Of a DNA stretch of 64,000 bases, positions 1 through 64,000 are shown in pieces. Source of the DNA: Sulfitobacter noctilucae (GTDB lineage: Bacteria > Pseudomonadota > Alphaproteobacteria > Rhodobacterales > Rhodobacteraceae); contig NZ_JASC01000013.1 in the NCBI RefSeq assembly GCF_000622365.1, positions 496,001-560,000 on the forward strand. Reading direction: 5' to 3'. The position numbers and the translations under genes were made by a program. Position 1 is the first letter of the stretch. Each line of letters starts with the position of its first letter. The notes beneath the pieces are model-generated. The model was not told the origin of the DNA. It searched no databases and saw nothing but the letters and a program-made list of their open reading frames with translations.

Positions 1-836
1 TCAATTGTATCGTCGCTGTCTCTCAGACCAGCGGTGTCCAGCAGCGTCACGGCAAGGCCACCTAGATCCATCCGGACTTCAACAATATCGCGCGTCGTAC
101 CTGCAATCTCTGAGGTGATCGCGGCCTCCCGTCCCGCCAGAGCGTTCAACAAAGTTGACTTCCCCGCATTTGGGGCACCGACGATCGCAACTTCAAAACC
201 TGCGCTAATGCGTTCTGCTATCTTTGATCCATCAATTTCTTTTGTCAGTTGTCCTGCGACCCTGGCTAGAATGGCAGAGACTTCTGGTGTCACATCAACC
301 GGCACATCTTCGTCGGCGAAATCTATCGTTGCTTCCAGCAAAGCTGCGGCCCGGATCAGATCAGAGCGCCAACCCTCGACCAGATCGCCGAATCGGCCAG
401 TGAGAACATTTAGCGCTTGTTTGCGCTGCGCTTCCGTTTCCGCCTCAATCAGATCAGCCAAACCTTCAACCTGGGCCAAATCGAGTTTCTGATTTTCCAA
501 TGCCCGACGGGTGAATTCCCCCGCATCTGCAATCCGGCAGCCTTTATACTCAGACAGTCGCGACAAAACAGCCTGCACAATTGCGACGCTGCCATGAAGG
601 TGTAGTTCGACTACGTCCTCTCCGGTGAAACTGTTTGGTCCCGCAAAGGGCAGCACCAATCCTTTATCAATTGGTACCCCCTCGCTATCGCAAATCGTGC
701 GCAGCGCCGCGATGTGAGATTGAGGTAAGGGGCCGGACAGATCCTGAGCGACCTCAAACGCAAGGGGCCCAGATATACGAACAACCGACACACCCGCCCT
801 GCCCGCGGCGGTGGCCTGCGCAAATATCGTATCCAT
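1..836 (-). CDS. mnmE: tRNA modification GTPase MnmE (partial)
   Basis: Only the N-terminal 278 codons are in view; the 3' end lies left of base 1. MnmE works with MnmG to install carboxymethylaminomethyl at U34 of tRNAs. Reading from ATG 836 there is the folate-binding N-terminal domain (about residues 1-115), the start of the helical domain, and the inserted G domain with P-loop GAPNAGKST (about residue 222), G2 motif GTTRD and G3 motif DTAG. The C-terminal C-x-G-K active-site motif is out of view. It lies 31 bases downstream of rho on the same strand, so the two are probably co-transcribed. The rho-mnmE pair is usual on the left side of alphaproteobacterial origins. Confidence 0.95.
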
Positions 837-867
837 AAATGTATAACCTTTTGTTATTAAATAACAA

Positions 868-2139
868 TCAGGTGTTCATCGAATCAAAGAAGTCAGAGTT
901 TGTCTTGGTCTGCTTCAATTTTCCAATCAGGAACTCAATGGCGTCGGTCGTACCCATCGGATTCAAAATACGGCGTAGAACGAACGTCTTCTGCAGATCG
1001 ATCTTGTCCACCAGCAAGTCTTCTTTCCGTGTACCGGACTTGAGGATGTCGATGGCCGGGAACACCCGTTTGTCTGCAATTTTGCGATCCAGAACGATTT
1101 CCGAGTTACCCGTCCCTTTAAATTCTTCAAAAATCACTTCGTCCATACGGGAGCCGGTGTCGATCAGCGCAGTCGCGATGATGGTCAGCGAGCCGCCCTC
1201 TTCGATATTCCGCGCGGCACCAAAGAAGCGTTTGGGCCGTTGCAGGGCGTTGGCATCCACACCACCTGTCAGAACCTTACCCGAGGATGGCACAACCGTG
1301 TTAAAGGCGCGACCAAGGCGGGTGATGGAATCGAGCAAGATCACAACATCGCGCTTGTGTTCGACCAAACGCTTGGCCTTTTCAATCACCATCTCAGAAA
1401 CAGCAACGTGGCGCGTGGCCGGTTCGTCGAAGGTAGAGGACACAACCTCGCCTTTTACAGACCGCTGCATGTCGGTGACTTCTTCCGGCCGTTCATCAAT
1501 CAACAAAACAATCAGATAACATTCGGGGTGGTTCTGTTCGATTGAATTCGCAATGTTCTGCATCAGAACCGTCTTACCCGTGCGCGGCGGGGCTGTGATC
1601 AGACAGCGCTGACCTTTGCCGATAGGGGTTACCAGATCGATGATCCGGGCAGAGCGATCCTTGATTGTTGGATCGTCCACTTCCATCGTCAACCGCTCAT
1701 CAGGATAGAGTGGCGTCAGATTCTCGAAGGCGACCTTGTGGCGCGCCTTCTCGGGTTCTTCGAAGTTGATCCGTGTAACTTCGGTCAAGGCAAAATAACG
1801 CTCGCTGTCATCAGGTGCCTTGATAAGACCTTCGATCGTGTCGCCAGTCCGCAGCGAATGCTGTCGGATCATGTCAGGCGAGACGTAAATATCATCCGGG
1901 CCGGGCAAATAGTTCGCCTCGGGCGAACGCAGGAATCCGAAACCATCCTGCAACACTTCCAGCACGCCATCGCCAGAGATCTCCCAGCCCTCATCCGCAC
2001 GTTCTCGCAGGATCTGGAACATCATCTCGCCTTTGCGCATGGTCGACGCGTTTTCGATCTCAAGCTCTTCGGCCATTGCCAACAGATTTTTCGGCGTTTG
2101 CGCCTTGAGATCGGCGAGATTCAGAGTGTCAGTTGTCAT
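868..2139 (-). CDS. rho: transcription termination factor Rho
   Basis: Hexameric RNA-dependent ATPase that terminates transcription. The 423-residue product has the Rho N-terminal helical domain (about 1-45), a cold-shock-like RNA-binding domain (about 55-120) and a RecA-type motor with Walker A APPRTGKT at about 183-190 and Walker B ending in [14 protein letters not shown] chose ATG 2139 (protein begins [12 protein letters not shown]) over an in-frame start nine codons upstream, because the family starts here and an AGGA lies 8 bases ahead. The length is typical for Rho. It is divergent from maf across the candidate origin, with hemJ upstream on the same strand. Confidence 0.97.
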
Positions 2140-2262
2140 GGAAAAATCCTGTGCAGCCGCGATCAATCGGCGGGCTGGTCGTTATAAAAGGATGAGCTTA
2201 ATGCGATCCCCGAACGGGGTGCGCCTTGGCGTATAGGCTTCGGGACGCTCCGAGTCAATCAA

Positions 2263-2712
2263 TCAGAATTTGACGACAACCGACAGGACGATCAGGATCA
2301 TCAGCAGTGTCGGCACCTCGTTCATCATCCGGTACTGTCTGCCGGTCAGCGTATTCTGACCCACCTGAAACCCTCGCATCCGCGCCATCAGCCATTCGTG
2401 AAAGGCGGTCATACCCAACACCCCAACGAATTTGGTCCAGGGCCAGACATTGCTCCAATCCACGATCCCGGGTGTCAGCACCAGCGCAATGCCACAAATC
2501 CAGGTGACGATCATCGCGGGCTGCATAATCACCTTTGCCAGCTTGTATTCCATCATCGTAAAAAGCGTATGGGTTTCCCCTTCCAGCCCGACGCGTTCCG
2601 TGTGGTGTACCAACAGACGCGGCAAATAGAACAGCGCAGCCATCCACGATATCACGGCCATGATATGGACCGACTTGATCCAGGGATATGCAACTGCGAG
2701 GAAATCCATCAT
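2263..2712 (-). CDS. hemJ: protoporphyrinogen IX oxidase HemJ
   Basis: Membrane protein of the HemJ family (UPF0093), which oxidises protoporphyrinogen IX in haem synthesis in bacteria lacking HemG/HemY-type oxidases. The 149 residues form about four transmembrane helices. A conserved His sits in helix 1 (SVHIMAVISWMAALFYLPRL), followed by the family's HxE-rich loop. The start is either of two adjacent ATGs; GGAG stands 6 bases before the first, which is used here. It lies between rho and the candidate origin. In Caulobacter and Rickettsia another haem gene, hemE, occupies the position beside the origin; hemE is not in this window. Confidence 0.9.
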   Translation of the reverse strand: MMDFLAVAYPWIKSVHIMAVISWMAALFYLPRLLVHHTERVGLEGETHTLFTMMEYKLAKVIMQPAMIVTWICGIALVLTPGIVDWSNVWPWTKFVGVLGMTAFHEWLMARMRGFQVGQNTLTGRQYRMMNEVPTLLMILIVLSVVVKF

Positions 2713-3115
2713 GTCTCACTCCGTACTCTCTGCCCTTCTTATAATAATAAAGAAAAGAAGAAAGATGATGATGTAAGTAGGCTTGGGGATTTCTGTGGAT
2801 TACTTGTTTTTCCCGAAGTTACGCACAGCAGGAATATACTTTTGCACAGATCTGGATAAAATCTTGTAAATATTAAAAAAGGTATGTGGATTCAAAAAGT
2901 TACCTCAATATTGGATCAAGACACCTGTGTGTAAGCGAAGCAAAATGATCGGACAAACTGAGTCGCCCTCTGCATCGATTTGTCCTTTTCCCGCTCAGGA
3001 CAGAATTGACAAAGCGAAGGGATAACGCGGCAAAGCCGTGCCCTTGTGAACCATGAGCAAATTCTGCACTACAAGTGCTTAATAAGTCCTTAACAATGCC
3101 CACAAGGTTATCCCC
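2713..3115. other. oriC: candidate chromosomal replication origin (oriC)
   Basis: This 403-base gap has no gene. Its left part is AT-rich, with an A/T run at about 2861-2880 that could be the unwinding element. Several DnaA-box-like 9-mers differ from TTATNCACA by one base: 2794-2802 (minus), 2819-2827, 2840-2848, 2851-2859 (minus), 2926-2934 (minus) and 3108-3116. A perfect TTAA-N7-TTAA CtrA box is at 3079-3093. Genes diverge on both sides (rho and hemJ leftward; maf, aroE, coaE, dnaQ rightward). Maf-aroE-coaE-dnaQ-secB is the known right flank of the Caulobacter and Agrobacterium origins. The origin call is inference from context and motifs. Confidence 0.75.
3079..3093. promoter_or_regulatory. 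perfect CtrA box in the candidate origin
   Basis: TTAA at 3079-3082 and TTAA at 3090-3093 are separated by exactly seven bases (TAAGTCC), the full CtrA consensus. It ends 22 bases before the maf ATG. In Caulobacter, CtrA bound at the origin blocks initiation and also regulates nearby promoters; either role is possible here. Confidence 0.6.
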
Positions 3116-3715
3116 ATGCCGCACCCTCTTATTCTTGCTTCGGGGTCAGAGATCAGGTCGCGCCTTCTGTCCCAAGCCAAAGTCGAACACAGCGTCGTTG
3201 TTCCGCGCGTTGATGAAGAGATGATCAAGGCAGCCCTTGAAGCAGAGAACGCCCCACCCCGCGATATCGCAGATACGCTGGCAGAGATGAAGGCGCGTAG
3301 AATCAGTGAAAAGAACCCCGGCGCACTGGTTCTGGGGTGTGATCAGGTTCTGGACCACAAGGGCAATATGCTTTCAAAACCCGTTGACCAGGCCGATGCA
3401 ATCAATCAGCTCAGCGCGCTGCGCGGTGACCGCCATGCACTTTTGTCAGCGGCGGTGATCTGTGAAGACGGCAAACCGATCTGGCGACAGGTTGGTCAGG
3501 TCCGATTGCGCATGCGCGATGTGAGCGATGCATTCCTGCATGATTATGTCGAGCGGAACTGGGACAGCATTCGCCACGCTGTCGGCTGCTACAAACTTGA
3601 AGAAGAAGGTGTGCGGTTGTTCAGCGGGATCGAAGGGGATTACTTTCACGTCCTCGGTATGCCACTTTTAGAACTGTTGAATTATCTGACTTTGCGCGGG
3701 GATCTGCCCACATGA
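3116..3715 (+). CDS. maf: Maf-family nucleotide pyrophosphatase (YceF-like)
   Basis: Nucleoside triphosphate pyrophosphatase that hydrolyses non-canonical or modified nucleotides. The 199 residues start with the Maf signature LASGSEIRSRLL. LGCDQVL (about residue 79) resembles the YceF subgroup (m7GTP pyrophosphatase) more than the ADTVV-type dTTP/UTP subgroup; that substrate assignment is inference. It is the first rightward gene after the candidate origin. Its stop overlaps the aroE start by 4 bases (ATGA), so maf-aroE-coaE-dnaQ looks like one operon. Confidence 0.9.
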   Translation: MPHPLILASGSEIRSRLLSQAKVEHSVVVPRVDEEMIKAALEAENAPPRDIADTLAEMKARRISEKNPGALVLGCDQVLDHKGNMLSKPVDQADAINQLSALRGDRHALLSAAVICEDGKPIWRQVGQVRLRMRDVSDAFLHDYVERNWDSIRHAVGCYKLEEEGVRLFSGIEGDYFHVLGMPLLELLNYLTLRGDLPT

Positions 3716-4545
3716 ACTTGCCCAACATCCCTCTTGCCGGTGTCATCGGGTCACCCATTGCCCATTCCAAGTCGCCGCAATTGCACCGTCATTGGCTGAA
3801 AACCTACGGTATTCCGGGCCACTACATTCCGATGGAGGTTCAGTCGGATGATCTGGAAACGGTCATCAGAACCTTGCCCAAGATGGGTTTTGTCGGCGTG
3901 AATGTGACGATCCCGCATAAACAGGCGATCCTGTCTATTGCTGATCTGGTCACGGACCGAGCCACGCTGATTGGCGCGGCGAATACGATTATTTTCCGCA
4001 AGGATGGCAAGATCCACGCCGATAACACTGATGGGTACGGATTTATGGAGAACCTGAAAACCGGCGCGCCCGGCTGGTCCCCTAAATCCGGGCCTGCCGC
4101 TGTGCTGGGGGCCGGGGGTGCTGCCCGTGCTGTCATCGCCTCTTTGCTTGATTCCGGCGCGCCGGAAATCTTGCTGTCGAACCGGACCCGTGTGCGGGCC
4201 GAAAAGCTGAAGGATGATTTTGGTAGCCGTCTTCGCATCTTCGATTGGGTGCAGGCCGGGAATATGCTGGAACATGCATCTTTGGTCGTGAACACCACAT
4301 CGCTCGGGATGATCGGGAAAGGCGAAATGCGTGTGCCGCTGGATGGTCTGCAAAAGCAATCGGTCGTCACCGATCTGGTCTATGCACCGCTGAAAACCAA
4401 GCTGCTGGAAACCGCCGAAGAGGTTGGCTGTGTCACTGTCGATGGGCTTGGCATGCTGTTGCACCAAGCGGTTCCGGCGTTCGAGCGATGGTTCGGCAAA
4501 CGCCCGGAGGTCGACCGCGCAACCCGTGCGGCGGCACTGCGCTGA
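3712..4545 (+). CDS. aroE: shikimate dehydrogenase
   Basis: NADPH-dependent reduction of 3-dehydroshikimate to shikimate in aromatic amino acid synthesis. The 277-residue protein has the substrate-binding SPIAHSKSP near the N-terminus, NVTIPHK with the catalytic Lys at about 67, the NTDGYG motif with the catalytic Asp at about 105, and a Rossmann GAGGAARAV at about 129-137. The size is standard. It starts inside the maf stop (4-base overlap), and its own stop shares one base with the coaE ATG, indicating translational coupling. Confidence 0.97.
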   Translation: MNLPNIPLAGVIGSPIAHSKSPQLHRHWLKTYGIPGHYIPMEVQSDDLETVIRTLPKMGFVGVNVTIPHKQAILSIADLVTDRATLIGAANTIIFRKDGKIHADNTDGYGFMENLKTGAPGWSPKSGPAAVLGAGGAARAVIASLLDSGAPEILLSNRTRVRAEKLKDDFGSRLRIFDWVQAGNMLEHASLVVNTTSLGMIGKGEMRVPLDGLQKQSVVTDLVYAPLKTKLLETAEEVGCVTVDGLGMLLHQAVPAFERWFGKRPEVDRATRAAALR

Positions 4546-5135
4546 TGTTTTTGCTGGGGCTGACAGGGTCGATCGGCATGGGGAAATCCACCACTGCCAA
4601 GATGTTCGAGGATGAGGGCTGTGCCCTTTGGGATGCGGATGCCGCTGTGCACCGGCTTTATGGCGCAGGGGGCGCAGCAGTTGAAAAGATCGGCAAGCTG
4701 TTCCCGGATGCTGTGGCAGATGGTGCAGTTTCGACGGCCAAACTGCGCGAGATCATCGCGAAAGACGAGACTGCGCTGAAAACAATCGAAGGCATTGTGC
4801 ATCCGCTGGTCGGTCAGGACCGCGTCGAGTTTCTGAACAACACCAAGGCAGATATCATCGTGCTTGATATCCCTTTGCTTTTTGAAACTGGGGGTGAGGG
4901 CAAAGTCGATGCGGTTGTTTGCGTGCTGACCGATGACGAAACCCAGAAAGAACGTGTGATGGCGCGTGGAGTAATGACGGAAACGCAATTTGAATTGATC
5001 CGCTCCAAACAACTACCTGCCGCGACCAAAGCGGAACGGGCTGATTATGTGATCAACACGGATACGATGGATCAAGCCCGCGAACAGGTACGCAACGTGG
5101 TGCGGGACATCAGGGAGAAGCTACAAAATGCGTGA
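4545..5135 (+). CDS. coaE: dephospho-CoA kinase
   Basis: Catalyses the last step of coenzyme A synthesis, phosphorylating the 3'-OH of dephospho-CoA. The 196-residue P-loop kinase begins MFLLGLTGSIGMGKST, so the Walker A motif lies within the first 16 residues. DADAAVHRLY matches the family's conserved DAD segment, and LLFETGGEGKVD is the typical lid-proximal segment. ATG 4545 overlaps the aroE stop by one base (TGATG), which decides the start; the frame remains open upstream through aroE. It overlaps dnaQ by 8 bases. Confidence 0.95.
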   Translation: MFLLGLTGSIGMGKSTTAKMFEDEGCALWDADAAVHRLYGAGGAAVEKIGKLFPDAVADGAVSTAKLREIIAKDETALKTIEGIVHPLVGQDRVEFLNNTKADIIVLDIPLLFETGGEGKVDAVVCVLTDDETQKERVMARGVMTETQFELIRSKQLPAATKAERADYVINTDTMDQAREQVRNVVRDIREKLQNA

Positions 5136-5814
5136 GATCGTTCTAGATACAGAGACCACCGGCTTTGACCCCGAAACAGGGGACCGTATTGTCGAAATCG
5201 GCGCTGTTGAGTTGATGGGCCATGTCGCAACGGGCCGCACCTATCATCAGTACATCAACCCCGAACGCGCCATGCCGAATGATGCCTTCGAAGTGCACGG
5301 GCTGGGCGACGAGTTTCTGCGCGACAAGCCCAAATTTGCCCAGATCGGCCAAGCCTTTCTGGACTTTATCGGCGATTCCAAGCTGATCATCCATAACGCG
5401 GCTTTCGATATCAAATTCCTGAATGCCGAGCTGAAATGGATGAACCTGCCGCAAATCCCGTGGGAGCAGGCGCTTGATACATTGGCGATTGCCCGCAAGA
5501 GGTTCCCCGGCTCGCCTGCGTCGCTTGATGCATTGTGCCGCCGGTTCAACATCGACAATACATCGCGCACATTGCACGGCGCTTTGCTCGACAGTGAAAT
5601 TCTGGCGGAAGTGTATCTGGAGCTGATTGGCGGGCGGCAACCGGATTTCGGCCTGTCCGCACAACCGCAGGCCAAACCGGGAGAGGTATCTGCGAGTTGG
5701 ACGCCGAAACCACGGGCTAAACCCTTGCCTTCGCGGCTGTCTGAGTCAGAAGCTGCCGCCCACGATGCTTTTGTCAGCAAATTGGGCGACAGCGCTTTGT
5801 GGTCTAAAGCTTAG
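5128..5814 (+). CDS. dnaQ: DNA polymerase III epsilon subunit (proofreading exonuclease)
   Basis: 3'-5' proofreading exonuclease of the replicative polymerase. The 228 residues carry all three DEDDh motifs: Exo I DTETTGFD (about 7-14), Exo II HNAAFDIKFL (about 89-98) and Exo III HGALLDSEILAEVY (about 149-162) with the catalytic His and Asp. The C-terminal 45 residues are proline- and alanine-rich, as expected for the tail that contacts the polymerase alpha subunit. It is the last gene of the maf operon. Its stop overlaps the convergent secB stop by 4 bases, leaving no room for a terminator between them. Confidence 0.96.
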   Translation: MREIVLDTETTGFDPETGDRIVEIGAVELMGHVATGRTYHQYINPERAMPNDAFEVHGLGDEFLRDKPKFAQIGQAFLDFIGDSKLIIHNAAFDIKFLNAELKWMNLPQIPWEQALDTLAIARKRFPGSPASLDALCRRFNIDNTSRTLHGALLDSEILAEVYLELIGGRQPDFGLSAQPQAKPGEVSASWTPKPRAKPLPSRLSESEAAAHDAFVSKLGDSALWSKA

Positions 5815-6296
5815 GCGTCCGCTTTGGGCGCGCCTTCGACGGCCTGACGGCGCGCAATCTCGTTACGGTACAGCGATACGAAATCGATGTTCTCGAGGTT
5901 CAGTGGCGGGAAGCCACCATCGCGCGTCACATCGCTGACAATCCGGCGCAGGAACGGGAAAATCATCCGCGGGCATTCGATCAGCAAGAAGGGGTGGATT
6001 TGATCGTCTGGCACGCCTTCAATGTGGAAAATGCCGACATAATCAATTTCAAGCACGAACAAGGTGGTATCGCCGCCGGTATCTTTCGAGGTAACGTTCA
6101 GCTTAATGGAGCTTTCGTACTGGTTATCGGTAGACCGCTTCTTCGCGTCCAGATTGACCTGTACCTGCACATCAGGCTGCACATCGGCATTGCTGCCCTT
6201 CTGCGCCATGATGTTCTCAAACGACATATCGCGAATGTACTGCCCCAGAACGCGCATCTGCGGTGCTGCTGCTGCTTGTGCTTCTTCTTCGGCCAT
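5811..6296 (-). CDS. secB: protein-export chaperone SecB
   Basis: Cytosolic tetrameric chaperone that keeps preproteins unfolded and hands them to SecA. The 161 residues include the SecB core with the peptide-groove sequence QYIRDMSFEN and the conserved PFLRRIVSDVTRDGGFPPLNLENIDF-type C-terminal region (the SecA contact). The N-terminal Glu/Ala-rich tail is usual in Alphaproteobacteria. It is transcribed leftward, convergent with dnaQ, and lies downstream of fxsA on the same strand (57 bases apart). Confidence 0.96.
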   Translation of the reverse strand: MAEEEAQAAAAPQMRVLGQYIRDMSFENIMAQKGSNADVQPDVQVQVNLDAKKRSTDNQYESSIKLNVTSKDTGGDTTLFVLEIDYVGIFHIEGVPDDQIHPFLLIECPRMIFPFLRRIVSDVTRDGGFPPLNLENIDFVSLYRNEIARRQAVEGAPKADA

Positions 6297-6353
6297 TGGT
6301 TTCTCCCTCAGGAATTTTTGTTCAGGCCCCTGTAGCAGAGCACCGCACTGCCC

Positions 6354-6833
6354 TCAATGCTTTGTCCAGCCCGAAGATCCTTGGGTTTCATTCTCATTTG
6401 TCGGGATTTCCCGATATTCACCATCGATAACATCGCCTCTGGGGTCGGGACGACGGGGATCGGAACCACGGCTGGAGAAGGAGTGCACATTCACTCGTGC
6501 GCGTATGGCCTTGTAGGCGGATTGCCGGATCCCTGGTACCAGCAGGGCAAAACCCACCGCATCGGTAAAGAAACCCGGGGTCAGCAACAGCGCACCGGCG
6601 AACACAATCATCGCGCCATGTACCAAAGGCTCTGTCGGGTCGCGCATATCAGAGAAAGAGCTGCGCAGTTGCCCCAGTGCTGTCGCTCCCTGGGTGCGGA
6701 CCAAATATGTACCCAAAACCGCCGTGACCAGCACAATGGCAAGGGTCGGAAACAATCCGATCAACCCACCCACTTGAATAAACAATGCGATCTCGATCAG
6801 CGGAACCGCGATAAATGCGATCAATAGCCACAT
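6354..6833 (-). CDS. fxsA: FxsA family membrane protein
   Basis: Inner-membrane protein of the FxsA family; the E. coli member relieves F-plasmid exclusion of phage T7, but the general role is unknown. The 159 residues have hydrophobic helices at about 2-22, 25-45 and 72-100, with the family GALLLTPGFFTDAVGF segment, then a charged, low-complexity cytoplasmic tail of about 50 residues. It lies between secB and timA, the usual alphaproteobacterial order. It is divergent from timA across about 100 bases. Confidence 0.88.
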   Translation of the reverse strand: MWLLIAFIAVPLIEIALFIQVGGLIGLFPTLAIVLVTAVLGTYLVRTQGATALGQLRSSFSDMRDPTEPLVHGAMIVFAGALLLTPGFFTDAVGFALLVPGIRQSAYKAIRARVNVHSFSSRGSDPRRPDPRGDVIDGEYREIPTNENETQGSSGWTKH

Positions 6834-6937
6834 AAGCCAAACATCCTTTTCATGGTGTCAGAGTGGACTCACCCCTACCGAAGACCTACATAAGACCGAG
6901 CGCGACGTTTTTCCATGTTTCACCTGAAGAGGTTCCG

Positions 6938-7600
6938 ATGAATTCACCCTTGATACAGCTTCTGGTTCTGGCCGGTATCGCCGTATTTCTGATCCTCCGG
7001 CTGAAAAATGTGCTGGGCACCCGGGACGGTTTTGAAAAACCCCCTGTGACCGATCAGACGTCTGTCAAACGCAGCACCGGCCCCGCGTTCGAAGTGATCG
7101 AAGGTGGACCCGATCTGGATATCACCGATCATGTGCCCGAAGGATCGGATTCCGCCAAAGCTTTGGCTGATATGAAGCGGCTTGAACCGTCTTTCGGCGT
7201 GAATGACTTCCTGGGTGGCGCACGCCAGGCGTATGAGATGATCGTCATGGGGTACGAACGCGGCGATCTTGCCGATATCCAGCCTTTCCTGTCCGAAGAA
7301 ATCTATGAAAGCTTTGTGGACGGTGTGGCTGCCCGCGAAGATCAAGGCCTGACAATCGAGGCCGAATTCATTGGGGTGCGCGAAACCGAGTTGGAGAACG
7401 CGACGCTTGATCCTGACACGAAAGAAGCTGAACTGACGATCCGTTTCGTAGGCGAGTTGACCTCCGCGGTGCGGGATGAGGGTGGCGATATTGTCGAGGG
7501 CAGCCTGACGGAAGTGAAACGCCAGAAAGACACATGGGTCTTTGCCCGCATTATGGGTTCGGATGATCCAAATTGGCTGTTGGTTTCTACAGACGGTTAA
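6938..7600 (+). CDS. Tim44-domain protein (TimA-like)
   Basis: Tim44/TimA family protein; in mitochondria Tim44 tethers Hsp70 to the import channel, while the bacterial role is unclear. The 220 residues have one N-terminal transmembrane helix (about 5-22), an acidic linker, and the Tim44-like domain over roughly the last 130 residues. I chose ATG 6938 because AGAGG stands 8 bases ahead and the membrane helix follows directly; an upstream in-frame start at 6863 would add 25 unlikely residues. The mltA reading frame overlaps its last 28 bases. Confidence 0.85.
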   Translation: MNSPLIQLLVLAGIAVFLILRLKNVLGTRDGFEKPPVTDQTSVKRSTGPAFEVIEGGPDLDITDHVPEGSDSAKALADMKRLEPSFGVNDFLGGARQAYEMIVMGYERGDLADIQPFLSEEIYESFVDGVAAREDQGLTIEAEFIGVRETELENATLDPDTKEAELTIRFVGELTSAVRDEGGDIVEGSLTEVKRQKDTWVFARIMGSDDPNWLLVSTDG

Positions 7601-8634
7601 GCCATGCGCTTGCTGCTTGGGCTTTCGCGGGGGTCTGTTTCGTGACCCCTGCCGGGGCGGGCGATGTGACCTATCGCGTGATGGATTTTGACCAGCTTGA
7701 CGGCTGGGCAGAGGATGATCATGCCGCCGCCCTCAAGGTATTTCTGAACACCTGCAAGGACATGCCCAACCCCGATTGGCGTGCTGTCTGTAAATACGCA
7801 AACACCGATCCCGAGCCGCGCCAGTTCTTTGAGTTGTTCTTTCGCCCCGTACTGATTGACGATGGGCAAGATGCTCTTTTTACCGGATATTTCGAACCCG
7901 AGCTTGACGGAGACACCCGCCCCTCTAACCGCTATCGTTATCCCGTCTATCGCATGCCGGCTGAAGCCCGCGCATCAAATCCGTGGCTGACGCGTCGCGA
8001 AATTCTTGGCAGTGGCGTGATGGCCGGACGGGGGCTTGAAATCGCCTGGGTCGATGATCCGGTCGAGCTATTCTTTTTGCAAATTCAGGGCTCCGGACGT
8101 ATCCGCTTGCCCAACGGTAAATATATCCGCGTCGGCTATCGCGGGGCTAATGGACACCCCTACCGCTCTATCGGGGTCGAACTGGTGGCGCGCGGCATCT
8201 ACGAAGCGCATCAGGTCAGTGCCGAGGTGATCAAGAATTGGGTGCGGCGTAATCCGGTCGAAGGCGAGGAACTGCTCTATCACAATCCGTCCTATGTTTT
8301 CTTTCGCGAGGTCAGTCAGGTGCCGTCAGACCAGGGGCCATTGGGTGCGATGAACCGGTCGGTAACCTCTATGCGCAGCATCGCGGTTGATCCGTCTTTT
8401 GTAAAATTGGGTGCCCCTGTCTGGGTAGAGAAAGACGGCGCTGATCCCTTGCGCCGCTTGATGATTGCACAAGATACCGGATCGGCCATCAAAGGTGCGC
8501 AAAGGGCTGATGTCTTTTTTGGTACGGGAGATGCAGCGGGCAAGGCGGCAGGTCGTTTGCGGGATCCGGGCCGGATGATGGTTTTGCTACCGATCCAACG
8601 GGCCTATGCCCTCCTGCCGGAGAGCGCGATATGA
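7573..8634 (+). CDS. mltA: membrane-bound lytic murein transglycosylase A
   Basis: Cleaves peptidoglycan glycan strands with formation of 1,6-anhydroMurNAc. The product has a signal-peptide-like N-terminus (RRLSHALAAWAFAGVCF, cleavage near AGAGD), the MltA beta domain, and the C-terminal 3D domain with AQDTGSAIKG and RADVFFGTG, which holds the catalytic Asp. The frame is open only from a TTG at 7573 inside timA. An ATG at 7604, four bases after the timA stop, is in the wrong frame and meets a stop after 14 codons. So either TTG is used or a one-base error or frameshift lies near 7604-7650. It overlaps smr by 4 bases. Confidence 0.88.
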   Translation: MAVGFYRRLSHALAAWAFAGVCFVTPAGAGDVTYRVMDFDQLDGWAEDDHAAALKVFLNTCKDMPNPDWRAVCKYANTDPEPRQFFELFFRPVLIDDGQDALFTGYFEPELDGDTRPSNRYRYPVYRMPAEARASNPWLTRREILGSGVMAGRGLEIAWVDDPVELFFLQIQGSGRIRLPNGKYIRVGYRGANGHPYRSIGVELVARGIYEAHQVSAEVIKNWVRRNPVEGEELLYHNPSYVFFREVSQVPSDQGPLGAMNRSVTSMRSIAVDPSFVKLGAPVWVEKDGADPLRRLMIAQDTGSAIKGAQRADVFFGTGDAAGKAAGRLRDPGRMMVLLPIQRAYALLPESAI

Positions 8635-9224
8635 AGCGGGGTAAACGACATACGCGGTTGAGCGAAGACGATCTGGCTTTATGGCAAAAGGTAACGGAAC
8701 GCACTGAGAAGCTGGATCTCAAATCGCTTTTCACCCCTCAGATTGACGCGCCCGCCCCCGCCCCGCCGGCTTTGCGCAAATCCAAATCGGTGTTGCTTGG
8801 CAAATCTGGCAAGGCAAATAAATCCCAACCCTACAGCCTTACGCCTGCCCTACCAGATCGGCGGAACTCTGCGCCTGTTCAGATGGATCAAAAAGCCTTT
8901 GGCAAACTAAAGCGCGGCAAGTTGAAGCCCGAAGGGCGGATTGACCTGCACGGAATGACACTAGACCGCGCCCACCCTGCGCTGACCCGGTTCATCCTCT
9001 CGGCGCACAAATCCGGGAAACGGTTGGTGTTGGTGATCACTGGCAAAGGCAAGCAACGCGACGAGGGCGGCCCCATTCCCGTGCGCCACGGCGTTCTGCG
9101 TCATCAGGTGCCGCAGTGGCTGGGCATGGCACCGCTGGCTTCGGTCGTATTGCAGGTTTCACAGGCGCATATCAGCCATGGTGGCGGTGGTGCCTACTAC
9201 GTCTATTTGCGGCGCCAGCGTTAG
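8631..9224 (+). CDS. Smr-domain DNA/RNA-binding protein
   Basis: Protein with a C-terminal Smr (small MutS-related) domain, a fold linked to nicking or nuclease activity on DNA or RNA. The 197 residues have a basic, Pro/Lys-rich N-terminal half without recognised fold, then GRIDLHGMTLDRAH (about 103-116), the Smr DLHG motif, and a VITGKGKQRDEGG loop near 142-154 (the usual TGKG motif). It overlaps mltA by 4 bases (ATGA) and its stop overlaps the convergent MFS gene stop by 4 bases. The biological substrate is not known. Confidence 0.88.
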   Translation: MKRGKRHTRLSEDDLALWQKVTERTEKLDLKSLFTPQIDAPAPAPPALRKSKSVLLGKSGKANKSQPYSLTPALPDRRNSAPVQMDQKAFGKLKRGKLKPEGRIDLHGMTLDRAHPALTRFILSAHKSGKRLVLVITGKGKQRDEGGPIPVRHGVLRHQVPQWLGMAPLASVVLQVSQAHISHGGGGAYYVYLRRQR

Positions 9225-10438
9225 CGGTTCAAGGTCGACCTGTATCTGATGATGCCTGTTGTCGCCAGCGCGGCGGCGATGAAATAATAGACGGAAATCG
9301 GCAGCATTTGCTGCGGAAAATCAATGCCATAGTCGATCAATGCACCGGTTACGCCCGGCCCGATGGCTGACCCGAAAACCATCAGCGCGGCCGCAACGGA
9401 TTTGATGGATCCGATATGCCTGGTGCCAAAATATTCGGACCAGAAAGCCGAAGTTGCCGTGCTTTGCATGCCCTGCCCTACGCCGAAAATCACCAGACCA
9501 ACGCCAGCCATCGCAATTGTATCCGCGAAAGCCAGAACCGCAAAAGACAAGGCAAATGGCAGCATCTGGAAAGGCACAATTTTGCTGACCCCGAAGCGGT
9601 CAATCGCCCACCCCGACACGAATGTCGCGGCGATTGAAGATACCGTATAGACTGGCATCAACGCCACATAGGCAACCAATTCCCAGCCTTTGACCTCTAC
9701 CAGATGGACCTGCTGGAAAAATAGCGCAGTGCCCCACGCAGAGGGGCCGACGATCATCGGGATCATCAGGAAGAACAGACCGGAGCGCAGCGTTTCGGCG
9801 CGGGTCCAGTGTCTTCCGCCCATGCCCGCGATCTGCGCCTCAGCCGCCATTGATTGTGGCGTGCGTTCCTGTCGCAGCAGAAGAAGCAGGAAGGGGATCG
9901 TCAGTACGATCAAACCGGCGGCAAGCACCCAAAGGCTCCGCCAGTTGGCCACCGCAAAAAGCGCCACAAAGGCGATTGGCAAAATCGCCTGTCCGGCCGC
10001 AAACCCCATGGAAGCCAGCGATAACGCCTTGCCGCGTGTCGCCTCGAACCAGCGGACCATCGCGACAGAGCCCAATTGCGACAGCATCCCCTGCCCCATC
10101 AATCGCAAGGCAAAGATCACAAGTATCAACAAAACCCACGAAGTATTCACCGCCATCGCGATACAGGCGGCCGCCAGCCCTAGCATGACTGCCAAAGCCA
10201 ACACGCGCACCCGAAACCGGTCGGTCAGCACGCCGGCCCAGACCATCGCCACCGCCGACATTGTTGTCCCGATGGTATAGATGCCACCCCACTGCCCGTC
10301 TGACAGACCAAAGTCTGTTTTGATCTCTCCGGCGAAGAGCGAAATGAAGTAGGTCTGTCCGTAGGACGAGGTAAACGTCAGCAGGAAACCCGCAAGCAAA
10401 AACAACCAGTTGGCCCGCAAAAAGCGAATGTAATCCAT
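9221..10438 (-). CDS. MFS transporter
   Basis: Major facilitator superfamily permease of 405 residues with about twelve predicted hydrophobic helices, starting LFLLAGFLLTFTSSYGQTYF. The loop between helices 2 and 3 has GVLTDRFRVRVL, a typical G-x-x-x-D-R-x-x-R motif, and a second copy of that pattern (GWAIDRFGVSK) begins the second half. The substrate cannot be told from the sequence. It is downstream of hslU on the same strand, separated by 94 bases, with no terminator visible between. Confidence 0.85.
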   Translation of the reverse strand: MDYIRFLRANWLFLLAGFLLTFTSSYGQTYFISLFAGEIKTDFGLSDGQWGGIYTIGTTMSAVAMVWAGVLTDRFRVRVLALAVMLGLAAACIAMAVNTSWVLLILVIFALRLMGQGMLSQLGSVAMVRWFEATRGKALSLASMGFAAGQAILPIAFVALFAVANWRSLWVLAAGLIVLTIPFLLLLLRQERTPQSMAAEAQIAGMGGRHWTRAETLRSGLFFLMIPMIVGPSAWGTALFFQQVHLVEVKGWELVAYVALMPVYTVSSIAATFVSGWAIDRFGVSKIVPFQMLPFALSFAVLAFADTIAMAGVGLVIFGVGQGMQSTATSAFWSEYFGTRHIGSIKSVAAALMVFGSAIGPGVTGALIDYGIDFPQQMLPISVYYFIAAALATTGIIRYRSTLNR

Positions 10439-10532
10439 GAAACCTGCGCCGATCTGTATTGACTATGCTTTAGCAGCTAGCGGAATTTCACCAGACCGGC
10501 GAGGGTCATCTTCGGGTCAGCAAGCGTATCGG

Positions 10533-11840
10533 TCACAACACATAGCGGCTAAGATCAGCAGAGCGTGTCAGCTCGCCAAGGTTTTCCTCAACAAAGTCCG
10601 CGTTCACCTCGATCACGTCACCCGAACGATCAGGGGCCGAGAATGACAGCTCCTCGAACACACGTTCCATGACGGTATATAGCCTGCGTGCGCCGATGTT
10701 CTCGACCGATTGGTTCACATCTGCCGCGATTTTTGCAAGCGCCGCGATGCCGTCGTCGGTAAAGCTGACAGTGACTTCCTCGGTGCCCATCAGCGCTGTG
10801 TATTGCAGTGTCAGCGCATTGTCCGTTTCGGTCAGGATGCGCACGAAGTCCTTCTCGGTCAGCGCACGCAACTCAACACGAATAGGCAGACGACCCTGCA
10901 GCTCCGGCAGCAGGTCAGAAGGTTTGGCAATGTGGAAGGCACCCGATGCGATGAACAGCACATGATCGGTTTTGACCGGCCCGTGCTTGGTGCTGACAGT
11001 CGTTCCCTCGATCAGGGGCAGGAGGTCGCGCTGCACCCCTTCGCGGCTGACATCGCCGCCGCGGGCATCGGAGCGGGCGCAGACCTTGTCGATCTCGTCC
11101 AGAAACACGATGCCGTTCTGCTCTACCGCATCGATCGCAGTGCGCGTCACGGTTTCGTCGTCCAGCAGCTTGTCGGCCTCTTCCCCGATCAGGATGCCAT
11201 AACTTTCAGCAACGGAAAGCCGCTTCTTCGTCGTGCGTCCACCCATCGCTTTGCCAAACAGATCGCCGAGGTTCATCATCCCAGCGCCCATGCCCGGCTG
11301 GCCAGGGATATCCATTGTTGCAAACGGACTTGAGGTATCGGCGATCTCAAGCTCGATCATCGTATCATCCAAGAGACCGTCTTTCAGCTTTTTACGGAAC
11401 ATGTCGCGCGTCCCTTCGCGCGCATCACTGCCTGCAATGGCGTCAATCACACGCTCTTCGGCAGCTTTATGCGCCTTGGCTTTCACGTCTTCGCGCATGT
11501 GTTCGCGGGTCATGGAGATTGCCGCATCAACCAGATCGCGGATTATCTGTTCTACGTCACGTCCGACATAGCCGACTTCAGTGAATTTTGTCGCCTCGAC
11601 CTTCAGGAATGGTGCGCGCGCAAGCTTGGCCAGACGGCGACTGATTTCGGTTTTACCGACGCCGGTGGGCCCGATCATCAGAATGTTCTTGGGATAGACT
11701 TCATCGCGCAGGTCATCACCCAGCTGCTTACGCCGCCAGCGGTTACGCAGAGCCACGGCAACAGCGCGTTTGGCGTCGTTCTGCCCGATGATGAAACGGT
11801 CAAGTTCGGATACGATCTCGCGTGGGGTCAGGTCAGTCAT
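10533..11840 (-). CDS. hslU: HslUV protease ATPase subunit HslU
   Basis: AAA+ unfoldase that feeds proteins to the HslV peptidase in heat-shock proteolysis. The 435-residue product begins [20 protein letters not shown], with Walker A GPTGVGKT (about 61-68), Walker [10 protein letters not shown], the I-domain insert and the C-terminal sensor 2 region. It ends DLSRYVL, the conserved C-terminal tail that docks into HslV. I took ATG 11840 because it overlaps the hslV stop by 4 bases; the longer frame upstream is not conserved. It belongs to the hslVU operon. Confidence 0.97.
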
Positions 11841-12394
11841 GTCGAAATTTTCTCCACCGTGAGGTTGCCGTTTGTGTAGACGCAAATATCAGACGCAATC
11901 GCCATCGCATCGCGTGCAATGCTTTCTGCGTCGCGGTCACTGTCCATAAGCCCCCGCGCTGCCGCGAGCGCATAGTTTCCGCCCGATCCGATCGCCGCCA
12001 CGTTGTGTTCAGGCTCAAGCACATCGCCGGCCCCGGTGATCACCAATAGATCCTCACCATCGGTCACGATCAACATCGCTTCGAGCTTTTGAAGGTACTT
12101 GTCGGTGCGCCAATCCTTGGCCAGCTCCACAGAAGCACGGGCCAATTGCCCCGGCGTGGCCTCCAACTTGGTTTCCAACCGTTCCAGCAAGGTAAAGGCG
12201 TCTGCTGTCGAACCGGCAAAGCCTGCAACCACGTCAAACCCGCCGGGCGACAGGCGACGTACCTTGCGCGCTGTCCCTTTGATCACGGTCTGTCCAAGGC
12301 TCACCTGTCCGTCGCCGGCAATCACCACCTCTCCGTCTTTTTTGACGCCAATGATGGTCGTACCATGCCAGCCGGGAAATGCGTCTTTTGCCAT
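11837..12394 (-). CDS. hslV: HslUV protease peptidase subunit HslV
   Basis: Proteasome-like threonine peptidase partner of HslU. The 185-residue chain begins [13 protein letters not shown]. The propeptide is removed before the first Thr of HGTT, which becomes the catalytic N-terminal nucleophile. GDGQVSLG and the conserved Lys of ARKVRRL follow. ATG 12394 is preceded by AAGGAGG at good spacing, so the 58 in-frame codons upstream are not coding. An RpoH-like promoter lies just upstream (12422-12450). Confidence 0.97.
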
Positions 12395-12421
12395 GAAGGG
12401 CCTCCTTTGTTCTGCCTTGCT

Positions 12422-12450
12422 ATATGGCCTTGGCGGCGCAGGCACACAAG
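12422..12450 (-). promoter_or_regulatory. RpoH-type (heat-shock) promoter of hslVU
   Basis: On the minus strand, CTTGTG (12450-12445) and CCATAT (12427-12422) are separated by 17 bases. This matches the alphaproteobacterial sigma-32 pattern CTTG..-N17/18-CCATNT. It lies 28 bases upstream of the hslV ATG, and hslVU is a classic sigma-32 target. Confidence 0.6.
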
Positions 12451-12496
12451 GGCGCGGCAGCTTGTCGGCACCGGGCGGACCCTTTAGCCTTTCCCG

Positions 12497-13396
12497 ATGA
12501 CATCCGAAAAGCCCCTGTATTTCTTTCTCGAAGAACCTTTGCGCGAAAGCGCAGCGGCCGGAGAGCACAACTTTCTTAACTTGGTGAGCGAGGTTGTCAC
12601 GAATTCAGGTTTCTCGGTTCAATTCGAAGGATTGCCTGCGACGCGCACCGGAAACTATTCGCTCGGTCACATGGCGCAACCGCCGGACGACAAGGGATTG
12701 GTCTTTCGCCGCGTCTATCACTATCCGTTCTGGCAGATTGATGCGGTGGCGCAACGCTGGCAGGGGGATGTGGCGCGGGCGCGTTTCATACCTGAACAAG
12801 CGCCCAGCGACGCGCCGCGGTTCTATCGGTTCTGGCAAAAGCGGCTGTTCGGTGATGCACCGCAAAGCACCCACCGCGACGGCTTTATCTTTGTCCCGCT
12901 TCAGGGGCAGCTGACACGCAAACGCGTCTTCCAGACCTGCACGCCGTTAAAAATGATCGAACATTGCCTTGAATACGGGGGCGGCCGGCGGGTCATTGCG
13001 ACCCTGCACCCCAGTGAAGCCTATAACCCGAGTGACCTTGCCGCATTGAATGCTCTTGCGGATGAACACAGAAGTTTGACGGTGGAAACCGGCAAGATGG
13101 AGCAGAATTTGCAGCGCTGTGACTTCGTTGTCACCCAGAATTCAGGCGTTGCCTTTAACGGGTTTTTCTTTGGCAAACCGGCTCTTTTGTTTTCGCAGAT
13201 TGATTTCCATCACATCGCCATCCAAGCAGATCTGGACGCGCTGGGCGACAGCTTTGCGCGTGTCGCGGCGCATGCGCCAGCGTACGATAAATATATCTGG
13301 TGGTTCTGGCAGGATCAGTCGATCAACGCAGGCCGGGATGATGCCAAAGCCAAGATCGCAGCGCGGCTCAGGCGGTTTGGTTGGCCGATAAAATAA
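12497..13396 (+). CDS. KpsS/KpsC-like capsule synthesis domain protein
   Basis: A 299-residue protein with no confident family name. The C-terminal third has [11 protein letters not shown], then a [20 protein letters not shown] segment and QIDFHHIA. This is the pattern seen in KpsC/KpsS-type capsule polysaccharide proteins (beta-Kdo transferases), with a T-x-N-S motif and a nearby G-K-P. The N-terminal part has no membrane helix. The gene stands alone, divergent from hslVU and convergent with trxA, away from the capsule cluster 30 kb to the right. Glycosyltransferase function is inference. Confidence 0.5.
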
Positions 13397-13418
13397 GGGC
13401 GCCCCAATCGGGGCACCC
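13391..13418 (-). terminator. rho-independent terminator of the trxA operon
   Basis: On the minus strand a 9-base stem with one mismatch (13410-13418 pairing with 13397-13405, 4-base loop) is followed by a T-rich TTATTT run. It starts 24 bases after the trxA stop and overlaps the stop codon of the convergent gene ending at 13396. Confidence 0.65.
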
Positions 13419-13441
13419 TGTAAAATCCAAAGGCTAGTGGA

Positions 13442-13762
13442 TCAAATGGATTCTTTGATCCAGTTTTCCAAAGCCGCTTTCGGCTTGGCACCGGCCATGT
13501 TCGACACAACCTGTCCGTCCTTGAAGATGAACAGCGCGGGAATGCCGCGTACACCCATTTGCGCGGGTGAATTGGGGTTTTCGTCAACGTTCACTTTGAC
13601 GATTTTGACCGTGCCTTCCATCTCGGAAGACAGCTCTTCAAGCGATGGGCCGATCTGTTTGCAAGGGCCGCACCACTCTGCCCAGAAATCCACCACTACG
13701 GGGATTTCGGAATTCTTAACTTCGGCGTCGAATGTGTCGTCTGTGACTGCGACAGTGGCCAT
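13442..13762 (-). CDS. trxA: thioredoxin
   Basis: Small disulfide reductase of 106 residues with the active site WCGPCK (Cys31, Cys34), the preceding VVDFWAEW strand and the cis-Pro segment [12 protein letters not shown], all typical of thioredoxin 1. AGGAGA precedes the ATG. It follows addA by 35 bases on the same strand and is the last gene of the long operon running from tsaE. A stem-loop terminator lies just after it. Confidence 0.96.
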
Positions 13763-13797
13763 GTTGCTCTCCTGAAAAGCGTTACGTTGAGCAGAAC

Positions 13798-16700
13798 CTA
13801 AGAACGCGGGTGAGGCGCGTCAAGGTAACCTGACGCCTTCGCCGCCTTTGTCACAAGTTCGTGCGGCAAAGGCATAAGGCTGGCGTCGACAGTCCATAGA
13901 ATGGCGCAGTCGATGCGGTGGTCGGTATAGACTTGTTCAAGCATAAGCGTATAGGCACCCATCTGCCGCAGGATACCGACCGGACAAGCCTCGGGTGTTT
14001 CGGGCACAACACGATTAGTTTTGTAGTCAACCAAAAGAATATGATCATCGCGGATGATCAGCCTATCGATAATCCCGTGAAAGCGCGTGGTCCCGAGGGT
14101 GGCGGTTACCGGTACTTCGGCCAAAGTGCCGGGCGCGAACACGGGGGCGAGCGTTGGCGCCTCTATTACGCGGCGGGCATCCGCGATGGCGCGGGTAGCA
14201 TCCTCTGGCGTAGCGTTGCGGGTCAGATGTGTTGCGGCGGTGGTCAAGGCGGGCTCGACAAGACCGGGCAAGGTTTCGAGCAGCTCATGGACCAAAGTGC
14301 CAAAAGCCATCGCCGTTTCTACATCTTCGCCCAGTTCCCCACCGATGGCTTTCGCACCCCCGAGGTCCGAGGGAGACCATACAGCATCGTCATGTGCAAA
14401 GATCGCGGGTATTTCACTGAAAACAGGCTCTAACTCAGGGCTTTCGGGTCTTTCTACTTCAAGGTTCTGCGGCGTCAAAGCATTCCAATCCCCTTCGCTG
14501 AAACGCGTAACGCCTTCTATTTCCACCGCGTTCACGTGGGACATGGCATCAGCTACGATGTCGTACCATGCCGTATTATCCTTGGATAAATCTCCCGCTG
14601 CAGCAACGATCAGCCATTTTTCTGCACGGGTCATTGCGACATAAAGCAGGCGCAGGCGTTCGGCGAACTCCGCCTCTTTCATTTCCGCGGTGGTTTGGCG
14701 CAAAACCTCTGGTAGATCGCTCGCGGCGGGTTTCCAAAGCGGGACGCCGTTCATGCGAATGATCTCGTCTTTGACCGAAATATCGCGCCTGCCGGTATCT
14801 GGCAGGATCACAATCGGCGCTTCCAGTCCTTTGGACCCATGCACCGTCATCACCCTGATCTGGTTTGACGCGCTGTCAATTTGGCGCTTGATCTCAAGAT
14901 CGTCCGTCTGCATCCATTCGATAAAGCCCGTCAGACTGGGCACATCGTTACGCTCGTATGACAGCGCCTGCGTCAGCATAGCGTTGATGCCATCCTCCGC
15001 CTCCGGGCCAAGCCGCCCGAGGAGTTTCTGGCGTCCATTATGGCGCGTCAGGATACGTTCAATCAAATCGTAAGGGCGCAGAAAGTCGACCTGCCCGCGC
15101 AGATCTTGTAGGACATTGACGGTCTTCGGGAAATCAGTCTCGCGCTTCCGCAGCGCTTCCCAAAGATGCCGTTCTGTCCGGCGATGCGACAGATCAAAGA
15201 GAGCCTGTTCATTCCATCCGAACAGGGGTGATTTCAACGCGGTCGCCAGCGAGAGATCATCATCAGGTGTCGCCAGAAACGATAAAAGCGCCGCGAGATC
15301 TTTCACTGCAAGCTCTGCCCCGACCTTTAGCCTGTCCGCGCCCGCGATGGGCAGATTAAGCGCTTTGCAGGCACGAATAATCTCCGAAAACAACGCAGAA
15401 CGCCGTTGTACGAGGATCAGGAAGTCACCAGCGCGGATCGGGCGTTTGACAATCGTGCCCGGTTCCTTGCCGTCATCGGGAATGAAATGCGTACCATCGG
15501 TCAAATACTGGATCTTCTCGGCGATCTGGCGGGCCAGGATCACTGTATGATGCTGTGGGCTCAACCGATCCAGCGGATCCGTCCACGGTTGGTTCTCGTC
15601 CTTGTCCGCCTTGTCGACCACCGGCCAGAGATCGACACGGCCGGGCAGCGCTTCCTTGAAAGCGATGTGCTGGCTTTGCTTGCCAAAATCCGGGCGCTGG
15701 TCCGGGTCAAAAGCAGTGTCTACCAAGTGCAAAATGGCGCTGGAGGACCGAAAAGAATAGTCTAGGCTTTGATGCAGAAACGGCTCGCTGGCGGCTTTGA
15801 ATTTCTCTTCGAACAGGAGGCTACGCCGATCAAATTCCAACGGATCAGCACCCTGAAACGAATAGATCGACTGTTTTTTATCACCGACCACAAAGAGTGT
15901 GCGAGCGACGTTCGTACGCGCACCTTCGCCGCTGTGGAACTCGTCCGTAAGCCGTTCGATCACGTCCCATTGTCGTGCGGAGGTATCCTGCGCCTCGTCT
16001 ACGAGAATATGGTCAATGCCGCCGTCAATGCGGTACAGCACCCAAGCAGCCACGGTTTTGTCCATCAACAAGGCCCGCGCCCGAATTATCAGATCGTCAA
16101 AGTCGAGCCAGCCGCGCATCTGTTTGGCGTGCGCATAGCGTTTGAGGAAAGCGCTCGCGAAACGGTGCAGCGCAATGGCTTTTTCTGCAGTAGCAAGCGC
16201 AAGCCGACTATCGCGTGCCTCTTCAACGCGCTGCATAAAGTCGTGAAGGTCGGACAAATCGTCAGCAATGACGGTTTGGGTAGCTTTGGTCGGAAAGCTG
16301 TCGATTTTTGCGGCAAAGGGCGCTTTGGTTTTTTCGCCATATAGGAAAAGCCCCTCTAATTGGGGCAAAACAGACATATCAAAAGCGTGTAGTTCACCCA
16401 GCACGACCGCAGCTTTGCCATCATTGCCGCCTTTTGCGACGAGATGCGGCATGATCCGATCAATCAGCGCCCCTTCATCGCCCACGAAAACACGGCTTTC
16501 GATTTTGCGTGCATCCAGGTCGGGGTCTTCGCCAAGCAGTGAAAGGATATCGGCACGAGTTTGTTCGGCTTGAAACCCCTCCTGCATGCCGACGATCCTC
16601 TGGGTCAGCTTGCTTAAATCCTCGGCGGTGTAGAAGGCCGCAATCGCTTCGATCAGCGGTGCTTCCGAACCTTCGGACATCTCGTCAATGATGTCGGCGC

Positions 16701-17166
16701 GCAGCAGATCGGCAGCACGATCTTCGATCTCAGTGAACTGCGGGCTTACCCCCGCTTCGAGCGGAAAACGCCGTAATAAAGACGCACAAAACGAATGAAT
16801 GGTTTGAATTTTCAACCCGCCGGGGGTCTCGATGGCAAGGGCAAAAAGCGTTCGGGCCTTGCGCAACTGGACATCGTCAAGCCTGCCTTCGATCCCGAGC
16901 TCCTGCATCGCTTCGCGAAGTTTAGCCTCTTCCAGCATTGCCCAAGCGCCCAAACGTTTGAACAACCGGTTCTGCATTTCTGACGCGGCGGCCTTGGTAT
17001 AGGTCAGGCACAGAATATGCTGAGGCTCTACCCCGCTGAGCAAAAGCCGCGCCACCCGGTCGGTCAGCACGCGGGTTTTGCCTGATCCGGCATTGGCCGC
17101 TAGCCAAGTAGACGCATCAGGCCGCGCCGCTTCGATCTGGGCGCGGGTGGCATCGTTGATCATCAT
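13798..17166 (-). CDS. addA: double-strand break repair helicase AddA
   Basis: UvrD-type helicase/nuclease subunit of AddAB, which resects double-strand breaks for RecA loading. The 1122-residue chain has Walker [11 protein letters not shown] near residue 25, helicase motifs ending in [15 protein letters not shown] and [13 protein letters not shown], and a C-terminal RecB-type nuclease with LLVDYKTNR (catalytic Asp and Lys). ATG 17166 overlaps the addB stop by 4 bases; the next codon is also ATG. It is immediately downstream of addB and upstream of trxA. Confidence 0.95.
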
Positions 17167-20126
17167 GTCAGATCCTCCGGGACAGAGGACATGGTGCCGT
17201 CCCATTCGCCAAACCGCGCCAGTTGATCGTAATCGCCTGAGGCTGCATCGGTTTCGACCAACCGCCGCGAGGTGAAACCCTGAGTGTCCGACAGGTAGGT
17301 GGCGATCAGCAGATGCAACCCGGCCATCACTTCGGCAGGGGGTTCCTTGTCTATCGGAGCAGGTATTTCTTTGGGGTTGCTGCCCAAGCCAATGAAGACC
17401 GCATTCGCCACAGGCGCTGGGCCTACGGCCTCAAACCCGCCTTCTTCAACCATCGCGGCCTCAAGCAAGAGTTGCTTGTCAAAATGTTCCTGTTGCGCGG
17501 CTGACGGGGGCGTGCCGGTTTTGTAGTCATAGATCAGAATGTCGCCATGCTCTGTCCTATCCAGCCGGTCGGCATAGCCCGTGAGGGTAAAGCCCAGATC
17601 GTCAAACCGGTGCGTGCCCTTGGCCGATTCTTCCAGCAACAGTGGCTTGGCAAAGTTTTGGCGTTTGCGTTCCTGTGCTATGAACCAATCGGCGATGCGC
17701 GCAATGCGGGCTTGCCACATCACACGGGCCGTGGGCCAGGGCACCTCCTGTTCCAGAACTTCGCGGGTCACCACCATCAAATGGTCGCGGGTCAGGCGGG
17801 ACGGATCAGAACTGACCGATTTGATGAACAGCTCCATGATTTTATGTACGACCATACCGCGTTCGCGGGCATCGGCGGTCTGCACCAAAGGATCAATCGG
17901 CCGCAAACGCAGGGTGTGTTTAGCGTAGACCGCATAGGGGTCGCGGATCAGTGTTTTGATCTCTGTCACCGAAAGCGCGTGAGGCCGTGCGGTGACAGGG
18001 GGCCGCGGGGAGGGACGCGATGCAGGGTCGATACGATCAAAGGTTTCGAGCGCTTGAACCTGTTTGATCCAATAGGTGCCTTGCTCTTGCATGGCCTTCC
18101 AAGCAGCGACGCCGAAGCCGTCCGGCAGACCGTTTAGCAGGTTATCGAGTCGGTTCAGCCAGCGCGATGGGACGGTTTCTGCCTCATCCGAGCGGATGGC
18201 GCGGGTCAGCCAGACTTCGGGCGCGGCGATGGCCTGTTGGTAGTCATGCGCGGACAGCCCGATGCGGCGTTCGGGCAAGAGCATCCCGGCCTTCAGGCGC
18301 ATTTGCCTATTCAGCCAGGGATCAGGCGGCGGCGCTTCGGGCCATGTGCCGTCATTCAATCCCCCCATGATAATCAGGTCAGCACCCTGTACCCGCGCTT
18401 CAAGCGTCCCCCAGATCATGATGTGGGGGTGTGGGGCATCGCGGTCGCGTACCTCTTCGGCAGAGAGCAACGCACCGATCAGATCAGCGTAATCTGCAGC
18501 GGACATGACACCACCTTCGGCTGCATGGGTCCGCAAGGTCTCCATGACTTCAAGCGCTTTACGGCCTGCTTTCTTGCGCCAGAGCTGAGATTGTTCTGAT
18601 GGTGTGCTGCCATCCGCGATACGTTCGGCCAGATCAAGATGGGCCTCGACCCAATCCGCAAGCGGTCGCGGCTGTGTCGCCCAAAGGTCATTAAACTGGG
18701 TGGCCACCCAATTCAGCCAGTTCACAAAGCCATGTTTGCTCTCTGGATCTTTAATCTTGTCGGCGGCCAAAGTGCCCACGCGCTGGATACTTGCGGCGTC
18801 GGGGAAAGGCAGGCCCGTACGCCTGATCTGTAACTCAAACCGTTGGGTGTTCAGCTGGTGTTCGTTGCGGTCGCCGCCGCTGTGGGTAAGCGGATGTTTA
18901 AGCAGAACCAACAGCGCCTCTGCATCCAACCGTCGCACAAAGCATCCTGCAAGATGGCGGAGGAACCGTCCCGGAGGTGAAAGCTGCAAGGGCGTGCCGG
19001 CGCTGTCGTCGGGCAGGATGTTCCAACGGTCAAGCGCGGCGGTCACTTGCCGCGTAAGCATCCGGTCTGGTGTGATTAAAGCGGCGGTTTGACCCTCTTC
19101 CACTGCTTTACGCAGCCTCATCGCAATGCTGAGCGCCTCGATCCGCAGCGTGGGCGCTTCGATCAGGGTCAGCTTCTCCGTAGCTTCAGGGATGTCCTTC
19201 AGTTTGGGTCCTTCTTGCAGCCAAGTGTCCGTGACCGGGGCAGGGCGCAGAGACAGGGAGATCAAGGCGTTGCGCGCCGAAGAAGGCGCGGGCATTTGTG
19301 CCCAATCCTCAATTTCGGGATGCACATCCAGTTTTTGCATAAGATCGAAAAACCGGTATTGCGGATGATCCTCGGGCGGGGTTTCGCCGTCCAGCATGGT
19401 CCAGCGTTCGGCGGGCATTTCAAAATCGAACCCCGGCAAGATCAACGCCCCTTGCGGCAGTCGGGCCACTGCTTGCATCAGCAAAGACGTGGTGCCGCGC
19501 GACCCGGTAGAGCCGGCGATGATCACAGGATTCTGCGCGGGGTGCTTTTGCCAATGGGCTGCGATTTTCTGGATCAGCTGACGTTGACGCGCCTGTGCAT
19601 CCGGAGTGCTGTCCATCTGGTCCAGATAGTTTTGCGCAATGCCTAGGAACCGCTTGGCCCGTTCCCAGTGCCCGGATTGATCCGTCACATCCAGGTCAGC
19701 GATGGTATCGGCTGAAACACCTTCGCCCTGCATTTCGTCGATCAGCGTGGCGAGGCTGTCGGACAAAGCGTAAAGCGAGGAGTGCGGCGCGAGATCTGTG
19801 TCAGCGTCCAATAGTGTCGAGACCAACTCGATCAGCTCAAGCCTGCGTCGCAGCGGCGGAACGGCGGGGGCAACGGTGACACCCGGCACCAGCGTATCCA
19901 GATCGGTCAAAAGCCGGATGCGCGGCAGGAGAGAGGGCGGACCTTGATCAAAGAGATCCCGCAGACGACGGGCCATGCGGCGGGTGTTCACGATCAGATC
20001 GACCTGCGCAATGGCATGCGGGGGCTGGTCAGTCAGACGTTTGTGCAGTCCGGTAATGAGCGCTTTGGGAAAATCCACGCCGGGTGCCACACCGAAAACG
20101 CGGGGGTGGTCAGACGGATCAAACAT
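17163..20126 (-). CDS. addB: double-strand break repair protein AddB
   Basis: Partner subunit of AddA, with an inactivated helicase-like domain that recognises chi-like sites and a second nuclease. The 987 residues include a degenerate nucleotide-binding loop (AGSTGSRGTTSLL, about 203-215), helicase-like blocks with IIMGGLNDGTWPE, and a C-terminal nuclease with ILIYDYKTGTPP. The length is usual for the alphaproteobacterial form. It overlaps murU by 8 bases and addA by 4 bases. Confidence 0.94.
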   Translation of the reverse strand: MFDPSDHPRVFGVAPGVDFPKALITGLHKRLTDQPPHAIAQVDLIVNTRRMARRLRDLFDQGPPSLLPRIRLLTDLDTLVPGVTVAPAVPPLRRRLELIELVSTLLDADTDLAPHSSLYALSDSLATLIDEMQGEGVSADTIADLDVTDQSGHWERAKRFLGIAQNYLDQMDSTPDAQARQRQLIQKIAAHWQKHPAQNPVIIAGSTGSRGTTSLLMQAVARLPQGALILPGFDFEMPAERWTMLDGETPPEDHPQYRFFDLMQKLDVHPEIEDWAQMPAPSSARNALISLSLRPAPVTDTWLQEGPKLKDIPEATEKLTLIEAPTLRIEALSIAMRLRKAVEEGQTAALITPDRMLTRQVTAALDRWNILPDDSAGTPLQLSPPGRFLRHLAGCFVRRLDAEALLVLLKHPLTHSGGDRNEHQLNTQRFELQIRRTGLPFPDAASIQRVGTLAADKIKDPESKHGFVNWLNWVATQFNDLWATQPRPLADWVEAHLDLAERIADGSTPSEQSQLWRKKAGRKALEVMETLRTHAAEGGVMSAADYADLIGALLSAEEVRDRDAPHPHIMIWGTLEARVQGADLIIMGGLNDGTWPEAPPPDPWLNRQMRLKAGMLLPERRIGLSAHDYQQAIAAPEVWLTRAIRSDEAETVPSRWLNRLDNLLNGLPDGFGVAAWKAMQEQGTYWIKQVQALETFDRIDPASRPSPRPPVTARPHALSVTEIKTLIRDPYAVYAKHTLRLRPIDPLVQTADARERGMVVHKIMELFIKSVSSDPSRLTRDHLMVVTREVLEQEVPWPTARVMWQARIARIADWFIAQERKRQNFAKPLLLEESAKGTHRFDDLGFTLTGYADRLDRTEHGDILIYDYKTGTPPSAAQQEHFDKQLLLEAAMVEEGGFEAVGPAPVANAVFIGLGSNPKEIPAPIDKEPPAEVMAGLHLLIATYLSDTQGFTSRRLVETDAASGDYDQLARFGEWDGTMSSVPEDLT

Positions 20127-20805
20127 CGGCTTGATCCAGAATGCCTTCGGCCAGCGCGATCCCGCCCGGATGGCCGACGTCGCACCATGAGCCGGGATAG
20201 GACAGGCCAGAAAGACGCCCCTTCGCCAACATCTGATCCCACACCACGTTCAGCGAGAATGCTTGCTCGGTGATCTGAGCCAGAAGATCGGTTTTGATGA
20301 TCTGAACACCACCATAGACGACGCCGGGTCCGCGACTGATCTGCCCTGTGGGTGCCAAAGTGAAATCACCGCTGCCCTCATGGCCCACCGCGGATGCCAC
20401 CGGAACACAAACCAAAAGCGCGTCCATTTTATCGGGCTGCCAGGCGTCTTGCAGTAGCTTCAACGGGTTCGGTCCTGCCCAGATCGCATCTGTGTTCATC
20501 GTGATGACCGGACCGGCACCCAGAAGCGGTAGAGCGTTGCGCAAGCCACCACCAGTTTCCAGAATATCGGGCTGTTCGGTCAGGGTGAGCACCCCTTTAG
20601 GATGCAAGTGATCCGCCAACATCTGCGCTTTGTAGTGCAGGTTTGCGACGATCGGATCGGCCCCAACTTCCTGCGCCAATCCCAATGCATGGTCAATCAG
20701 CGGCTTGCCTGCCACAGGGATCAGCGGTTTGGGCCGGTCGGCGGTCAGGGTTTTCATGCGGGTGCCGAACCCGGCGGCGAACATCAGGACGGGGAAGGGG
20801 GGCAT
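20119..20805 (-). CDS. murU: MurNAc-1-phosphate uridylyltransferase (MurU-like)
   Basis: Sugar-1-phosphate nucleotidyltransferase of 228 residues with the UTP-binding signature FAAGFGTRMKTLTADRPKPL (about 9-28) and NTDAIW (metal-binding Asp, about 109). Next to an AmgK-type kinase, the expected reaction is UTP + MurNAc-1-P to UDP-MurNAc, the recycling route that bypasses MurA. This substrate is inferred from the gene pair. It overlaps amgK by 22 bases and addB by 8. Confidence 0.85.
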   Translation of the reverse strand: MPPFPVLMFAAGFGTRMKTLTADRPKPLIPVAGKPLIDHALGLAQEVGADPIVANLHYKAQMLADHLHPKGVLTLTEQPDILETGGGLRNALPLLGAGPVITMNTDAIWAGPNPLKLLQDAWQPDKMDALLVCVPVASAVGHEGSGDFTLAPTGQISRGPGVVYGGVQIIKTDLLAQITEQAFSLNVVWDQMLAKGRLSGLSYPGSWCDVGHPGGIALAEGILDQADV

Positions 20806-21785
20806 CGCTGTTTCAGGCTTTCCAGAAAGGGGGATGAGGGATCGGGCAGCAGCCTATCCAGCAGTTTGGAGAGAGGCAAAAGATCGGGATGGGCCAGGTT
20901 ACGCTGCACATACCCCCAGACGCGGGGGATCAGGTCGACATAGTGAGCTTTGCCATCCCGCAGACAAAGACGGGCAAAAATACCGAGAATCCGGAGATTG
21001 CGTTGAAGCCCCAGAATGGCATAGCAGGCCCGAAATTCTGTGGCTTCAGTATCTATCCGGTCCAGCATGTAAGCAAGGATCTCGGCTTCGATTTCTGGGC
21101 TGACGTCGCGCCGGGCATCTTGCAGAATCGAGACCAGATCATAGGCTGGATGCCCCAGCATCGCATCCTGAAAATCAAGGATCCCGACCCGCGCCAACCC
21201 ACCGTTCTGGTCAAGCAACATCAGGTTCTGCGCGTGGTAATCGCGCAGGATCATCACTTGATCCGCGTTGGCAACGCGCTGGGCGAGAGGATAAAATTGC
21301 TCTGCAAAAGCATCCATTCCATCGGGGTTGGGGGCATACCAGTCAAAAAGCGGTGCGACCATTGTAGTCAGATACTGCGCATCACTTGAGGGAAGTGGGG
21401 GCGCGGGGTGTTGATGCAAATGGATCAATACGTCTGTCGCCGCACGATAAAGCGGGATCTCGACGCCCGGATCATTTGCCATCAAATCGGCAAACAGATC
21501 ATCGCCGAAGTCTTCGATCAGCAGAAACCCGTGTTCGCTGTCCTGATTGTAAATTTCGGGCGCTTTCAGGCCGATGTCGCACAAATGCCGCGAGATAGAG
21601 ACGAATGGGCCGGTGTCTTCGCCTTTGTCGGGGGGTGCATCCATCAAGATGGCAGCGGCGCCATCTGCCTTGATTAGCCGGTCATACCGCCGATTGGACG
21701 CATCGCCGGCAACCACACTGCGCCGGGCATCTTGCCATCCAATGGCTGTCAGAAACGCAGTGCTTTGATCTGCGCGGTCAGTCAT
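20784..21785 (-). CDS. amgK: N-acetylmuramate/N-acetylglucosamine anomeric kinase (AmgK-like)
   Basis: Aminoglycoside-phosphotransferase-fold kinase of 333 residues. The Brenner-type catalytic motif appears as LRDYHAQNLM (Asp, His, Asn), followed by the metal-binding ILDFQDAMLGHPAYDL. AmgK phosphorylates MurNAc or GlcNAc at C1, giving the substrate of MurU encoded directly downstream. I use ATG 21785, which overlaps the tsaE stop by 4 bases, rather than a start three codons earlier. The tsaE-amgK-murU order is widespread in Proteobacteria that recycle cell wall by this route. Confidence 0.86.
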   Translation of the reverse strand: MTDRADQSTAFLTAIGWQDARRSVVAGDASNRRYDRLIKADGAAAILMDAPPDKGEDTGPFVSISRHLCDIGLKAPEIYNQDSEHGFLLIEDFGDDLFADLMANDPGVEIPLYRAATDVLIHLHQHPAPPLPSSDAQYLTTMVAPLFDWYAPNPDGMDAFAEQFYPLAQRVANADQVMILRDYHAQNLMLLDQNGGLARVGILDFQDAMLGHPAYDLVSILQDARRDVSPEIEAEILAYMLDRIDTEATEFRACYAILGLQRNLRILGIFARLCLRDGKAHYVDLIPRVWGYVQRNLAHPDLLPLSKLLDRLLPDPSSPFLESLKQRCPPSPS

Positions 21786-22255
21786 GGCTGCCATACCTTC
21801 AACTTTTCATCCCAGCGCGGGTCCGTCCAGCTTGCGCGGATCATTCGGGTATCGTCGGTGTCTCCGTTTGTCACGTGCAGCATCAAGGCCTGCACCGGAC
21901 TGAGTGGCCCAAGACGATCAGGCCATTCAACCAGACAAATGTCTGTCTCGAAGGCGTCGATCAAACCCAGTTCTTCAATCTCCGAGGTCGACGTAAGGCG
22001 GTAGAGGTCGGCATGCCATATGTCGGTACCGGCGGCTGGATAGGTTTGGACGAGGGTGAAAGTAGGGGAGGGTACATCTTCGGCATGGGCCATCAGGTGC
22101 TGGATCAGCGCACGGGCGAAATGTGTTTTGCCGGCACCCACGTCTCCTTCCAGCAAGATAACGTCACCGTCACCCAGTTCTGGTGCCAGATCCTGCGCCA
22201 GTTGCGCGGTGTGATCGGGTGAAGTCGAGTTGAGAGAAAGGCTGCACGAAGTCAT
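21782..22255 (-). CDS. tsaE: tRNA t6A biosynthesis ATPase TsaE
   Basis: ATPase required for threonylcarbamoyl-adenosine (t6A37) formation on ANN-decoding tRNAs, working with TsaB, TsaC and TsaD (tsaD is in this window at 32519-33610). The 157 residues have Walker A LEGDVGAGKTHFAR (about 36-49), SPTFTLVQTY (about 65-74), HADLYRL and VEWPDRLG, all family signatures. It is the first gene of a leftward operon tsaE-amgK-murU-addB-addA-trxA; 77 bases separate it from the PAS gene upstream. Confidence 0.95.
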   Translation of the reverse strand: MTSCSLSLNSTSPDHTAQLAQDLAPELGDGDVILLEGDVGAGKTHFARALIQHLMAHAEDVPSPTFTLVQTYPAAGTDIWHADLYRLTSTSEIEELGLIDAFETDICLVEWPDRLGPLSPVQALMLHVTNGDTDDTRMIRASWTDPRWDEKLKVWQP

Positions 22256-22332
22256 GCGCTATCGTCGCAATCGGCCACTGGCCTTGCAAGTCGAAAGCGG
22301 CGCTGAAAATACCTTTCGCAGCGATCCCTGAC

Positions 22333-23814
22333 TTAATTGACCGTATCGGAAAGCCTTGCTTGCGCTGCCGATCGCGAAAACCGGACAAGGGTTGCCTCTG
22401 CTGCAAGTGGATAGAGGGTGCACCGCAGGTCAACGCCGGTTTGGAGCTCTATGTCCAACGAAGTTGGCTGGGTGGCACCGATGGTCTTGGCGAAGTTTGT
22501 GATCGTCTTCCAGCCATCAGGCGTTTGCGCTTTGCTCTGCCAGTGAGTGATGGCGTCAGCCAGCGTTACATCGGCAAAGGCGGCTTCGGGGTTCTGTTCC
22601 CACATCCGGCGATAGGCGGCGTTGCAAAACGTCAGCACGCCCGAAGAGGAAAACACCACCAATGCGTCGTCGATGTTGTCCAGCACCGTCTCGAATTGCT
22701 CCATCTCTGCGCGATAGCAGCGCGACTGGGTGATTTCGGCGCTGATGTCCTCGATCAGGAAAGCGGTGGCGCCATCGGGATGGGGCCGTCCCTGAACCGC
22801 ATAGGTACATCCGTCTTCCAGCGTCCAGGTTTCGCGATAACGACCGCCTGATGCCGCTGCAATAACCTCGGCGATGTCTTGGCGCCATGAGCGGTAGTTC
22901 TTGGGCTCCGGCATCTTGCGGCTTTCGCGTAGCGCATCGAAGAATGACATCATCGTTGGCTGGCTTGCCAGAAAGGCCCCCTGCAAACCTGTCAAATCCA
23001 CCAACGCGGGATTGAACATGCCCAGCCGCCCGTCGCGGTCAAAGATCGCCAGACCAATAGAAAGATGAGCAAAGGTCTTGGCCAGTGTCTGAACAAATAG
23101 ACGCTGGGTTTCTTCGGCCTGGACCAGAGGCGAGATGCATGTTGCGTGATAGGTCCACCCTGTGTTGGTCCTATGGCTTTCGATCTGAAACCAATCGCGG
23201 TCTCCGTTTTGGTTTTCCAGCACGCGCCGCTGTGGCTCATGCGCCTCATCCGCATCAAGATGAAGCGTGCACGCGCAATCGGGATATCTGGATTTCAGCA
23301 AAGCAAAGGCCGAGTTATGCCAGATCACCGCACCCGCCGCATTGCTTTGCCAAGCCGGGTGCGGAGAGGTTTCGCAAGACAGACGCATAGCGCTGTGATC
23401 CTGAGGAAAGGGCGTAACATCTTCTTGCGTGTCTGTCTGTGACAGATGCACCCAGCACAAGCCGTCGCGCCAGTTCACCTCGATCACTGAATCATCATCA
23501 GCTGCCTGCGCAAACATCGTCATGCTGCCGGATGCATCTGTACCGACGGTGTCAGGGAAGTCGGGGAACGACGGCAACAAGGCATCGCGCAGGTCATCCC
23601 AGACGTGCGTGCCGGGAAACAGGGAAAAGCGTTTGAGCGCACCGGTGCTCGCATGGTGTAGCACGCCGTTGTCAAACAAAAGCGACAGGTCGTTTGACTG
23701 GCTGCCGTCGGCAGATTCTTTAGCGAAGGACGGCTGCATGAGAAGCACCATCGCAACCACGGCCGTGAGAACCGACATCCCGAAGATCATAAAAAGCTCT
23801 GAGATCGCCAGCAT
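22333..23814 (-). CDS. membrane-anchored PAS-domain protein without kinase domain
   Basis: A 493-residue protein with one N-terminal transmembrane helix (about 5-27), an N-terminal region with weak PAS-like features, and at least two PAS-type segments: LSIGLAIFDRDGRLGMFNPALVDLTG (about 255-280) and DNIDDALVVFSSSGVLTFCNAAYRRM (about 388-413). It stops shortly after the second PAS, so no histidine-kinase H-box or ATPase domain is present. It may be a sensor that lost its kinase or one that signals through a partner. A perfect CtrA box lies about 50 bases upstream of ATG 23814. The neighbour upstream is regB. Confidence 0.75.
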   Translation of the reverse strand: MLAISELFMIFGMSVLTAVVAMVLLMQPSFAKESADGSQSNDLSLLFDNGVLHHASTGALKRFSLFPGTHVWDDLRDALLPSFPDFPDTVGTDASGSMTMFAQAADDDSVIEVNWRDGLCWVHLSQTDTQEDVTPFPQDHSAMRLSCETSPHPAWQSNAAGAVIWHNSAFALLKSRYPDCACTLHLDADEAHEPQRRVLENQNGDRDWFQIESHRTNTGWTYHATCISPLVQAEETQRLFVQTLAKTFAHLSIGLAIFDRDGRLGMFNPALVDLTGLQGAFLASQPTMMSFFDALRESRKMPEPKNYRSWRQDIAEVIAAASGGRYRETWTLEDGCTYAVQGRPHPDGATAFLIEDISAEITQSRCYRAEMEQFETVLDNIDDALVVFSSSGVLTFCNAAYRRMWEQNPEAAFADVTLADAITHWQSKAQTPDGWKTITNFAKTIGATQPTSLDIELQTGVDLRCTLYPLAAEATLVRFSRSAAQARLSDTVN

Positions 23815-23864
23815 CAACTCTGTCCCCGAAAGATTTAGTGATACGGCAGCTTTGTTTATTTTGG

Positions 23865-23879
23865 TTAATTAGACGTTAA
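23865..23879 (-). promoter_or_regulatory. perfect CtrA box upstream of the PAS gene
   Basis: TTAA (23865-23868), seven bases, TTAA (23876-23879): a full CtrA consensus. It stands 51 bases ahead of the PAS gene ATG and between it and the regB stop. The position fits direct CtrA control of the PAS gene. Confidence 0.55.
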
Positions 23880-23912
23880 TGCCAAACCGGCTTGTAAAGA
23901 CCTTGCCGGACA

Positions 23913-25307
23913 TCACGCCGTAATATGCCGGTTCTGACCCATGCCCTGCGGTGTCGTTTCGATGTCTGACGCAAGCTTTTCGCGCGGCCAGATCACTTCG
24001 ACCACAGCACCGCCTGCGGGGGTATCGTGCAGCCCCTCGTATCCGTTCGCAAAACGCAACTGCGCGCCCGAACGCTCCAGTAAAGTTTTCGCGATAAATA
24101 GGCCCAGGCCCATGCCTTCGTATGCAGGGCGCGACCTGTCTGTCTGCGCAGTCGTACGTTCGCGCATGAAGGGATCACCAATGCGTCCCAGGATATGCGA
24201 GGGAAACCCGTCGCCATCGTCCATAATACGAATGGAGATGTTATTCTCGGACCAGCTTGATTCAACCCAAACGGTTGTCTGCGCGAAATCCACGGCGTTC
24301 TGGATCAGGTTGCGCAGCCCGTGAATGATCTCCGGTTTGCGGGGGATTACGGGCTGGGATTTACGGTTTTCCTGTCCCGGTGCCTGCTGGAGCAGAACGG
24401 CTTTGCCCCGGTCCATATGTGGTTCGGCGGATTCCTCGATCACCGCTTCTAAAGGCGCATGGCGCAGATGCAGATCGTCTTTGCCCGCCCGACCCATATC
24501 TCGCAGAATATCGCGACACCGGTCAGCCTGATCGCGGATCAAGGCGGCATCTTCGGCCATGTCAGCCATATCGGGATGATCCCGAAGGTCGTTCAACAGC
24601 TCGGCACTGGCCAGTTTGATCGTTGCCAAAGGTGTGCCCAGTTCATGCGCAGCAGCAGCGACGACGCCCCCCAGATCGGTCAGCTTTTGTTCACGCGACA
24701 GCGCCATTTGGGTGGCGGCCAATGCATCCCCCATCGAATGGACCTCGGACGTGACGCGCCGTGAATAGGCGGAGGTAAAAACAATCGCGATCACCAGCGC
24801 CGTCCACTGACCAAACACGAAAATTTCGGGCATATGGAGCACTCGACCGGCGGACGTGACCAGCGGCAGGTGAACAAGAGCCAGGATGGAGACCAGAACG
24901 ATCCCCGTCGAACACAACACGATTGTTGAGCGCAGACTTAGTGCAGTTGCCGAAATTGTGATGGGGCCAAGCAAGAGCAAGGCGAATGGATTATTCAGCC
25001 CGCCGGTGAGAAACAGCAAGAATGCAATCTGCACCAGATCGAAGCTGATCATCGACAGGTTCTCAAGTTCGGACAGGCGCTTGTTCTCCGGAAAGATGAA
25101 ACTTGCGACCAGATTTGCGATAACAGAAGCACCAACCGCCATAAAACACAGGCCAAGCTCCAGCTCTAGATTATAGAGAACCTGCGCGACGGTGATCGCA
25201 ATCAACTGACCGGTAATCGCGACCCAGCGCAACAGGATCATCGTGCGCAGTCTGATCCAATTCGCCCGTGTGCGCCCGGAAAGAGGGCGAATGGTTGCCT
25301 GCGTCAT
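23913..25307 (-). CDS. regB: redox sensor histidine kinase RegB (PrrB)
   Basis: Membrane sensor kinase of the RegBA global redox system. The 464-residue chain has about six transmembrane helices in the first 185 residues, the quinone-binding GGLNNPF heptad at 102-108, the H-box AAAHELGTPLATIKL with phospho-accepting His221, and the redox Cys264 in DRCRDIL. ATG 25307 begins MTQATIRP; the frame is open further upstream, but this matches the family start. It is divergent from senC across 100 bases, as in Rhodobacter. Low quinol or oxygen state should activate phosphorylation of RegA, encoded two genes away. Confidence 0.96.
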   Translation of the reverse strand: MTQATIRPLSGRTRANWIRLRTMILLRWVAITGQLIAITVAQVLYNLELELGLCFMAVGASVIANLVASFIFPENKRLSELENLSMISFDLVQIAFLLFLTGGLNNPFALLLLGPITISATALSLRSTIVLCSTGIVLVSILALVHLPLVTSAGRVLHMPEIFVFGQWTALVIAIVFTSAYSRRVTSEVHSMGDALAATQMALSREQKLTDLGGVVAAAAHELGTPLATIKLASAELLNDLRDHPDMADMAEDAALIRDQADRCRDILRDMGRAGKDDLHLRHAPLEAVIEESAEPHMDRGKAVLLQQAPGQENRKSQPVIPRKPEIIHGLRNLIQNAVDFAQTTVWVESSWSENNISIRIMDDGDGFPSHILGRIGDPFMRERTTAQTDRSRPAYEGMGLGLFIAKTLLERSGAQLRFANGYEGLHDTPAGGAVVEVIWPREKLASDIETTPQGMGQNRHITA

Positions 25308-25407
25308 GTTCGCACCTATTGATTTGTCGCCCTTGCGTCTGCAATGACGTAGCTTAGGTCTGCAAAAAGACATCAACAAGCGCGCGCATTGGCGCAGGAG
25401 GACTGCT

Positions 25408-26022
25408 GTGAGCCGGAAAATAGCAATTGGAGCCGTTGGCGTTGCTGCTGCATTCTTGTTGGGTACGGTGTGGATGACGGTACAAGACGGTGCTGATGCA
25501 GACCAATTCGCGCAGTGTCGATCCTCAACAGTGGCCGGTGATCTCGGCGGGCCATTCGAGCTGATCAATGCCAAGGGTGAGACGGTTACGGACAGTGATG
25601 TGATTACTGAACCCGCGCTGATCTATTTCGGGTATACATTCTGCCCGGATATCTGCCCGCTGGATGTGGATCGCAATGCCTCTGCGATTGAAATTCTGGA
25701 AGAGCAGGGCAAGACTGTGACACCCGTCTTCATCACCATTGACCCCGAGCGCGACACGCCAGAAGTGGTGGGCGATTTTGCCGATGCGATGCACCCGCGT
25801 ATGATCGGTCTGACCGGGACGCCGGAGCAGGTAAAGGCGGCGAGTACCGCCTATAAAACCTACTACAAGGCGCATCCGTCTGTTGATGATGAATATCTCG
25901 TGGATCATTCGACCTTCAGCTATCTTGTGCTGCCCGAAGTAGGTTTCGTCGATTATTTTCGCCGCGAAGTGACCCCGGCCGAGATGGCCGAAAGGATCGG
26001 GTGCTTTGTTGATCAGCTTTGA
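25408..26022 (+). CDS. senC: SCO1/SenC copper protein
   Basis: Thioredoxin-fold copper chaperone for cytochrome oxidase assembly in the periplasm. The 204 residues have an N-terminal membrane anchor (about 5-22) and the copper-binding CPDIC (Cys79, Cys83), with a distal His in VDHSTFSYLV (about 167). The start is GTG 25408 with AGGAGG ahead. It lies between divergent regB and downstream regA, the conserved regB|senC-regA arrangement of Rhodobacterales. Confidence 0.95.
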   Translation: MSRKIAIGAVGVAAAFLLGTVWMTVQDGADADQFAQCRSSTVAGDLGGPFELINAKGETVTDSDVITEPALIYFGYTFCPDICPLDVDRNASAIEILEEQGKTVTPVFITIDPERDTPEVVGDFADAMHPRMIGLTGTPEQVKAASTAYKTYYKAHPSVDDEYLVDHSTFSYLVLPEVGFVDYFRREVTPAEMAERIGCFVDQL

Positions 26023-26090
26023 AATGTTGACCTAAGGCAAAGCCGGTCCATATTCAATTGTAACGGTTTAACAACACAGAGCACCTTGAC

Positions 26091-26642
26091 GTGACACAGG
26101 ACCAATCAGACCTCGGACCGGACAAGACCTTGTTGCTGGTGGACGACGACGAACCTTTTCTGCGTCGTCTTGCCAAAGCGATGGAGAAACGCGGTTTCGA
26201 GGTCGAAACTGCTGATAGTGTCGCCGCTGGTCGCGCCATCGCGACGGCCCGTCCACCCGCCTATGCGGTGATTGATCTGCGGCTGGAAGACGGCAACGGG
26301 TTGGATGTGGTCGAGGTGCTACGCGAACGGCGTGTTGATGCGCGCGTTGTTGTACTAACGGGTTACGGTGCCATCGCCACAGCGGTTGCCGCGGTCAAAA
26401 TCGGTGCCACGGATTATCTGTCAAAGCCTGCAGACGCTAATGATATTACCAACGCGCTTTTGGCCACAGGCGATGACATGCCGCCCCCGCCGGAGAATCC
26501 GATGAGCGCGGACCGCGTACGCTGGGAACATATCCAGCGCGTATTCGAGCTTTGTGATCGCAATGTGTCAGAGACCGCACGCCGCCTGAGTATGCACCGC
26601 CGCACATTGCAGCGTATTCTGGCAAAGCGGTCGCCGCGCTAG
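26091..26642 (+). CDS. regA: redox response regulator RegA (PrrA)
   Basis: Response regulator of the RegBA system controlling photosynthesis, respiration, and nitrogen and carbon fixation genes in relatives. The 183-residue protein (GTG start) has the receiver domain with acidic pocket VDDDE (18-22ff), phospho-acceptor Asp62 in VIDLRLEDG and the conserved KPAD. A PPPP linker precedes a Fis-type helix-turn-helix ending SETARRLSMHRRTLQRIL. In Rhodobacter hvrA follows regA; here a convergent GNAT gene follows instead, its stop overlapping the regA stop by 4 bases. Confidence 0.96.
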   Translation: MTQDQSDLGPDKTLLLVDDDEPFLRRLAKAMEKRGFEVETADSVAAGRAIATARPPAYAVIDLRLEDGNGLDVVEVLRERRVDARVVVLTGYGAIATAVAAVKIGATDYLSKPADANDITNALLATGDDMPPPPENPMSADRVRWEHIQRVFELCDRNVSETARRLSMHRRTLQRILAKRSPR

Positions 26643-27124
26643 AGATCGTAACGTTTGAGGCGTTTGTCTACGATTTCGCCGTTGGCCATCTCGTAACCCT
26701 CGATCACGCCATAGTCCTGAAAACCACGGCTTTGATAGTAGATCAGCCCACCTTCATTGTCGGCGCGGATGTTGGCATTGATCCACTTGAAGCCGTTGGC
26801 CTTGGCTGCTTTGCGCGTGGCGTCGAACAAGGCTGAGCCGATACCCAGACCAGTGCGGCCAATCTGCACAAATGTGGCGATGTTCGCGGCTTCGGGCGGC
26901 AATGAAGTTTCTGGTTCGATCCACTGAAAACCGACCACATGCTCATCTTTATCAATTGCGACGTGCCAGGCGTTTTTACCAGGTGCAAAAGCCATCCACT
27001 CTGCCAGATCATCCGCCGTGACAGCGCGGGTCAATGCGGTGGTGCCGCCCTCTTTGATGATATCGTTCAGCAAGCGGGCCATGTCCCCAAGATCCAAAGT
27101 GATCGGCCGGCGGACCTGGATCAT
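26639..27124 (-). CDS. GNAT family N-acetyltransferase
   Basis: Single GNAT domain of 161 residues. The acetyl-CoA-binding motif A appears as QIGRTGLGIGSALFDATRKAAKANG (R/Q-x-x-G-x-G/A type, about 106-130), followed by NEGGLIYYQSRGFQDYG, the usual motif B. The substrate is unknown; phosphinothricin-type acetyltransferases look similar. It overlaps the upstream HD gene by 4 bases (ATGA) and forms a two-gene unit with it, convergent with regA. Confidence 0.85.
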   Translation of the reverse strand: MIQVRRPITLDLGDMARLLNDIIKEGGTTALTRAVTADDLAEWMAFAPGKNAWHVAIDKDEHVVGFQWIEPETSLPPEAANIATFVQIGRTGLGIGSALFDATRKAAKANGFKWINANIRADNEGGLIYYQSRGFQDYGVIEGYEMANGEIVDKRLKRYDL

Positions 27125-27717
27125 GACATTACCTTTAACAAATCTTCATGCCGTTTCGTAAATGCATTCCGCGTCTCGATCGGGGGCCGCAGCACAATGC
27201 CCAAATCGCGTATCAATGCGGTATCGGGTTTGCCAAAAAACTTGGTTGCTTCAGTTTCTGAAAATCCTGCGATCTGTACGGCTTCCATCCAGGCGCTGAC
27301 CTTGTCAGCTTTTTTGATCTGCCGTTTTACTGTAGCAGGGATTTGCGCGGGCAGCCCGAAGCGTAAATGAATGGCCGCCGTCAGCCGGTCATCCAGAGCG
27401 GTATAGCCTGGCCCAACAGCAGCCTTTACAGGCGATATCATATCCCCGATCACGTATTCAGGTGCATCATGCAGCAGCGCAGCCAGTTGCCATTTTGCCG
27501 GGGCTTTGGGGTTCAGTCGGCCAAACAGTTCTTCGACCAGCAAAGAGTGTTCGGCGACGGAATAGGCGTAGTCACCATGGGTTTGGCCATTCCAGCGGGC
27601 GACAAACGCCAGACCGTGGGCGATGTCCTCGATTTCGATGTCCACAGGCGTCGGATCAAGCAGATCAAGCCTGCGACCCGACAGCATCCGCTGCCATGCT
27701 CTGGGTTGTTGTGGCAT
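27121..27717 (-). CDS. HD-domain phosphohydrolase (YfbR-like)
   Basis: A 198-residue HD-superfamily hydrolase. The metal ligands are visible as AEHSLLV (first His, about 56) and ALLHDAPEYVIGDMISPVK (the HD pair, about 83-84), with a later KKADK. The closest known type is YfbR-like 5'-deoxynucleotidase; the actual substrate is not shown. It is the first gene of a leftward pair with the GNAT protein and is divergent from the small secreted protein at 27794. Confidence 0.8.
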   Translation of the reverse strand: MPQQPRAWQRMLSGRRLDLLDPTPVDIEIEDIAHGLAFVARWNGQTHGDYAYSVAEHSLLVEELFGRLNPKAPAKWQLAALLHDAPEYVIGDMISPVKAAVGPGYTALDDRLTAAIHLRFGLPAQIPATVKRQIKKADKVSAWMEAVQIAGFSETEATKFFGKPDTALIRDLGIVLRPPIETRNAFTKRHEDLLKVMS

Positions 27718-27793
27718 CTGCGCTGCCCCTACGTCATTGAGTCTATTGGAACTATTTTTCGTCTCGGATGTTTCTCACATGAAGGAGAGATTG

Positions 27794-28090
27794 ATGAAAC
27801 CGCTTATTGCCCTGCCCGTTGCTATTGCCGCTCTTATGACTGCACAGACTGCCTTTGCCGATCAAGTCTGCATGTCTACAGACGAGATGCATGCCGCTTT
27901 GACCGACTGGTATGCCGAAACGCCTGTGGCGGAGCCATCCTCGACGAATGAACAGATTTGGGCGTCCACCAAGAATGGGACTTGGACCATGGTTAAAACC
28001 TTCTCGGATGGTCATGCTTGCGTGGTTGCCCAAGGCGACGACTGGATGCAGGGACTGTCAGATGAACGTGTGGCGGCATTGGTAGATTAA
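27794..28090 (+). CDS. small secreted protein of unknown function
   Basis: A 98-residue protein with a clear signal peptide (KPLIALPVAIAALMTAQTAFA, cleavage before DQVC). The mature part of about 75 residues has two cysteines (CMSTDEM and DGHACVV), possibly one disulfide. I chose ATG 27794 with AAGGAGAG ahead; an in-frame ATG at 27779 is less well placed. I do not recognise a family. It stands directly upstream of ahcY (87 bases) in the same direction. Confidence 0.7.
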   Translation: MKPLIALPVAIAALMTAQTAFADQVCMSTDEMHAALTDWYAETPVAEPSSTNEQIWASTKNGTWTMVKTFSDGHACVVAQGDDWMQGLSDERVAALVD

Positions 28091-28177
28091 TTCCCGCAAA
28101 CCATGCGGCACCATCGCATGTTGAGAGAGGCGTATAAAAGTGCTACGCGCCCTTTAAATACATGAACGAGGTGCCCC
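28091..28177 (+). other. ahcY leader with two hairpins
   Basis: The 87-base gap before ahcY contains a perfect 6-base stem (28102-28107 with 28115-28120) and a second 5-base stem (28130-28134 with 28144-28148). The second competes with an alternative 4-base pairing to 28148-28151. GAGGTG at 28169 serves as ribosome site. The SAH-riboswitch core GAGGAGCGCTGC is not present, so I do not call a known riboswitch. Confidence 0.35.
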
Positions 28178-29566
28178 ATGGCCAACGACTATATTGTAAA
28201 AGACATTGCGCTTGCCGCCTACGGCCGCAAGGAACTCGACATCGCCGAAACAGAGATGCCCGGCTTGATGTCACTTCGCGAGGAATACGGCGACAGCAAA
28301 CCCTTAAAGGGTGCTCGGATCGTAGGATCGCTTCACATGACAATCCAGACGGCTGTTTTGATCGAGACATTGGTCGTGCTGGGCGCTGATGTGCGCTGGG
28401 CGTCATGCAACATCTTCTCCACCCAAGATCACGCAGCGGCTGTGATTGCCGAAGCAGGCATTCCGGTTTTCGCGATCAAAGGCCAGTCTTTGGAAGAGCA
28501 TTGGGATTATCTCGACAAATCCTTTGCGTTTGAAGAAGGTCCCAACCTGATTTTGGACGATGGTGGCGATGCAACGCTCTATATCCTTTTGGGTGCCCGT
28601 GCCGAAGCCGGTGAAGACGTCATCTCGGTGCCGACTTCCGAGGAAGAAACAGTGATTAAAGCGCAGATCAAAAAGCGGATGGAGGCCAGCCCCGGTTGGT
28701 TCACCAAGATGCGTGACCAGATCGTTGGCGTATCCGAAGAGACCACAACAGGCGTACATCGCTTGTATGATCTGAAAAAACAGGGTCAGCTGCCTTTCCC
28801 TGCAATCAACGTGAACGACTCTGTGACCAAGTCAAAATTCGACAACAAATATGGTTGTAAGGAATCGCTCGTTGACGGGATTCGCCGTGCAACCGATACG
28901 ATGATGGCCGGTAAGGTCGCCGTCGTGATGGGTTACGGCGACGTGGGCAAAGGCTCTGCCGCGTCATTGGCGGGTGCCGGTGCGCGTGTGAAAGTGACCG
29001 AAGTCGATCCGATTTGCGCGCTGCAAGCCGCGATGGACGGGTTTGAGGTTGTCCTGCTGGAAGACGTGGTTGGCACCGCCGATATCTTCATCACAACCAC
29101 CGGCAACAAAGACGTTATCCGCATCGAGCATATGCGCGAGATGAAGGACATGGCGATCGTTGGCAACATCGGCCACTTCGACAACGAGATTCAGGTGGCC
29201 GCGCTGAAGAACCACAAGTGGACCAACATCAAGGAACAGGTGGACATGATAGAGATGCCGAATGGCAATCGTCTCATCCTGCTTTCCGAGGGCCGTCTGC
29301 TGAACCTTGGCAATGCTACAGGCCACCCGTCTTTCGTGATGTCCGCATCATTTACCAATCAGGTACTTGCGCAGATGGAGCTGTGGATGCGCGGCGATAA
29401 CTACGAAAACGACGTGTATATCCTGCCCAAGCATCTGGACGAAAAAGTGGCTCGTCTGCATCTTGACCGTATTGGTGTGAAGCTGACCAAGATGGACCCC
29501 GAGCAGGCCGCTTATATCGGCGTGAGCGCTGATGGTCCGTTCAAGCCAGAACACTACCGCTACTAA
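28178..29566 (+). CDS. ahcY: adenosylhomocysteinase
   Basis: Hydrolyses S-adenosylhomocysteine to adenosine and homocysteine, keeping methyltransferases free of product inhibition. The 462 residues have the substrate domain with [13 protein letters not shown] (catalytic Lys), the Rossmann motif [12 protein letters not shown] (about 249-260), [14 protein letters not shown], and the conserved C-terminus ending KPEHYRY that reaches into the neighbouring subunit. The size is right for the long bacterial form. A structured leader precedes it. Confidence 0.98.
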
Positions 29567-29579
29567 AAGGCTGTTCTGA

Positions 29580-30053
29580 GTGTTCAAGGGTGCAGTAGCT
29601 CTGGTACTGGTGTCGTGGTTCTGCGGAACTGCGGCACTTGCCGCCCCAAAAGTCACTGAAATACTCAAGACCTACGCGGTGGATGCCACAACCGCCTCCG
29701 CACTCAAGCAGCAAATGCGCGCGCGTGGGCCCAAAGGGTTTTGGGCCTATACCCGTTGGGACATTCGCTGGTCCTCCGCCTGCGAAGTGCGGGTTAAGGT
29801 GTCCTATACGATGCCCAAGCACAAAAATCCTGACGCGATGTCGCCCAGCCTGCGCCGCGAGTTCGATGCGATGGTCGCGAGTTTGATGGCGCACGAGCGT
29901 CAGCATGGCCAACATGGTATCAACGCAGCCAAAGAAATCGACCGTGCCAATTGCAACGGTGGTATGAAAATCATTCGGAAATATAATCGGATGGACAAAG
30001 AATATGACCGGAGAACCAGGCATGGGTTCACCGAAGGCGTTTTGCTGAACTAA
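29580..30053 (+). CDS. DUF922 family putative secreted zinc protease
   Basis: A 157-residue exported protein (signal peptide about 1-21, GTG start) of the DUF922 type. It has an HExxH zinc-binding motif, HERQH at residues 105-109, directly followed by GQHG. Family members are predicted zinc proteases; activity is not established. Cysteines at about 68 and 125 could form a disulfide. It follows ahcY by 13 bases and may be read through from it. Confidence 0.7.
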   Translation: MFKGAVALVLVSWFCGTAALAAPKVTEILKTYAVDATTASALKQQMRARGPKGFWAYTRWDIRWSSACEVRVKVSYTMPKHKNPDAMSPSLRREFDAMVASLMAHERQHGQHGINAAKEIDRANCNGGMKIIRKYNRMDKEYDRRTRHGFTEGVLLN

Positions 30054-30085
30054 CCGCAGCCCTCTGGCGCTGCGATCCGTTCGTC

Positions 30086-30115
30086 CAGTGGTGCGACATA
30101 GAACGAGCACCACTG
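30086..30115. other. 9-base inverted repeat after the DUF922 gene
   Basis: Bases 30086-30094 pair perfectly with 30107-30115 around a 12-base loop. No T-run follows on either strand, so it is not a standard intrinsic terminator; it may be a 3'-end stabiliser or an operator. It lies 33 bases after the DUF922 stop. Confidence 0.4.
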
Positions 30116-30270
30116 CGATCCCCCGCCACAATTTGCTTATTTGCGCAAGCGAACCCCGGCTAAGGGGAGATGTCAGGCAATTTTCCCTTTGTGGAGACCG
30201 GAAATACCCGTACGTTCGCCCCACATGGCCCACAAGGGTCGGGGACTAAGATTAAATATGGGAGAATCTT

Positions 30271-30612
30271 ATGGGCAAGCGTGACGACTGGATCGCGAAA
30301 TACGCGGAAGAGCTGAAAACAAAATGTGGTATGTCACCTGACATGGACCTTTTGACAAAGGTCACGATTGGCTGCGGTCCGTCGATCTATAGCGCCGATG
30401 CGCAAACCGTTGCATCTAGTCAGGAGAGCGAGCTTGAATTGGTCAAGAAGAACTTCCTGATGAAAAAGCTGGGTCTGTCTGACGGTCCTGAGCTGATGGA
30501 AGGCATCAACAAGGCGATCGAGACTTATGGCAAATCCGAGCGTAACAAATACCGCGCTGTGATCTATTACATGCTGACCAAGCACTTCGGCAAAGAAGCG
30601 GTCTACGGATAA
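30271..30612 (+). CDS. DUF2853 family protein
   Basis: A 113-residue cytosolic, helical protein that looks like the DUF2853 family common in Rhodobacterales (MGKRDDWIAKYAEELK; LTKVTIGCGPSIYSADA; RNKYRAVIYYMLTKHFG). No function is known to me for this family. AT-rich sequence with a purine-rich ribosome site precedes it, and a clear intrinsic terminator follows at 30638, so it is a single-gene unit. Confidence 0.8.
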   Translation: MGKRDDWIAKYAEELKTKCGMSPDMDLLTKVTIGCGPSIYSADAQTVASSQESELELVKKNFLMKKLGLSDGPELMEGINKAIETYGKSERNKYRAVIYYMLTKHFGKEAVYG

Positions 30613-30637
30613 CCCGAACCCCTTCCAAGCAATTTAC

Positions 30638-30670
30638 GCCCGCCTCTTTCGATGGCGGGCGTTTTGCATT
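30638..30670 (+). terminator. rho-independent terminator after the DUF2853 gene
   Basis: A perfect 7-base GC stem (30638-30644 with 30654-30660), a 9-base loop, then GTTTTGCATTT. It starts 25 bases after the stop codon. Confidence 0.8.
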
Positions 30671-30698
30671 TAAGAAAACTTTTCAATATCAAATCCTT

Positions 30699-30832
30699 GG
30701 TGTTTGGCGATGTTACTGCTACGCCCTACGAACGGCCAGGATGGCCAGAACAGATTTCTATACGTGTGCGGTGGTTATGGGAGCACGCGGGGTGAGAAAG
30801 GGTTCTGGCATCCGTGTCAGAACCCTTTTTTG
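30699..30832 (+). ncRNA. candidate small RNA
   Basis: The stretch between two terminators has no convincing gene but ends in a very strong terminator. It contains hairpin-forming pieces (GGCC-AGGAT-GGCC near 30733; GTGC...GCAC near 30766-30786). A weak sigma-70-like promoter, TTGCAT (30664-30669) and TATCAA (30687-30692) with a 17-base spacer, would start a transcript near 30699 of about 130 bases. This is inference from layout only. Confidence 0.3.
30797..30832 (+). terminator. strong rho-independent terminator
   Basis: A perfect 11-base stem (30797-30807 with 30818-30828), a 10-base loop and a TTTTTT run. On the plus strand it ends whatever is transcribed from 30613-30796. On the minus strand it lies 44 bases past the EVE gene stop but has a poorer T-run, so it may work both ways. 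Confidence 0.8.
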
Positions 30833-30875
30833 TTCAGCTATAGGCTTAGCGCTGCAGGCACAGAGCAAAACACCC

Positions 30876-31295
30876 CTAGGGTTTAGTGTCGCCCATATCA
30901 CAAACGATCTGCCATTCCCCATCTGTTACAGGCTGTACGGATAAGCGTGAGTTATTGACCAACACCATCTCTTCCAGCTTCGGCTCTTGTTTGATCTGGT
31001 CCAGCGATACCGGCGTTTTAAATGGACGTACGGCTTTGATATCAACACATTCCCAACGGTCATCGTCCGTTGTGCTGTCTTGGTGTGCCTCTGCGATCAC
31101 CTCGACAATGCCCACGACTGATTTCTCTTTCATGGAATGATAGAAGAACCCCAGATCACCCACCTTCATGTCGCGCATGAAGTTGCGGGCCTGATAATTT
31201 CTAACGCCATCCCATTCTTCGCCAGCATCACCTTTGGCGACCTGATCGTCCCAACCCCAAGTGTTAGGCTCCGATTTGAACAACCAATAGGCCAT
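30876..31295 (-). CDS. EVE domain-containing protein
   Basis: A 139-residue single EVE (PUA-like) domain, a fold that binds modified bases. The opening MAYWLFKSEPNTWGWDD and VRNYQARNFMRDMKVGDLGFFYHS are hallmark segments. ATG 31295 shares one base with the upstream YCII gene stop (TGATG), which fixes the start. EVE proteins are suspected readers of modified nucleic acid bases; no restriction genes are nearby, so the role here is unknown. Confidence 0.9.
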   Translation of the reverse strand: MAYWLFKSEPNTWGWDDQVAKGDAGEEWDGVRNYQARNFMRDMKVGDLGFFYHSMKEKSVVGIVEVIAEAHQDSTTDDDRWECVDIKAVRPFKTPVSLDQIKQEPKLEEMVLVNNSRLSVQPVTDGEWQIVCDMGDTKP

Positions 31296-31567
31296 CAGGG
31301 GAGCACCTGAATCCATTCGCGCAGGGTTACGGTCTCGAACAATCCGGCCTTGGCGTAGGGATCCTCTGCCGCCCAAGCCTCGGCCGCTGCCATATCGGGC
31401 AGGTCCAGCACCAGCATGGAACCGCACATGTCACCTTGTGAATCGCGAAACGGTCCGCCCAAAGTGACGCAACCTGTGTCCTTCAAGTAGGCCAAGTGTG
31501 CATCACGGTTGGCTTTGCGTACGTCAAGCGACCCGGGTTTATCATGAGCCATCAGGCAAACGAGCAT
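31295..31567 (-). CDS. YCII-related protein
   Basis: A 90-residue YCII/YciI-like dimeric alpha-beta barrel protein with DVRKANRDAHLAYLKDTG and TLGGPFRDSQGDMCGSMLVLD. The family's conserved His-Asp pair may be represented by the DAH near residue 22. The reaction is unknown. It sits one base after gpsA's stop region and overlaps the EVE start, so gpsA-YCII-EVE form a leftward operon with tsaD upstream. Confidence 0.85.
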   Translation of the reverse strand: MLVCLMAHDKPGSLDVRKANRDAHLAYLKDTGCVTLGGPFRDSQGDMCGSMLVLDLPDMAAAEAWAAEDPYAKAGLFETVTLREWIQVLP

Positions 31568-31568
31568 A

Positions 31569-32522
31569 TCATTCTTCCTTTAACGGGCGGGCCAGCAGGC
31601 CGCGCATTGCTGTTTCAACATCTACTTTGTTCCCTAGCAACGCCGCAACGGCATCGGTGATGGGAAGATCGAGTTTCTGGTCTTGCGCCAACCGATGCAT
31701 GGCCAGTGCGGTTGCGGCCCCTTCAACAGTTGTCGCGCTATCAAACGGGGTGCCGCCGCCGATGGACAGACCCAACCGGTAGTTCCGCGATTGGGTCGAA
31801 GTGCAGGTCAGGGTCAAATCGCCAAAGCCGGACAGGCCCGCCAGCGTGGCCGGGTCGGCATTCACATGTGCAGCGAACCTCTGCATTTCGGCGAAGCCCC
31901 GTGTCATGACAGCCGCGCGTGCGCTTTCGCCCAAACCGGCCCCGATGGACGTACCGCAGGCAATGGCGATCACATTTTTCAATGCGCCGCCCAATTCGGC
32001 CCCTACCGTATCCGTCGTGCGATACAGGCGCAGGTTGGCGGTCGTTAGGGTTTCTTGAAGCACGCGCCCGATTGCATCATCGTGACAGGCCAACGTCAGC
32101 GCCGTCGGCAAACCACGGGCAATATCGGCTGCGAAACTGGGACCGGTTAGGATAGCAGGTGTGCAATCCGGAATGGTCCGGGACAGGACTTGCACAGGTC
32201 CGGCACCGCTATCAATTTCGATGCCCTTGCAACAGGCAACAAGTGTTTTTCCCTGTAATAGTGCCGCATTCTGGGCCAAAAAGTCCCGCAGCTTCTGCAT
32301 CGGGACCGCCAACAAAAGGATCTCTGCGGTGCAGGCCTCCTCAAGAGCGCCTGTAACGGTCAAGATTGCCGGGAAGGGGTGATCTGGCAAGCGGCGCTTG
32401 TTCTCGCGTTGGGCTTGCATATCGCCTGCATCACGCGCCCAAAGTGTCACCGGCCCGTTGCCTGCCAGCGAAATTGCCAGCGCTGTTCCAAAAGCTCCGG
32501 CACCCAGAACAGAAACTCTCAT
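31569..32522 (-). CDS. gpsA: glycerol-3-phosphate dehydrogenase [NAD(P)+]
   Basis: Makes sn-glycerol-3-phosphate from dihydroxyacetone phosphate for phospholipid synthesis. The 317 residues have the NAD-binding [10 protein letters not shown] (about 7-16), CKGIE, the catalytic Lys in [12 protein letters not shown], and the substrate-binding [13 protein letters not shown]. It overlaps the tsaD stop by 4 bases, and the YCII gene follows with a 1-base gap. Confidence 0.96.
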
Positions 32523-33610
32523 GCTTTGGCCCCTTTTTTTCCGCTGCCCAGCATCGCGGGTTGTGATTGATCCAATGGCCAGCGGGGGCGTGCCGAAAGC
32601 GACAGGTCATCTGGTGTGCGATGCTGGGATTGCTCTGCGGCCGCAAAGGCAATCATCGCTGCGTTATCCGTGCAAAGCGCAAGCGGTGGTGCGACGAAGT
32701 TGGCTTCATGTTCCCTTGAAACAGTCTCTAACGCTAAACGAATAGCGCCATTTGCCGCGACGCCACCCGCTACACACAGAGTCCGGGGTGCGGCGGCAGG
32801 ATAAAGGGCAAACGCCCGCCGCGTTTTCTCGGCCAGAACATCAACCACGGCGACTTGGAACCCTGCGGCAAGATCCGCCTGATCCTGCAGGGTCAGCCCG
32901 GATTGCGCGGCGACAGCCGCATCCCGCGCACGCAACACTGCCGTTTTCAGACCCGAGAAAGACATATCGCAGCCGGGACGGTCCATCAGCGGGCGCGGAA
33001 AAGCAAAGCGGCGTGGATCACCGGATTTCGCGGCCTGTTCAATTGCCGGACCGCCAGGTTGGGGCAGGGCAATCAACCGCGCGACCTTGTCAAACGCTTC
33101 GCCTGGGGCGTCATCAATCGTTCCGCCAAGTCGCTTGAAAGTATCAGGACCGGAAACCAACAAGAACTGGCAATGTCCGCCGGATACCAGCAACATCAAA
33201 TAGGGGTAGGGCACATCATCCGTCAGTCGCGGTGTCAGCGCATGACCCGCCAGATGATTGACCCCGTAGAGCGGTTTGCCCGTTGCGGCAGCGAGCCCTT
33301 TGGCGCACATCACACCAGATACCACGCCGCCAATCAGACCCGGACCGGCCGTCACCGCAATCGCATCGACCCCGCTCAGAGTTAGATTCGCCTGAGTTAG
33401 AGCCTGTTCTACACAGTGATCCAGCTTTTCAGCATGCGCGCGCGCCGCGATTTCGGGGACAACACCACCGAACGCGGCGTGCAGATCGGTTTGCCCTGCA
33501 ACCACCGAAGACAGAATTTGCGCCGGTCCGTTTGGCGCGAGGCGGACGATTGCCGCTGCCGTGTCATCACAGCTGCTTTCCAATCCGAGAAATGTCAGAG
33601 GTCGCGACAT
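32519..33610 (-). CDS. tsaD: tRNA t6A biosynthesis protein TsaD
   Basis: Catalytic subunit transferring the threonylcarbamoyl group to A37 of tRNA (the old 'O-sialoglycoprotein endopeptidase' family). The 363 residues have [12 protein letters not shown] at the N-terminus, [10 protein letters not shown] and [12 protein letters not shown] with the metal-binding His residues, and an ASKH-fold C-terminus with [16 protein letters not shown] 33610 (MSRPLTFLG) fits the family; the longer frame overlaps the divergent hemD start. Its partner tsaE is 10 kb to the left. Confidence 0.96.
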
Positions 33611-33659
33611 GAGGCTTTCCATTGCAAGGGTGCTGATGCGCAGGTAACACCAAGAGACG

Positions 33660-34379
33660 ATGGCGAACAATGCTCAGACCTCAACCGCGTTGTTGCTGAC
33701 GCGACCGCAAGACAGTGCCGAGCGTTTTCTGGCGCGATTGAACCCGTCACTGCTGACAAATGTCAGTGTTTGCATGTCGCCTTTGCTGCAAATCATTCCG
33801 AATGGCTCAACGCCGGACATGAGCCGATATGAAGGCGTGATATTTACCTCCGCGCAAGCGGTCATTTTCGCGCCCACGGGTGCCGGAATGCCGGCCTATT
33901 GCGTTGGCGCGCAGACCGCAAAACGCGCGGCCATCGCCGGTTGGTCCGTCAAGCTTGTCGTCCAAACCGCAGAAGAGCTGATCGCTGCCATACGAGCGCA
34001 GAAAAATACGGGTTCGTTGGTGCATCTGGCCGGAGCGCACCGGCGTGGCGATATCGCTCAACGGTTGGGTGATCAGGGTATTTCAGTCCATGTAGTGACG
34101 CTTTATGACCAGCGGCTTTTGCCTCTTAAGGTTGAGGCGCAAACGCTGCTGGCCGAGGCAGAGCGTGTCATTGTTCCGCTGTTCTCGCCGCGTACAGCGG
34201 CCCAGTTTCTGGATCAGGCAGAGACCCTAGGACAGGCGCACGTCATCGCGATAAGCACTGCCGTTGTCGCCGTTTTGAACGGGGCCACAGTCGCTGGAGT
34301 TGATATAGCTGATGAACCAACGGGCGCAGATATGGCAAGAAGTGTTGAAATGCTCTTGCAAAAGACCAGCTTAGCTTGA
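33660..34379 (+). CDS. hemD: uroporphyrinogen-III synthase
   Basis: Cyclises hydroxymethylbilane to uroporphyrinogen III in haem synthesis. The 239-residue protein has the typical weakly conserved two-lobe HemD pattern: [13 protein letters not shown] at the start, [10 protein letters not shown] (about 60-69), [16 protein letters not shown] and [10 protein letters not shown]. Only 50 bases separate it from divergent tsaD, so hemC, which often precedes hemD, is absent here. It is followed by mic60 and hemY in the same direction. Confidence 0.9.
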
Positions 34380-34450
34380 AGCAGGGCCATATTGCCGAGT
34401 AAGGTTGTGGTGAACATCTGGCACTGGTCAGAATCAGAAGGGTATGCAGC

Positions 34451-35842
34451 GTGGCGAAAGCAAAAAAACCGGCATCAAGCAGTAAAGCCGCCTCCGATGC
34501 GGCGAAATCATCGGCTTCGACAACAGCCAGTTCTGCCTCTACTGCCAGTTCCGCGTCCAAACCCAGCGTGGCATCCAAGGCAGCAACGACGGCGAAGAAA
34601 GATGGCGCTGACGCCAAATCTGCGCCCGCGACAGATAAGCCCAAGCCAACAACGAAGTCTGTGGCGTCAAAAACCACGACAACATCTGCGGCTTCAACCT
34701 CGACCGCGTCCAAACCAAAGCCAGCGAAATCGACACCATCAAAACCGGCGGCTTCCAAAGCTGCTGATGCAACAACGACCGACGCGCCAAAGGCCGCTTC
34801 GAAAGACATGCCGAAGACAACCGGCCGAACGCCGCCTGCTGACACCTCTTTTGTGCCATCAAAAGAAGACGCGAACAAACCGGCGGCCGCAAAGCCTGTT
34901 GCGAAGACACCTGCGTCCCAGTCCCCGCAAAAACAACGCAGTGTGTTTGTGCCATTGGTGCTGGGCGGGGCGATTGCTGCTGCTTTGGGTTATGTAGTGT
35001 CAGAGGCAAACTTCTTTAACACCCGTGCTGATGTATCGGGGCTTGCAGAAACTCAAACGACGCTGGAACAGCGGATATCTTCGTTGGAAGGTACAGAGCC
35101 TTCTGCGCCGGATTTAAGCGGGTTGGAGACCAGCATCGCGTCGATTTCCGACACGGTGGGGGATTTGGAAGCACGGCTGACCGAACTTGAAAACCGACCT
35201 GCGCCGACGGGCGAGGCAAGCGGCCCGCCCCCTGAGTATGCGCAGGAGCTTGAAGATCTGAAGGCATCCGTGGAACAACAAACGACCGAGATTAAACGTT
35301 TGTTGGAAAACGCGATGAGCGTTGAGGAAGCGACTGCGGATGCCGCGCGGCAAGCTGCGGTGCAAAGCGCGCTAACCAAGATCACCGTCGCGCTGAGCAC
35401 GGGATCCCCCTATGACGATGCCCTGCAATCCCTGTCGGAAAGCGGTGTTTCAGACGTGCCGGCACCGCTTGCAGACCCGGCAGGAAATGGCGTGCCGACA
35501 TTGCAGAATTTGCAGAACGATTTCCCAGATGCGGCCCGTGCCGCACTGACAGCAGCGCGTGCCGCGGGTAACGATGATGGTGCGTCCGGCGTGGGCGGTT
35601 TCTTGCGCCGACAGCTTGGGGCACGCTCCGTAGCACCGCGTGAAGGGTCTGGTCCGGATGCGGTTCTGTCCCGCGCCGAAGCTGCCGTACGAGAGGGCCG
35701 CGTCAGTGATGCACTTGCAGAGATCGATACGCTTCCGACAGAAGCGCAGGACGCAATGGTAGATTGGCTGTCGGCTGCGCGCACCCGCGCAAACGCCGAA
35801 GCAGCCGTTCAGGACCTGTCCCAAAGCCTGACGGCAAACTGA
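34451..35842 (+). CDS. Mic60/mitofilin-like membrane protein
   Basis: A 463-residue protein of the alphaproteobacterial Mic60 type (COG4223), the bacterial relative of the mitochondrial crista-shaping protein. It has a long Ala/Ser/Lys/Thr/Pro-rich N-terminal region (about 1-160), one transmembrane helix (VFVPLVLGGAIAAALGYVV, about 165-183), a coiled-coil periplasmic part (about 200-300) and a C-terminal mitofilin-like domain. Its place between hemD and hemY is the conserved setting of bacterial Mic60. The GTG start at 34451 follows a 71-base gap from hemD. The low-complexity region makes long shadow frames on the opposite strand. Confidence 0.85.
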   Translation: MAKAKKPASSSKAASDAAKSSASTTASSASTASSASKPSVASKAATTAKKDGADAKSAPATDKPKPTTKSVASKTTTTSAASTSTASKPKPAKSTPSKPAASKAADATTTDAPKAASKDMPKTTGRTPPADTSFVPSKEDANKPAAAKPVAKTPASQSPQKQRSVFVPLVLGGAIAAALGYVVSEANFFNTRADVSGLAETQTTLEQRISSLEGTEPSAPDLSGLETSIASISDTVGDLEARLTELENRPAPTGEASGPPPEYAQELEDLKASVEQQTTEIKRLLENAMSVEEATADAARQAAVQSALTKITVALSTGSPYDDALQSLSESGVSDVPAPLADPAGNGVPTLQNLQNDFPDAARAALTAARAAGNDDGASGVGGFLRRQLGARSVAPREGSGPDAVLSRAEAAVREGRVSDALAEIDTLPTEAQDAMVDWLSAARTRANAEAAVQDLSQSLTAN

Positions 35843-35855
35843 GAAAGTTGAATTT

Positions 35856-37352
35856 ATGTTGTGGTCATTGATTAAGATTGTCGTTTTCGTTGCCGCCATC
35901 GCGGCATTGGCTTGGGGTGCCGGTTATCTATTGGAAAGCCAGGGTGGCCTGCAGGTCACTGTGATGGGGACAGAATTCAACTTTGGTCCGCTGCAGTCTG
36001 TGATTGCGGTGATTGTTCTGATGATCGCGGTCTGGCTCTTGCTCAAGATTATCTCTTTGCTGGTGGCCACATGGAAGTTCCTGAATGGCGACGAAACGGC
36101 CATTTCGCGTTATTTCGACCGCAACCGCGAACGCAAAGGGTTCGAGGCTTTGTCCGAAGGGCTGATGGCGCTGGCCAGTGGCGAGGGCAAAGTTGCGATG
36201 GCCAAGGCGCAGAAGGCGGACAAGTATTTGAACAAACCCGCGCTAACCAATCTGTTGACCGCGCAGGCGGCAGAGCTTGCTGGTGACCGCCGCAAGGCGG
36301 AAGAGACCTATCGTAAGCTGGTGGAAGACGAGCAAACGCGGTTCGTCGGCGTACGTGGCATCATGAAGCAAAAGCTCGCTGATGGGGACACGGAGACTGC
36401 TCTCAAGCTTGCCGAGAAGGCCTTTGCGCTGAAGCCAAAGCATGTGGAAACAGGCGATACCCTGCTTCAACTCCAAGCCCAGAAAGAAGACTGGAACGGT
36501 GCGCGTAAAACATTGAGCACCAAGTTGAAGAATGGCCAGCTGCCTCGTGACGTGCATAAACGTCGCGATGCTGTTCTGGCGCTGTCCGAAGCGAAGGACA
36601 TCATCGACGACGGCACGGACATCGCAGCACGCGAAGCCGCGATTGAAGCGAACCGCCTGTCTCCTGATCTGATCCCGGCGGCGGTGATGGCCGCTCACAG
36701 CTACATTGACCAGAACAAGCCGCGCTATGCTTCGCGTGTCTTGACGAAAGCCTGGAGCGTTCAGCCGCATCCTGATCTTGCCGCTGCATTTGCCGCGATT
36801 GAGCCGGATGAGAAGCCCGCAGCACGGATCAAACGGTTCAAGGCACTCACCAAATCGCAGCCGGACCATGCCGAAACCAAGATGCTGAACGCAGAGCTTT
36901 ATATTGCGGATGAGGATTTCCCGAGCGCCCGCCGTGCGCTTGGCGATCTGGTGGAGACGAACCCGACTGCCCGCTCCGTCACCTTGATGGCTGCGATTGA
37001 ACGGGGGGAGGGTGCGTCTGATACGGTGGTTAAAGGATGGCTTGCCCGCGCGCTGACAGTGTCACGCGGGCCGCAGTGGATTTGCGATAACTGCCAGAAC
37101 ATCCATACTGAATGGACGCCGATCTGTGGCAACTGCAAAAGCTTTGACACGCTAAGCTGGAAGACGCCGCCGATGGCCGAAGTTGCGATGCCCGGTGGTG
37201 TGCAGATGTTGCCGCTGATCGTCGGCGCGGTCGAGGATAAATCAGGAGCAGATGGCGCTGGTGCTGTCACCACCCGCAACGATATCGAAGATGTGGAATT
37301 AATCACGGACCCGCCAGAAGATCAGTCGAAAGCGGAAACAGCGAAAGTCTGA
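35856..37352 (+). CDS. hemY: HemY-like TPR membrane protein with zinc ribbon
   Basis: HemY-type protein of the haem locus (not the oxidase of the same name). It has two transmembrane helices (about 5-25 and 42-65), then tetratricopeptide-like helical repeats to about residue 390. A short C-terminal Cys4 module follows: CDNC and CGNC about 16 residues apart, in DNCQNIHTEWTPICGNC. This resembles the rubredoxin-like metal site that docks to the TPR of LapB. The 498-residue length includes an acidic tail. The exact role in haem synthesis is unresolved. It begins 13 bases after mic60; caiD converges with a 2-base gap. Confidence 0.85.
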   Translation: MLWSLIKIVVFVAAIAALAWGAGYLLESQGGLQVTVMGTEFNFGPLQSVIAVIVLMIAVWLLLKIISLLVATWKFLNGDETAISRYFDRNRERKGFEALSEGLMALASGEGKVAMAKAQKADKYLNKPALTNLLTAQAAELAGDRRKAEETYRKLVEDEQTRFVGVRGIMKQKLADGDTETALKLAEKAFALKPKHVETGDTLLQLQAQKEDWNGARKTLSTKLKNGQLPRDVHKRRDAVLALSEAKDIIDDGTDIAAREAAIEANRLSPDLIPAAVMAAHSYIDQNKPRYASRVLTKAWSVQPHPDLAAAFAAIEPDEKPAARIKRFKALTKSQPDHAETKMLNAELYIADEDFPSARRALGDLVETNPTARSVTLMAAIERGEGASDTVVKGWLARALTVSRGPQWICDNCQNIHTEWTPICGNCKSFDTLSWKTPPMAEVAMPGGVQMLPLIVGAVEDKSGADGAGAVTTRNDIEDVELITDPPEDQSKAETAKV

Positions 37353-37354
37353 CG

Positions 37355-38140
37355 CTACTTTCCTTTCCAGACCGGATCACGCTTTTCTGCAAAAGCCCGC
37401 GCGCCTTCAAGCTGGTCTTCGGAAGCATAAAGGGTGTCGACAGTTGGCAGCTGACGCTTTGTAATCCGGTTCATCGCGTCCTGGAACTTTGAATCCTCGG
37501 CATCGCGTACGATTTCCTTGATCGCAGCATAGACAAGCGGCGGGCCAGAGGCGAGCAGACGGGCCAGTTCCCATGCGCGGTCCAGCAATTGACCGGCTGG
37601 GAGGATCTCATTGATTAGACCCCAGCCTTTGGCCTCGTTTACGTCAAACCAGCGCCCTGTCAGCAAAAGTTCCATCGCGATATGATAGGGAATGCGCTTG
37701 GGAAGCTTGATGCTGGCGGCATCGGCAACGGTGCCGGAGCGGATTTCGGGAAGGGCGAATGTCGCGTGTTCTGCGGCCAAGATCATGTCTGCGGACAGCG
37801 CCAGCTCAAGCCCGCCCCCGCAAGCGATGCCATTCACCGCAGCGATCACTGGCTTGTTCAGGCCGCGCAGTTCTTGCAGGCCGCCGAACCCACCTAGGCC
37901 ATAATCGCCATCGACAGCATCGCCATCAGAAGCGGCTTTGAGATCCCAACCGGGACAAAAGAATTTATTGCCGCCGCCAGTGATGATCGCAACTCGCAGG
38001 TCGGGATCATCACGAAAGCCGGCAAAAACCTCGCCCATCAGTACGGATGTTTTCAGATCAATTGCATTGGCTTTGGGCCGGTCGAGCGTAACTTCGAGGA
38101 TCGGACCTTCGCGGCGAGTTTTGACGGGTGAGGCGGACAT
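37355..38140 (-). CDS. enoyl-CoA hydratase/isomerase family protein, CaiD-like
   Basis: Crotonase-fold enzyme of 261 residues close in look to carnitinyl-CoA dehydratase CaiD. It has FFCPGWDLKAAS (oxyanion-hole segment, about 58-69), VNGIACGGGLELALSADM (about 101-118) with the conserved Gly-rich turn, LPEIRSGTVADA, and the C-terminal SEDQLEGARAFAEKRDPVWKG tail. ATG 38140 starts MSASPVKT. It lies 10 bases downstream of an ADP-forming acyl-CoA ligase and two genes after an acyl-CoA dehydrogenase. This suggests catabolism of a carnitine-like or other short acyl compound; the substrate is inference. Confidence 0.85.
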   Translation of the reverse strand: MSASPVKTRREGPILEVTLDRPKANAIDLKTSVLMGEVFAGFRDDPDLRVAIITGGGNKFFCPGWDLKAASDGDAVDGDYGLGGFGGLQELRGLNKPVIAAVNGIACGGGLELALSADMILAAEHATFALPEIRSGTVADAASIKLPKRIPYHIAMELLLTGRWFDVNEAKGWGLINEILPAGQLLDRAWELARLLASGPPLVYAAIKEIVRDAEDSKFQDAMNRITKRQLPTVDTLYASEDQLEGARAFAEKRDPVWKGK

Positions 38141-38150
38141 TGTATTCCTT

Positions 38151-40181
38151 TCAGCGGGCCAAACGCAAAAGTGCATCGGCTGCGATGGCATCGGTTGGTG
38201 TGCAGATAAGTGGGTTGATCTCTATTTCTTGCAGGTGTTCGGCATGTGCAACAGCAAAGGCTTCGACGGCCCGGATGGCTGTCAGTATTGCGGGCATGGA
38301 GACCGGGGGTGCACCGCGATACCCCGAGAGGCGCGGGGCAATTCTAAGACTGTTTAGGGCGTTTGTGACTTCGGCCTCGGTGACAGGCAGCAGAAGGGAG
38401 ACGCTGTCTTGCAAAAGTTCTGTATGGGTGCCGCCCGCGCCAAGTGTCAGCAGAAATCCATGCGCAGGGTCGCTTATCACACCGATCAACAGTTCGAGTA
38501 CCGAGTTGCCGATCATTTCTTCGATCAAGAAACCGGTCGCGTTCATCGACTGCGCCGCGGCACAAGTCTCTTCGCTGGTTGTCAGGTTAAGCACGACGGC
38601 CCCGGTCTCGGTTTTGTGCGCGATCCCTTCGCCTTTAAGCACCTGTGGATACCCTACTGCCGTCGAACAGTCTCTAACACGGGGCAAATCGCTGCATTGA
38701 CGAGAACGTGGTATGCGCAAACCGTATTTCGCCAAAGCTTCTTTGGCCTCGGCTTCGCTGATCAGTTCTGCTGATTGAGGTGCGGACGGGAGCAGCACCG
38801 GCAGTGCCGAAGCTGCCGATGGCCTGGCCGCGATTGCGCAAGCTGCCAACGCTTCAGAGAGGCCGGAGAAGGGAACGATATCTGACGCTAGAAAATCAGA
38901 GGCGACCCCTTCCGGCATCAGTTCCGGCAGGCTTGCTGCCACTGCATAGAGACTGCCTGTCTGCTTTGCTGCCTCCTTGACCGCCTCGATCACGCAGTCC
39001 CAATCGGAAGGGTCGCACAGATCGGCGCGGGGGAAGTCAACGATCAGGATCGTGATGGCCACATCGGAGTCGGCCATCGCAGCAAAAGTGCGGGTCATCG
39101 CAGGCACATCGCGCCAGATGTATGTGTGGTAGTCCAAAGGATTGGCCAAAGCGACGCGGGAACCAAGCGCTGCGCGGAGGTCGGTCTTTTGTCGATCGTT
39201 CAATGCCGGAAAGCTGAGCGGCAGGGTTACGGCGGTATCGGCCGCAAGACTGGCCTCGCCGCCGGAGCAGCTTATCGTTGCGACGGTGTTTTGCGGTAAA
39301 CGTCCAGCGATATGCAGGAGTTTTAACGTTTCCAGAAAAGTTGAAAGGTCATCAGCGCGCAGGATGCCAAGGCGGCGCAACAAGGCGGCGGCTCCAGCAT
39401 CTTGACCGGCAAGAGATGCCGTGTGCGATATTGTTGCGCGTCGTGCCTGATCGGATCGCCCGACCTTAATTGCGACGACAGGTTTGTTTAGTTCGCGTGC
39501 CTTGGTTGCCAACGCTTCGAATGCACGCAGATCGCCGATGCCTTCGATATGAAGCCCAAGTGCGGTGACACGCGGATCCTCCAAGAGGGCCATGCCGATT
39601 TCCGAGATACCTGATTGCGCCTGATTGCCCGCCGTTACGACATAAGCCAACGGCAAGGCACGTGACTGCATGGTCAGGTTGATCGCTATGTTCGAGCTTT
39701 GCGTGACAATAGCAACGCCACCCTCGACACGTCTGCCGCCGTGCTGATCCGGCCAAAGAAGCGCACCATCCAGGTAATTGATAAAGCCATAACAATTTGG
39801 CCCAAGGACCGGCATTTCGCCCGCTGCATCAAGCAAATCAGCCTGTAGATCTGCCCCGAATGTGTCCTCTGCCTGCGCTTCAAGAAAACCGGAGGCAAAA
39901 CACACCGCGCCACTCGAGCCACGTTGTGACAGGGCGGCAACGATGTCGATTGTTGCCTCACGATTTACGCCGATGAATGTGGCGTCCGGTGCGGCGGGCA
40001 GGGCGTCGACGCTGCGAAAGACAGGATATCCTTCGATGCTCTCTGCAGTCGGATGTACCGGCCAGATATCGCCTTCAAACCCCATTCGCGCAGACTGCAT
40101 AACAACCTGTCTGCACCACGCACCGCCCCCAACGACGGCGATTGACCGGGGCCGTAACAACCGTTTGAGGTCACGCGTCAT
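38151..40181 (-). CDS. ADP-forming acyl-CoA synthetase (acetate-CoA ligase family)
   Basis: A 676-residue fused alpha-beta ligase. It has an N-terminal CoA-binding domain (SIAVVGGGAWCRQVVMQSA, about 13-31), two succinyl-CoA-ligase-like flavodoxin domains with SHTASLAGQDA (phospho-His, about 253-263), and a C-terminal ATP-grasp domain with LKGEGIAHKTETGAVVLNL. Such enzymes activate acetate, propionate or larger acids to CoA thioesters with release of ADP. The ATG shares one base with the acyl-CoA dehydrogenase stop, so the two are translationally coupled. The substrate is unknown. Confidence 0.88.
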   Translation of the reverse strand: MTRDLKRLLRPRSIAVVGGGAWCRQVVMQSARMGFEGDIWPVHPTAESIEGYPVFRSVDALPAAPDATFIGVNREATIDIVAALSQRGSSGAVCFASGFLEAQAEDTFGADLQADLLDAAGEMPVLGPNCYGFINYLDGALLWPDQHGGRRVEGGVAIVTQSSNIAINLTMQSRALPLAYVVTAGNQAQSGISEIGMALLEDPRVTALGLHIEGIGDLRAFEALATKARELNKPVVAIKVGRSDQARRATISHTASLAGQDAGAAALLRRLGILRADDLSTFLETLKLLHIAGRLPQNTVATISCSGGEASLAADTAVTLPLSFPALNDRQKTDLRAALGSRVALANPLDYHTYIWRDVPAMTRTFAAMADSDVAITILIVDFPRADLCDPSDWDCVIEAVKEAAKQTGSLYAVAASLPELMPEGVASDFLASDIVPFSGLSEALAACAIAARPSAASALPVLLPSAPQSAELISEAEAKEALAKYGLRIPRSRQCSDLPRVRDCSTAVGYPQVLKGEGIAHKTETGAVVLNLTTSEETCAAAQSMNATGFLIEEMIGNSVLELLIGVISDPAHGFLLTLGAGGTHTELLQDSVSLLLPVTEAEVTNALNSLRIAPRLSGYRGAPPVSMPAILTAIRAVEAFAVAHAEHLQEIEINPLICTPTDAIAADALLRLAR

Positions 40182-41341
40182 CAGGCCCCCAGCGGACGCA
40201 GCAAATCACGCGAGATGATATGACGCTGAATTTCCGAAGTACCGTCCCAGATTCGCTCCACCCGTGCATCTCGCCAGAAGCGTTCGATGGGGAAATCATC
40301 CATCAATCCCATCCCTCCGAATATCTGCAAAGTTGTGTCTGTAACGCGGGCTAGAGCCTCGGAAGCATAGACCTTAGCCGAGGCAATCTCGCGGTTGGCA
40401 GGCAATCCTTCATCCAATCGCCAAGCAGCAGCAAGGGTCAGCCAGTCGGCGGCATCAATCTCGGTGATCATATCGGCGATCTGGAAGGACACGCCCTGGA
40501 ATTTGCCAATCTGCTGTCCGAATTGCTTGCGCTCGGCCGCGTAGTTCAGTGCGTAGTCAAAGCAGCGCCGCGACCGTCCGACAGAGAAAGCCGCAACCGT
40601 CAGGCGCGTGGCGTAAAGCCACTCGTTCATCACGGCAAAACCGCCATCGACTTCGCCCAGAACCTGTGCATCCGGCAGGCGGCAGTTATCGAAATAGAGG
40701 ATACAGTTTTTGTACCCCTTATGGCTGACGGAGTTATAGCCATCGCGCACCTCGAACCCCGGCGTGCCGCGGTCGATAAGAAAGGTAGTGATACGCCTTT
40801 TGGGACCTTTGGGCGTTTCATCGACGCCGGTGGCGATGAAAACGATAAAGAAATCGGCATGCTCTGCGCCCGAAATGAAGTGTTTGGAGCCGTTTACAAC
40901 CCAGTCACCGCCATCACGCACCGCGCTACACTTCATGCCGCGCACGTCCGACCCCGCATCAGGCTCTGTCATAGCAAGCGCGTCCATGCGTTCACCCCGG
41001 ACAGCAGGCAGAAGATAGCGTTCACGTTGTTCAGCGTTGCAGGCCATCAGGATGTTTTGGGGCCGGCCAAAGAAATGCGTCAGCGCCATGGAACCGCGGC
41101 CTAATTCGCGCTCGACCAGTGTGAAATCCACATGTGACAGACCCGCACCGCCGACCTCTTCGGGGAAGTTACAGGCATAGAAGCCCAGATCGATGACCTT
41201 CTGTTTGATCTCTTCGCCCAAGGCCTGAGGCACCTGCCCGCTGCGCTCGACATCTGCCTCATGCGGATAGATTTCATTCTCCACAAAACTGCGCACAGTC
41301 GAGACGATCATCTCTTGTTCATCGCTAAGGCCAAAGTGCAT
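40181..41341 (-). CDS. acyl-CoA dehydrogenase family protein
   Basis: FAD-dependent acyl-CoA dehydrogenase of 386 residues, with DALAMTEPDAGSDVRGM (FAD/substrate signature, about 124-140), GSKHFISGAEHADFF, RKQFGQQIGKFQ and a C-terminal RIWDGTSEIQR. In the MCAD-type alignment the catalytic base is Glu in that last motif (Y-E-G-T); here the residue is Asp366, an observation worth checking. It is the first gene of a leftward operon with the acyl-CoA ligase and the CaiD-like enzyme, and is divergent from the polysaccharide island. A crotonobetainyl-CoA reductase-like role is possible. Confidence 0.9.
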   Translation of the reverse strand: MHFGLSDEQEMIVSTVRSFVENEIYPHEADVERSGQVPQALGEEIKQKVIDLGFYACNFPEEVGGAGLSHVDFTLVERELGRGSMALTHFFGRPQNILMACNAEQRERYLLPAVRGERMDALAMTEPDAGSDVRGMKCSAVRDGGDWVVNGSKHFISGAEHADFFIVFIATGVDETPKGPKRRITTFLIDRGTPGFEVRDGYNSVSHKGYKNCILYFDNCRLPDAQVLGEVDGGFAVMNEWLYATRLTVAAFSVGRSRRCFDYALNYAAERKQFGQQIGKFQGVSFQIADMITEIDAADWLTLAAAWRLDEGLPANREIASAKVYASEALARVTDTTLQIFGGMGLMDDFPIERFWRDARVERIWDGTSEIQRHIISRDLLRPLGA

Positions 41342-41421
41342 TCGGGGTCGTTCCTTTTGTGATGTCTTTGCCGACCTTAGGCTGATCGCTGTGAAAATCT
41401 ATCCGCAAAATACAACAGATG

Positions 41422-41436
41422 TTAATCAGCTGTTTA
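41422..41436 (+). promoter_or_regulatory. near-consensus CtrA box before the CmcI-like gene
   Basis: TTAA (41422-41425), seven bases, TTTA (41433-41436): seven of eight consensus bases with correct spacing, 34 bases before the CmcI-like start. It also lies in the promoter region of the divergent acyl-CoA dehydrogenase operon. It is weaker than the three perfect boxes. Confidence 0.3.
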
Positions 41437-41470
41437 CCGCTATCGGGTCAGAACAGAAGGGGAAGGTTCG

Positions 41471-42157
41471 GTGCAAAAGTGCCGGATCACAAGTGAATGC
41501 AGCAGAAAGCCAGGCATGATCCGATCGTTCAAGACACCTTTTACGCGACCACAGCTGGGGGCGTATCATTCTGGGGTGATGCAATATCACTACCGGGATA
41601 TGATGTGTAACAAATCGCCTATCGATATCGCCCTGTATCTTCACCTGATCCACGCGGTCCAGCCCGGCAGTTTTATCGAAATCGGAACAAAGTTTGGCGG
41701 CTCGGCCATGATGTTCCGCGATGTGATGCGGATGTACGGGATGGATACCCAGGTGGTCTCGATCGACCGGAGGCCACCCGACGTGGATGATCGCTTTGAT
41801 GGTATTCGATTTGTCGAGGGCGACGTGATGGCGCTTGATCGCACGTTTGTCGAAAACGGGCTGTTTGACCTGCCGCGCCCCTGGGTTCTGTCAGAAGACA
41901 GCGCGCATACTTTCGAGGCCTGTATGGCAGTACTCGACTTCGGGTCGAAACACCTGCGGCAGGGCGAATACCTTATCATGGAAGACAGCGTGTTGGCAGA
42001 GCTTGATCTGGCAGATCGCTTTGACGGTGGCCCAAGCCGCGCGATTAAGACCTATCTGAAAGCCAATCCCAACGTCTATGAGATCGACACCAGCTACTGC
42101 GATATGTTTGGCGTCAATGCGACGACCAATCCCAATGGCTATTTGCGGCGGATATAG
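41471..42157 (+). CDS. CmcI-family methyltransferase/hydroxylase-like protein
   Basis: A 228-residue protein of the cephalosporin-hydroxylase (CmcI) / rhamnosyl O-methyltransferase family. IEIGTKFGGSAMMFRDVM (about 70-87) is the SAM-binding glycine loop, IDRRPPD the acidic strand-2 end, and VLSEDSAHTFEACMAVL resembles the metal-binding region. GTG 41471 has GGGGAAGG ahead; ATG 41516 is an alternative start, 15 codons in. It begins a rightward unit with an FkbH-like protein (1-base gap) and a sulfotransferase. Likely it methylates a sugar or a small precursor; which one is unknown. Confidence 0.75.
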   Translation: MQKCRITSECSRKPGMIRSFKTPFTRPQLGAYHSGVMQYHYRDMMCNKSPIDIALYLHLIHAVQPGSFIEIGTKFGGSAMMFRDVMRMYGMDTQVVSIDRRPPDVDDRFDGIRFVEGDVMALDRTFVENGLFDLPRPWVLSEDSAHTFEACMAVLDFGSKHLRQGEYLIMEDSVLAELDLADRFDGGPSRAIKTYLKANPNVYEIDTSYCDMFGVNATTNPNGYLRRI

Positions 42158-42158
42158 A

Positions 42159-43967
42159 ATGGGACTGGCAGAAGCGATCGGCGCAGGTTCGGTGTTTCAG
42201 GAAGACATCCGTCTAGTGATCTGGGACCTGGATGAGACGTTTTGGGACGGAACGATGACCGAAGGGGGCATGCGTTACCGGATGGATCACCACCAGCTGG
42301 TGATCACCCTGGCCGAACGCGGGATCATGTCTGCCATCTGCTCCAAGAACGATGCGGGGCTAATTGAGGCCGAGTTACGCGAGCGGGGTCTTTGGGACTA
42401 CTTCATTTTTCCGAGCATTGATTGGAGTCCGAAAGGTCCGCGCATTGCGGCGATGCTGGATCAGATAGGTCTGCGGGCGCAATCGGTACTCTTTCTGGAC
42501 GATAATCCGATGAATCTTGCTCAGGCGGTACATGCGAACCCGGGGCTGAACATCGGACCGCCGGAAATGATATGTACCTTGGCAGATGCACCGCACTTGC
42601 AAGGCAAACCAGACCCTGAACTGCGCAGACTGGCGCAATACAAGGTAAAGGAACGCAAGGCTTCTGCTGCGCAAGTGGTTGAAGGCGATGCCATTGCACT
42701 TCTGCGCCAATCCAATGTGCGCGTGTATATCGAATACGATGTCGAAGCGCATTTGGACCGCGCGATCGAGTTGATTAACCGAACGAACCAGCTGAATTTT
42801 ACCAAAAAACGTTTGCCAGATGACCTCGCCACCGCACGAGCGGAGCTGTCCGCTCTGCTTGCGCTGAATACAACAGATGCCGGGCTCATTCGCGTATGCG
42901 ATGATTACGGGGATTACGGTTTTGCCGGATTCTACCTGACGGAACGACTGCACAATGTGCGGCGGATGAAGCATTTTTGTTTCTCTTGCCGCACCTTAAA
43001 TATGTACGTCGAACACTGGACGTATGATTTCTTGAACAGACCGCCAATGCAGGTGGTAGGCGAGGTGCTGTCAGATGTGATGAACGATCCGGTGAAGGTC
43101 GATTGGATCACGCCGGCGGCTATCAGCGACATATCCGGAAAAGCGCCTTCTGCTCTACGATTCGACAACATCTTTGCGCGCGGCGGCTGTGATCTTGCCA
43201 GTCTGATGCATTACTTTGCGCTGCACAGCGATCACATACATGAGGAATTCAATCAGCCGCTGAATGGTCAGATGTTTCGCCGTGATCATACCTCTTTCCT
43301 GATGCCGGCGCTGGGCGATCCCTTGACCGAGGAAGAGATGTGGGCAGCCGCGTCACTAGGATACGGGCGCGCAGATTTCCAATCTGATTTGACGAATTTG
43401 ACGTCGGGGCGGAACTTGTGCTTCCTCAGCTGTTGGGCAGACGCCGATATTCCGGTCTATCGCCACCGGGCAACAGGCTTGCGTTTGCCCTACTGGCTGG
43501 TGGGGGCGCAGAACCAGAACCTGATTGCACGCGCCGAACTGCGGGAAGCTGTTGCGGAAACCGACATACAGCGGCAGAGGCTCAACGTGCTATGCCGTGA
43601 TTTCGAGCATGAGGGGTTGCTGGGCGACGCCGAGATGCTTGAGCGGTATACCACGATTCTCGACGCCATACCTGACGATGTGCAGATCATTCTCGTACTT
43701 GCCCCATTGCGTGGTCCGCTACATTTCCAGAACCCCGAACGTCCGGACCACCCGCATCACAAACGGCTGAACGCAGTCTTGCGCCAGGTTGCGTCAGGCC
43801 GAACCAATGTGATGTTGCTGGATCCCGCTGACTTCATTGAAGGTGCGGAGGATATGATCGATCTGAATCATTTCAAGCGGCCGGTCTTTCACCGGATGTA
43901 CCGCGCTGTTCTGGATCATTTGGGGGCAGCCGCTTTGGGAACAGATCGGAAGGTGATCGATGGCTGA
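42159..43967 (+). CDS. FkbH-like HAD protein with C-terminal SGNH-like region
   Basis: A 602-residue protein. The N-terminal HAD phosphatase domain has DLDET (23-27) and SVLFLDDNPMNL (about 108-119), the FkbH signature. FkbH proteins load a glyceryl unit from 1,3-bisphosphoglycerate onto a carrier protein and dephosphorylate it. A GNAT-like middle part follows (about 170-330; NRTNQLNFTKKRL is typical of FkbH). The last 230 residues are extra and end in DLNHFKRPVFHRMY, which resembles the D-x-x-H block of SGNH esterases. No carrier protein gene is in view. ATG 42159 lies just after the CmcI-like stop. Sulfotransferase overlaps the end by 8 bases. Confidence 0.7.
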   Translation: MGLAEAIGAGSVFQEDIRLVIWDLDETFWDGTMTEGGMRYRMDHHQLVITLAERGIMSAICSKNDAGLIEAELRERGLWDYFIFPSIDWSPKGPRIAAMLDQIGLRAQSVLFLDDNPMNLAQAVHANPGLNIGPPEMICTLADAPHLQGKPDPELRRLAQYKVKERKASAAQVVEGDAIALLRQSNVRVYIEYDVEAHLDRAIELINRTNQLNFTKKRLPDDLATARAELSALLALNTTDAGLIRVCDDYGDYGFAGFYLTERLHNVRRMKHFCFSCRTLNMYVEHWTYDFLNRPPMQVVGEVLSDVMNDPVKVDWITPAAISDISGKAPSALRFDNIFARGGCDLASLMHYFALHSDHIHEEFNQPLNGQMFRRDHTSFLMPALGDPLTEEEMWAAASLGYGRADFQSDLTNLTSGRNLCFLSCWADADIPVYRHRATGLRLPYWLVGAQNQNLIARAELREAVAETDIQRQRLNVLCRDFEHEGLLGDAEMLERYTTILDAIPDDVQIILVLAPLRGPLHFQNPERPDHPHHKRLNAVLRQVASGRTNVMLLDPADFIEGAEDMIDLNHFKRPVFHRMYRAVLDHLGAAALGTDRKVIDG

Positions 43968-44844
43968 CGCAAAGTTATTTTCAAACCTGTTTCTGAGCGT
44001 GGGAGCGATGAAAGCCGGGACCACATGGCTTTATGCTGTGTTGGCCCGGCATCCCGCCCTGCATTTCGCGTTGGAAAAGGAAATCCACTATTTCTATCAC
44101 CGGTATGTGAACCCGGAACAGTTAAGCGAAGCCTACCGTTTGCGCGAAGCACGCAATAGGTATCTGTTTCGTTTTGACCCGTCCAAAGCCAACATAGATG
44201 CGGTACGGGCCAACCTGCATTGGGTCAGCGCATATCTGGGTCGCCCGGTAGATGATTATTGGTACCGGAACCTTTTTCAGATGCGCGACCATCAGGTCTA
44301 TGCTTGCGACTTTTCCAATCTGCACGCGCAACTTCCACAAGAGGCATGGCCACAGATCGCAGCGAAATGTGACCGTCTGCGGGTTCTCTATACCATGCGC
44401 GATCCGGTGAAACGGCTTTGGAGCCACACGAAATTCCATCTGCAACTTACCGGACATTTGGACAAGCTGGAGATATGGGGACCAGACGAGTTTTTGGAGT
44501 TTGTCCACCGCCACCACATTTGGGTGAATGCGGAATACGGTCAGATTCTGCGCAATCTGCATGGGGGGCTGGCTCCTGAAACACTGAAGGTGATCTTTTA
44601 CGAGGATTTGCATAAGGATCAACGCGGCACATTACGCAGTATAGAATCCTTCCTTGAGCTATCTCATTTCGATTATCCGCAAGCGATATTGGACAAGAGG
44701 TTCACAGAAAGCGTGAAGTACGAAATGCCCGGGTTCTTTAGGGAAATTTTGCAGGATGATGTGCAGCGTATTTGCAAGGAAGTGGAAGCAGAAGGGTATC
44801 ACGTGCCTGCGTCATGGCGCGCAGAAGCACCCATCGCTGCTTAA
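43960..44844 (+). CDS. sulfotransferase (PAPS-dependent)
   Basis: A 294-residue sulfotransferase-fold enzyme with the 5'-phosphosulfate loop GAMKAGTTWLY (15-25) and the 3'-phosphate-binding TMRDPVKRLWSHTKF (about 146-160). It transfers sulfate from PAPS, probably to a sugar hydroxyl given the surrounding genes. No signal peptide, so it acts in the cytoplasm. It is third in the CmcI-FkbH-sulfotransferase unit and overlaps the FkbH-like gene by 8 bases. A second, different sulfotransferase converges on it 68 bases downstream. Confidence 0.88.
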   Translation: MADAKLFSNLFLSVGAMKAGTTWLYAVLARHPALHFALEKEIHYFYHRYVNPEQLSEAYRLREARNRYLFRFDPSKANIDAVRANLHWVSAYLGRPVDDYWYRNLFQMRDHQVYACDFSNLHAQLPQEAWPQIAAKCDRLRVLYTMRDPVKRLWSHTKFHLQLTGHLDKLEIWGPDEFLEFVHRHHIWVNAEYGQILRNLHGGLAPETLKVIFYEDLHKDQRGTLRSIESFLELSHFDYPQAILDKRFTESVKYEMPGFFREILQDDVQRICKEVEAEGYHVPASWRAEAPIAA

Positions 44845-44912
44845 GGTCTGATTTAGCTGACATCTTTAATACTCTTTGGCAGACAAAGGGACCTAACGGA
44901 GTACCGCTTAGG

Positions 44913-45701
44913 TCAAACCGCACCTCGATATTGCAGTCGCTGAGAGGGTGCCAGTTCGCTGTCGTGCGCAACGACCGCGCGACTGGTCGGCCGGTTTTTG
45001 AGCTTTCTGGCATACTTATAGAGAACGATGTCCTCCGCATTTATTTCCTCAAGCATCTGTCGCATATCTGGCGAAATCACGCTCGACGAGCTTTCAGACG
45101 ACGCGTTTGCGGTGACCGGCTGCCACCGAAAATTCGGATAATGGGGCTTTGCCAGCTGACTAAGGCGTTCCATGGCCTGAGTAAACTCTGGAACGATGCC
45201 TAGGACGCCTTGATGGATGATCTGGTCACAGGTTTGTCTGGCTCTTTCAACCTCCTCCCGCTGTGCTTGAGTACAAAGTGCAGCAAGGCGTTGGGTCTGG
45301 AAGTTGCGGCATTGCCTGTCACCACGGACTGCAAGGCGGGCATGGACATACCCGGCAAAACCATTCTGGCGGGCCAGTCCGGTGCCGAAAGTTTCCGCGT
45401 TTTGAATTCGCTCAAACCGATAGGCAGATCCGATCCGGTCAACCGGATCGCGCAGCATCACAACTGGAATGATATGCACGCCATCCAGAAGAGGCAGCGG
45501 CCCTTTCAGGGTATGCGTCGAAAAAGCGGCAGCGTCGGGATTGCCTTTGATCCAGGCCGCGACCTCGGCGGTGTTGGCGGCACCGTCACTTTCGAATTCA
45601 GCACTCACCCAACGATCCGCAAAGTTCTGTTTCAGGATTTGGTCGATTGACGTTCCCGCGTTCTTGAAGAGGTGATGGTGAAAGATGATGTGGCGCGTCA
45701 T
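44913..45701 (-). CDS. sulfotransferase family protein
   Basis: A 262-residue P-loop sulfotransferase-like protein, with HHLFKNAGTSIDQIL (5'-PSB loop, about 9-23) and VVMLRDPVDRIGSAYRF (3'-PB segment). It is closer to the Sulfotransfer_2 (heparan 2-O / chondroitin) style than to the gene at 43960. I set the start at ATG 45701 (MTRHIIFHHHLF), two bases after the stop of the large glycosyltransferase; in-frame codons upstream lie within that gene. It probably sulfates the glycan made by its operon partner. Confidence 0.8.
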   Translation of the reverse strand: MTRHIIFHHHLFKNAGTSIDQILKQNFADRWVSAEFESDGAANTAEVAAWIKGNPDAAAFSTHTLKGPLPLLDGVHIIPVVMLRDPVDRIGSAYRFERIQNAETFGTGLARQNGFAGYVHARLAVRGDRQCRNFQTQRLAALCTQAQREEVERARQTCDQIIHQGVLGIVPEFTQAMERLSQLAKPHYPNFRWQPVTANASSESSSSVISPDMRQMLEEINAEDIVLYKYARKLKNRPTSRAVVAHDSELAPSQRLQYRGAV

Positions 45702-45703
45702 GA

Positions 45704-48700
45704 TTAACGCCGCGACTGATATAGATCGGCCGCCTCGAACGCAGCGCGCATCATGCTGCGTCCTTTGTCGAACGAGTACGAGGCATGCATGTAGCCACGG
45801 GCATTTTGCGACATAGCTTCCCAAAGCCTGTCATCGCAGGTGAGGCGGTTGATGGCTTCCACCCATTCGTCGGGTGTTTCGGCAATAAAGCAGTCATAGC
45901 CTGAGCGCAGTCCGATCCCCTCGGCGGCGATCGGACTGACCACACAGGGGATGCCCTGGGCCAAAGCGCTTAGAACCTTTCCCTTTATCCCCGCACCAGA
46001 GAGCAATGGCGCAATGGAAATTCTGTGTGGATCATATGCATCGCATGTCTCGGTTACAAAGCCGTAGGGCACAATATGATCGCTGGCCAGCGCGCGTATG
46101 TCTTCGCCCATGCCGGAGCCATAAATCGTTAACTGTGTTTCGGGGTTGTGCGCCACGAGTGAAGGCATCACCCGGCGGACAAACCACTTCACCCCTTCTG
46201 CATTAGGATGATGCCGGAAGCTGCCCAAAAACGAGAGACCATGGCGGGTGCTGGCCGCGGGAATGGCATCGGGTACGCGCACAACCCACGGGCATCGCAC
46301 CACTTTCGCCTCTCCATCGGTGTAGGCTTGAATGACGGAATGTTCGACATCGTTATAGGACAGGACGACGTCGACGTTGCGAATCACTTCGATCTCTTCG
46401 GTTCTGGTTTGACGCGCGCGGTCCAGTTTGCCTTTATCATCCTCGCTTTTGGCCGCCCGGAATTCGCGCAGAAAATGAAGATCCGCATTGTTGAACAAGA
46501 TTTTCGCATCGGAGGCCTGGCGGCGAATTTGCCCAATAACATTCTGCGCGACATAGTAACGGGTGATATAAAAGACATCAAAATCAGCGGCATGCTGGTC
46601 GAGGTATTCGCCCGCGTTCATGTAGAAGGGCGCATATATCACCTCAATACCAGACTTTTGCAGGTCTTCTGTGTATTTGCCCAAATGCGCCATATTGGTC
46701 GAGACGAACGTGACCTTGTAGCCAAGGGATTGAACCAATTGCATTTCCTGCAGAGCGGCGTATGAGCCTGCGTCCTTGTCCGCACGCGGGGGCGCGTAAT
46801 CAATGAAAAGAACCCGACCGACGATGCCACGGTCTTTTTCCAGATCCGGGTTTTGTCCTTCAATCCCTTTCCCGGAAAACGAGGCTGCCCAACGGCGCTT
46901 GAACTTGGGGCGGTTCACCTCTTGATACTTTTTGAAGCCGGTGGTGACGTCCGTGCCGGAGGTCATTCCCTCGAAATGGTAGACTACCGAAGACGGAATA
47001 AACCATGTGGTGAACCCGGCCTGCCGCACCTTGAACGCGAAGTCGGTGTCTTCAAAGTACATCGGCTCCAGATAGGAGGACAATCCGCCAACCTGGTGCC
47101 ACACGGATGCCGGGGCCATCAGGGCGGCTCCGGATAAATAATCCGCCTGTCTTGCATAGCAGAACCTCGGATCATTCGGGTTCTGACGGTTGCCATAGTT
47201 CCAGGGATTGCCGCTGCCCCAGACAATACCGCCTGCATCTTGAAGATCACCGTTCGGATACAACAGCTTGGACCCAACAAGACCGACATTGTCGAACCGC
47301 GAAAACCCGTCCAGCAGCGCGTCGAGCCAACCAGCTGTTACCTCAACATCATTGTTCAAAAGCGCAATATATTTGCCGTGGGCCCGTTCCGCACCGGCGT
47401 TGCACGCCCGAATAAAACGTTGCGCAACTGGATGACGCACCACGGTGATGCCCTCCACAAGCTGTTCAAGCGTCTGGGTCTCATCAGTCGATGCGTCATC
47501 GACTACGATGACTTCGAACGAGACTTCGTTATGCGCCAGCAGCAAGGAGCACAGTGCCAGATAGGTCAGGTCGATATTGTTGTGGACAGGGATGATCACC
47601 GAAACGTCGGGATTTTTGACTTGTGGAAAACTCAAGGGCTTGCGCTGCAAATTCTCTGGCCCGCCCTCGAGGGTTTGTAAGGCATGAAGCAATTGAGCGT
47701 GGTCCGTGGCTGCTTTGCCTGCCGCCAGTTGCGCCTTGAGAGCGGCATAGCGATAAGGCGTTTGCGGCAGCAAAGCATTGGGAAAGGGCGCGGCTGACTC
47801 GCGGCGCATCACGTCTTCGGGGGTGACGATGTAGGGCATCAGTTGATGATGCTCGAACAGGATGACCGAGCCTGATCTGTCTTTCAGTGATAGGTGGCGA
47901 ACGTGACCATTCAGGTATTCTGGCGGAAGACGAATGACATTGTCTCCGGCAACAATGCGCAGGGGTTTCACATGTTTGCCGTCAATACTGAGTACGACTT
48001 CGATTTCTTGCGCCGCCTCGCAGATCAGGGTGTGCCCGAAGTTTTCGCGTACGGAGAACGCAGGTTTAGCCATTGGCGTGATTGGGAAAACCTCCCGCCC
48101 CACCTGAACATGCAGGCCTTGACCCGGAGCCAACTGATTGGGCAAGGGCGCGCTTAGCCAGTGGCCGTCGGATATGTCGCTTCGTCCATAAATCCACTCG
48201 GGCTCGAGAATTGGTGTGCTGCTGCGCGCGGCTTCAGCGCTTGTCACCTGCATGTCAGCAAGAAACAGGAAGGGTTCAGTCCCTTTGTCATCGGGCAGGT
48301 GTTTGCGATATTCGATCTCGAAACTCACATCGCAACTTTTGAAGTGCGGGGGGATCGGGTGCGAGATACGATCATAACCGCTTGGAACTGGGCCGCCGGG
48401 AAATGACGTGTCGAAAGGCAGATAGTGCCGCTCTTCTGTTTCAGTAAGCGGATCGCGAAAGATCAGACAAAGACTGGCTGCGGCGCGGTGGGCGGCCAAA
48501 CATACCTCGAAAACCGTGCCTGGCTGCACAGTTGGAACGTGGATTTGAGCGTCAAAGTAGATCTGGCACGGTGCCTCGAACCGATTGACCATGACTTGAA
48601 TGGTTTTGCTGCCGGAAAGGGTCCAATCCTCGAGATGGTTGACCCAGCACGCGTAAACCTCACCCGGAACCGTCTCGGCGGGAAGAGAATGCGTTTGGCG

Positions 48701-48904
48701 ACTTAGGTCTTTTGTATCGAGCCGATATATGGGGGCACGCTCTGGAAAGGGCGAAGCTTTGTGGTCGCAAATCTGAAACGGCGATAACGCATCCCCGAGC
48801 CTGATTTCCATCGGTTGAGCTGCGTCGACTTTCTCGACGTTTCCAAAAACGGTACCGTCCAGCATCACCAGACACCGCAACTCGGACATAAAATCCAAAG
48901 ACAT
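45704..48904 (-). CDS. bifunctional glycosyltransferase (GT2 + GT4)
   Basis: A 1066-residue protein. Residues 1-400 have no clear family and look beta-rich, possibly carbohydrate-binding. A GT-A (GT2) domain follows at about 435-690, with VSVIIPVHNNIDLTYLAL, VVDDASTDET, LLNNDVEV (metal-binding) and YFEDTDFAFKVRQAGF. A GT-B (GT4) domain spans about 700-1060, with FLGSFRHHPNAEGV and the PLLSGAGIKGKVLSALAQG segment. Two transferases in one chain suggest two consecutive sugar additions. A perfect CtrA box lies 70 bases upstream. The sulfotransferase starts 2 bases after its stop. Confidence 0.88.
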   Translation of the reverse strand: MSLDFMSELRCLVMLDGTVFGNVEKVDAAQPMEIRLGDALSPFQICDHKASPFPERAPIYRLDTKDLSRQTHSLPAETVPGEVYACWVNHLEDWTLSGSKTIQVMVNRFEAPCQIYFDAQIHVPTVQPGTVFEVCLAAHRAAASLCLIFRDPLTETEERHYLPFDTSFPGGPVPSGYDRISHPIPPHFKSCDVSFEIEYRKHLPDDKGTEPFLFLADMQVTSAEAARSSTPILEPEWIYGRSDISDGHWLSAPLPNQLAPGQGLHVQVGREVFPITPMAKPAFSVRENFGHTLICEAAQEIEVVLSIDGKHVKPLRIVAGDNVIRLPPEYLNGHVRHLSLKDRSGSVILFEHHQLMPYIVTPEDVMRRESAAPFPNALLPQTPYRYAALKAQLAAGKAATDHAQLLHALQTLEGGPENLQRKPLSFPQVKNPDVSVIIPVHNNIDLTYLALCSLLLAHNEVSFEVIVVDDASTDETQTLEQLVEGITVVRHPVAQRFIRACNAGAERAHGKYIALLNNDVEVTAGWLDALLDGFSRFDNVGLVGSKLLYPNGDLQDAGGIVWGSGNPWNYGNRQNPNDPRFCYARQADYLSGAALMAPASVWHQVGGLSSYLEPMYFEDTDFAFKVRQAGFTTWFIPSSVVYHFEGMTSGTDVTTGFKKYQEVNRPKFKRRWAASFSGKGIEGQNPDLEKDRGIVGRVLFIDYAPPRADKDAGSYAALQEMQLVQSLGYKVTFVSTNMAHLGKYTEDLQKSGIEVIYAPFYMNAGEYLDQHAADFDVFYITRYYVAQNVIGQIRRQASDAKILFNNADLHFLREFRAAKSEDDKGKLDRARQTRTEEIEVIRNVDVVLSYNDVEHSVIQAYTDGEAKVVRCPWVVRVPDAIPAASTRHGLSFLGSFRHHPNAEGVKWFVRRVMPSLVAHNPETQLTIYGSGMGEDIRALASDHIVPYGFVTETCDAYDPHRISIAPLLSGAGIKGKVLSALAQGIPCVVSPIAAEGIGLRSGYDCFIAETPDEWVEAINRLTCDDRLWEAMSQNARGYMHASYSFDKGRSMMRAAFEAADLYQSRR

Positions 48905-48973
48905 AGAAAGCCAACCTCGTGTTCTTGCCCATCGGCAAAGTGGTAAAAGAGGATCACTACGGCACGGTTTGTC

Positions 48974-48988
48974 TTAAATTTGCGTTAA
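48974..48988 (-). promoter_or_regulatory. perfect CtrA box upstream of the bifunctional glycosyltransferase
   Basis: TTAA (48974-48977), seven bases, TTAA (48985-48988). It lies in the 101-base gap between the kpsM-like gene stop and the glycosyltransferase ATG, on the same strand as both. It could drive the glycosyltransferase-sulfotransferase pair. Confidence 0.5.
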
Positions 48989-49005
48989 CTACGATTAAGA
49001 TGGTC

Positions 49006-49815
49006 TTACTTGTCCAGAATGTCGCGGTGGTAGCGGTTCAAAAGGAACAGTCCACTCATCGTGGTCAGCGCGGCCACCGCCAGTGGGTAGGCGACCGAAA
49101 CGTAGGTCGGCTGATAGAATGGATAGAACCCGTCTCGCATCAGGCCGGCAATGTGGACGATGGGGTTGAACCAGAGGTAATCCGAATAGGGCTGCGGCAC
49201 GCTTTCGAAGATAAAGAATACGCAGGATGCCAGAAAGAGTGGGCGGTTCAAAATGGCCCATGCGGTGTTCCAGACCGGGTATGCAAGTGTCAGAAAACTG
49301 TTGAGTGTTCCGATCCCGATCGCGAGTGAGAAGGTGAGCAGATAGGCTTGGCCGATCTTTGAAAAATCCAATGTTGTTGTGGGTTTGAGGTACAGGATGA
49401 TAAATCCTAGCACGATGAAATGCACCATCATTTGCGTCAGGGCATTCAGGATAAACCGTGCGATCAATGCGTCCAAAAAGGTGATCCGTGGATAGGTCAG
49501 CAAGGCCCGGCTGAATTGTATCGTTTGCGCCAATTTGGTCGATATATCGGAATACATCATCAATGGCAGAATGCCTGCTGCATAGAACAGCGCGAAACTT
49601 GTGCCCAGCGGCGGGGTGCGAAAGCCGATGGAGAACACAAGCGTCAGCAAGGCAATTCCGGCCGCCGGTTCAAGTATCGCCCAGACATAACCACCCGGAG
49701 AGCGCCCGTAGGTTGTCGTAATTTCTCGTAATATAAGTGCGCCGATGGCACGCGGTGTCGCGAGTGAGGCAGCCTGCTGGCACAAGCTTGGCTGCAAATG
49801 AGAGGGTAAAGACAC
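49006..49815 (-). CDS. ABC-2 type capsule export permease (KpsM-like)
   Basis: Permease of an ABC-2 polysaccharide exporter, 269 residues with about six hydrophobic helices. The N-terminal cytoplasmic part has ATPRAIGALILREITTTYGRS (the usual region before TM1), and GYVWAILEPAAGIALL begins TM1. I chose GTG 49815 because AGAGG lies 9 bases ahead; an in-frame TTG eight codons upstream is the alternative. The ATPase and the periplasmic partner are on the opposite strand, starting at 51198 and 49904. The divergent promoter region carries TAACC repeats. Confidence 0.88.
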   Translation of the reverse strand: MSLPSHLQPSLCQQAASLATPRAIGALILREITTTYGRSPGGYVWAILEPAAGIALLTLVFSIGFRTPPLGTSFALFYAAGILPLMMYSDISTKLAQTIQFSRALLTYPRITFLDALIARFILNALTQMMVHFIVLGFIILYLKPTTTLDFSKIGQAYLLTFSLAIGIGTLNSFLTLAYPVWNTAWAILNRPLFLASCVFFIFESVPQPYSDYLWFNPIVHIAGLMRDGFYPFYQPTYVSVAYPLAVAALTTMSGLFLLNRYHRDILDK

Positions 49816-49820
49816 CTGAG

Positions 49821-49859
49821 TAACCTCTTTGATAACCAAGGTTACTATTAATTAACCTT
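49821..49859. promoter_or_regulatory. TAACC/GGTTA half-site cluster between kpsM-like and kpsE-like genes
   Basis: Four copies of one pentamer occur in 37 bases: TAACC at 49821, TAACC at 49833, GGTTA at 49840 and TAACC at 49853. Two of them form the palindrome TAACC-AA-GGTTA (49833-49844). A longer inverted repeat AAGGTTA-N8-TAACCTT spans 49838-49859. The position between two divergent capsule units suggests an operator for an unknown regulator. Confidence 0.45.
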
Positions 49860-49903
49860 AGCAGGCATACTCTTTCATAAATACAACTAAAAAGTTAACG
49901 TTT

Positions 49904-51190
49904 ATGTCAGATAGCGCAGCAGAGAGTATCAAAGGTATCAGGACGATCCGGCCTCCTGAACAGGCACAAAAGCGTGCTTTGCCAAGATCCGCTGCGCCTG
50001 ACTTGGAAGAGTCCGCTCCGCCACGGCAGGTCGCGAACGCGGTCCCGAAATTCAACATCAAACCACCCGCACGCCGTGCCCGACCCCGTCGGCGCCATCG
50101 GTTCTTGTTTCTTACGTTCGTACTGATCGTTGTCACGCCCGTTTGTCTTAGTGGGTATTATTTTTCGACCCATGCCGCGGATCAATACGCATCGCGGGTC
50201 GCCTTTTCGGTCCGTACCGAGGAACAAAGCTCTGCCATTGAATTACTGGGCGGCATTACAGAACTTTCCGGGTCCAGCTCTTCAGATACGGATATTCTGT
50301 TCGCTTATCTTTCCAGCCAGGAACTTGTCACTCGGGTGGATGATCTAGTTGATCTACGGGCGGTCTGGTCACGGGTTAGCACAAGGCAGGATCCACTCTT
50401 TGCTTTTGATCCTGACGGAACGATCGAAGACCTTCAGGAACATTGGCATCGCAAGATTTCTATCGTGTATGACAGCGGCACGGGGCTGATTGATTTACAG
50501 GTGCTGGCCTTCGATCCGTTGGATGCAATGCGCGTGGCGCAGGCTGTGTTGGGTGAATGCGCCGGGATGATCAACAGCCTGTCGCGGATCGCGCAGGAGG
50601 ATTCGATCCGTTTTACGCGTGACGAGCTGGCGAACGCGGTTGAACGGCTGAAGACTGCACGGCGGGCACTGACCCAGTTTCGCAATCGTACGCAAATTGT
50701 TGACCCGACAATTGATACACAAAACCAGATGGGTTTGTTGGTGACGCTGCAACGCCAGCTGGCTGATGCGTTGATTGATTCAGATTTGCTGCAGGACACC
50801 ACCCGCGAAAACGATCCGCGCATCGTACAAGCCAAGCGCCGGATCGAGGTGATCCGCGCGCGGATTGCATCGGAGCGACGGAATTTAGGATTGGGAGAGG
50901 AGGGTGAGAGTGGGGAGGCGTTTGCGAACTTGGTGGGCGAATATGAAGGATTGATCGTTGACCGCGAGTTTGCAGAAACGGCGTATACCGCTGCCTTGGC
51001 GGCGCATGATTCTGCACTCGCCGAGGTGCGCAAACAAAGCCGCTACCTTGCCGCGCATGTCAAACCGACGTTGGCTGAAAAGGCGCAGTATCCTGAGCGG
51101 GGTAAAACAATGGCACTGCTCGCGCTGTTCTGCTTTTTCGCGTGGTCTATCTTTTGCTTGGTTTTCTATAGCCTGCGTGACCGAAGCTGA
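49904..51190 (+). CDS. capsule polysaccharide export inner-membrane protein (KpsE-like)
   Basis: PCP-3/KpsE-type periplasmic adaptor of 428 residues. A basic, Pro/Arg-rich cytoplasmic N-terminus (about 1-65) is followed by TM1 (FLFLTFVLIVVTPVCLSGYYF, about 67-87). Next come the periplasmic domain with the DILFAYLSSQELVTRVD segment, a long coiled-coil, and TM2 near the C-terminus (ALLALFCFFAWSIFCLVFYSL). It would bridge the ABC exporter to an outer-membrane Wza/KpsD-type channel, which is not in this window. It is followed 7 bases later by the ATPase gene. Confidence 0.88.
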   Translation: MSDSAAESIKGIRTIRPPEQAQKRALPRSAAPDLEESAPPRQVANAVPKFNIKPPARRARPRRRHRFLFLTFVLIVVTPVCLSGYYFSTHAADQYASRVAFSVRTEEQSSAIELLGGITELSGSSSSDTDILFAYLSSQELVTRVDDLVDLRAVWSRVSTRQDPLFAFDPDGTIEDLQEHWHRKISIVYDSGTGLIDLQVLAFDPLDAMRVAQAVLGECAGMINSLSRIAQEDSIRFTRDELANAVERLKTARRALTQFRNRTQIVDPTIDTQNQMGLLVTLQRQLADALIDSDLLQDTTRENDPRIVQAKRRIEVIRARIASERRNLGLGEEGESGEAFANLVGEYEGLIVDREFAETAYTAALAAHDSALAEVRKQSRYLAAHVKPTLAEKAQYPERGKTMALLALFCFFAWSIFCLVFYSLRDRS

Positions 51191-51197
51191 GGCGCGA

Positions 51198-51866
51198 ATG
51201 ATCCATCTCGAAAACCTGACCAAGTATTTCCCCACGCGGAGGGGACGGCAGACCATTGTCGAAGATCTGACGGCGACGTTTCCGACAGGTGCCAGTGTCG
51301 CGCTTTTGGGTCGTAACGGTGCCGGAAAAAGTACGTTGTTGAAGCTGATTGCTGGGACGATCAGGCCAACGTCGGGGCGGGTTTTGTCGACGGGCACAAT
51401 TTCCTATCCGGTGGGATTTCAGGGTTCTTTCCACCCTGATTTGACGGGTATCCAGAATACCCGCTTTGTGGCTCGCCTATATGGTGTGGACAGTGATGGC
51501 CTCGTTGACTTCGTCGAGAATTTTGCCGAACTCGGCGCGCACTTCCGGATGCCATTGCGCACCTATTCCGCTGGGATGAAATCGCGGCTGTCTTTTGGGG
51601 TCTCAATGGGTATTCCGTTCGATACTTACCTTGTCGACGAAGTGACTTCTGTTGGTGACGGGGCTTTCCGCCACAAAAGCGTGCAGGTGTTCGACAAACG
51701 GAACGAGACCGCTGGCGCAATCGTGGTTACCCATTCCCCGCCGATGGTGAAACGTCTGTGTGATATGGCTGCTGTGTTGGAACAAGGACATCTGCACTTT
51801 TATGATGATCTGGATGCAGCGTTAGAGCACCACGAACGAAATCTGGCCGCGCCTGCGGCACACTAG
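51198..51866 (+). CDS. capsule export ABC transporter ATPase (KpsT-like)
   Basis: ATPase of the capsule exporter, 222 residues. Walker A GRNGAGKST is at about 37-45. The signature is YSAGMKSRLSF, which is the KpsT/Wzt form rather than LSGGQ. Walker B is TYLVDEVTSVGD and the H-loop VVTHS. ATG 51198 lies 7 bases after the kpsE-like stop, with GAGGCG ahead. Its last 140 bases overlap the convergent glycosyltransferase gene that ends at 51727. It lacks the extra C-terminal substrate-binding domain found in Wzt, so export is likely not O-antigen-specific. Confidence 0.9.
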   Translation: MIHLENLTKYFPTRRGRQTIVEDLTATFPTGASVALLGRNGAGKSTLLKLIAGTIRPTSGRVLSTGTISYPVGFQGSFHPDLTGIQNTRFVARLYGVDSDGLVDFVENFAELGAHFRMPLRTYSAGMKSRLSFGVSMGIPFDTYLVDEVTSVGDGAFRHKSVQVFDKRNETAGAIVVTHSPPMVKRLCDMAAVLEQGHLHFYDDLDAALEHHERNLAAPAAH

Positions 51867-53034
51867 CCGGCTGCAGCATCGACCGAACCAACGCCAGTGC
51901 GTTGTGTGCGAAGATGTCCGGCGACCAGTTGTCCTGCCAGACCTGCACTATGTCAGAGGATATACCATGCTGATAGCGATCAAAGTGATCCAACATTTCG
52001 GAAATGCGCAGAGCCTCCCTTCGCAGGTCTTTGAGTTCGACCAGTAAGCTACATGGATGTTTTGCAGTTAAATCGGTTGCCCCGTCAAAATTGCGAAGAA
52101 TAATCGGCAAACCTGCTTCAAATGCCTCGAGCGCGCCAATGGGTGTTCCCTCGTAGCGAGAGGTCAGAAGATAGGCATCGGCCTGAGCTAACGGGATACG
52201 GACATCAGGGAGAGGCCCGGTAAAGGTGATGCGCCTGAACGTTTCAGGGGGAACAACACCGCTGATCCTAGATTGAAAAACGGGATCATCAGTGCCCGGG
52301 CCGCAGAGGATCAAGCGATAGTTTTCTGGCATTTCCGCGAGCAGTTGTGCGGCTGTTTCATAGTCTTTCTGCCGACCGGTTCGGCCGGTCATTACCAATG
52401 TACGTATCCCCCATTTCCGCCGCGAGGGGAGAGGACGGAGGTCTGAGCAGTTTGCCAGGATATGTACCCTATGTCGGGCAAGTCTGGACGCCCGTGCATC
52501 CCGCGCCATCCACCCGGCCATCCGATGATTCAGGAATACCAGATTGTGTGCCGGACAGGTGGCAACCAGAGCCCTTTCCAGTTCCTTACAAATGCGATGC
52601 ACCACTGGATTATAGCCACGACCGTAGGGCAGGCCATGATGGGTAAAGGCCACGGCGCAGGTGGGTCGCCAAATATTCAGCGCCAACAGCAGTCGGAAAA
52701 GCAACACCTGAAGCCGTGAGTGAATCCAGATCAAATCAGGATCTGTCTCTCGAAAGACCTTCAAAAGGCCGGTAATGCCCCGCCAAAGATGCAAAGGCGA
52801 CATGCGGTTTGTCAGTCCACGCACGACGATGTGAGGGACATGCATACCATGCAATGCGGTATAGCCGCCCAAATCCTTGTCACTTACGACAGAAAGTCGA
52901 ACGTGATCTTTCAATGCACCAGCAAGGTGCAGAATGTGACGCGGCACACCAGAGGGACGCCCGTCACCACCGACCAACAGTACCCGTGCCTTTTCTTTAA
53001 ATCCGTCCAAGAGTTGCTGCCCCCCAGAAACCAA
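51727..53034 (-). CDS. glycosyltransferase family 4 protein
   Basis: A 435-residue GT-B enzyme. The N-terminal half has VLLVGGDGRPSGVPRHILHL; the GT4 donor site is SRYEGTPIGALEAFEAGLP with the E-x7-E pair (about 296-314). The last 47 residues, rich in His and Pro, are encoded opposite the kpsT 3' end and look poorly conserved. There is no ATG at the start; TTG 53034 or TTG 53010 are candidates, both inside the end of the upstream GT2 gene (38 or 14 bases overlap). It is part of a leftward pair with that GT2. Confidence 0.82.
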   Translation of the reverse strand: MVSGGQQLLDGFKEKARVLLVGGDGRPSGVPRHILHLAGALKDHVRLSVVSDKDLGGYTALHGMHVPHIVVRGLTNRMSPLHLWRGITGLLKVFRETDPDLIWIHSRLQVLLFRLLLALNIWRPTCAVAFTHHGLPYGRGYNPVVHRICKELERALVATCPAHNLVFLNHRMAGWMARDARASRLARHRVHILANCSDLRPLPSRRKWGIRTLVMTGRTGRQKDYETAAQLLAEMPENYRLILCGPGTDDPVFQSRISGVVPPETFRRITFTGPLPDVRIPLAQADAYLLTSRYEGTPIGALEAFEAGLPIILRNFDGATDLTAKHPCSLLVELKDLRREALRISEMLDHFDRYQHGISSDIVQVWQDNWSPDIFAHNALALVRSMLQPASVPQARPDFVRGALTLHPDHHKSADVLVPTQQPYHTDVSPSAGNG

Positions 53035-53944
53035 GTGTTGCTGCGCGCTTCTGTCTATACGGTCTAATTCGTCGCAATTTGGTTAACCGTGATATTCCTT
53101 TCCGTTGCCGTGCGGTATTGAATTCCCGGCAAATTCCGCGGGCTTCGGGCGTCAGTAAATCTTCGATCGCAGCTAGGGCCGCGATATTTGCATCTATCCG
53201 CCCGGAAAAAAGGCCACGCAGAACGCCGAACTTTCGTAGAATTTGCGTCTTCGCACTTCGACCCGCTCCAATATTGTTATCACCGTGTTGACGGTAGAGG
53301 ATCGTGGGGGGGTCATTATCGAAGATGACAGTGCCACCTGTGCCTGTGACCAATAGATAAAGCCACCAATCATGCGCAAAGACATTGCCAGTGCGTTGTG
53401 CGGCCTTGTTTGCCAGGGCCGCTGCAGCGGGGTTCAGCATGACTGTATTGCCAGAGGCGACATTCTCAATCAGCGCATTGCGTAGCGAAAAGGGTCTGGT
53501 CAATCGGGGTGATGGGGTCAATTGTCCACGTTCTGGGTACCAATACAGGTGTCGCCCGCAGGACAAGGCGGGTTTGACCGAATGAGAGCTCAACGCATCA
53601 AGGCTACGCGCGAGTTTATCGTTGAGCCATATGTCATCCTGATCCGCAAAGCAGACGTATCCACAATCGGGATTTAGACCGGCTATCAATGCCATATAAT
53701 TCGCTGAAAAACCCTTTTGCGGGCCCTTCAATATCGAAACCTTGCCTGGGTGTTCGCGCGCAAAAACTTCGAGCATTTTAAGACTTTCATCGGCCGAACC
53801 GTCATCGCTGCAAACTAGATGCCAGTCGGGCACGGATTGTCCCGCAATACTGCCGAGCTGCGCGGGCAAATGGCGCGCGCCGTTGTATACACCCATTAAA
53901 ATGGTGACCGTAGGTTTCGTGGGTATGTTGGGTGCTAAGTCCAT
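52997..53944 (-). CDS. glycosyltransferase family 2 protein
   Basis: A 315-residue GT-A enzyme with VTILMGVYNGARHLPAQL (about 13-30), CSDDGSADES and CFADQDDIWLNDKLA (metal-binding Asp residues, about 97-111), then HDWWLYLLVTGTG. This is close in pattern to the alpha-L-Rha or galactosyl transferases of the RfbF/WbbL type. With rmlCBDA 7 kb away, rhamnosyl transfer is a reasonable guess, but only a guess. It heads a leftward pair and is divergent from the GT4 gene at 54037 across 92 AT-rich bases. Confidence 0.85.
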   Translation of the reverse strand: MDLAPNIPTKPTVTILMGVYNGARHLPAQLGSIAGQSVPDWHLVCSDDGSADESLKMLEVFAREHPGKVSILKGPQKGFSANYMALIAGLNPDCGYVCFADQDDIWLNDKLARSLDALSSHSVKPALSCGRHLYWYPERGQLTPSPRLTRPFSLRNALIENVASGNTVMLNPAAAALANKAAQRTGNVFAHDWWLYLLVTGTGGTVIFDNDPPTILYRQHGDNNIGAGRSAKTQILRKFGVLRGLFSGRIDANIAALAAIEDLLTPEARGICREFNTARQRKGISRLTKLRRIRPYRQKRAATLGFWGAATLGRI

Positions 53945-54036
53945 ATCGCTTCCCCCACAACAAGCGAAATAAGTTCACATATTGTTAAGTGTCCTCAATT
54001 AACCCTGATCGAAGTTGTCGTGGTCGGAGAACATGA

Positions 54037-55350
54037 GTGTCAGGGTTTCCCTTAATTACGCTGGGCAAAAGGTTCGCATCATCCCTTCGCGAGGAAGGAA
54101 CGCGGCCCGCACTTCGGCGCGCGCGTCACTATGCGTTGCGGCGGATTAAGGGGCAGGGCGCAAGCAGCTTGGCGCCCGCGATACGACATGCGCCGCAGGG
54201 CCCTGAACGGTATCTCCACGGCATCTGGCAAGATCTCGCCCGCGAAGAGGCATTTCACGTAAAAACCGCCCCGGCATTGCTTCGAGGTAAACGGCAAATC
54301 GCAATGATCGCTGATCTAAACCTGCCGCAATGTCGCAAATACCGGGTCGAGCAACTTGCCGCTTTCTGGCGGGGGCGCGGCGTGGAATTTGAATATGCGC
54401 ATTATCAGGACATCCCGCGCGCCACGCGCATCATCCAGCATGCCAGCCATCTGATGGAATACCGGCTTCAAACCGGTCCCGCCGCAGATATGATCCGATA
54501 CGAGGCACACAGACTTCGACTTCCGATCCTGTACGATCTGGACGACCCCCTTTTTTCGGTTTCTGCCTATGAAACCTATCGGAACATGGAAGCGCTTGAC
54601 CCGGCGATGAAGGCTCATTTCCTGTCCGAGGCACCGAGATATCTAAGCATGATGAACGGGGCCGATGTGTTGTCTGTGTCGACCCCTGGAATGGCGCAAC
54701 ATGCGGAACTGTATACAAATCGTCCCGTTTTCGTGCGGCGGAATTTTGCAGATATTGAGACACTGGAGTCCGGTGCGGCAGCGATTGCAGAAGACAGGCT
54801 GGAAGATGGCTTGTTTCGTGTGGCTTTCTCAAGTGGGTCACAAGGCCATGAAGTTGATTTGGCAGAAATTATTGAACCGCTAACCGAGTTTGTTCTGGAT
54901 GATCCCGATAGGCGTTTGATGTTGATTGGTCATTTCGACACAGCACATTTGCCGAACGGACTTGAACGCCAGATCGAAACCGTCAAATTCACCGATTACC
55001 CACAGTATCTGCATGCGTTGCGTCGAGCGAATTGTACTGTCATGCCGCTTTGTGATGATGCTTTTAACAGGTGCAAAAGCGCCGTACGCGTTCTAGATGC
55101 GGCAGCGGTTGCTGTGCCGGCGATTGTCGGCACCGTAGGTGATCTGGATAACGTGGTGGAGCACGGGAAGACCGGGTTTGTAGCGCAAACGCCGGGGGAC
55201 TGGATGAGCGCGCTGCGCGAGTTGGCAGCGGATCCCGGCGCGGCCGCAGATATAGGTGTGAAAGCCCGTCAAGCGCTTGAGCAAAAGTGGAAAGGGTCGG
55301 ATCAACCCCACATCATTGCGCCCGAACTTCTGGCATGGGTTGAAGAATGA
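54037..55350 (+). CDS. glycosyltransferase family 4-like protein
   Basis: A 437-residue GT-B protein. The first 85 residues are basic and unlike standard GT4. YDLDDPLFSVSAYETYRNM (about 168-186) is a segment seen in GT4-like enzymes of capsule clusters, and the donor half has CKSAVRVLDAAAVAVPAIV and VEHGKTGFV. The start is GTG 54037 after GGAGA; a nearby ATG at 54033 is in another frame and hits a stop. The acceptor is unknown. It overlaps the next glycosyltransferase by 4 bases. Confidence 0.8.
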   Translation: MSGFPLITLGKRFASSLREEGTRPALRRARHYALRRIKGQGASSLAPAIRHAPQGPERYLHGIWQDLAREEAFHVKTAPALLRGKRQIAMIADLNLPQCRKYRVEQLAAFWRGRGVEFEYAHYQDIPRATRIIQHASHLMEYRLQTGPAADMIRYEAHRLRLPILYDLDDPLFSVSAYETYRNMEALDPAMKAHFLSEAPRYLSMMNGADVLSVSTPGMAQHAELYTNRPVFVRRNFADIETLESGAAAIAEDRLEDGLFRVAFSSGSQGHEVDLAEIIEPLTEFVLDDPDRRLMLIGHFDTAHLPNGLERQIETVKFTDYPQYLHALRRANCTVMPLCDDAFNRCKSAVRVLDAAAVAVPAIVGTVGDLDNVVEHGKTGFVAQTPGDWMSALRELAADPGAAADIGVKARQALEQKWKGSDQPHIIAPELLAWVEE

Positions 55351-56576
55351 ACAAGCGACATATTCTGCTCGCCAATATCTTCTTTGCCCCCTTCAGTTAT
55401 GGCGGTGCGACCGTGGTTGCAGAACAGGTTGCACAGGCGCTGCAAGATCAGGGCGGATTCCGCATCACGGCAGTATCTCTTTGCTCACGCAATGATCTGG
55501 CACCTTATGCGGTTATCAAGAGCCAGAAGAATGGCATTGTGAACTTCCTGATCAACGTGCGGCACGAACGATCTTACGCCGAGATGTACAACAACCCCGA
55601 GATTACGGCCCGACTGGCTGAATTGATAAGTACGTTGGAGCCTGATCTGGTGCACGCCCATTGCGTTCAGGAGATTGGTACGGGCCTTTTGGCGGTGGCA
55701 GAGGCGGCCGGCATTCCAGTGATCCTAAGTGTTCATGATTTCTGGTGGATTTGTGAACGGCAATTCATGATCCGTTTCGACGAGAAATACTGCGGACAAA
55801 ATCCGGTGAAGATTGATAAGTGCAAAGGATGCGTCGATAATTTCTGGGCAGCGAAGGTTCGCTTCAATCATCTTCAGGAAACGAGTGCGAAGGCGGCATT
55901 GATTACCTACCCCAGTGCATTTGCCAGAGATTTGAGTGAGGCATCGGGTTTTGCGCCCGGCCGTGGTGTGGTTTGGCAAAATGGAGTCAAACTGCCGGAT
56001 GATGATTTCTTTGCAAAACAGTCGAAACGTCGTTTGGCCGACCGGCAGATTACATTTGGCTATGTCGGCGGGCCTGCGGCGATCAAAGGCTGGCCGATTA
56101 TAAAGCAGGCGTTTTCTGGTATCAAAACAGACGCGTTTCGCGGATTAATCGTGGACGGCAGTTTGGATCATTCCTGGTGGCAGGAAAAGGATTTGCGCGC
56201 TTTGCCAGGGGATTGGCGCATCCATCCTAGATTTACGCAAGAAAATATGGACGAATTCTACGCGGAGATCGATGTGCTGTTGTTCATGTCCCAATGGAAA
56301 GAAACCTTTGGACTGGCCATTCGCGAGGCGCTGGCACGGGGCATTACGGTGGTGCAGACCGATAGTGGCGGCACTGTAGAGCATGAAGGCGTGATGCCGG
56401 CCGATCTGATACCTATCGGCGGCTCGCCAGATATTCTGCGACGCCGCATCGCCCGATTGCTGCAGGAGAACCAACGCAAAACCCAGCCGATCTCCGTCAC
56501 AAGCTTCGATGATCAGGCGCGGGCCTTTGCAGGGCTCGTGAAAGACGTGTTTCACAAGCTGGAACACGCAGCCTAA
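55347..56576 (+). CDS. glycosyltransferase family 4 protein
   Basis: A 409-residue GT-B enzyme. The N-terminal part has FFAPFSYGGATVVAEQVA and SVHDFWWICERQF. A small Cys-rich loop follows (CGQNPVKIDKCKGC, about 151-164), typical of GT4 mannosyl/fucosyl-type enzymes. The donor-binding half shows MSQWKETFGLAIREALARG with the E-x7-E motif (about 312-330). It is second in a rightward pair, and its stop lies 14 bases from the convergent RTX gene. Donor and acceptor unknown. Confidence 0.88.
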   Translation: MNKRHILLANIFFAPFSYGGATVVAEQVAQALQDQGGFRITAVSLCSRNDLAPYAVIKSQKNGIVNFLINVRHERSYAEMYNNPEITARLAELISTLEPDLVHAHCVQEIGTGLLAVAEAAGIPVILSVHDFWWICERQFMIRFDEKYCGQNPVKIDKCKGCVDNFWAAKVRFNHLQETSAKAALITYPSAFARDLSEASGFAPGRGVVWQNGVKLPDDDFFAKQSKRRLADRQITFGYVGGPAAIKGWPIIKQAFSGIKTDAFRGLIVDGSLDHSWWQEKDLRALPGDWRIHPRFTQENMDEFYAEIDVLLFMSQWKETFGLAIREALARGITVVQTDSGGTVEHEGVMPADLIPIGGSPDILRRRIARLLQENQRKTQPISVTSFDDQARAFAGLVKDVFHKLEHAA

Positions 56577-56590
56577 ACACCTATACTAGT

Positions 56591-59311
56591 CTAGAAGGTG
56601 AAATCGTTTTCGTCCAAGTCGTTCAGGTTGACGTTTCGCAGGCGGATGGAGTTTCCAGAGCCAGTATTGATGACAACGTCCTGCCCGGATTGGGACGCGG
56701 CGTTACGGACATCCATGAACTGATTAAAGCCGGACATTCTTGAAAAATCCATAACTTCATTCCCGTTGAAAGCATCGAAATCGCCGATGGTATCATTGCC
56801 GTGGCCGTCGGAAAAAACGAACTCATCCGCGTTGAAGCTGCCAAACATCATGTCATTGCCTTCCCCGCCGATGACAGTGTCGAACCCGGCACCGCCATAA
56901 ACGGTATCGTTGCCGGTGCCGCCGTCGACAACATCATCCCCCTGGCCGCCAAAGAACCGGTCACCGCCTTCGCCACCCCAGAGGGTATCATCGCCTTCCT
57001 GGCCAAACACGCCGTCACCTGAATCTCCACCAAAGATGCGATCGTCTCCACGGCCCCCAAACAAGCGGTCGAATCCAAGGTTTCCGATCAGGATATCATT
57101 GCCTTCTTCGCCGTAAATATTGTCGGACTGATGGCCGCCGTCGATCACATCGTCGCCGTCTCCGCCCATCAGCAGATCGAAACCGGCATTACCGAACATC
57201 GTGTCATTGCCCGCACCACCAAATACACCATCAACGCTGAAGCCGAAGTTGCTGCCCGCGCTGAGCCAGTCATCACCGTCACCACCATAGACGCGGTCGG
57301 GCGAGGATCCGGCCCAAATGCGATCATTTCCGCTGTTGCCGTGCAGTTGGTCGAACCCGTCGCCGCCAAGCAGAATATCATTGCCGTCCCCGCCTGTGAT
57401 CGAATCGGCAAAGGTATCGCCCGAGATTGTATCGTTGCCATCACCGCCGTGGATCGTGTCGAACCCGGCACCGCCCAGCAGATAGTCGCTTTCGCCACCA
57501 CCTGCGATGCTGTCGTTCCCACCTTCACCGTTAACGGCATCGCGTCCGGCGCCTGCCTCGATCGTATCGTTGCCCAAAGCACCGAACACACGGTCATTCT
57601 GCCCACCGCTTTGGATATGGTCGTGACCATTCGTGCCGACCCGATCGTTCGACCCGCGGTTCAACGCATAGGTCGGGGCATCCTGCCAAGCCGGAGTAAG
57701 TGAGTTTGGATCAATACCGGTTGGGTTATCGACATACCCCGGATTGGGGTCATCCCGTGTAGGCGCGGTGCTGCCGGGATATTCCGCCGGGTCGGTTTGA
57801 ATGCGGCTTCCGGTAATCAGGTTTGTCGTGTCGAAATCCGTTGACCGGAAACGCGACCCGTCGGCGGACCGCACTTCCAATACTTCAGAGCCAACGCGAA
57901 ATTCGGCGCCCCAACTTTGCGACACGATGGTCATGCCGCCCAGACCGCCCACGGTGCCAAAATCGCTGAGGTCCAGCCTGTCGAACCCCATCTGGAAATC
58001 CAGAATTGTATCGCGCGCGCCGTCTTCTACGACGACAAAGGTATCAAGCCCGCCATCGCCGCGCATTGTATCCTGCCCCGCTCCGTCCAGCAGGATATCG
58101 TTGCCAAAGCCGCCATTCAGCCGATCGTTGCCGGAAGCACCGGACAGAACATCGTCGCCAACCGTTCCGTACAGCTGGCTTCCGTTAGAACTGGCACCAA
58201 GGTTGGTGCCAATGTTTGGCAGAGAGATCGAGAATTCAGAGAGGTAAGGCGCGGTTTCTGTCGCAACCCAGAAGCGGATGCCATCAGGTGTGGCCATCGC
58301 ATCAATTGAGGTGATGGCGCGCAATGGAGTATCAGCGGTGCCCGCCATCGCATCTACATGCTGCAAACGTCCGCCGGGCAAAACGGTAAAAAGGTTCACG
58401 CCGCTGTCGGAGCCCGCAGCCAGCACGAAGTTCTGCCCGTCCAGCGTCACATTCGTTACATGGCTGGCATCGCGGAAACGGGTGTCGAGCGTGTCGATCA
58501 GGTGATCAACCGGCGTCATGCCGTTTGGATTGACCGCGAAGGTCGTAAGCGAATCGCTGCCCGATCCGGCAACAACGACATAAAGTTGTCCGTCTGCTGC
58601 TGATGTCACGGTCATGCCGCCGGGGCGGTCCACCCAGAAACCATCGGTCGCATCGACATCGCTAATGTGTTGCATGGAGCCGTTCGTATTTTGACGGAAC
58701 ATACTCACGGTATCTTCGCTGCCATAGCTGACGAAAGCATAGGTTTGGCCGTTGTGCGTTGTCGTAATGATATCTGTCGCGCGCTCTCCCTGCATCGCGT
58801 TGCCCTGATGGATGTTGGTCAAATTGATTGTGGTGCCCGATCCGAAGGACACATTGACCAATCCACCCGTACGCAAAGCGGCCAACCCGGTAGAGCCGTC
58901 GCCGATCAACTCCATCTCGGAGATATTGCTCAGATTGCGGCCGGGTGCGGTGTAGGACAAGCCGCCATCAATCGCGTTGCCAATGCCATCGCGGTCCAAC
59001 CGCACGCCCGTCAAGGCCCCTCCGTTCAGTCCCGCCATAAAAAGCTGCTGTGTGCCGCCCACATCGCGCAACACCAGATCAGTTGTTTCAAGCTGCAAAA
59101 GATTGGGTGCCAACTGCCAGTTTTGCGCCAATGACGTATTGCCGGAACTTTCATTCAGATCATAGGCTGTCAGCCAGCCATCCCCCCGCGTCGCGGCAAA
59201 GAGCATTGGACCACCGGCCCCCTCGATAATCTCAATATCGCTTAATCCGACAAGGCCGAATTCTTCGGCTGAATGCAGTCCACCGTGATTGGTAAATGTC
59301 GCTCTGACCAT
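56591..59311 (-). CDS. RTX calcium-binding protein with N-terminal beta-propeller-like region
   Basis: A 906-residue acidic protein. Residues 1-370 show repeated short beta blocks with YVVVAGSGSDSLTTF and FVLAAGSDSGVNLFTV, resembling a seven-bladed propeller (lactonase/YVTN-like). Then come RTX nonapeptides of the GGxGxDxxx type: a short block (about 380-430) and a long one (about 550-850). The C-terminal 60 residues (DFDAFNGNEVMDFSRM...LDENDFTF) look like the M10 C-terminal type I secretion tail. No signal peptide and no catalytic zinc motif. It probably binds calcium outside the cell. No type I exporter is nearby. ATG 59311 (MVRATFTN) fits better than the upstream TTG. Confidence 0.85.
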   Translation of the reverse strand: MVRATFTNHGGLHSAEEFGLVGLSDIEIIEGAGGPMLFAATRGDGWLTAYDLNESSGNTSLAQNWQLAPNLLQLETTDLVLRDVGGTQQLFMAGLNGGALTGVRLDRDGIGNAIDGGLSYTAPGRNLSNISEMELIGDGSTGLAALRTGGLVNVSFGSGTTINLTNIHQGNAMQGERATDIITTTHNGQTYAFVSYGSEDTVSMFRQNTNGSMQHISDVDATDGFWVDRPGGMTVTSAADGQLYVVVAGSGSDSLTTFAVNPNGMTPVDHLIDTLDTRFRDASHVTNVTLDGQNFVLAAGSDSGVNLFTVLPGGRLQHVDAMAGTADTPLRAITSIDAMATPDGIRFWVATETAPYLSEFSISLPNIGTNLGASSNGSQLYGTVGDDVLSGASGNDRLNGGFGNDILLDGAGQDTMRGDGGLDTFVVVEDGARDTILDFQMGFDRLDLSDFGTVGGLGGMTIVSQSWGAEFRVGSEVLEVRSADGSRFRSTDFDTTNLITGSRIQTDPAEYPGSTAPTRDDPNPGYVDNPTGIDPNSLTPAWQDAPTYALNRGSNDRVGTNGHDHIQSGGQNDRVFGALGNDTIEAGAGRDAVNGEGGNDSIAGGGESDYLLGGAGFDTIHGGDGNDTISGDTFADSITGGDGNDILLGGDGFDQLHGNSGNDRIWAGSSPDRVYGGDGDDWLSAGSNFGFSVDGVFGGAGNDTMFGNAGFDLLMGGDGDDVIDGGHQSDNIYGEEGNDILIGNLGFDRLFGGRGDDRIFGGDSGDGVFGQEGDDTLWGGEGGDRFFGGQGDDVVDGGTGNDTVYGGAGFDTVIGGEGNDMMFGSFNADEFVFSDGHGNDTIGDFDAFNGNEVMDFSRMSGFNQFMDVRNAASQSGQDVVINTGSGNSIRLRNVNLNDLDENDFTF
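56760..57670 (-). repeat. tandem RTX nonapeptide-coding repeats
   Basis: About 900 bases encode consecutive GG-x-G-x-D-x-x-x units. Each 27-base unit is similar to its neighbours, so both strands carry long open frames here that are not separate genes. Repeat number may vary between strains. Confidence 0.75.
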
Positions 59312-59525
59312 GTGCTGACCCCTTTTTGACTGGGGCGTTACCTGCGTGGGCAACTGGCATCTTGCGTGATCTGAAAGTGTCGGTTCTGAGGCGTTTAGTG
59401 CTGATTTTAAATGATCGGTGTTGCGTCAAATTCTATCTGTCCGTGCGCAAGGCTTTGGCAATGTTAATCGCAGTGGGACAGGGTCCGGTCCATTCGACCT
59501 TCATTTACGATGCAAAGGACCGCCC

Positions 59526-60521
59526 ATGTCACAGACCTCTCCTACGCTGTCACTACCCTACATACAGCCCGCGCAGGCGCAAAAGCATGTGACCCATAAT
59601 GAAGCGCTTCGGATCCTGGATGCGGTCACCCAACTGAGTGTTTTGAGTGTGACGCTGACGGAGCCGCCTGCGCAGAACGCTGACGGAGATCGCTATATTG
59701 TGGCGGATGAAGCCACGGATGTTTGGGCAGGGCAGGAAAATAGTGTGGCGGTTTGGGTCGACAGCACTTGGCAGTTCTTTGCGCCCAATATCGGTTGGCG
59801 CGCCGATATCGCCAGCAGTGGCGAAGAGGTGCGTTTTGACGGGACCGATTGGCAAACCGTCGGGAGCGGTGCGGTCGATCTTCAAAACGTGCCCACGCTC
59901 GGGGTGAACACGACGGCCGATGCGACGAACAAACTGGCGGTTGCCTCTGATGCGACGTTGCTGACCAATGCAGGTACCGGACATCAGCTAAAACTGAACA
60001 AGGCGACCGCGACGGATACGGCCAGTCTGTTGTTCCAGACGGGGTTTGCCGGACGTGCCGAGATGGGTACGGCGGGGAACGATAACTTCTCGATCAAGGT
60101 CAGCCCGGACGGGAATAATTTCAAGACCGCCATGCGTACCGAAGCCGCAACCGGTGCGGTACAATTTCCCAGCGGACAGGCGTTTTTTCAGGATGTGTTT
60201 ATCCTCAATGACGCCAGTTGGTCGGTCACGATCCCGTGGTCCAACCCGTCGCGGATCATGTTGTGGCTGAGCGTGAATCTTGAGGGGCGCTTTTACCTGA
60301 CCGCGATCACCGGCACGCTGACCGGGGCCAACAACTTTGGCGAGATGTTCGCCAACCCGCCCGGCACGTTGAACTTCTTTTCCGGGCCGCTGACCGGCAC
60401 CACGGGCCCAGCGGGGGGAATCAATCTGTCGATTGATAGTACGGGCGCGGTGCCCAAGCTCCATGTGGAAAACCGCCTTGGCTCGAACCGCCTGTTCACA
60501 CTTTCAACCTTGGGGAAATAA
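59526..60521 (+). CDS. DUF2793 protein, possible phage/GTA tail-fibre type
   Basis: A 331-residue protein with the DUF2793 N-terminal domain (LSLPYIQPAQAQKHVTHNEA, about 8-27; then DGDRYIVADEATDVWAGQ and WQFFAPNIGWRA). The middle has repeated Thr/Asn/Gly-rich strands, as in fibre proteins, and the C-terminal part from about 235 looks like a compact beta domain. DUF2793 occurs in phage and gene-transfer-agent tail proteins of Rhodobacterales; I recall the unlinked R. capsulatus GTA fibre gene as such a case, from memory. ATG 59526 follows AAAGGA. No other phage genes are near. A 52-residue protein follows directly. Confidence 0.65.
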   Translation: MSQTSPTLSLPYIQPAQAQKHVTHNEALRILDAVTQLSVLSVTLTEPPAQNADGDRYIVADEATDVWAGQENSVAVWVDSTWQFFAPNIGWRADIASSGEEVRFDGTDWQTVGSGAVDLQNVPTLGVNTTADATNKLAVASDATLLTNAGTGHQLKLNKATATDTASLLFQTGFAGRAEMGTAGNDNFSIKVSPDGNNFKTAMRTEAATGAVQFPSGQAFFQDVFILNDASWSVTIPWSNPSRIMLWLSVNLEGRFYLTAITGTLTGANNFGEMFANPPGTLNFFSGPLTGTTGPAGGINLSIDSTGAVPKLHVENRLGSNRLFTLSTLGK

Positions 60522-60522
60522 T

Positions 60523-60681
60523 ATGACAAATGACATCAACACCGCCTATCGCAGGGCTACTTTGCCAGGTTTAGGAGAGGTCCTGATCCCTGATGGTATC
60601 AGTGATGCGCAGGTTCTGGCCGAAGTGCTGGGCGAGGAGTCTGCGGCAACATCGGGAAAGAAAACCAAGAAAAAGCCCTAA
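60523..60681 (+). CDS. small protein with lysine-rich tail after the DUF2793 gene
   Basis: A 52-residue protein. An ATG one base after the DUF2793 stop with GGGGAAA ahead makes it almost certainly co-translated. The middle (LPGLGEVLIPDGISDAQVLAEVLG) resembles short segments found in phage-type accessory proteins, and the last eight residues are nearly all Lys. I do not recognise a family. Confidence 0.55.
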   Translation: MTNDINTAYRRATLPGLGEVLIPDGISDAQVLAEVLGEESAATSGKKTKKKP

Positions 60682-60754
60682 ATCGGGCGTCAAATCGGCC
60701 TGCACCCTGTATTGGTATCTGTAATGGATCATCAATGCAGGACGGACAGGCCCC

Positions 60755-61324
60755 GTGGATTTCATAACAGCGACAAAACTGCCCGGTGTGGTTTTGATCA
60801 ACCCGCCGCGTTTTGGGGACGCGCGCGGGTTCTTCAGTGAAAGCTGGAACCGTCAGAAGATGCGCGATCACGGCATCGACATTGATTTCGTTCAAGACAA
60901 TCATTCAGTCTCGGCGGCGGTGAACACCGTGCGCGGTCTGCATTTTCAGTCGCCACCCCACGCGCAGGCCAAACTGGTGCGCTGTGGGCGTGGCGCACTG
61001 TTTGATGTTGCGGTCGACGTGCGGCGCGGCAGCGGCACTTTCGGCCAATGGGTCGGATTTGAGCTGACGGCAGAGAATGGGTTGCAATTGCTTATCCCGG
61101 CGGGATTTCTTCATGGTTTTGCAACCCGTACCCCCGACACTGAGATCATCTATAAATGCAGCGATTATTACGCGCCTGAATGTGACGGCGCGGTGCGGTT
61201 CGATGATCCGGACATCGCAATCGACTGGGGGCTTAGCGGCCCTGCCGTTCTGTCGGAGAAGGATGAAAAGGCACCCCTGATGGCGCAATTTGATTCACCC
61301 TTTGTGTTCGGAGAAACCGAATGA
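60755..61324 (+). CDS. rmlC: dTDP-4-dehydrorhamnose 3,5-epimerase
   Basis: Third enzyme of dTDP-L-rhamnose synthesis, 189 residues. The cupin fold shows [18 protein letters not shown] (catalytic His, about 66-83), [13 protein letters not shown] and [20 protein letters not shown] (catalytic Tyr). The start is GTG 60755 with AGGACGGACAGG ahead. It is the first of a tightly overlapped rmlC-rmlB-rmlD-rmlA operon (4-base overlaps), 73 bases after the small DUF2793 partner. Confidence 0.95.
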
Positions 61325-62361
61325 AGATACTGGTGACAGGTGGTGCCGGGTTCATTGGCTCTGCGGTTGTGCGTCTGGCCGTGGCGCGGGGGCACGAGGT
61401 GGTGAACCTTGACGCGCTGACCTACGCGGGTTGTCTGGCGAATGTCGCGTCGGTTGCGGATAGCCCGAACTATGCGTTCGAGCAGGCCGATATACGCGAC
61501 CGCGCTGCGTTGGACCGGATATTCGCCGTACATCAGCCGGAGGCCGTTATGCATCTGGCCGCGGAAAGCCATGTGGACCGGTCGATTGACGGCCCAGGCG
61601 ATTTTGTCGAAACCAACATCACAGGTACCTACAATATGCTTGAAGCAGCGCGGTCCTATTGGACCAGCGCCGGCAAGCCCGAGGGCTTCCGCTTCCATCA
61701 TATTTCGACAGATGAGGTGTTTGGCTCGCTCGGATCAACAGGGATGTTCACCGAAGACACCCCCTACGATCCCCGCTCGCCCTACTCCGCATCCAAGGCG
61801 GCCAGCGATCATCTGGTCAGAGCTTGGTCAGAGACCTATGGCTTGCCTGTCGTGCTAACCAATTGCTCCAACAACTACGGCCCCTACCACTTCCCCGAAA
61901 AGCTTGTGCCAGTGGTGATCCTGAATGCTCTGGCGGGGAAGGATATTCCGGTTTACGGCGAAGGGCTGAACGTGCGCGACTGGCTGTTTGTCGAGGATCA
62001 CGCCGATGCGCTCCTGCTGGTGCTGACGAAAGGCGCGCTGGGCCGCAGTTACAACATCGGGGGCGAAAACGAGGCGCGGAACATTGATCTGGTGCGCAGT
62101 ATTTGTGCCATTCTGGACGATCTCCGGCCCAAAGAAGGGCCCTATGCCGATCAGATTACCTTTGTTCAGGACCGTGCCGGCCATGATCTACGCTATGCGA
62201 TTGATCCGTCCCGCATCCGCGAAGAACTGGGCTGGCGGCCTTCTGCCACGCTGGAGGAAGGGCTGGCCAAAACTGTTGCCTGGTACCTCGACAACGAAGA
62301 TTGGTGGCAGGCGTTGCAGGCCCGCGATGGCGTGGGTGAGCGATTGGGGGTTAAGGCATGA
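61321..62361 (+). CDS. rmlB: dTDP-glucose 4,6-dehydratase
   Basis: Second enzyme of the dTDP-L-rhamnose pathway, 346 residues of the extended SDR family. It has NAD-binding [12 protein letters not shown] (7-18), [11 protein letters not shown] with the catalytic Asp/Glu pair (about 129-139), [10 protein letters not shown] (Tyr-x3-Lys, about 158-167) and [12 protein letters not shown]. Overlaps rmlC and rmlD by 4 bases each. Confidence 0.97.
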
Positions 62362-63209
62362 GCATTCTGGTGATTGGAAAAACGGGACAGGTGGCGCGCG
62401 AGCTCGCGCTACTGCCGGATGTGATTTGCATCGGCCGGGACGAAGCAGATTTGACCGTCCCGGAGCAGTGCTCAGCGGCGATCCACGCCTACGGCCCAAG
62501 TGCTGTGATCAACGCGGCGGCCTATACAGCCGTCGACCGGGCCGAGGATGAAGAGGCCTTGGCAAACCTTATCAACGGCGACGCCCCCGGTGTGATGGCC
62601 CGCGATTGCGCGGCTCTGAGCATCCCCTTTGTGCATATTTCTACCGATTATGTGTTCGAGGGCGGCGGCAGAGCTGCTTGGTCGCCGGATGGCACGACCG
62701 GACCTTTGGGAGCTTACGGCAGATCGAAACTGCGCGGTGAGCAATTGGTGAACGGTGTGGGTGCCGCCTTTGCCATTCTGCGCACCTCATGGGTCGTGTC
62801 TGCACACGGCAATAATTTCGTGAAAACAATGCTGCGTCTGGGCGCGGAGCATGACAGCCTGAACGTGGTGGCTGATCAAATTGGCGGGCCAACCCCAGCG
62901 CGTGACATCGCTGTCGCCTGTCATGCCATCGCGCTGCAGCTGATCAAAGCGCCGGAGAAAAGCGGCGCTTACCATTTCTCGGGCCAGCCCGACTGCAGTT
63001 GGGCCGATTTTGCCCGCGCCATTTTCGATGAGGCGGGGCTGGTCTGCGGTGTGACGGATATTCCGTCATCAGACTATCCCACACCCGCTGTGCGGCCGCT
63101 GAATTCGCGAATGGATTGCACCAAGACGGAACGCACTTTTGGTATCGCACGCCCGGACTGGCGCAGCGGTTTGGCCGATATTCTCAAGGATCTGGGAGCA
63201 ACAACATGA
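62358..63209 (+). CDS. rmlD: dTDP-4-dehydrorhamnose reductase
   Basis: Final enzyme of the pathway, reducing dTDP-4-keto-L-rhamnose to dTDP-L-rhamnose. 283 residues, with NAD(P)-binding [28 protein letters not shown] (about 52-67), [11 protein letters not shown] and the catalytic [10 protein letters not shown] (about 121-130). Overlaps rmlB and rmlA by 4 bases. Confidence 0.97.
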
Positions 63210-64000
63210 CCAACCGCAAAGGTATCATTCTGGCAGGCGGTTCGGGCACGCGGCTTTACCCGATCACCATGGGGATCAGCAAACAACTGCTGCCGATCTA
63301 TGACAAGCCGATGATCTATTACCCGATTTCGGTGCTGATGCTGGCGGGCATTCGCGAGATTGCGATGATCACAACGCCGCAAGATCAGGCGCAGTTCCAG
63401 CGCTCGCTTGGGGACGGGAGCCAATGGGGTATTTCATTGACCTATATCGTGCAGCCGTCGCCGGATGGATTGGCGCAAGCCTATATTCTGGCCGAGGATT
63501 TTCTTGATGGCGCGCCCTCTGCGATGGTTCTGGGCGACAATATTTTCTTTGGTCACGGCCTGCCGGAGTTGTTGGCCGACGCGGATGCGCAACCGACCGG
63601 CGGCACGGTCTTTGGCTATCATGTGGCCGATCCCGAACGCTATGGTGTGGTTGGGTTTGACAAGGCAGGCGTGGCGCAGACGATCATCGAAAAACCCGAG
63701 AATCCAGCGTCTAATTACGCTGTAACGGGGCTGTACTTCCTGGACGCAGATGCCCCGCGTCTGGCGCGTGAAGTTGTACCGTCACCGCGTGGCGAGCTCG
63801 AAATTACATCGCTGTTAGAGATGTATCTGACCCAAGGCCATCTGCGTGTGAACCGCATGGGGCGCGGATATGCCTGGCTGGACACGGGCACCCACGCAAG
63901 CCTTCTGGACGCAGGAAACTTTGTGCGCACACTAACACAGCGGCAGGGCCTGCAAACCGGTTGTCTCGAGGAAATCGCCCACGAGCAAGGCTGGATCACT
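63206..64000 (+). CDS. rmlA: glucose-1-phosphate thymidylyltransferase (partial)
   Basis: First enzyme of the pathway, making dTDP-glucose. The window ends after 265 codons of an expected 290. The N-terminus has [20 protein letters not shown], followed by [17 protein letters not shown] and [13 protein letters not shown] (metal-binding Asp). A later segment, [11 protein letters not shown], is as usual. It starts inside the rmlD stop. Confidence 0.96.

Follow-up and report, generated by a model that had tools for sequence, protein, structure and literature searches.

The chromosomal origin of Caulobacter crescentus, Cori, lies between hemE and COG1806, as described in the accessible text of PMC1914354. 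In Rhodobacteraceae, placement of oriC next to maf is given as conserved in the available text of PMC4793288, and according to the accessible part of PMC6699656, oriC has been assigned in 101 members of the family. For duplex opening, the published lenient rule calls for three 3'-NAN-5' trios at ≤16 bp from a DnaA box (PMC8287927, accessible text). A literature search for a Sulfitobacter origin or an origin bordered by hemJ returned only the maf statement in the available text of PMC4793288. A maf-adjacent oriC is already known for the family; the freshest result of the present analysis is a conserved GATGATG module. This left-border module, together with the hemJ/rho left border, is described here from sequence and is absent from the accessible text of PMC4793288.

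The gap between hemJ and maf

The window, a stretch of 64,000 nucleotides, corresponds to C13:496001-560000 of a 3.91 Mb draft genome in 14 contigs, contig C13 being 704,360 bases long. Positions are those of the window unless C13 is named. A sequence-only reading of this DNA had proposed the gene-free interval between hemJ and maf as the chromosomal origin, and this proposal was supported by the DnaA box cluster, the AT content, the skew change point, the nearby parABS genes and sites and the conserved place of the gap. We consider the gap very probably to be oriC of the main chromosome, judging from its sequence features. Its coordinates were confirmed, with the hemJ start at 2712 (minus strand) and the maf start at 3116 (plus strand), and the genes on either side diverge. 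The following genes surround it.

868..2166, minus strand: rho (Pfam PF07497/PF07498)
2263..2712, minus strand: hemJ (UPF0093), left border (Pfam PF03653)
2713..3115, no strand: putative oriC, the whole intergenic region hemJ/maf, 403 bp (AT content, DnaA boxes, skew, conservation)
3116..3715, plus strand: maf, right border (Pfam PF02545)
3712..4545, plus strand: aroE (Pfam PF08501)
4542..5135, plus strand: coaE (Pfam PF01121)
5128..5814, plus strand: dnaQ-like exonuclease (Pfam PF00929)
5811..6296, minus strand: secB (Pfam PF02556)

The left-hand cluster reads parB-parA-rsmG-mnmG-mnmE-rho-hemJ, with parAB and parS 3-7 kb left of the gap. Both placements that mark a Rhodobacteraceae oriC, adjacency to maf (here at 3116) and proximity to parAB, were thus found. 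The sequence-only reading gives the same flanks, rho-mnmE-mnmG-parAB and maf-aroE-coaE, for Caulobacter. The closest named relatives by the maf gene belonged to Sulfitobacter and Roseobacter (83% for the first), so the DNA probably comes from a Sulfitobacter-like roseobacter. A mechanical ORF at 2398-2859 on the plus strand, entering the gap antisense to hemJ, was not taken as a gene. The Rfam scan of the window gave no match, and the tRNA scan found none.

The locus had also been described as a variant lacking hemE and the PpsR-like border gene. The absence held: the Caulobacter-type border of hemE and COG1806/PPPase is not found at this gap, hemE is encoded on contig C5, away from the gap, and COG1806/PPPase (PF03618) had no match in the whole genome. 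The implied oddity did not, as all 28 named loci found through maf had the same gap (25 hemJ/maf, 3 rho/maf). The size of the hemJ/maf gap in named relatives was 375-416 bases despite identities down to 60% for maf and 52% for hemJ; the maf start was extrapolated in six of these loci, and in one of the six the hemJ start as well. In loci L037, L044, L045, L054, L063, L205, L208, L210, L212, L215 and L217, rho faces the gap and hemJ was undetected, which is a further change of border gene inside the order.

PPPase was present in 89 of 142 class genomes, and maf and aroE follow it in many class loci. We compared 31 PPPase loci, namely the 30 best-scoring ones and L118, which was found by pattern. 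The left border was hemE in 30 of them and rho in L101; the order was hemE then hemJ in L113, and hemE then a ferrochelatase-like frame (by eye) in L118. Locus L101, from outside the family, runs rho, a gap with GATGATG, PPPase and then aroE, with hemE and maf undetected. The simplest history would be that the lineage lost PPPase and hemE moved away, which would have left hemJ and maf as the borders.

DnaA boxes, strand polarity and replicon

The gap is AT-rich, as the sequence-only reading had it, with 58.6% AT against 43.9% for the whole window; equally AT-rich 403-base windows make up 0.015% of the surrounding 400 kb. The elements within it are given below.

2739..2781, plus strand: C-free A-rich tract of 43 nt, the longest C-free run, ending in a trinucleotide array; candidate unwinding site
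2764..2773, plus strand: GATGATGATG repeat, the most conserved non-box element by GATGATG count and alignment
2775..2780, plus strand: AAG TAG, two canonical DnaA-trios (3'-GAT GAA-5'), spacer of 13 to the first box
2794..2802, minus strand: DnaA box 1, TAATCCACA (TGTGGATTA on the plus strand), position conserved
2819..2827, plus strand: DnaA-box-like TTACGCACA; several relatives have GTTATCCAC here
2840..2848, plus strand: DnaA-box-like TTTTGCACA, fits TTWTNCACA
2851..2859, minus strand: DnaA box TTATCCAGA, ≤1 mismatch from TTATCCACA
2856..2916, no strand: central AT-rich core, second candidate DUE; 76.7% AT in a 60-mer, the highest of 400 kb
2926..2934, minus strand: DnaA-box-like TTACACACA; several relatives have TGTGGATAA in the region
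3079..3093, no strand: CtrA-type box TTAATAAGTCCTTAA, 22 bp before maf
3108..3116, plus strand: DnaA box TTATCCCCA, running into the maf start codon; a number of relatives have TTATCCACA

A DnaA-dependent oriC is characterized by an AT-rich unwinding region, for which the most AT-rich 60-mer is a candidate, and by a box cluster above chance. Five box definitions were scored per 403 bases across 400 kb: TTWTNCACA exact or with ≤1 mismatch, TTATCCACA with ≤1 or ≤2 mismatches, and TGATCCACA, the Caulobacter G-box type consensus, with ≤1 mismatch. For TTWTNCACA with ≤1 mismatch, the 403-base window from 2751 contained six boxes, the maximum of the 400 kb (mean 0.39), and two out of 300 Markov-simulated gaps reached the in-gap count of five. 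The gap was also the top window for TTATCCACA with ≤2 mismatches, where the observed six boxes were reached by none of 300 simulations. At ≤1 mismatch from TTATCCACA, three boxes were found (2794 minus, 2851 minus and 3108 plus, the last overrunning the right end of the gap by one base) and none was perfect; this ties for the top with a window at 432.9 kb of the contig. Exact TTWTNCACA did not place the gap at the top of the 400 kb (one site, two at dnaA), and TGATCCACA with ≤1 mismatch gave one site in the gap, showed no enrichment and was not top of the 400 kb. A cluster above chance was therefore obtained with two definitions on top, one tied and two not.

The claim of at least six boxes one mismatch from consensus has to be narrowed accordingly. 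The clustering is real by most definitions, but only three boxes lie one mismatch from TTATCCACA; a count of six takes the looser TTWTNCACA consensus with one mismatch and the inclusion of the overrunning box at 3108-3116. Three box-like 9-mers, two plus and one minus, are packed into 41 bases at 2819-2859, beside the central AT core. With the IHF consensus, one-mismatch sites were located at 2890 (plus) and 3072 (minus), two versus 0.21 expected per 403 bases. GANTC sites occur at 2889 and 2960, above the background expectation of 0.44.

Cumulative GC skew, computed over C13:300-700 kb (400 kb), drops on the left and climbs on the right. The expectation that its minimum would fall in the gap was borne out for the detrended curve, the change point of which is at C13:498738 (window 2738), inside the gap; the raw cumulative minimum lies ~14.5 kb to the right, at C13:513462, only 65-67 counts from the gap value. 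A block bootstrap that assumed the gap as the origin placed 11% of change points ≥14 kb away. KOPS motifs (GGGNAGGG) pointed away from the locus, with 15 of 20 on the minus strand to the left and 21 of 28 on the plus strand to the right. Their best split, between C13:506089 and C13:514007, had 38 of 48 concordant, and a split placed at the gap itself had 36 of 48. The switch in strand composition and KOPS typical of oriC is thus present, with the raw minimum lying ~14.5 kb and the best KOPS split 7-15 kb away. Another polar motif that was tried, GGGANGGG, was weaker than KOPS (26/41), and biased octamers gave no clear polarity signal.

These displaced optima, and the promoter-like place of the CtrA box 22 bp before maf, would suit a gap that is a mere shared divergent promoter of hemJ and maf, with the origin nearby, around rho-parAB or 7-15 kb to the right. 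We regard this explanation as very improbable. The box counts for TTWTNCACA (≤1) and TTATCCACA (≤2) are unmatched by other 403-bp windows in 400 kb, and the detrended change point falls inside the gap; moreover, in named relatives the gap length is kept wherever hemJ is present, despite the divergence of both border genes, and the left module described below recurs across the order.

An origin at dnaA, as in many bacteria, is an explanation of practically negligible probability. The only DnaA match is on the same contig (642.8 kb), 144 kb from the gap, and the top windows for exact TTWTNCACA, with two sites, begin at C13:643651-644001, beside dnaA. Against it, there is no skew minimum at dnaA (cumulative value -3095 vs -4092 at the gap), the boxes are two only, and parS is 149 kb away. 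The two exact sites in the windows by dnaA possibly serve autoregulation.

A whole-genome search for the parS consensus with ≤2 mismatches found two sites only, both perfect (C13:493639-493654 and C13:495529-495544). They are located 3-5 kb left of the gap, within the first codons of rsmG and mnmG. A single palindromic hit came from the reversed-pattern control. Placement on a secondary replicon had been named as grounds for rejecting the origin. The gap appears instead to belong to the main chromosome, because parABS, rho and mnmEG adjoin it and the 704 kb contig also carries dnaA.

Polarity was also determined in two family members in which the contig bearing the locus measures 4.52 Mb (genome ~4.9 Mb) and 3.86 Mb (~3.9 Mb), respectively; both were sampled at 20 even points of 20 kb each and treated as circular. 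In the first relative, GC skew and KOPS, fitted separately, both put the origin at 4.25-4.46 Mb, with hemJ/maf at 4.398 Mb; in the second, they put it at 3.65-3.83 Mb, with hemJ/maf at 3.742 Mb. The brackets containing hemJ/maf in both are about 190-220 kb wide. Skew in the first relative was negative in 10 of 10 left samples and positive in 9 of 10 right samples; in the second it was noisy (8/10 and 6/10, respectively), but KOPS gave a clear signal there. Minus to plus KOPS counts on the left were 29:6 and 53:5 in the first and second relative, and plus to minus counts on the right were 34:6 and 48:7.

The left module and the candidate unwinding site

According to the alignment of related gaps, inspected by eye, the left end consists of an A-rich tract, GATGATG, TAGG and the box TGTGGATTA, followed by a variable AT-rich middle. 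Further right, many rows show TGTGGATAA-like and TTATCCTTATCC-like boxes, some have a CtrA-type box, and in many a box lies over the maf start codon. The exact pattern GATGATGNTN{12,22}TGTGGATTA was detected in 41 of 292 order genomes, with no hit of the reversed-pattern control, and the 30 of those loci that were retrieved all had maf on one side and hemJ (28) or rho (2) on the other.

A model of the 67-base left module, built from sequence only, used 25 of 29 gaps; L037 was left out for want of a readable motif, and L040, L042 and L048 as close to included rows. It gave one match in the 400 kb, at the gap. Among 149 order genomes, 125 matched at E≤0.1 (112 at E≤0.01) and 24 did not; six of the 125 gave two matches, and some weak matches must be accidental at a threshold of E≤0.1 per genome. 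All 50 matches inspected were in this gap (41 hemJ/maf, 8 rho/maf, 1 hemJ/aroE), these being the best 30, many of them from the pattern-search genomes, and 20 weaker ones picked by hand. In L207, hemJ and aroE flank the left module, and maf was undetected there.

GATGATG was present in 27 of 29 maf-selected gaps (absent in L037 and L050) versus 4 of 30 hemE/PPPase gaps. In the 20 weaker loci, it occurred in 11 of the 16 with a readable border, being absent in L202, L203, L209, L214 and L216; L207, L212, L215 and L217 had no border reading. A class-wide marker, AAGATGATGN{14,26}TGTGGAT, was tried and rejected: it was found in 14 of 385 class genomes, including two of this genus, with one reversed-control hit. 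Of the 12 out-of-genus matches, the three whose ORFs were read were L118, at a hemE/PPPase origin, and L117 and L119, which fall within or next to unrelated genes; the combination of GATGATG and a neighbouring box therefore does not identify origins across the class. A search of the openly accessible literature returned no prior account of the GATGATG element among the papers listed.

The C-free tract beside hemJ exceeds expectation. Its 43 nt compare with a simulated mean of 22 and maximum of 38 (40 simulations); over 29 gaps, the mean run was 46 vs 23 simulated, and in 30 hemE/PPPase gaps the excess was weaker (30.8 vs 19.7). With boxes at ≤1 mismatch, runs satisfying the lenient trio rule were found in 17 of 29, 17 of 30 and 10 of 30 gaps, versus 3%, 4% and 1% of simulations. 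The present gap has one such run at 2826-2837 (four trios, spacer 13, box 2851). Beside conserved box 1, the lenient rule finds two trios only, AAG TAG, and the GATGATG array starts ~21 bp away. In none of the three sets (0/29, 0/30 and 0/30 gaps) were three in-phase canonical trios, 3'-[GA]A[TA]-5', seen at ≤16 bp from a box (≤2 mismatches). Strict membership in the canonical DnaA-trio class was dropped because 0/89 gaps carry three such trios.

The left module (A-rich tract, GATGATG, TAGG and TGTGGATTA) may instead be a candidate permuted DnaA-trio element. Tentatively, origins of Rhodobacterales could open at an element of this kind, made of (TGA)n GATGATG, one proximal TAG and a C-free purine tract, a proposal that we put forward as possible rather than probable. 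Under the same proposal, hemE/PPPase class-mates would mostly carry TAG/TTG/TGG arrays, and this order would be largely fixed on (TGA)n; by eye, the array in hemE/PPPase gaps often reads TAG, TTG and TGG units.

For the direction of opening, the most likely course is leftward from box 1 across the GATGATG array. DnaA would load on the clustered boxes, from the leftmost, TGTGGATTA, through to the one over the maf start, and its filament would extend to the left of box 1 along the TAGG/GATGATG array. Opening would then follow in the A-rich, C-free tract beside hemJ, helicase would be loaded there, and replication forks would depart both ways. Opening could also start centrally, in the AT core at 2856-2916 or at the lenient trio run by box 2851, a doubtful though not negligible alternative. 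The core is the most AT-rich 60-mer of the 400 kb, and the best lenient run adjoins box 2851 rather than box 1; however, the middle is poorly conserved in the alignment, and it is the left tract that is repeatedly C-free, beside the best-conserved box.

The CtrA-type box and comparison with described origins

The perfect CtrA box of the sequence-only reading was confirmed as TTAA-N7-TTAA at 3079-3093, one of three such sites in 400 kb (6 hits over both strands). In two sets of gaps, 8 of 29 and 6 of 30 carry the motif at -36/-37 from maf, versus 0.014-0.017 expected per gap; the two sets are not independent, because close species are common to both. Elsewhere in the gap, it occurred in 2 and 1 further gaps, respectively, and also in 3 of 30 hemE/PPPase gaps. 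CtrA is encoded in the genome (NF045991, 430 bits, cut-off 350). In Dinoroseobacter, CtrA has been tied to flagella, gene transfer agents and quorum sensing, and the accessible text of that paper names no CtrA site at the origin (PMC6473078).

CtrA might bind the box at 3079-3093, restraining initiation or controlling maf. We give about even chances to the box being part of the maf promoter with no replication role. Its fixed distance from maf in some gaps, with the box not found there in the remainder, and its single copy here versus five in Caulobacter (PMC1914354, accessible text) fit a promoter element; its position within the origin, between DnaA boxes, the low chance expectation and the presence of an encoded CtrA speak for more than that. 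A replication role would in any case not be general, since the box is missing at -36/-37 in the other gaps.

Overall, the gap is a well-supported chromosomal origin of an ordinary kind, which the sequence-only reading identified correctly. This fixes where replication starts in this genome and, via the left module, in much of the order, which is abundant in the sea. A known start point opens the way to growth-rate estimates from read depth and to building oriC plasmids, and the CtrA-type box in the origins of some members makes a link between CtrA and replication testable in the group. Should opening indeed take place at the GATGATG array, this would show how far the single-strand code of DnaA can drift. 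If the permuted-trio reading is true, single-strand recognition by the initiator would differ from the Bacillus rule, and the 67-base module would be a ready-made origin finder for the order.

Compared with the Rhodobacteraceae oriC (DoriC/Ori-Finder; PMC4793288, accessible text), the gap is likewise maf-adjacent, and no difference in location was found. Its proximity to parAB and to a GC-skew switch resembles the criteria in the available text of PMC6699656. With Cori of C. crescentus, as described in the accessible text of PMC1914354, it shares DnaA boxes and an AT-rich region, and it carries one CtrA-type box where Caulobacter has five CtrA sites. With the basal unwinding system (PMC8287927, accessible text), the left module shares the box, the 13-bp spacer and, on one and the same strand, TAG (3'-GAT-5') with an A-rich tract of three-base periodicity; unlike that system, it has only two in-phase canonical trios beside box 1, followed by the permuted (TGA)n/GATGATG.
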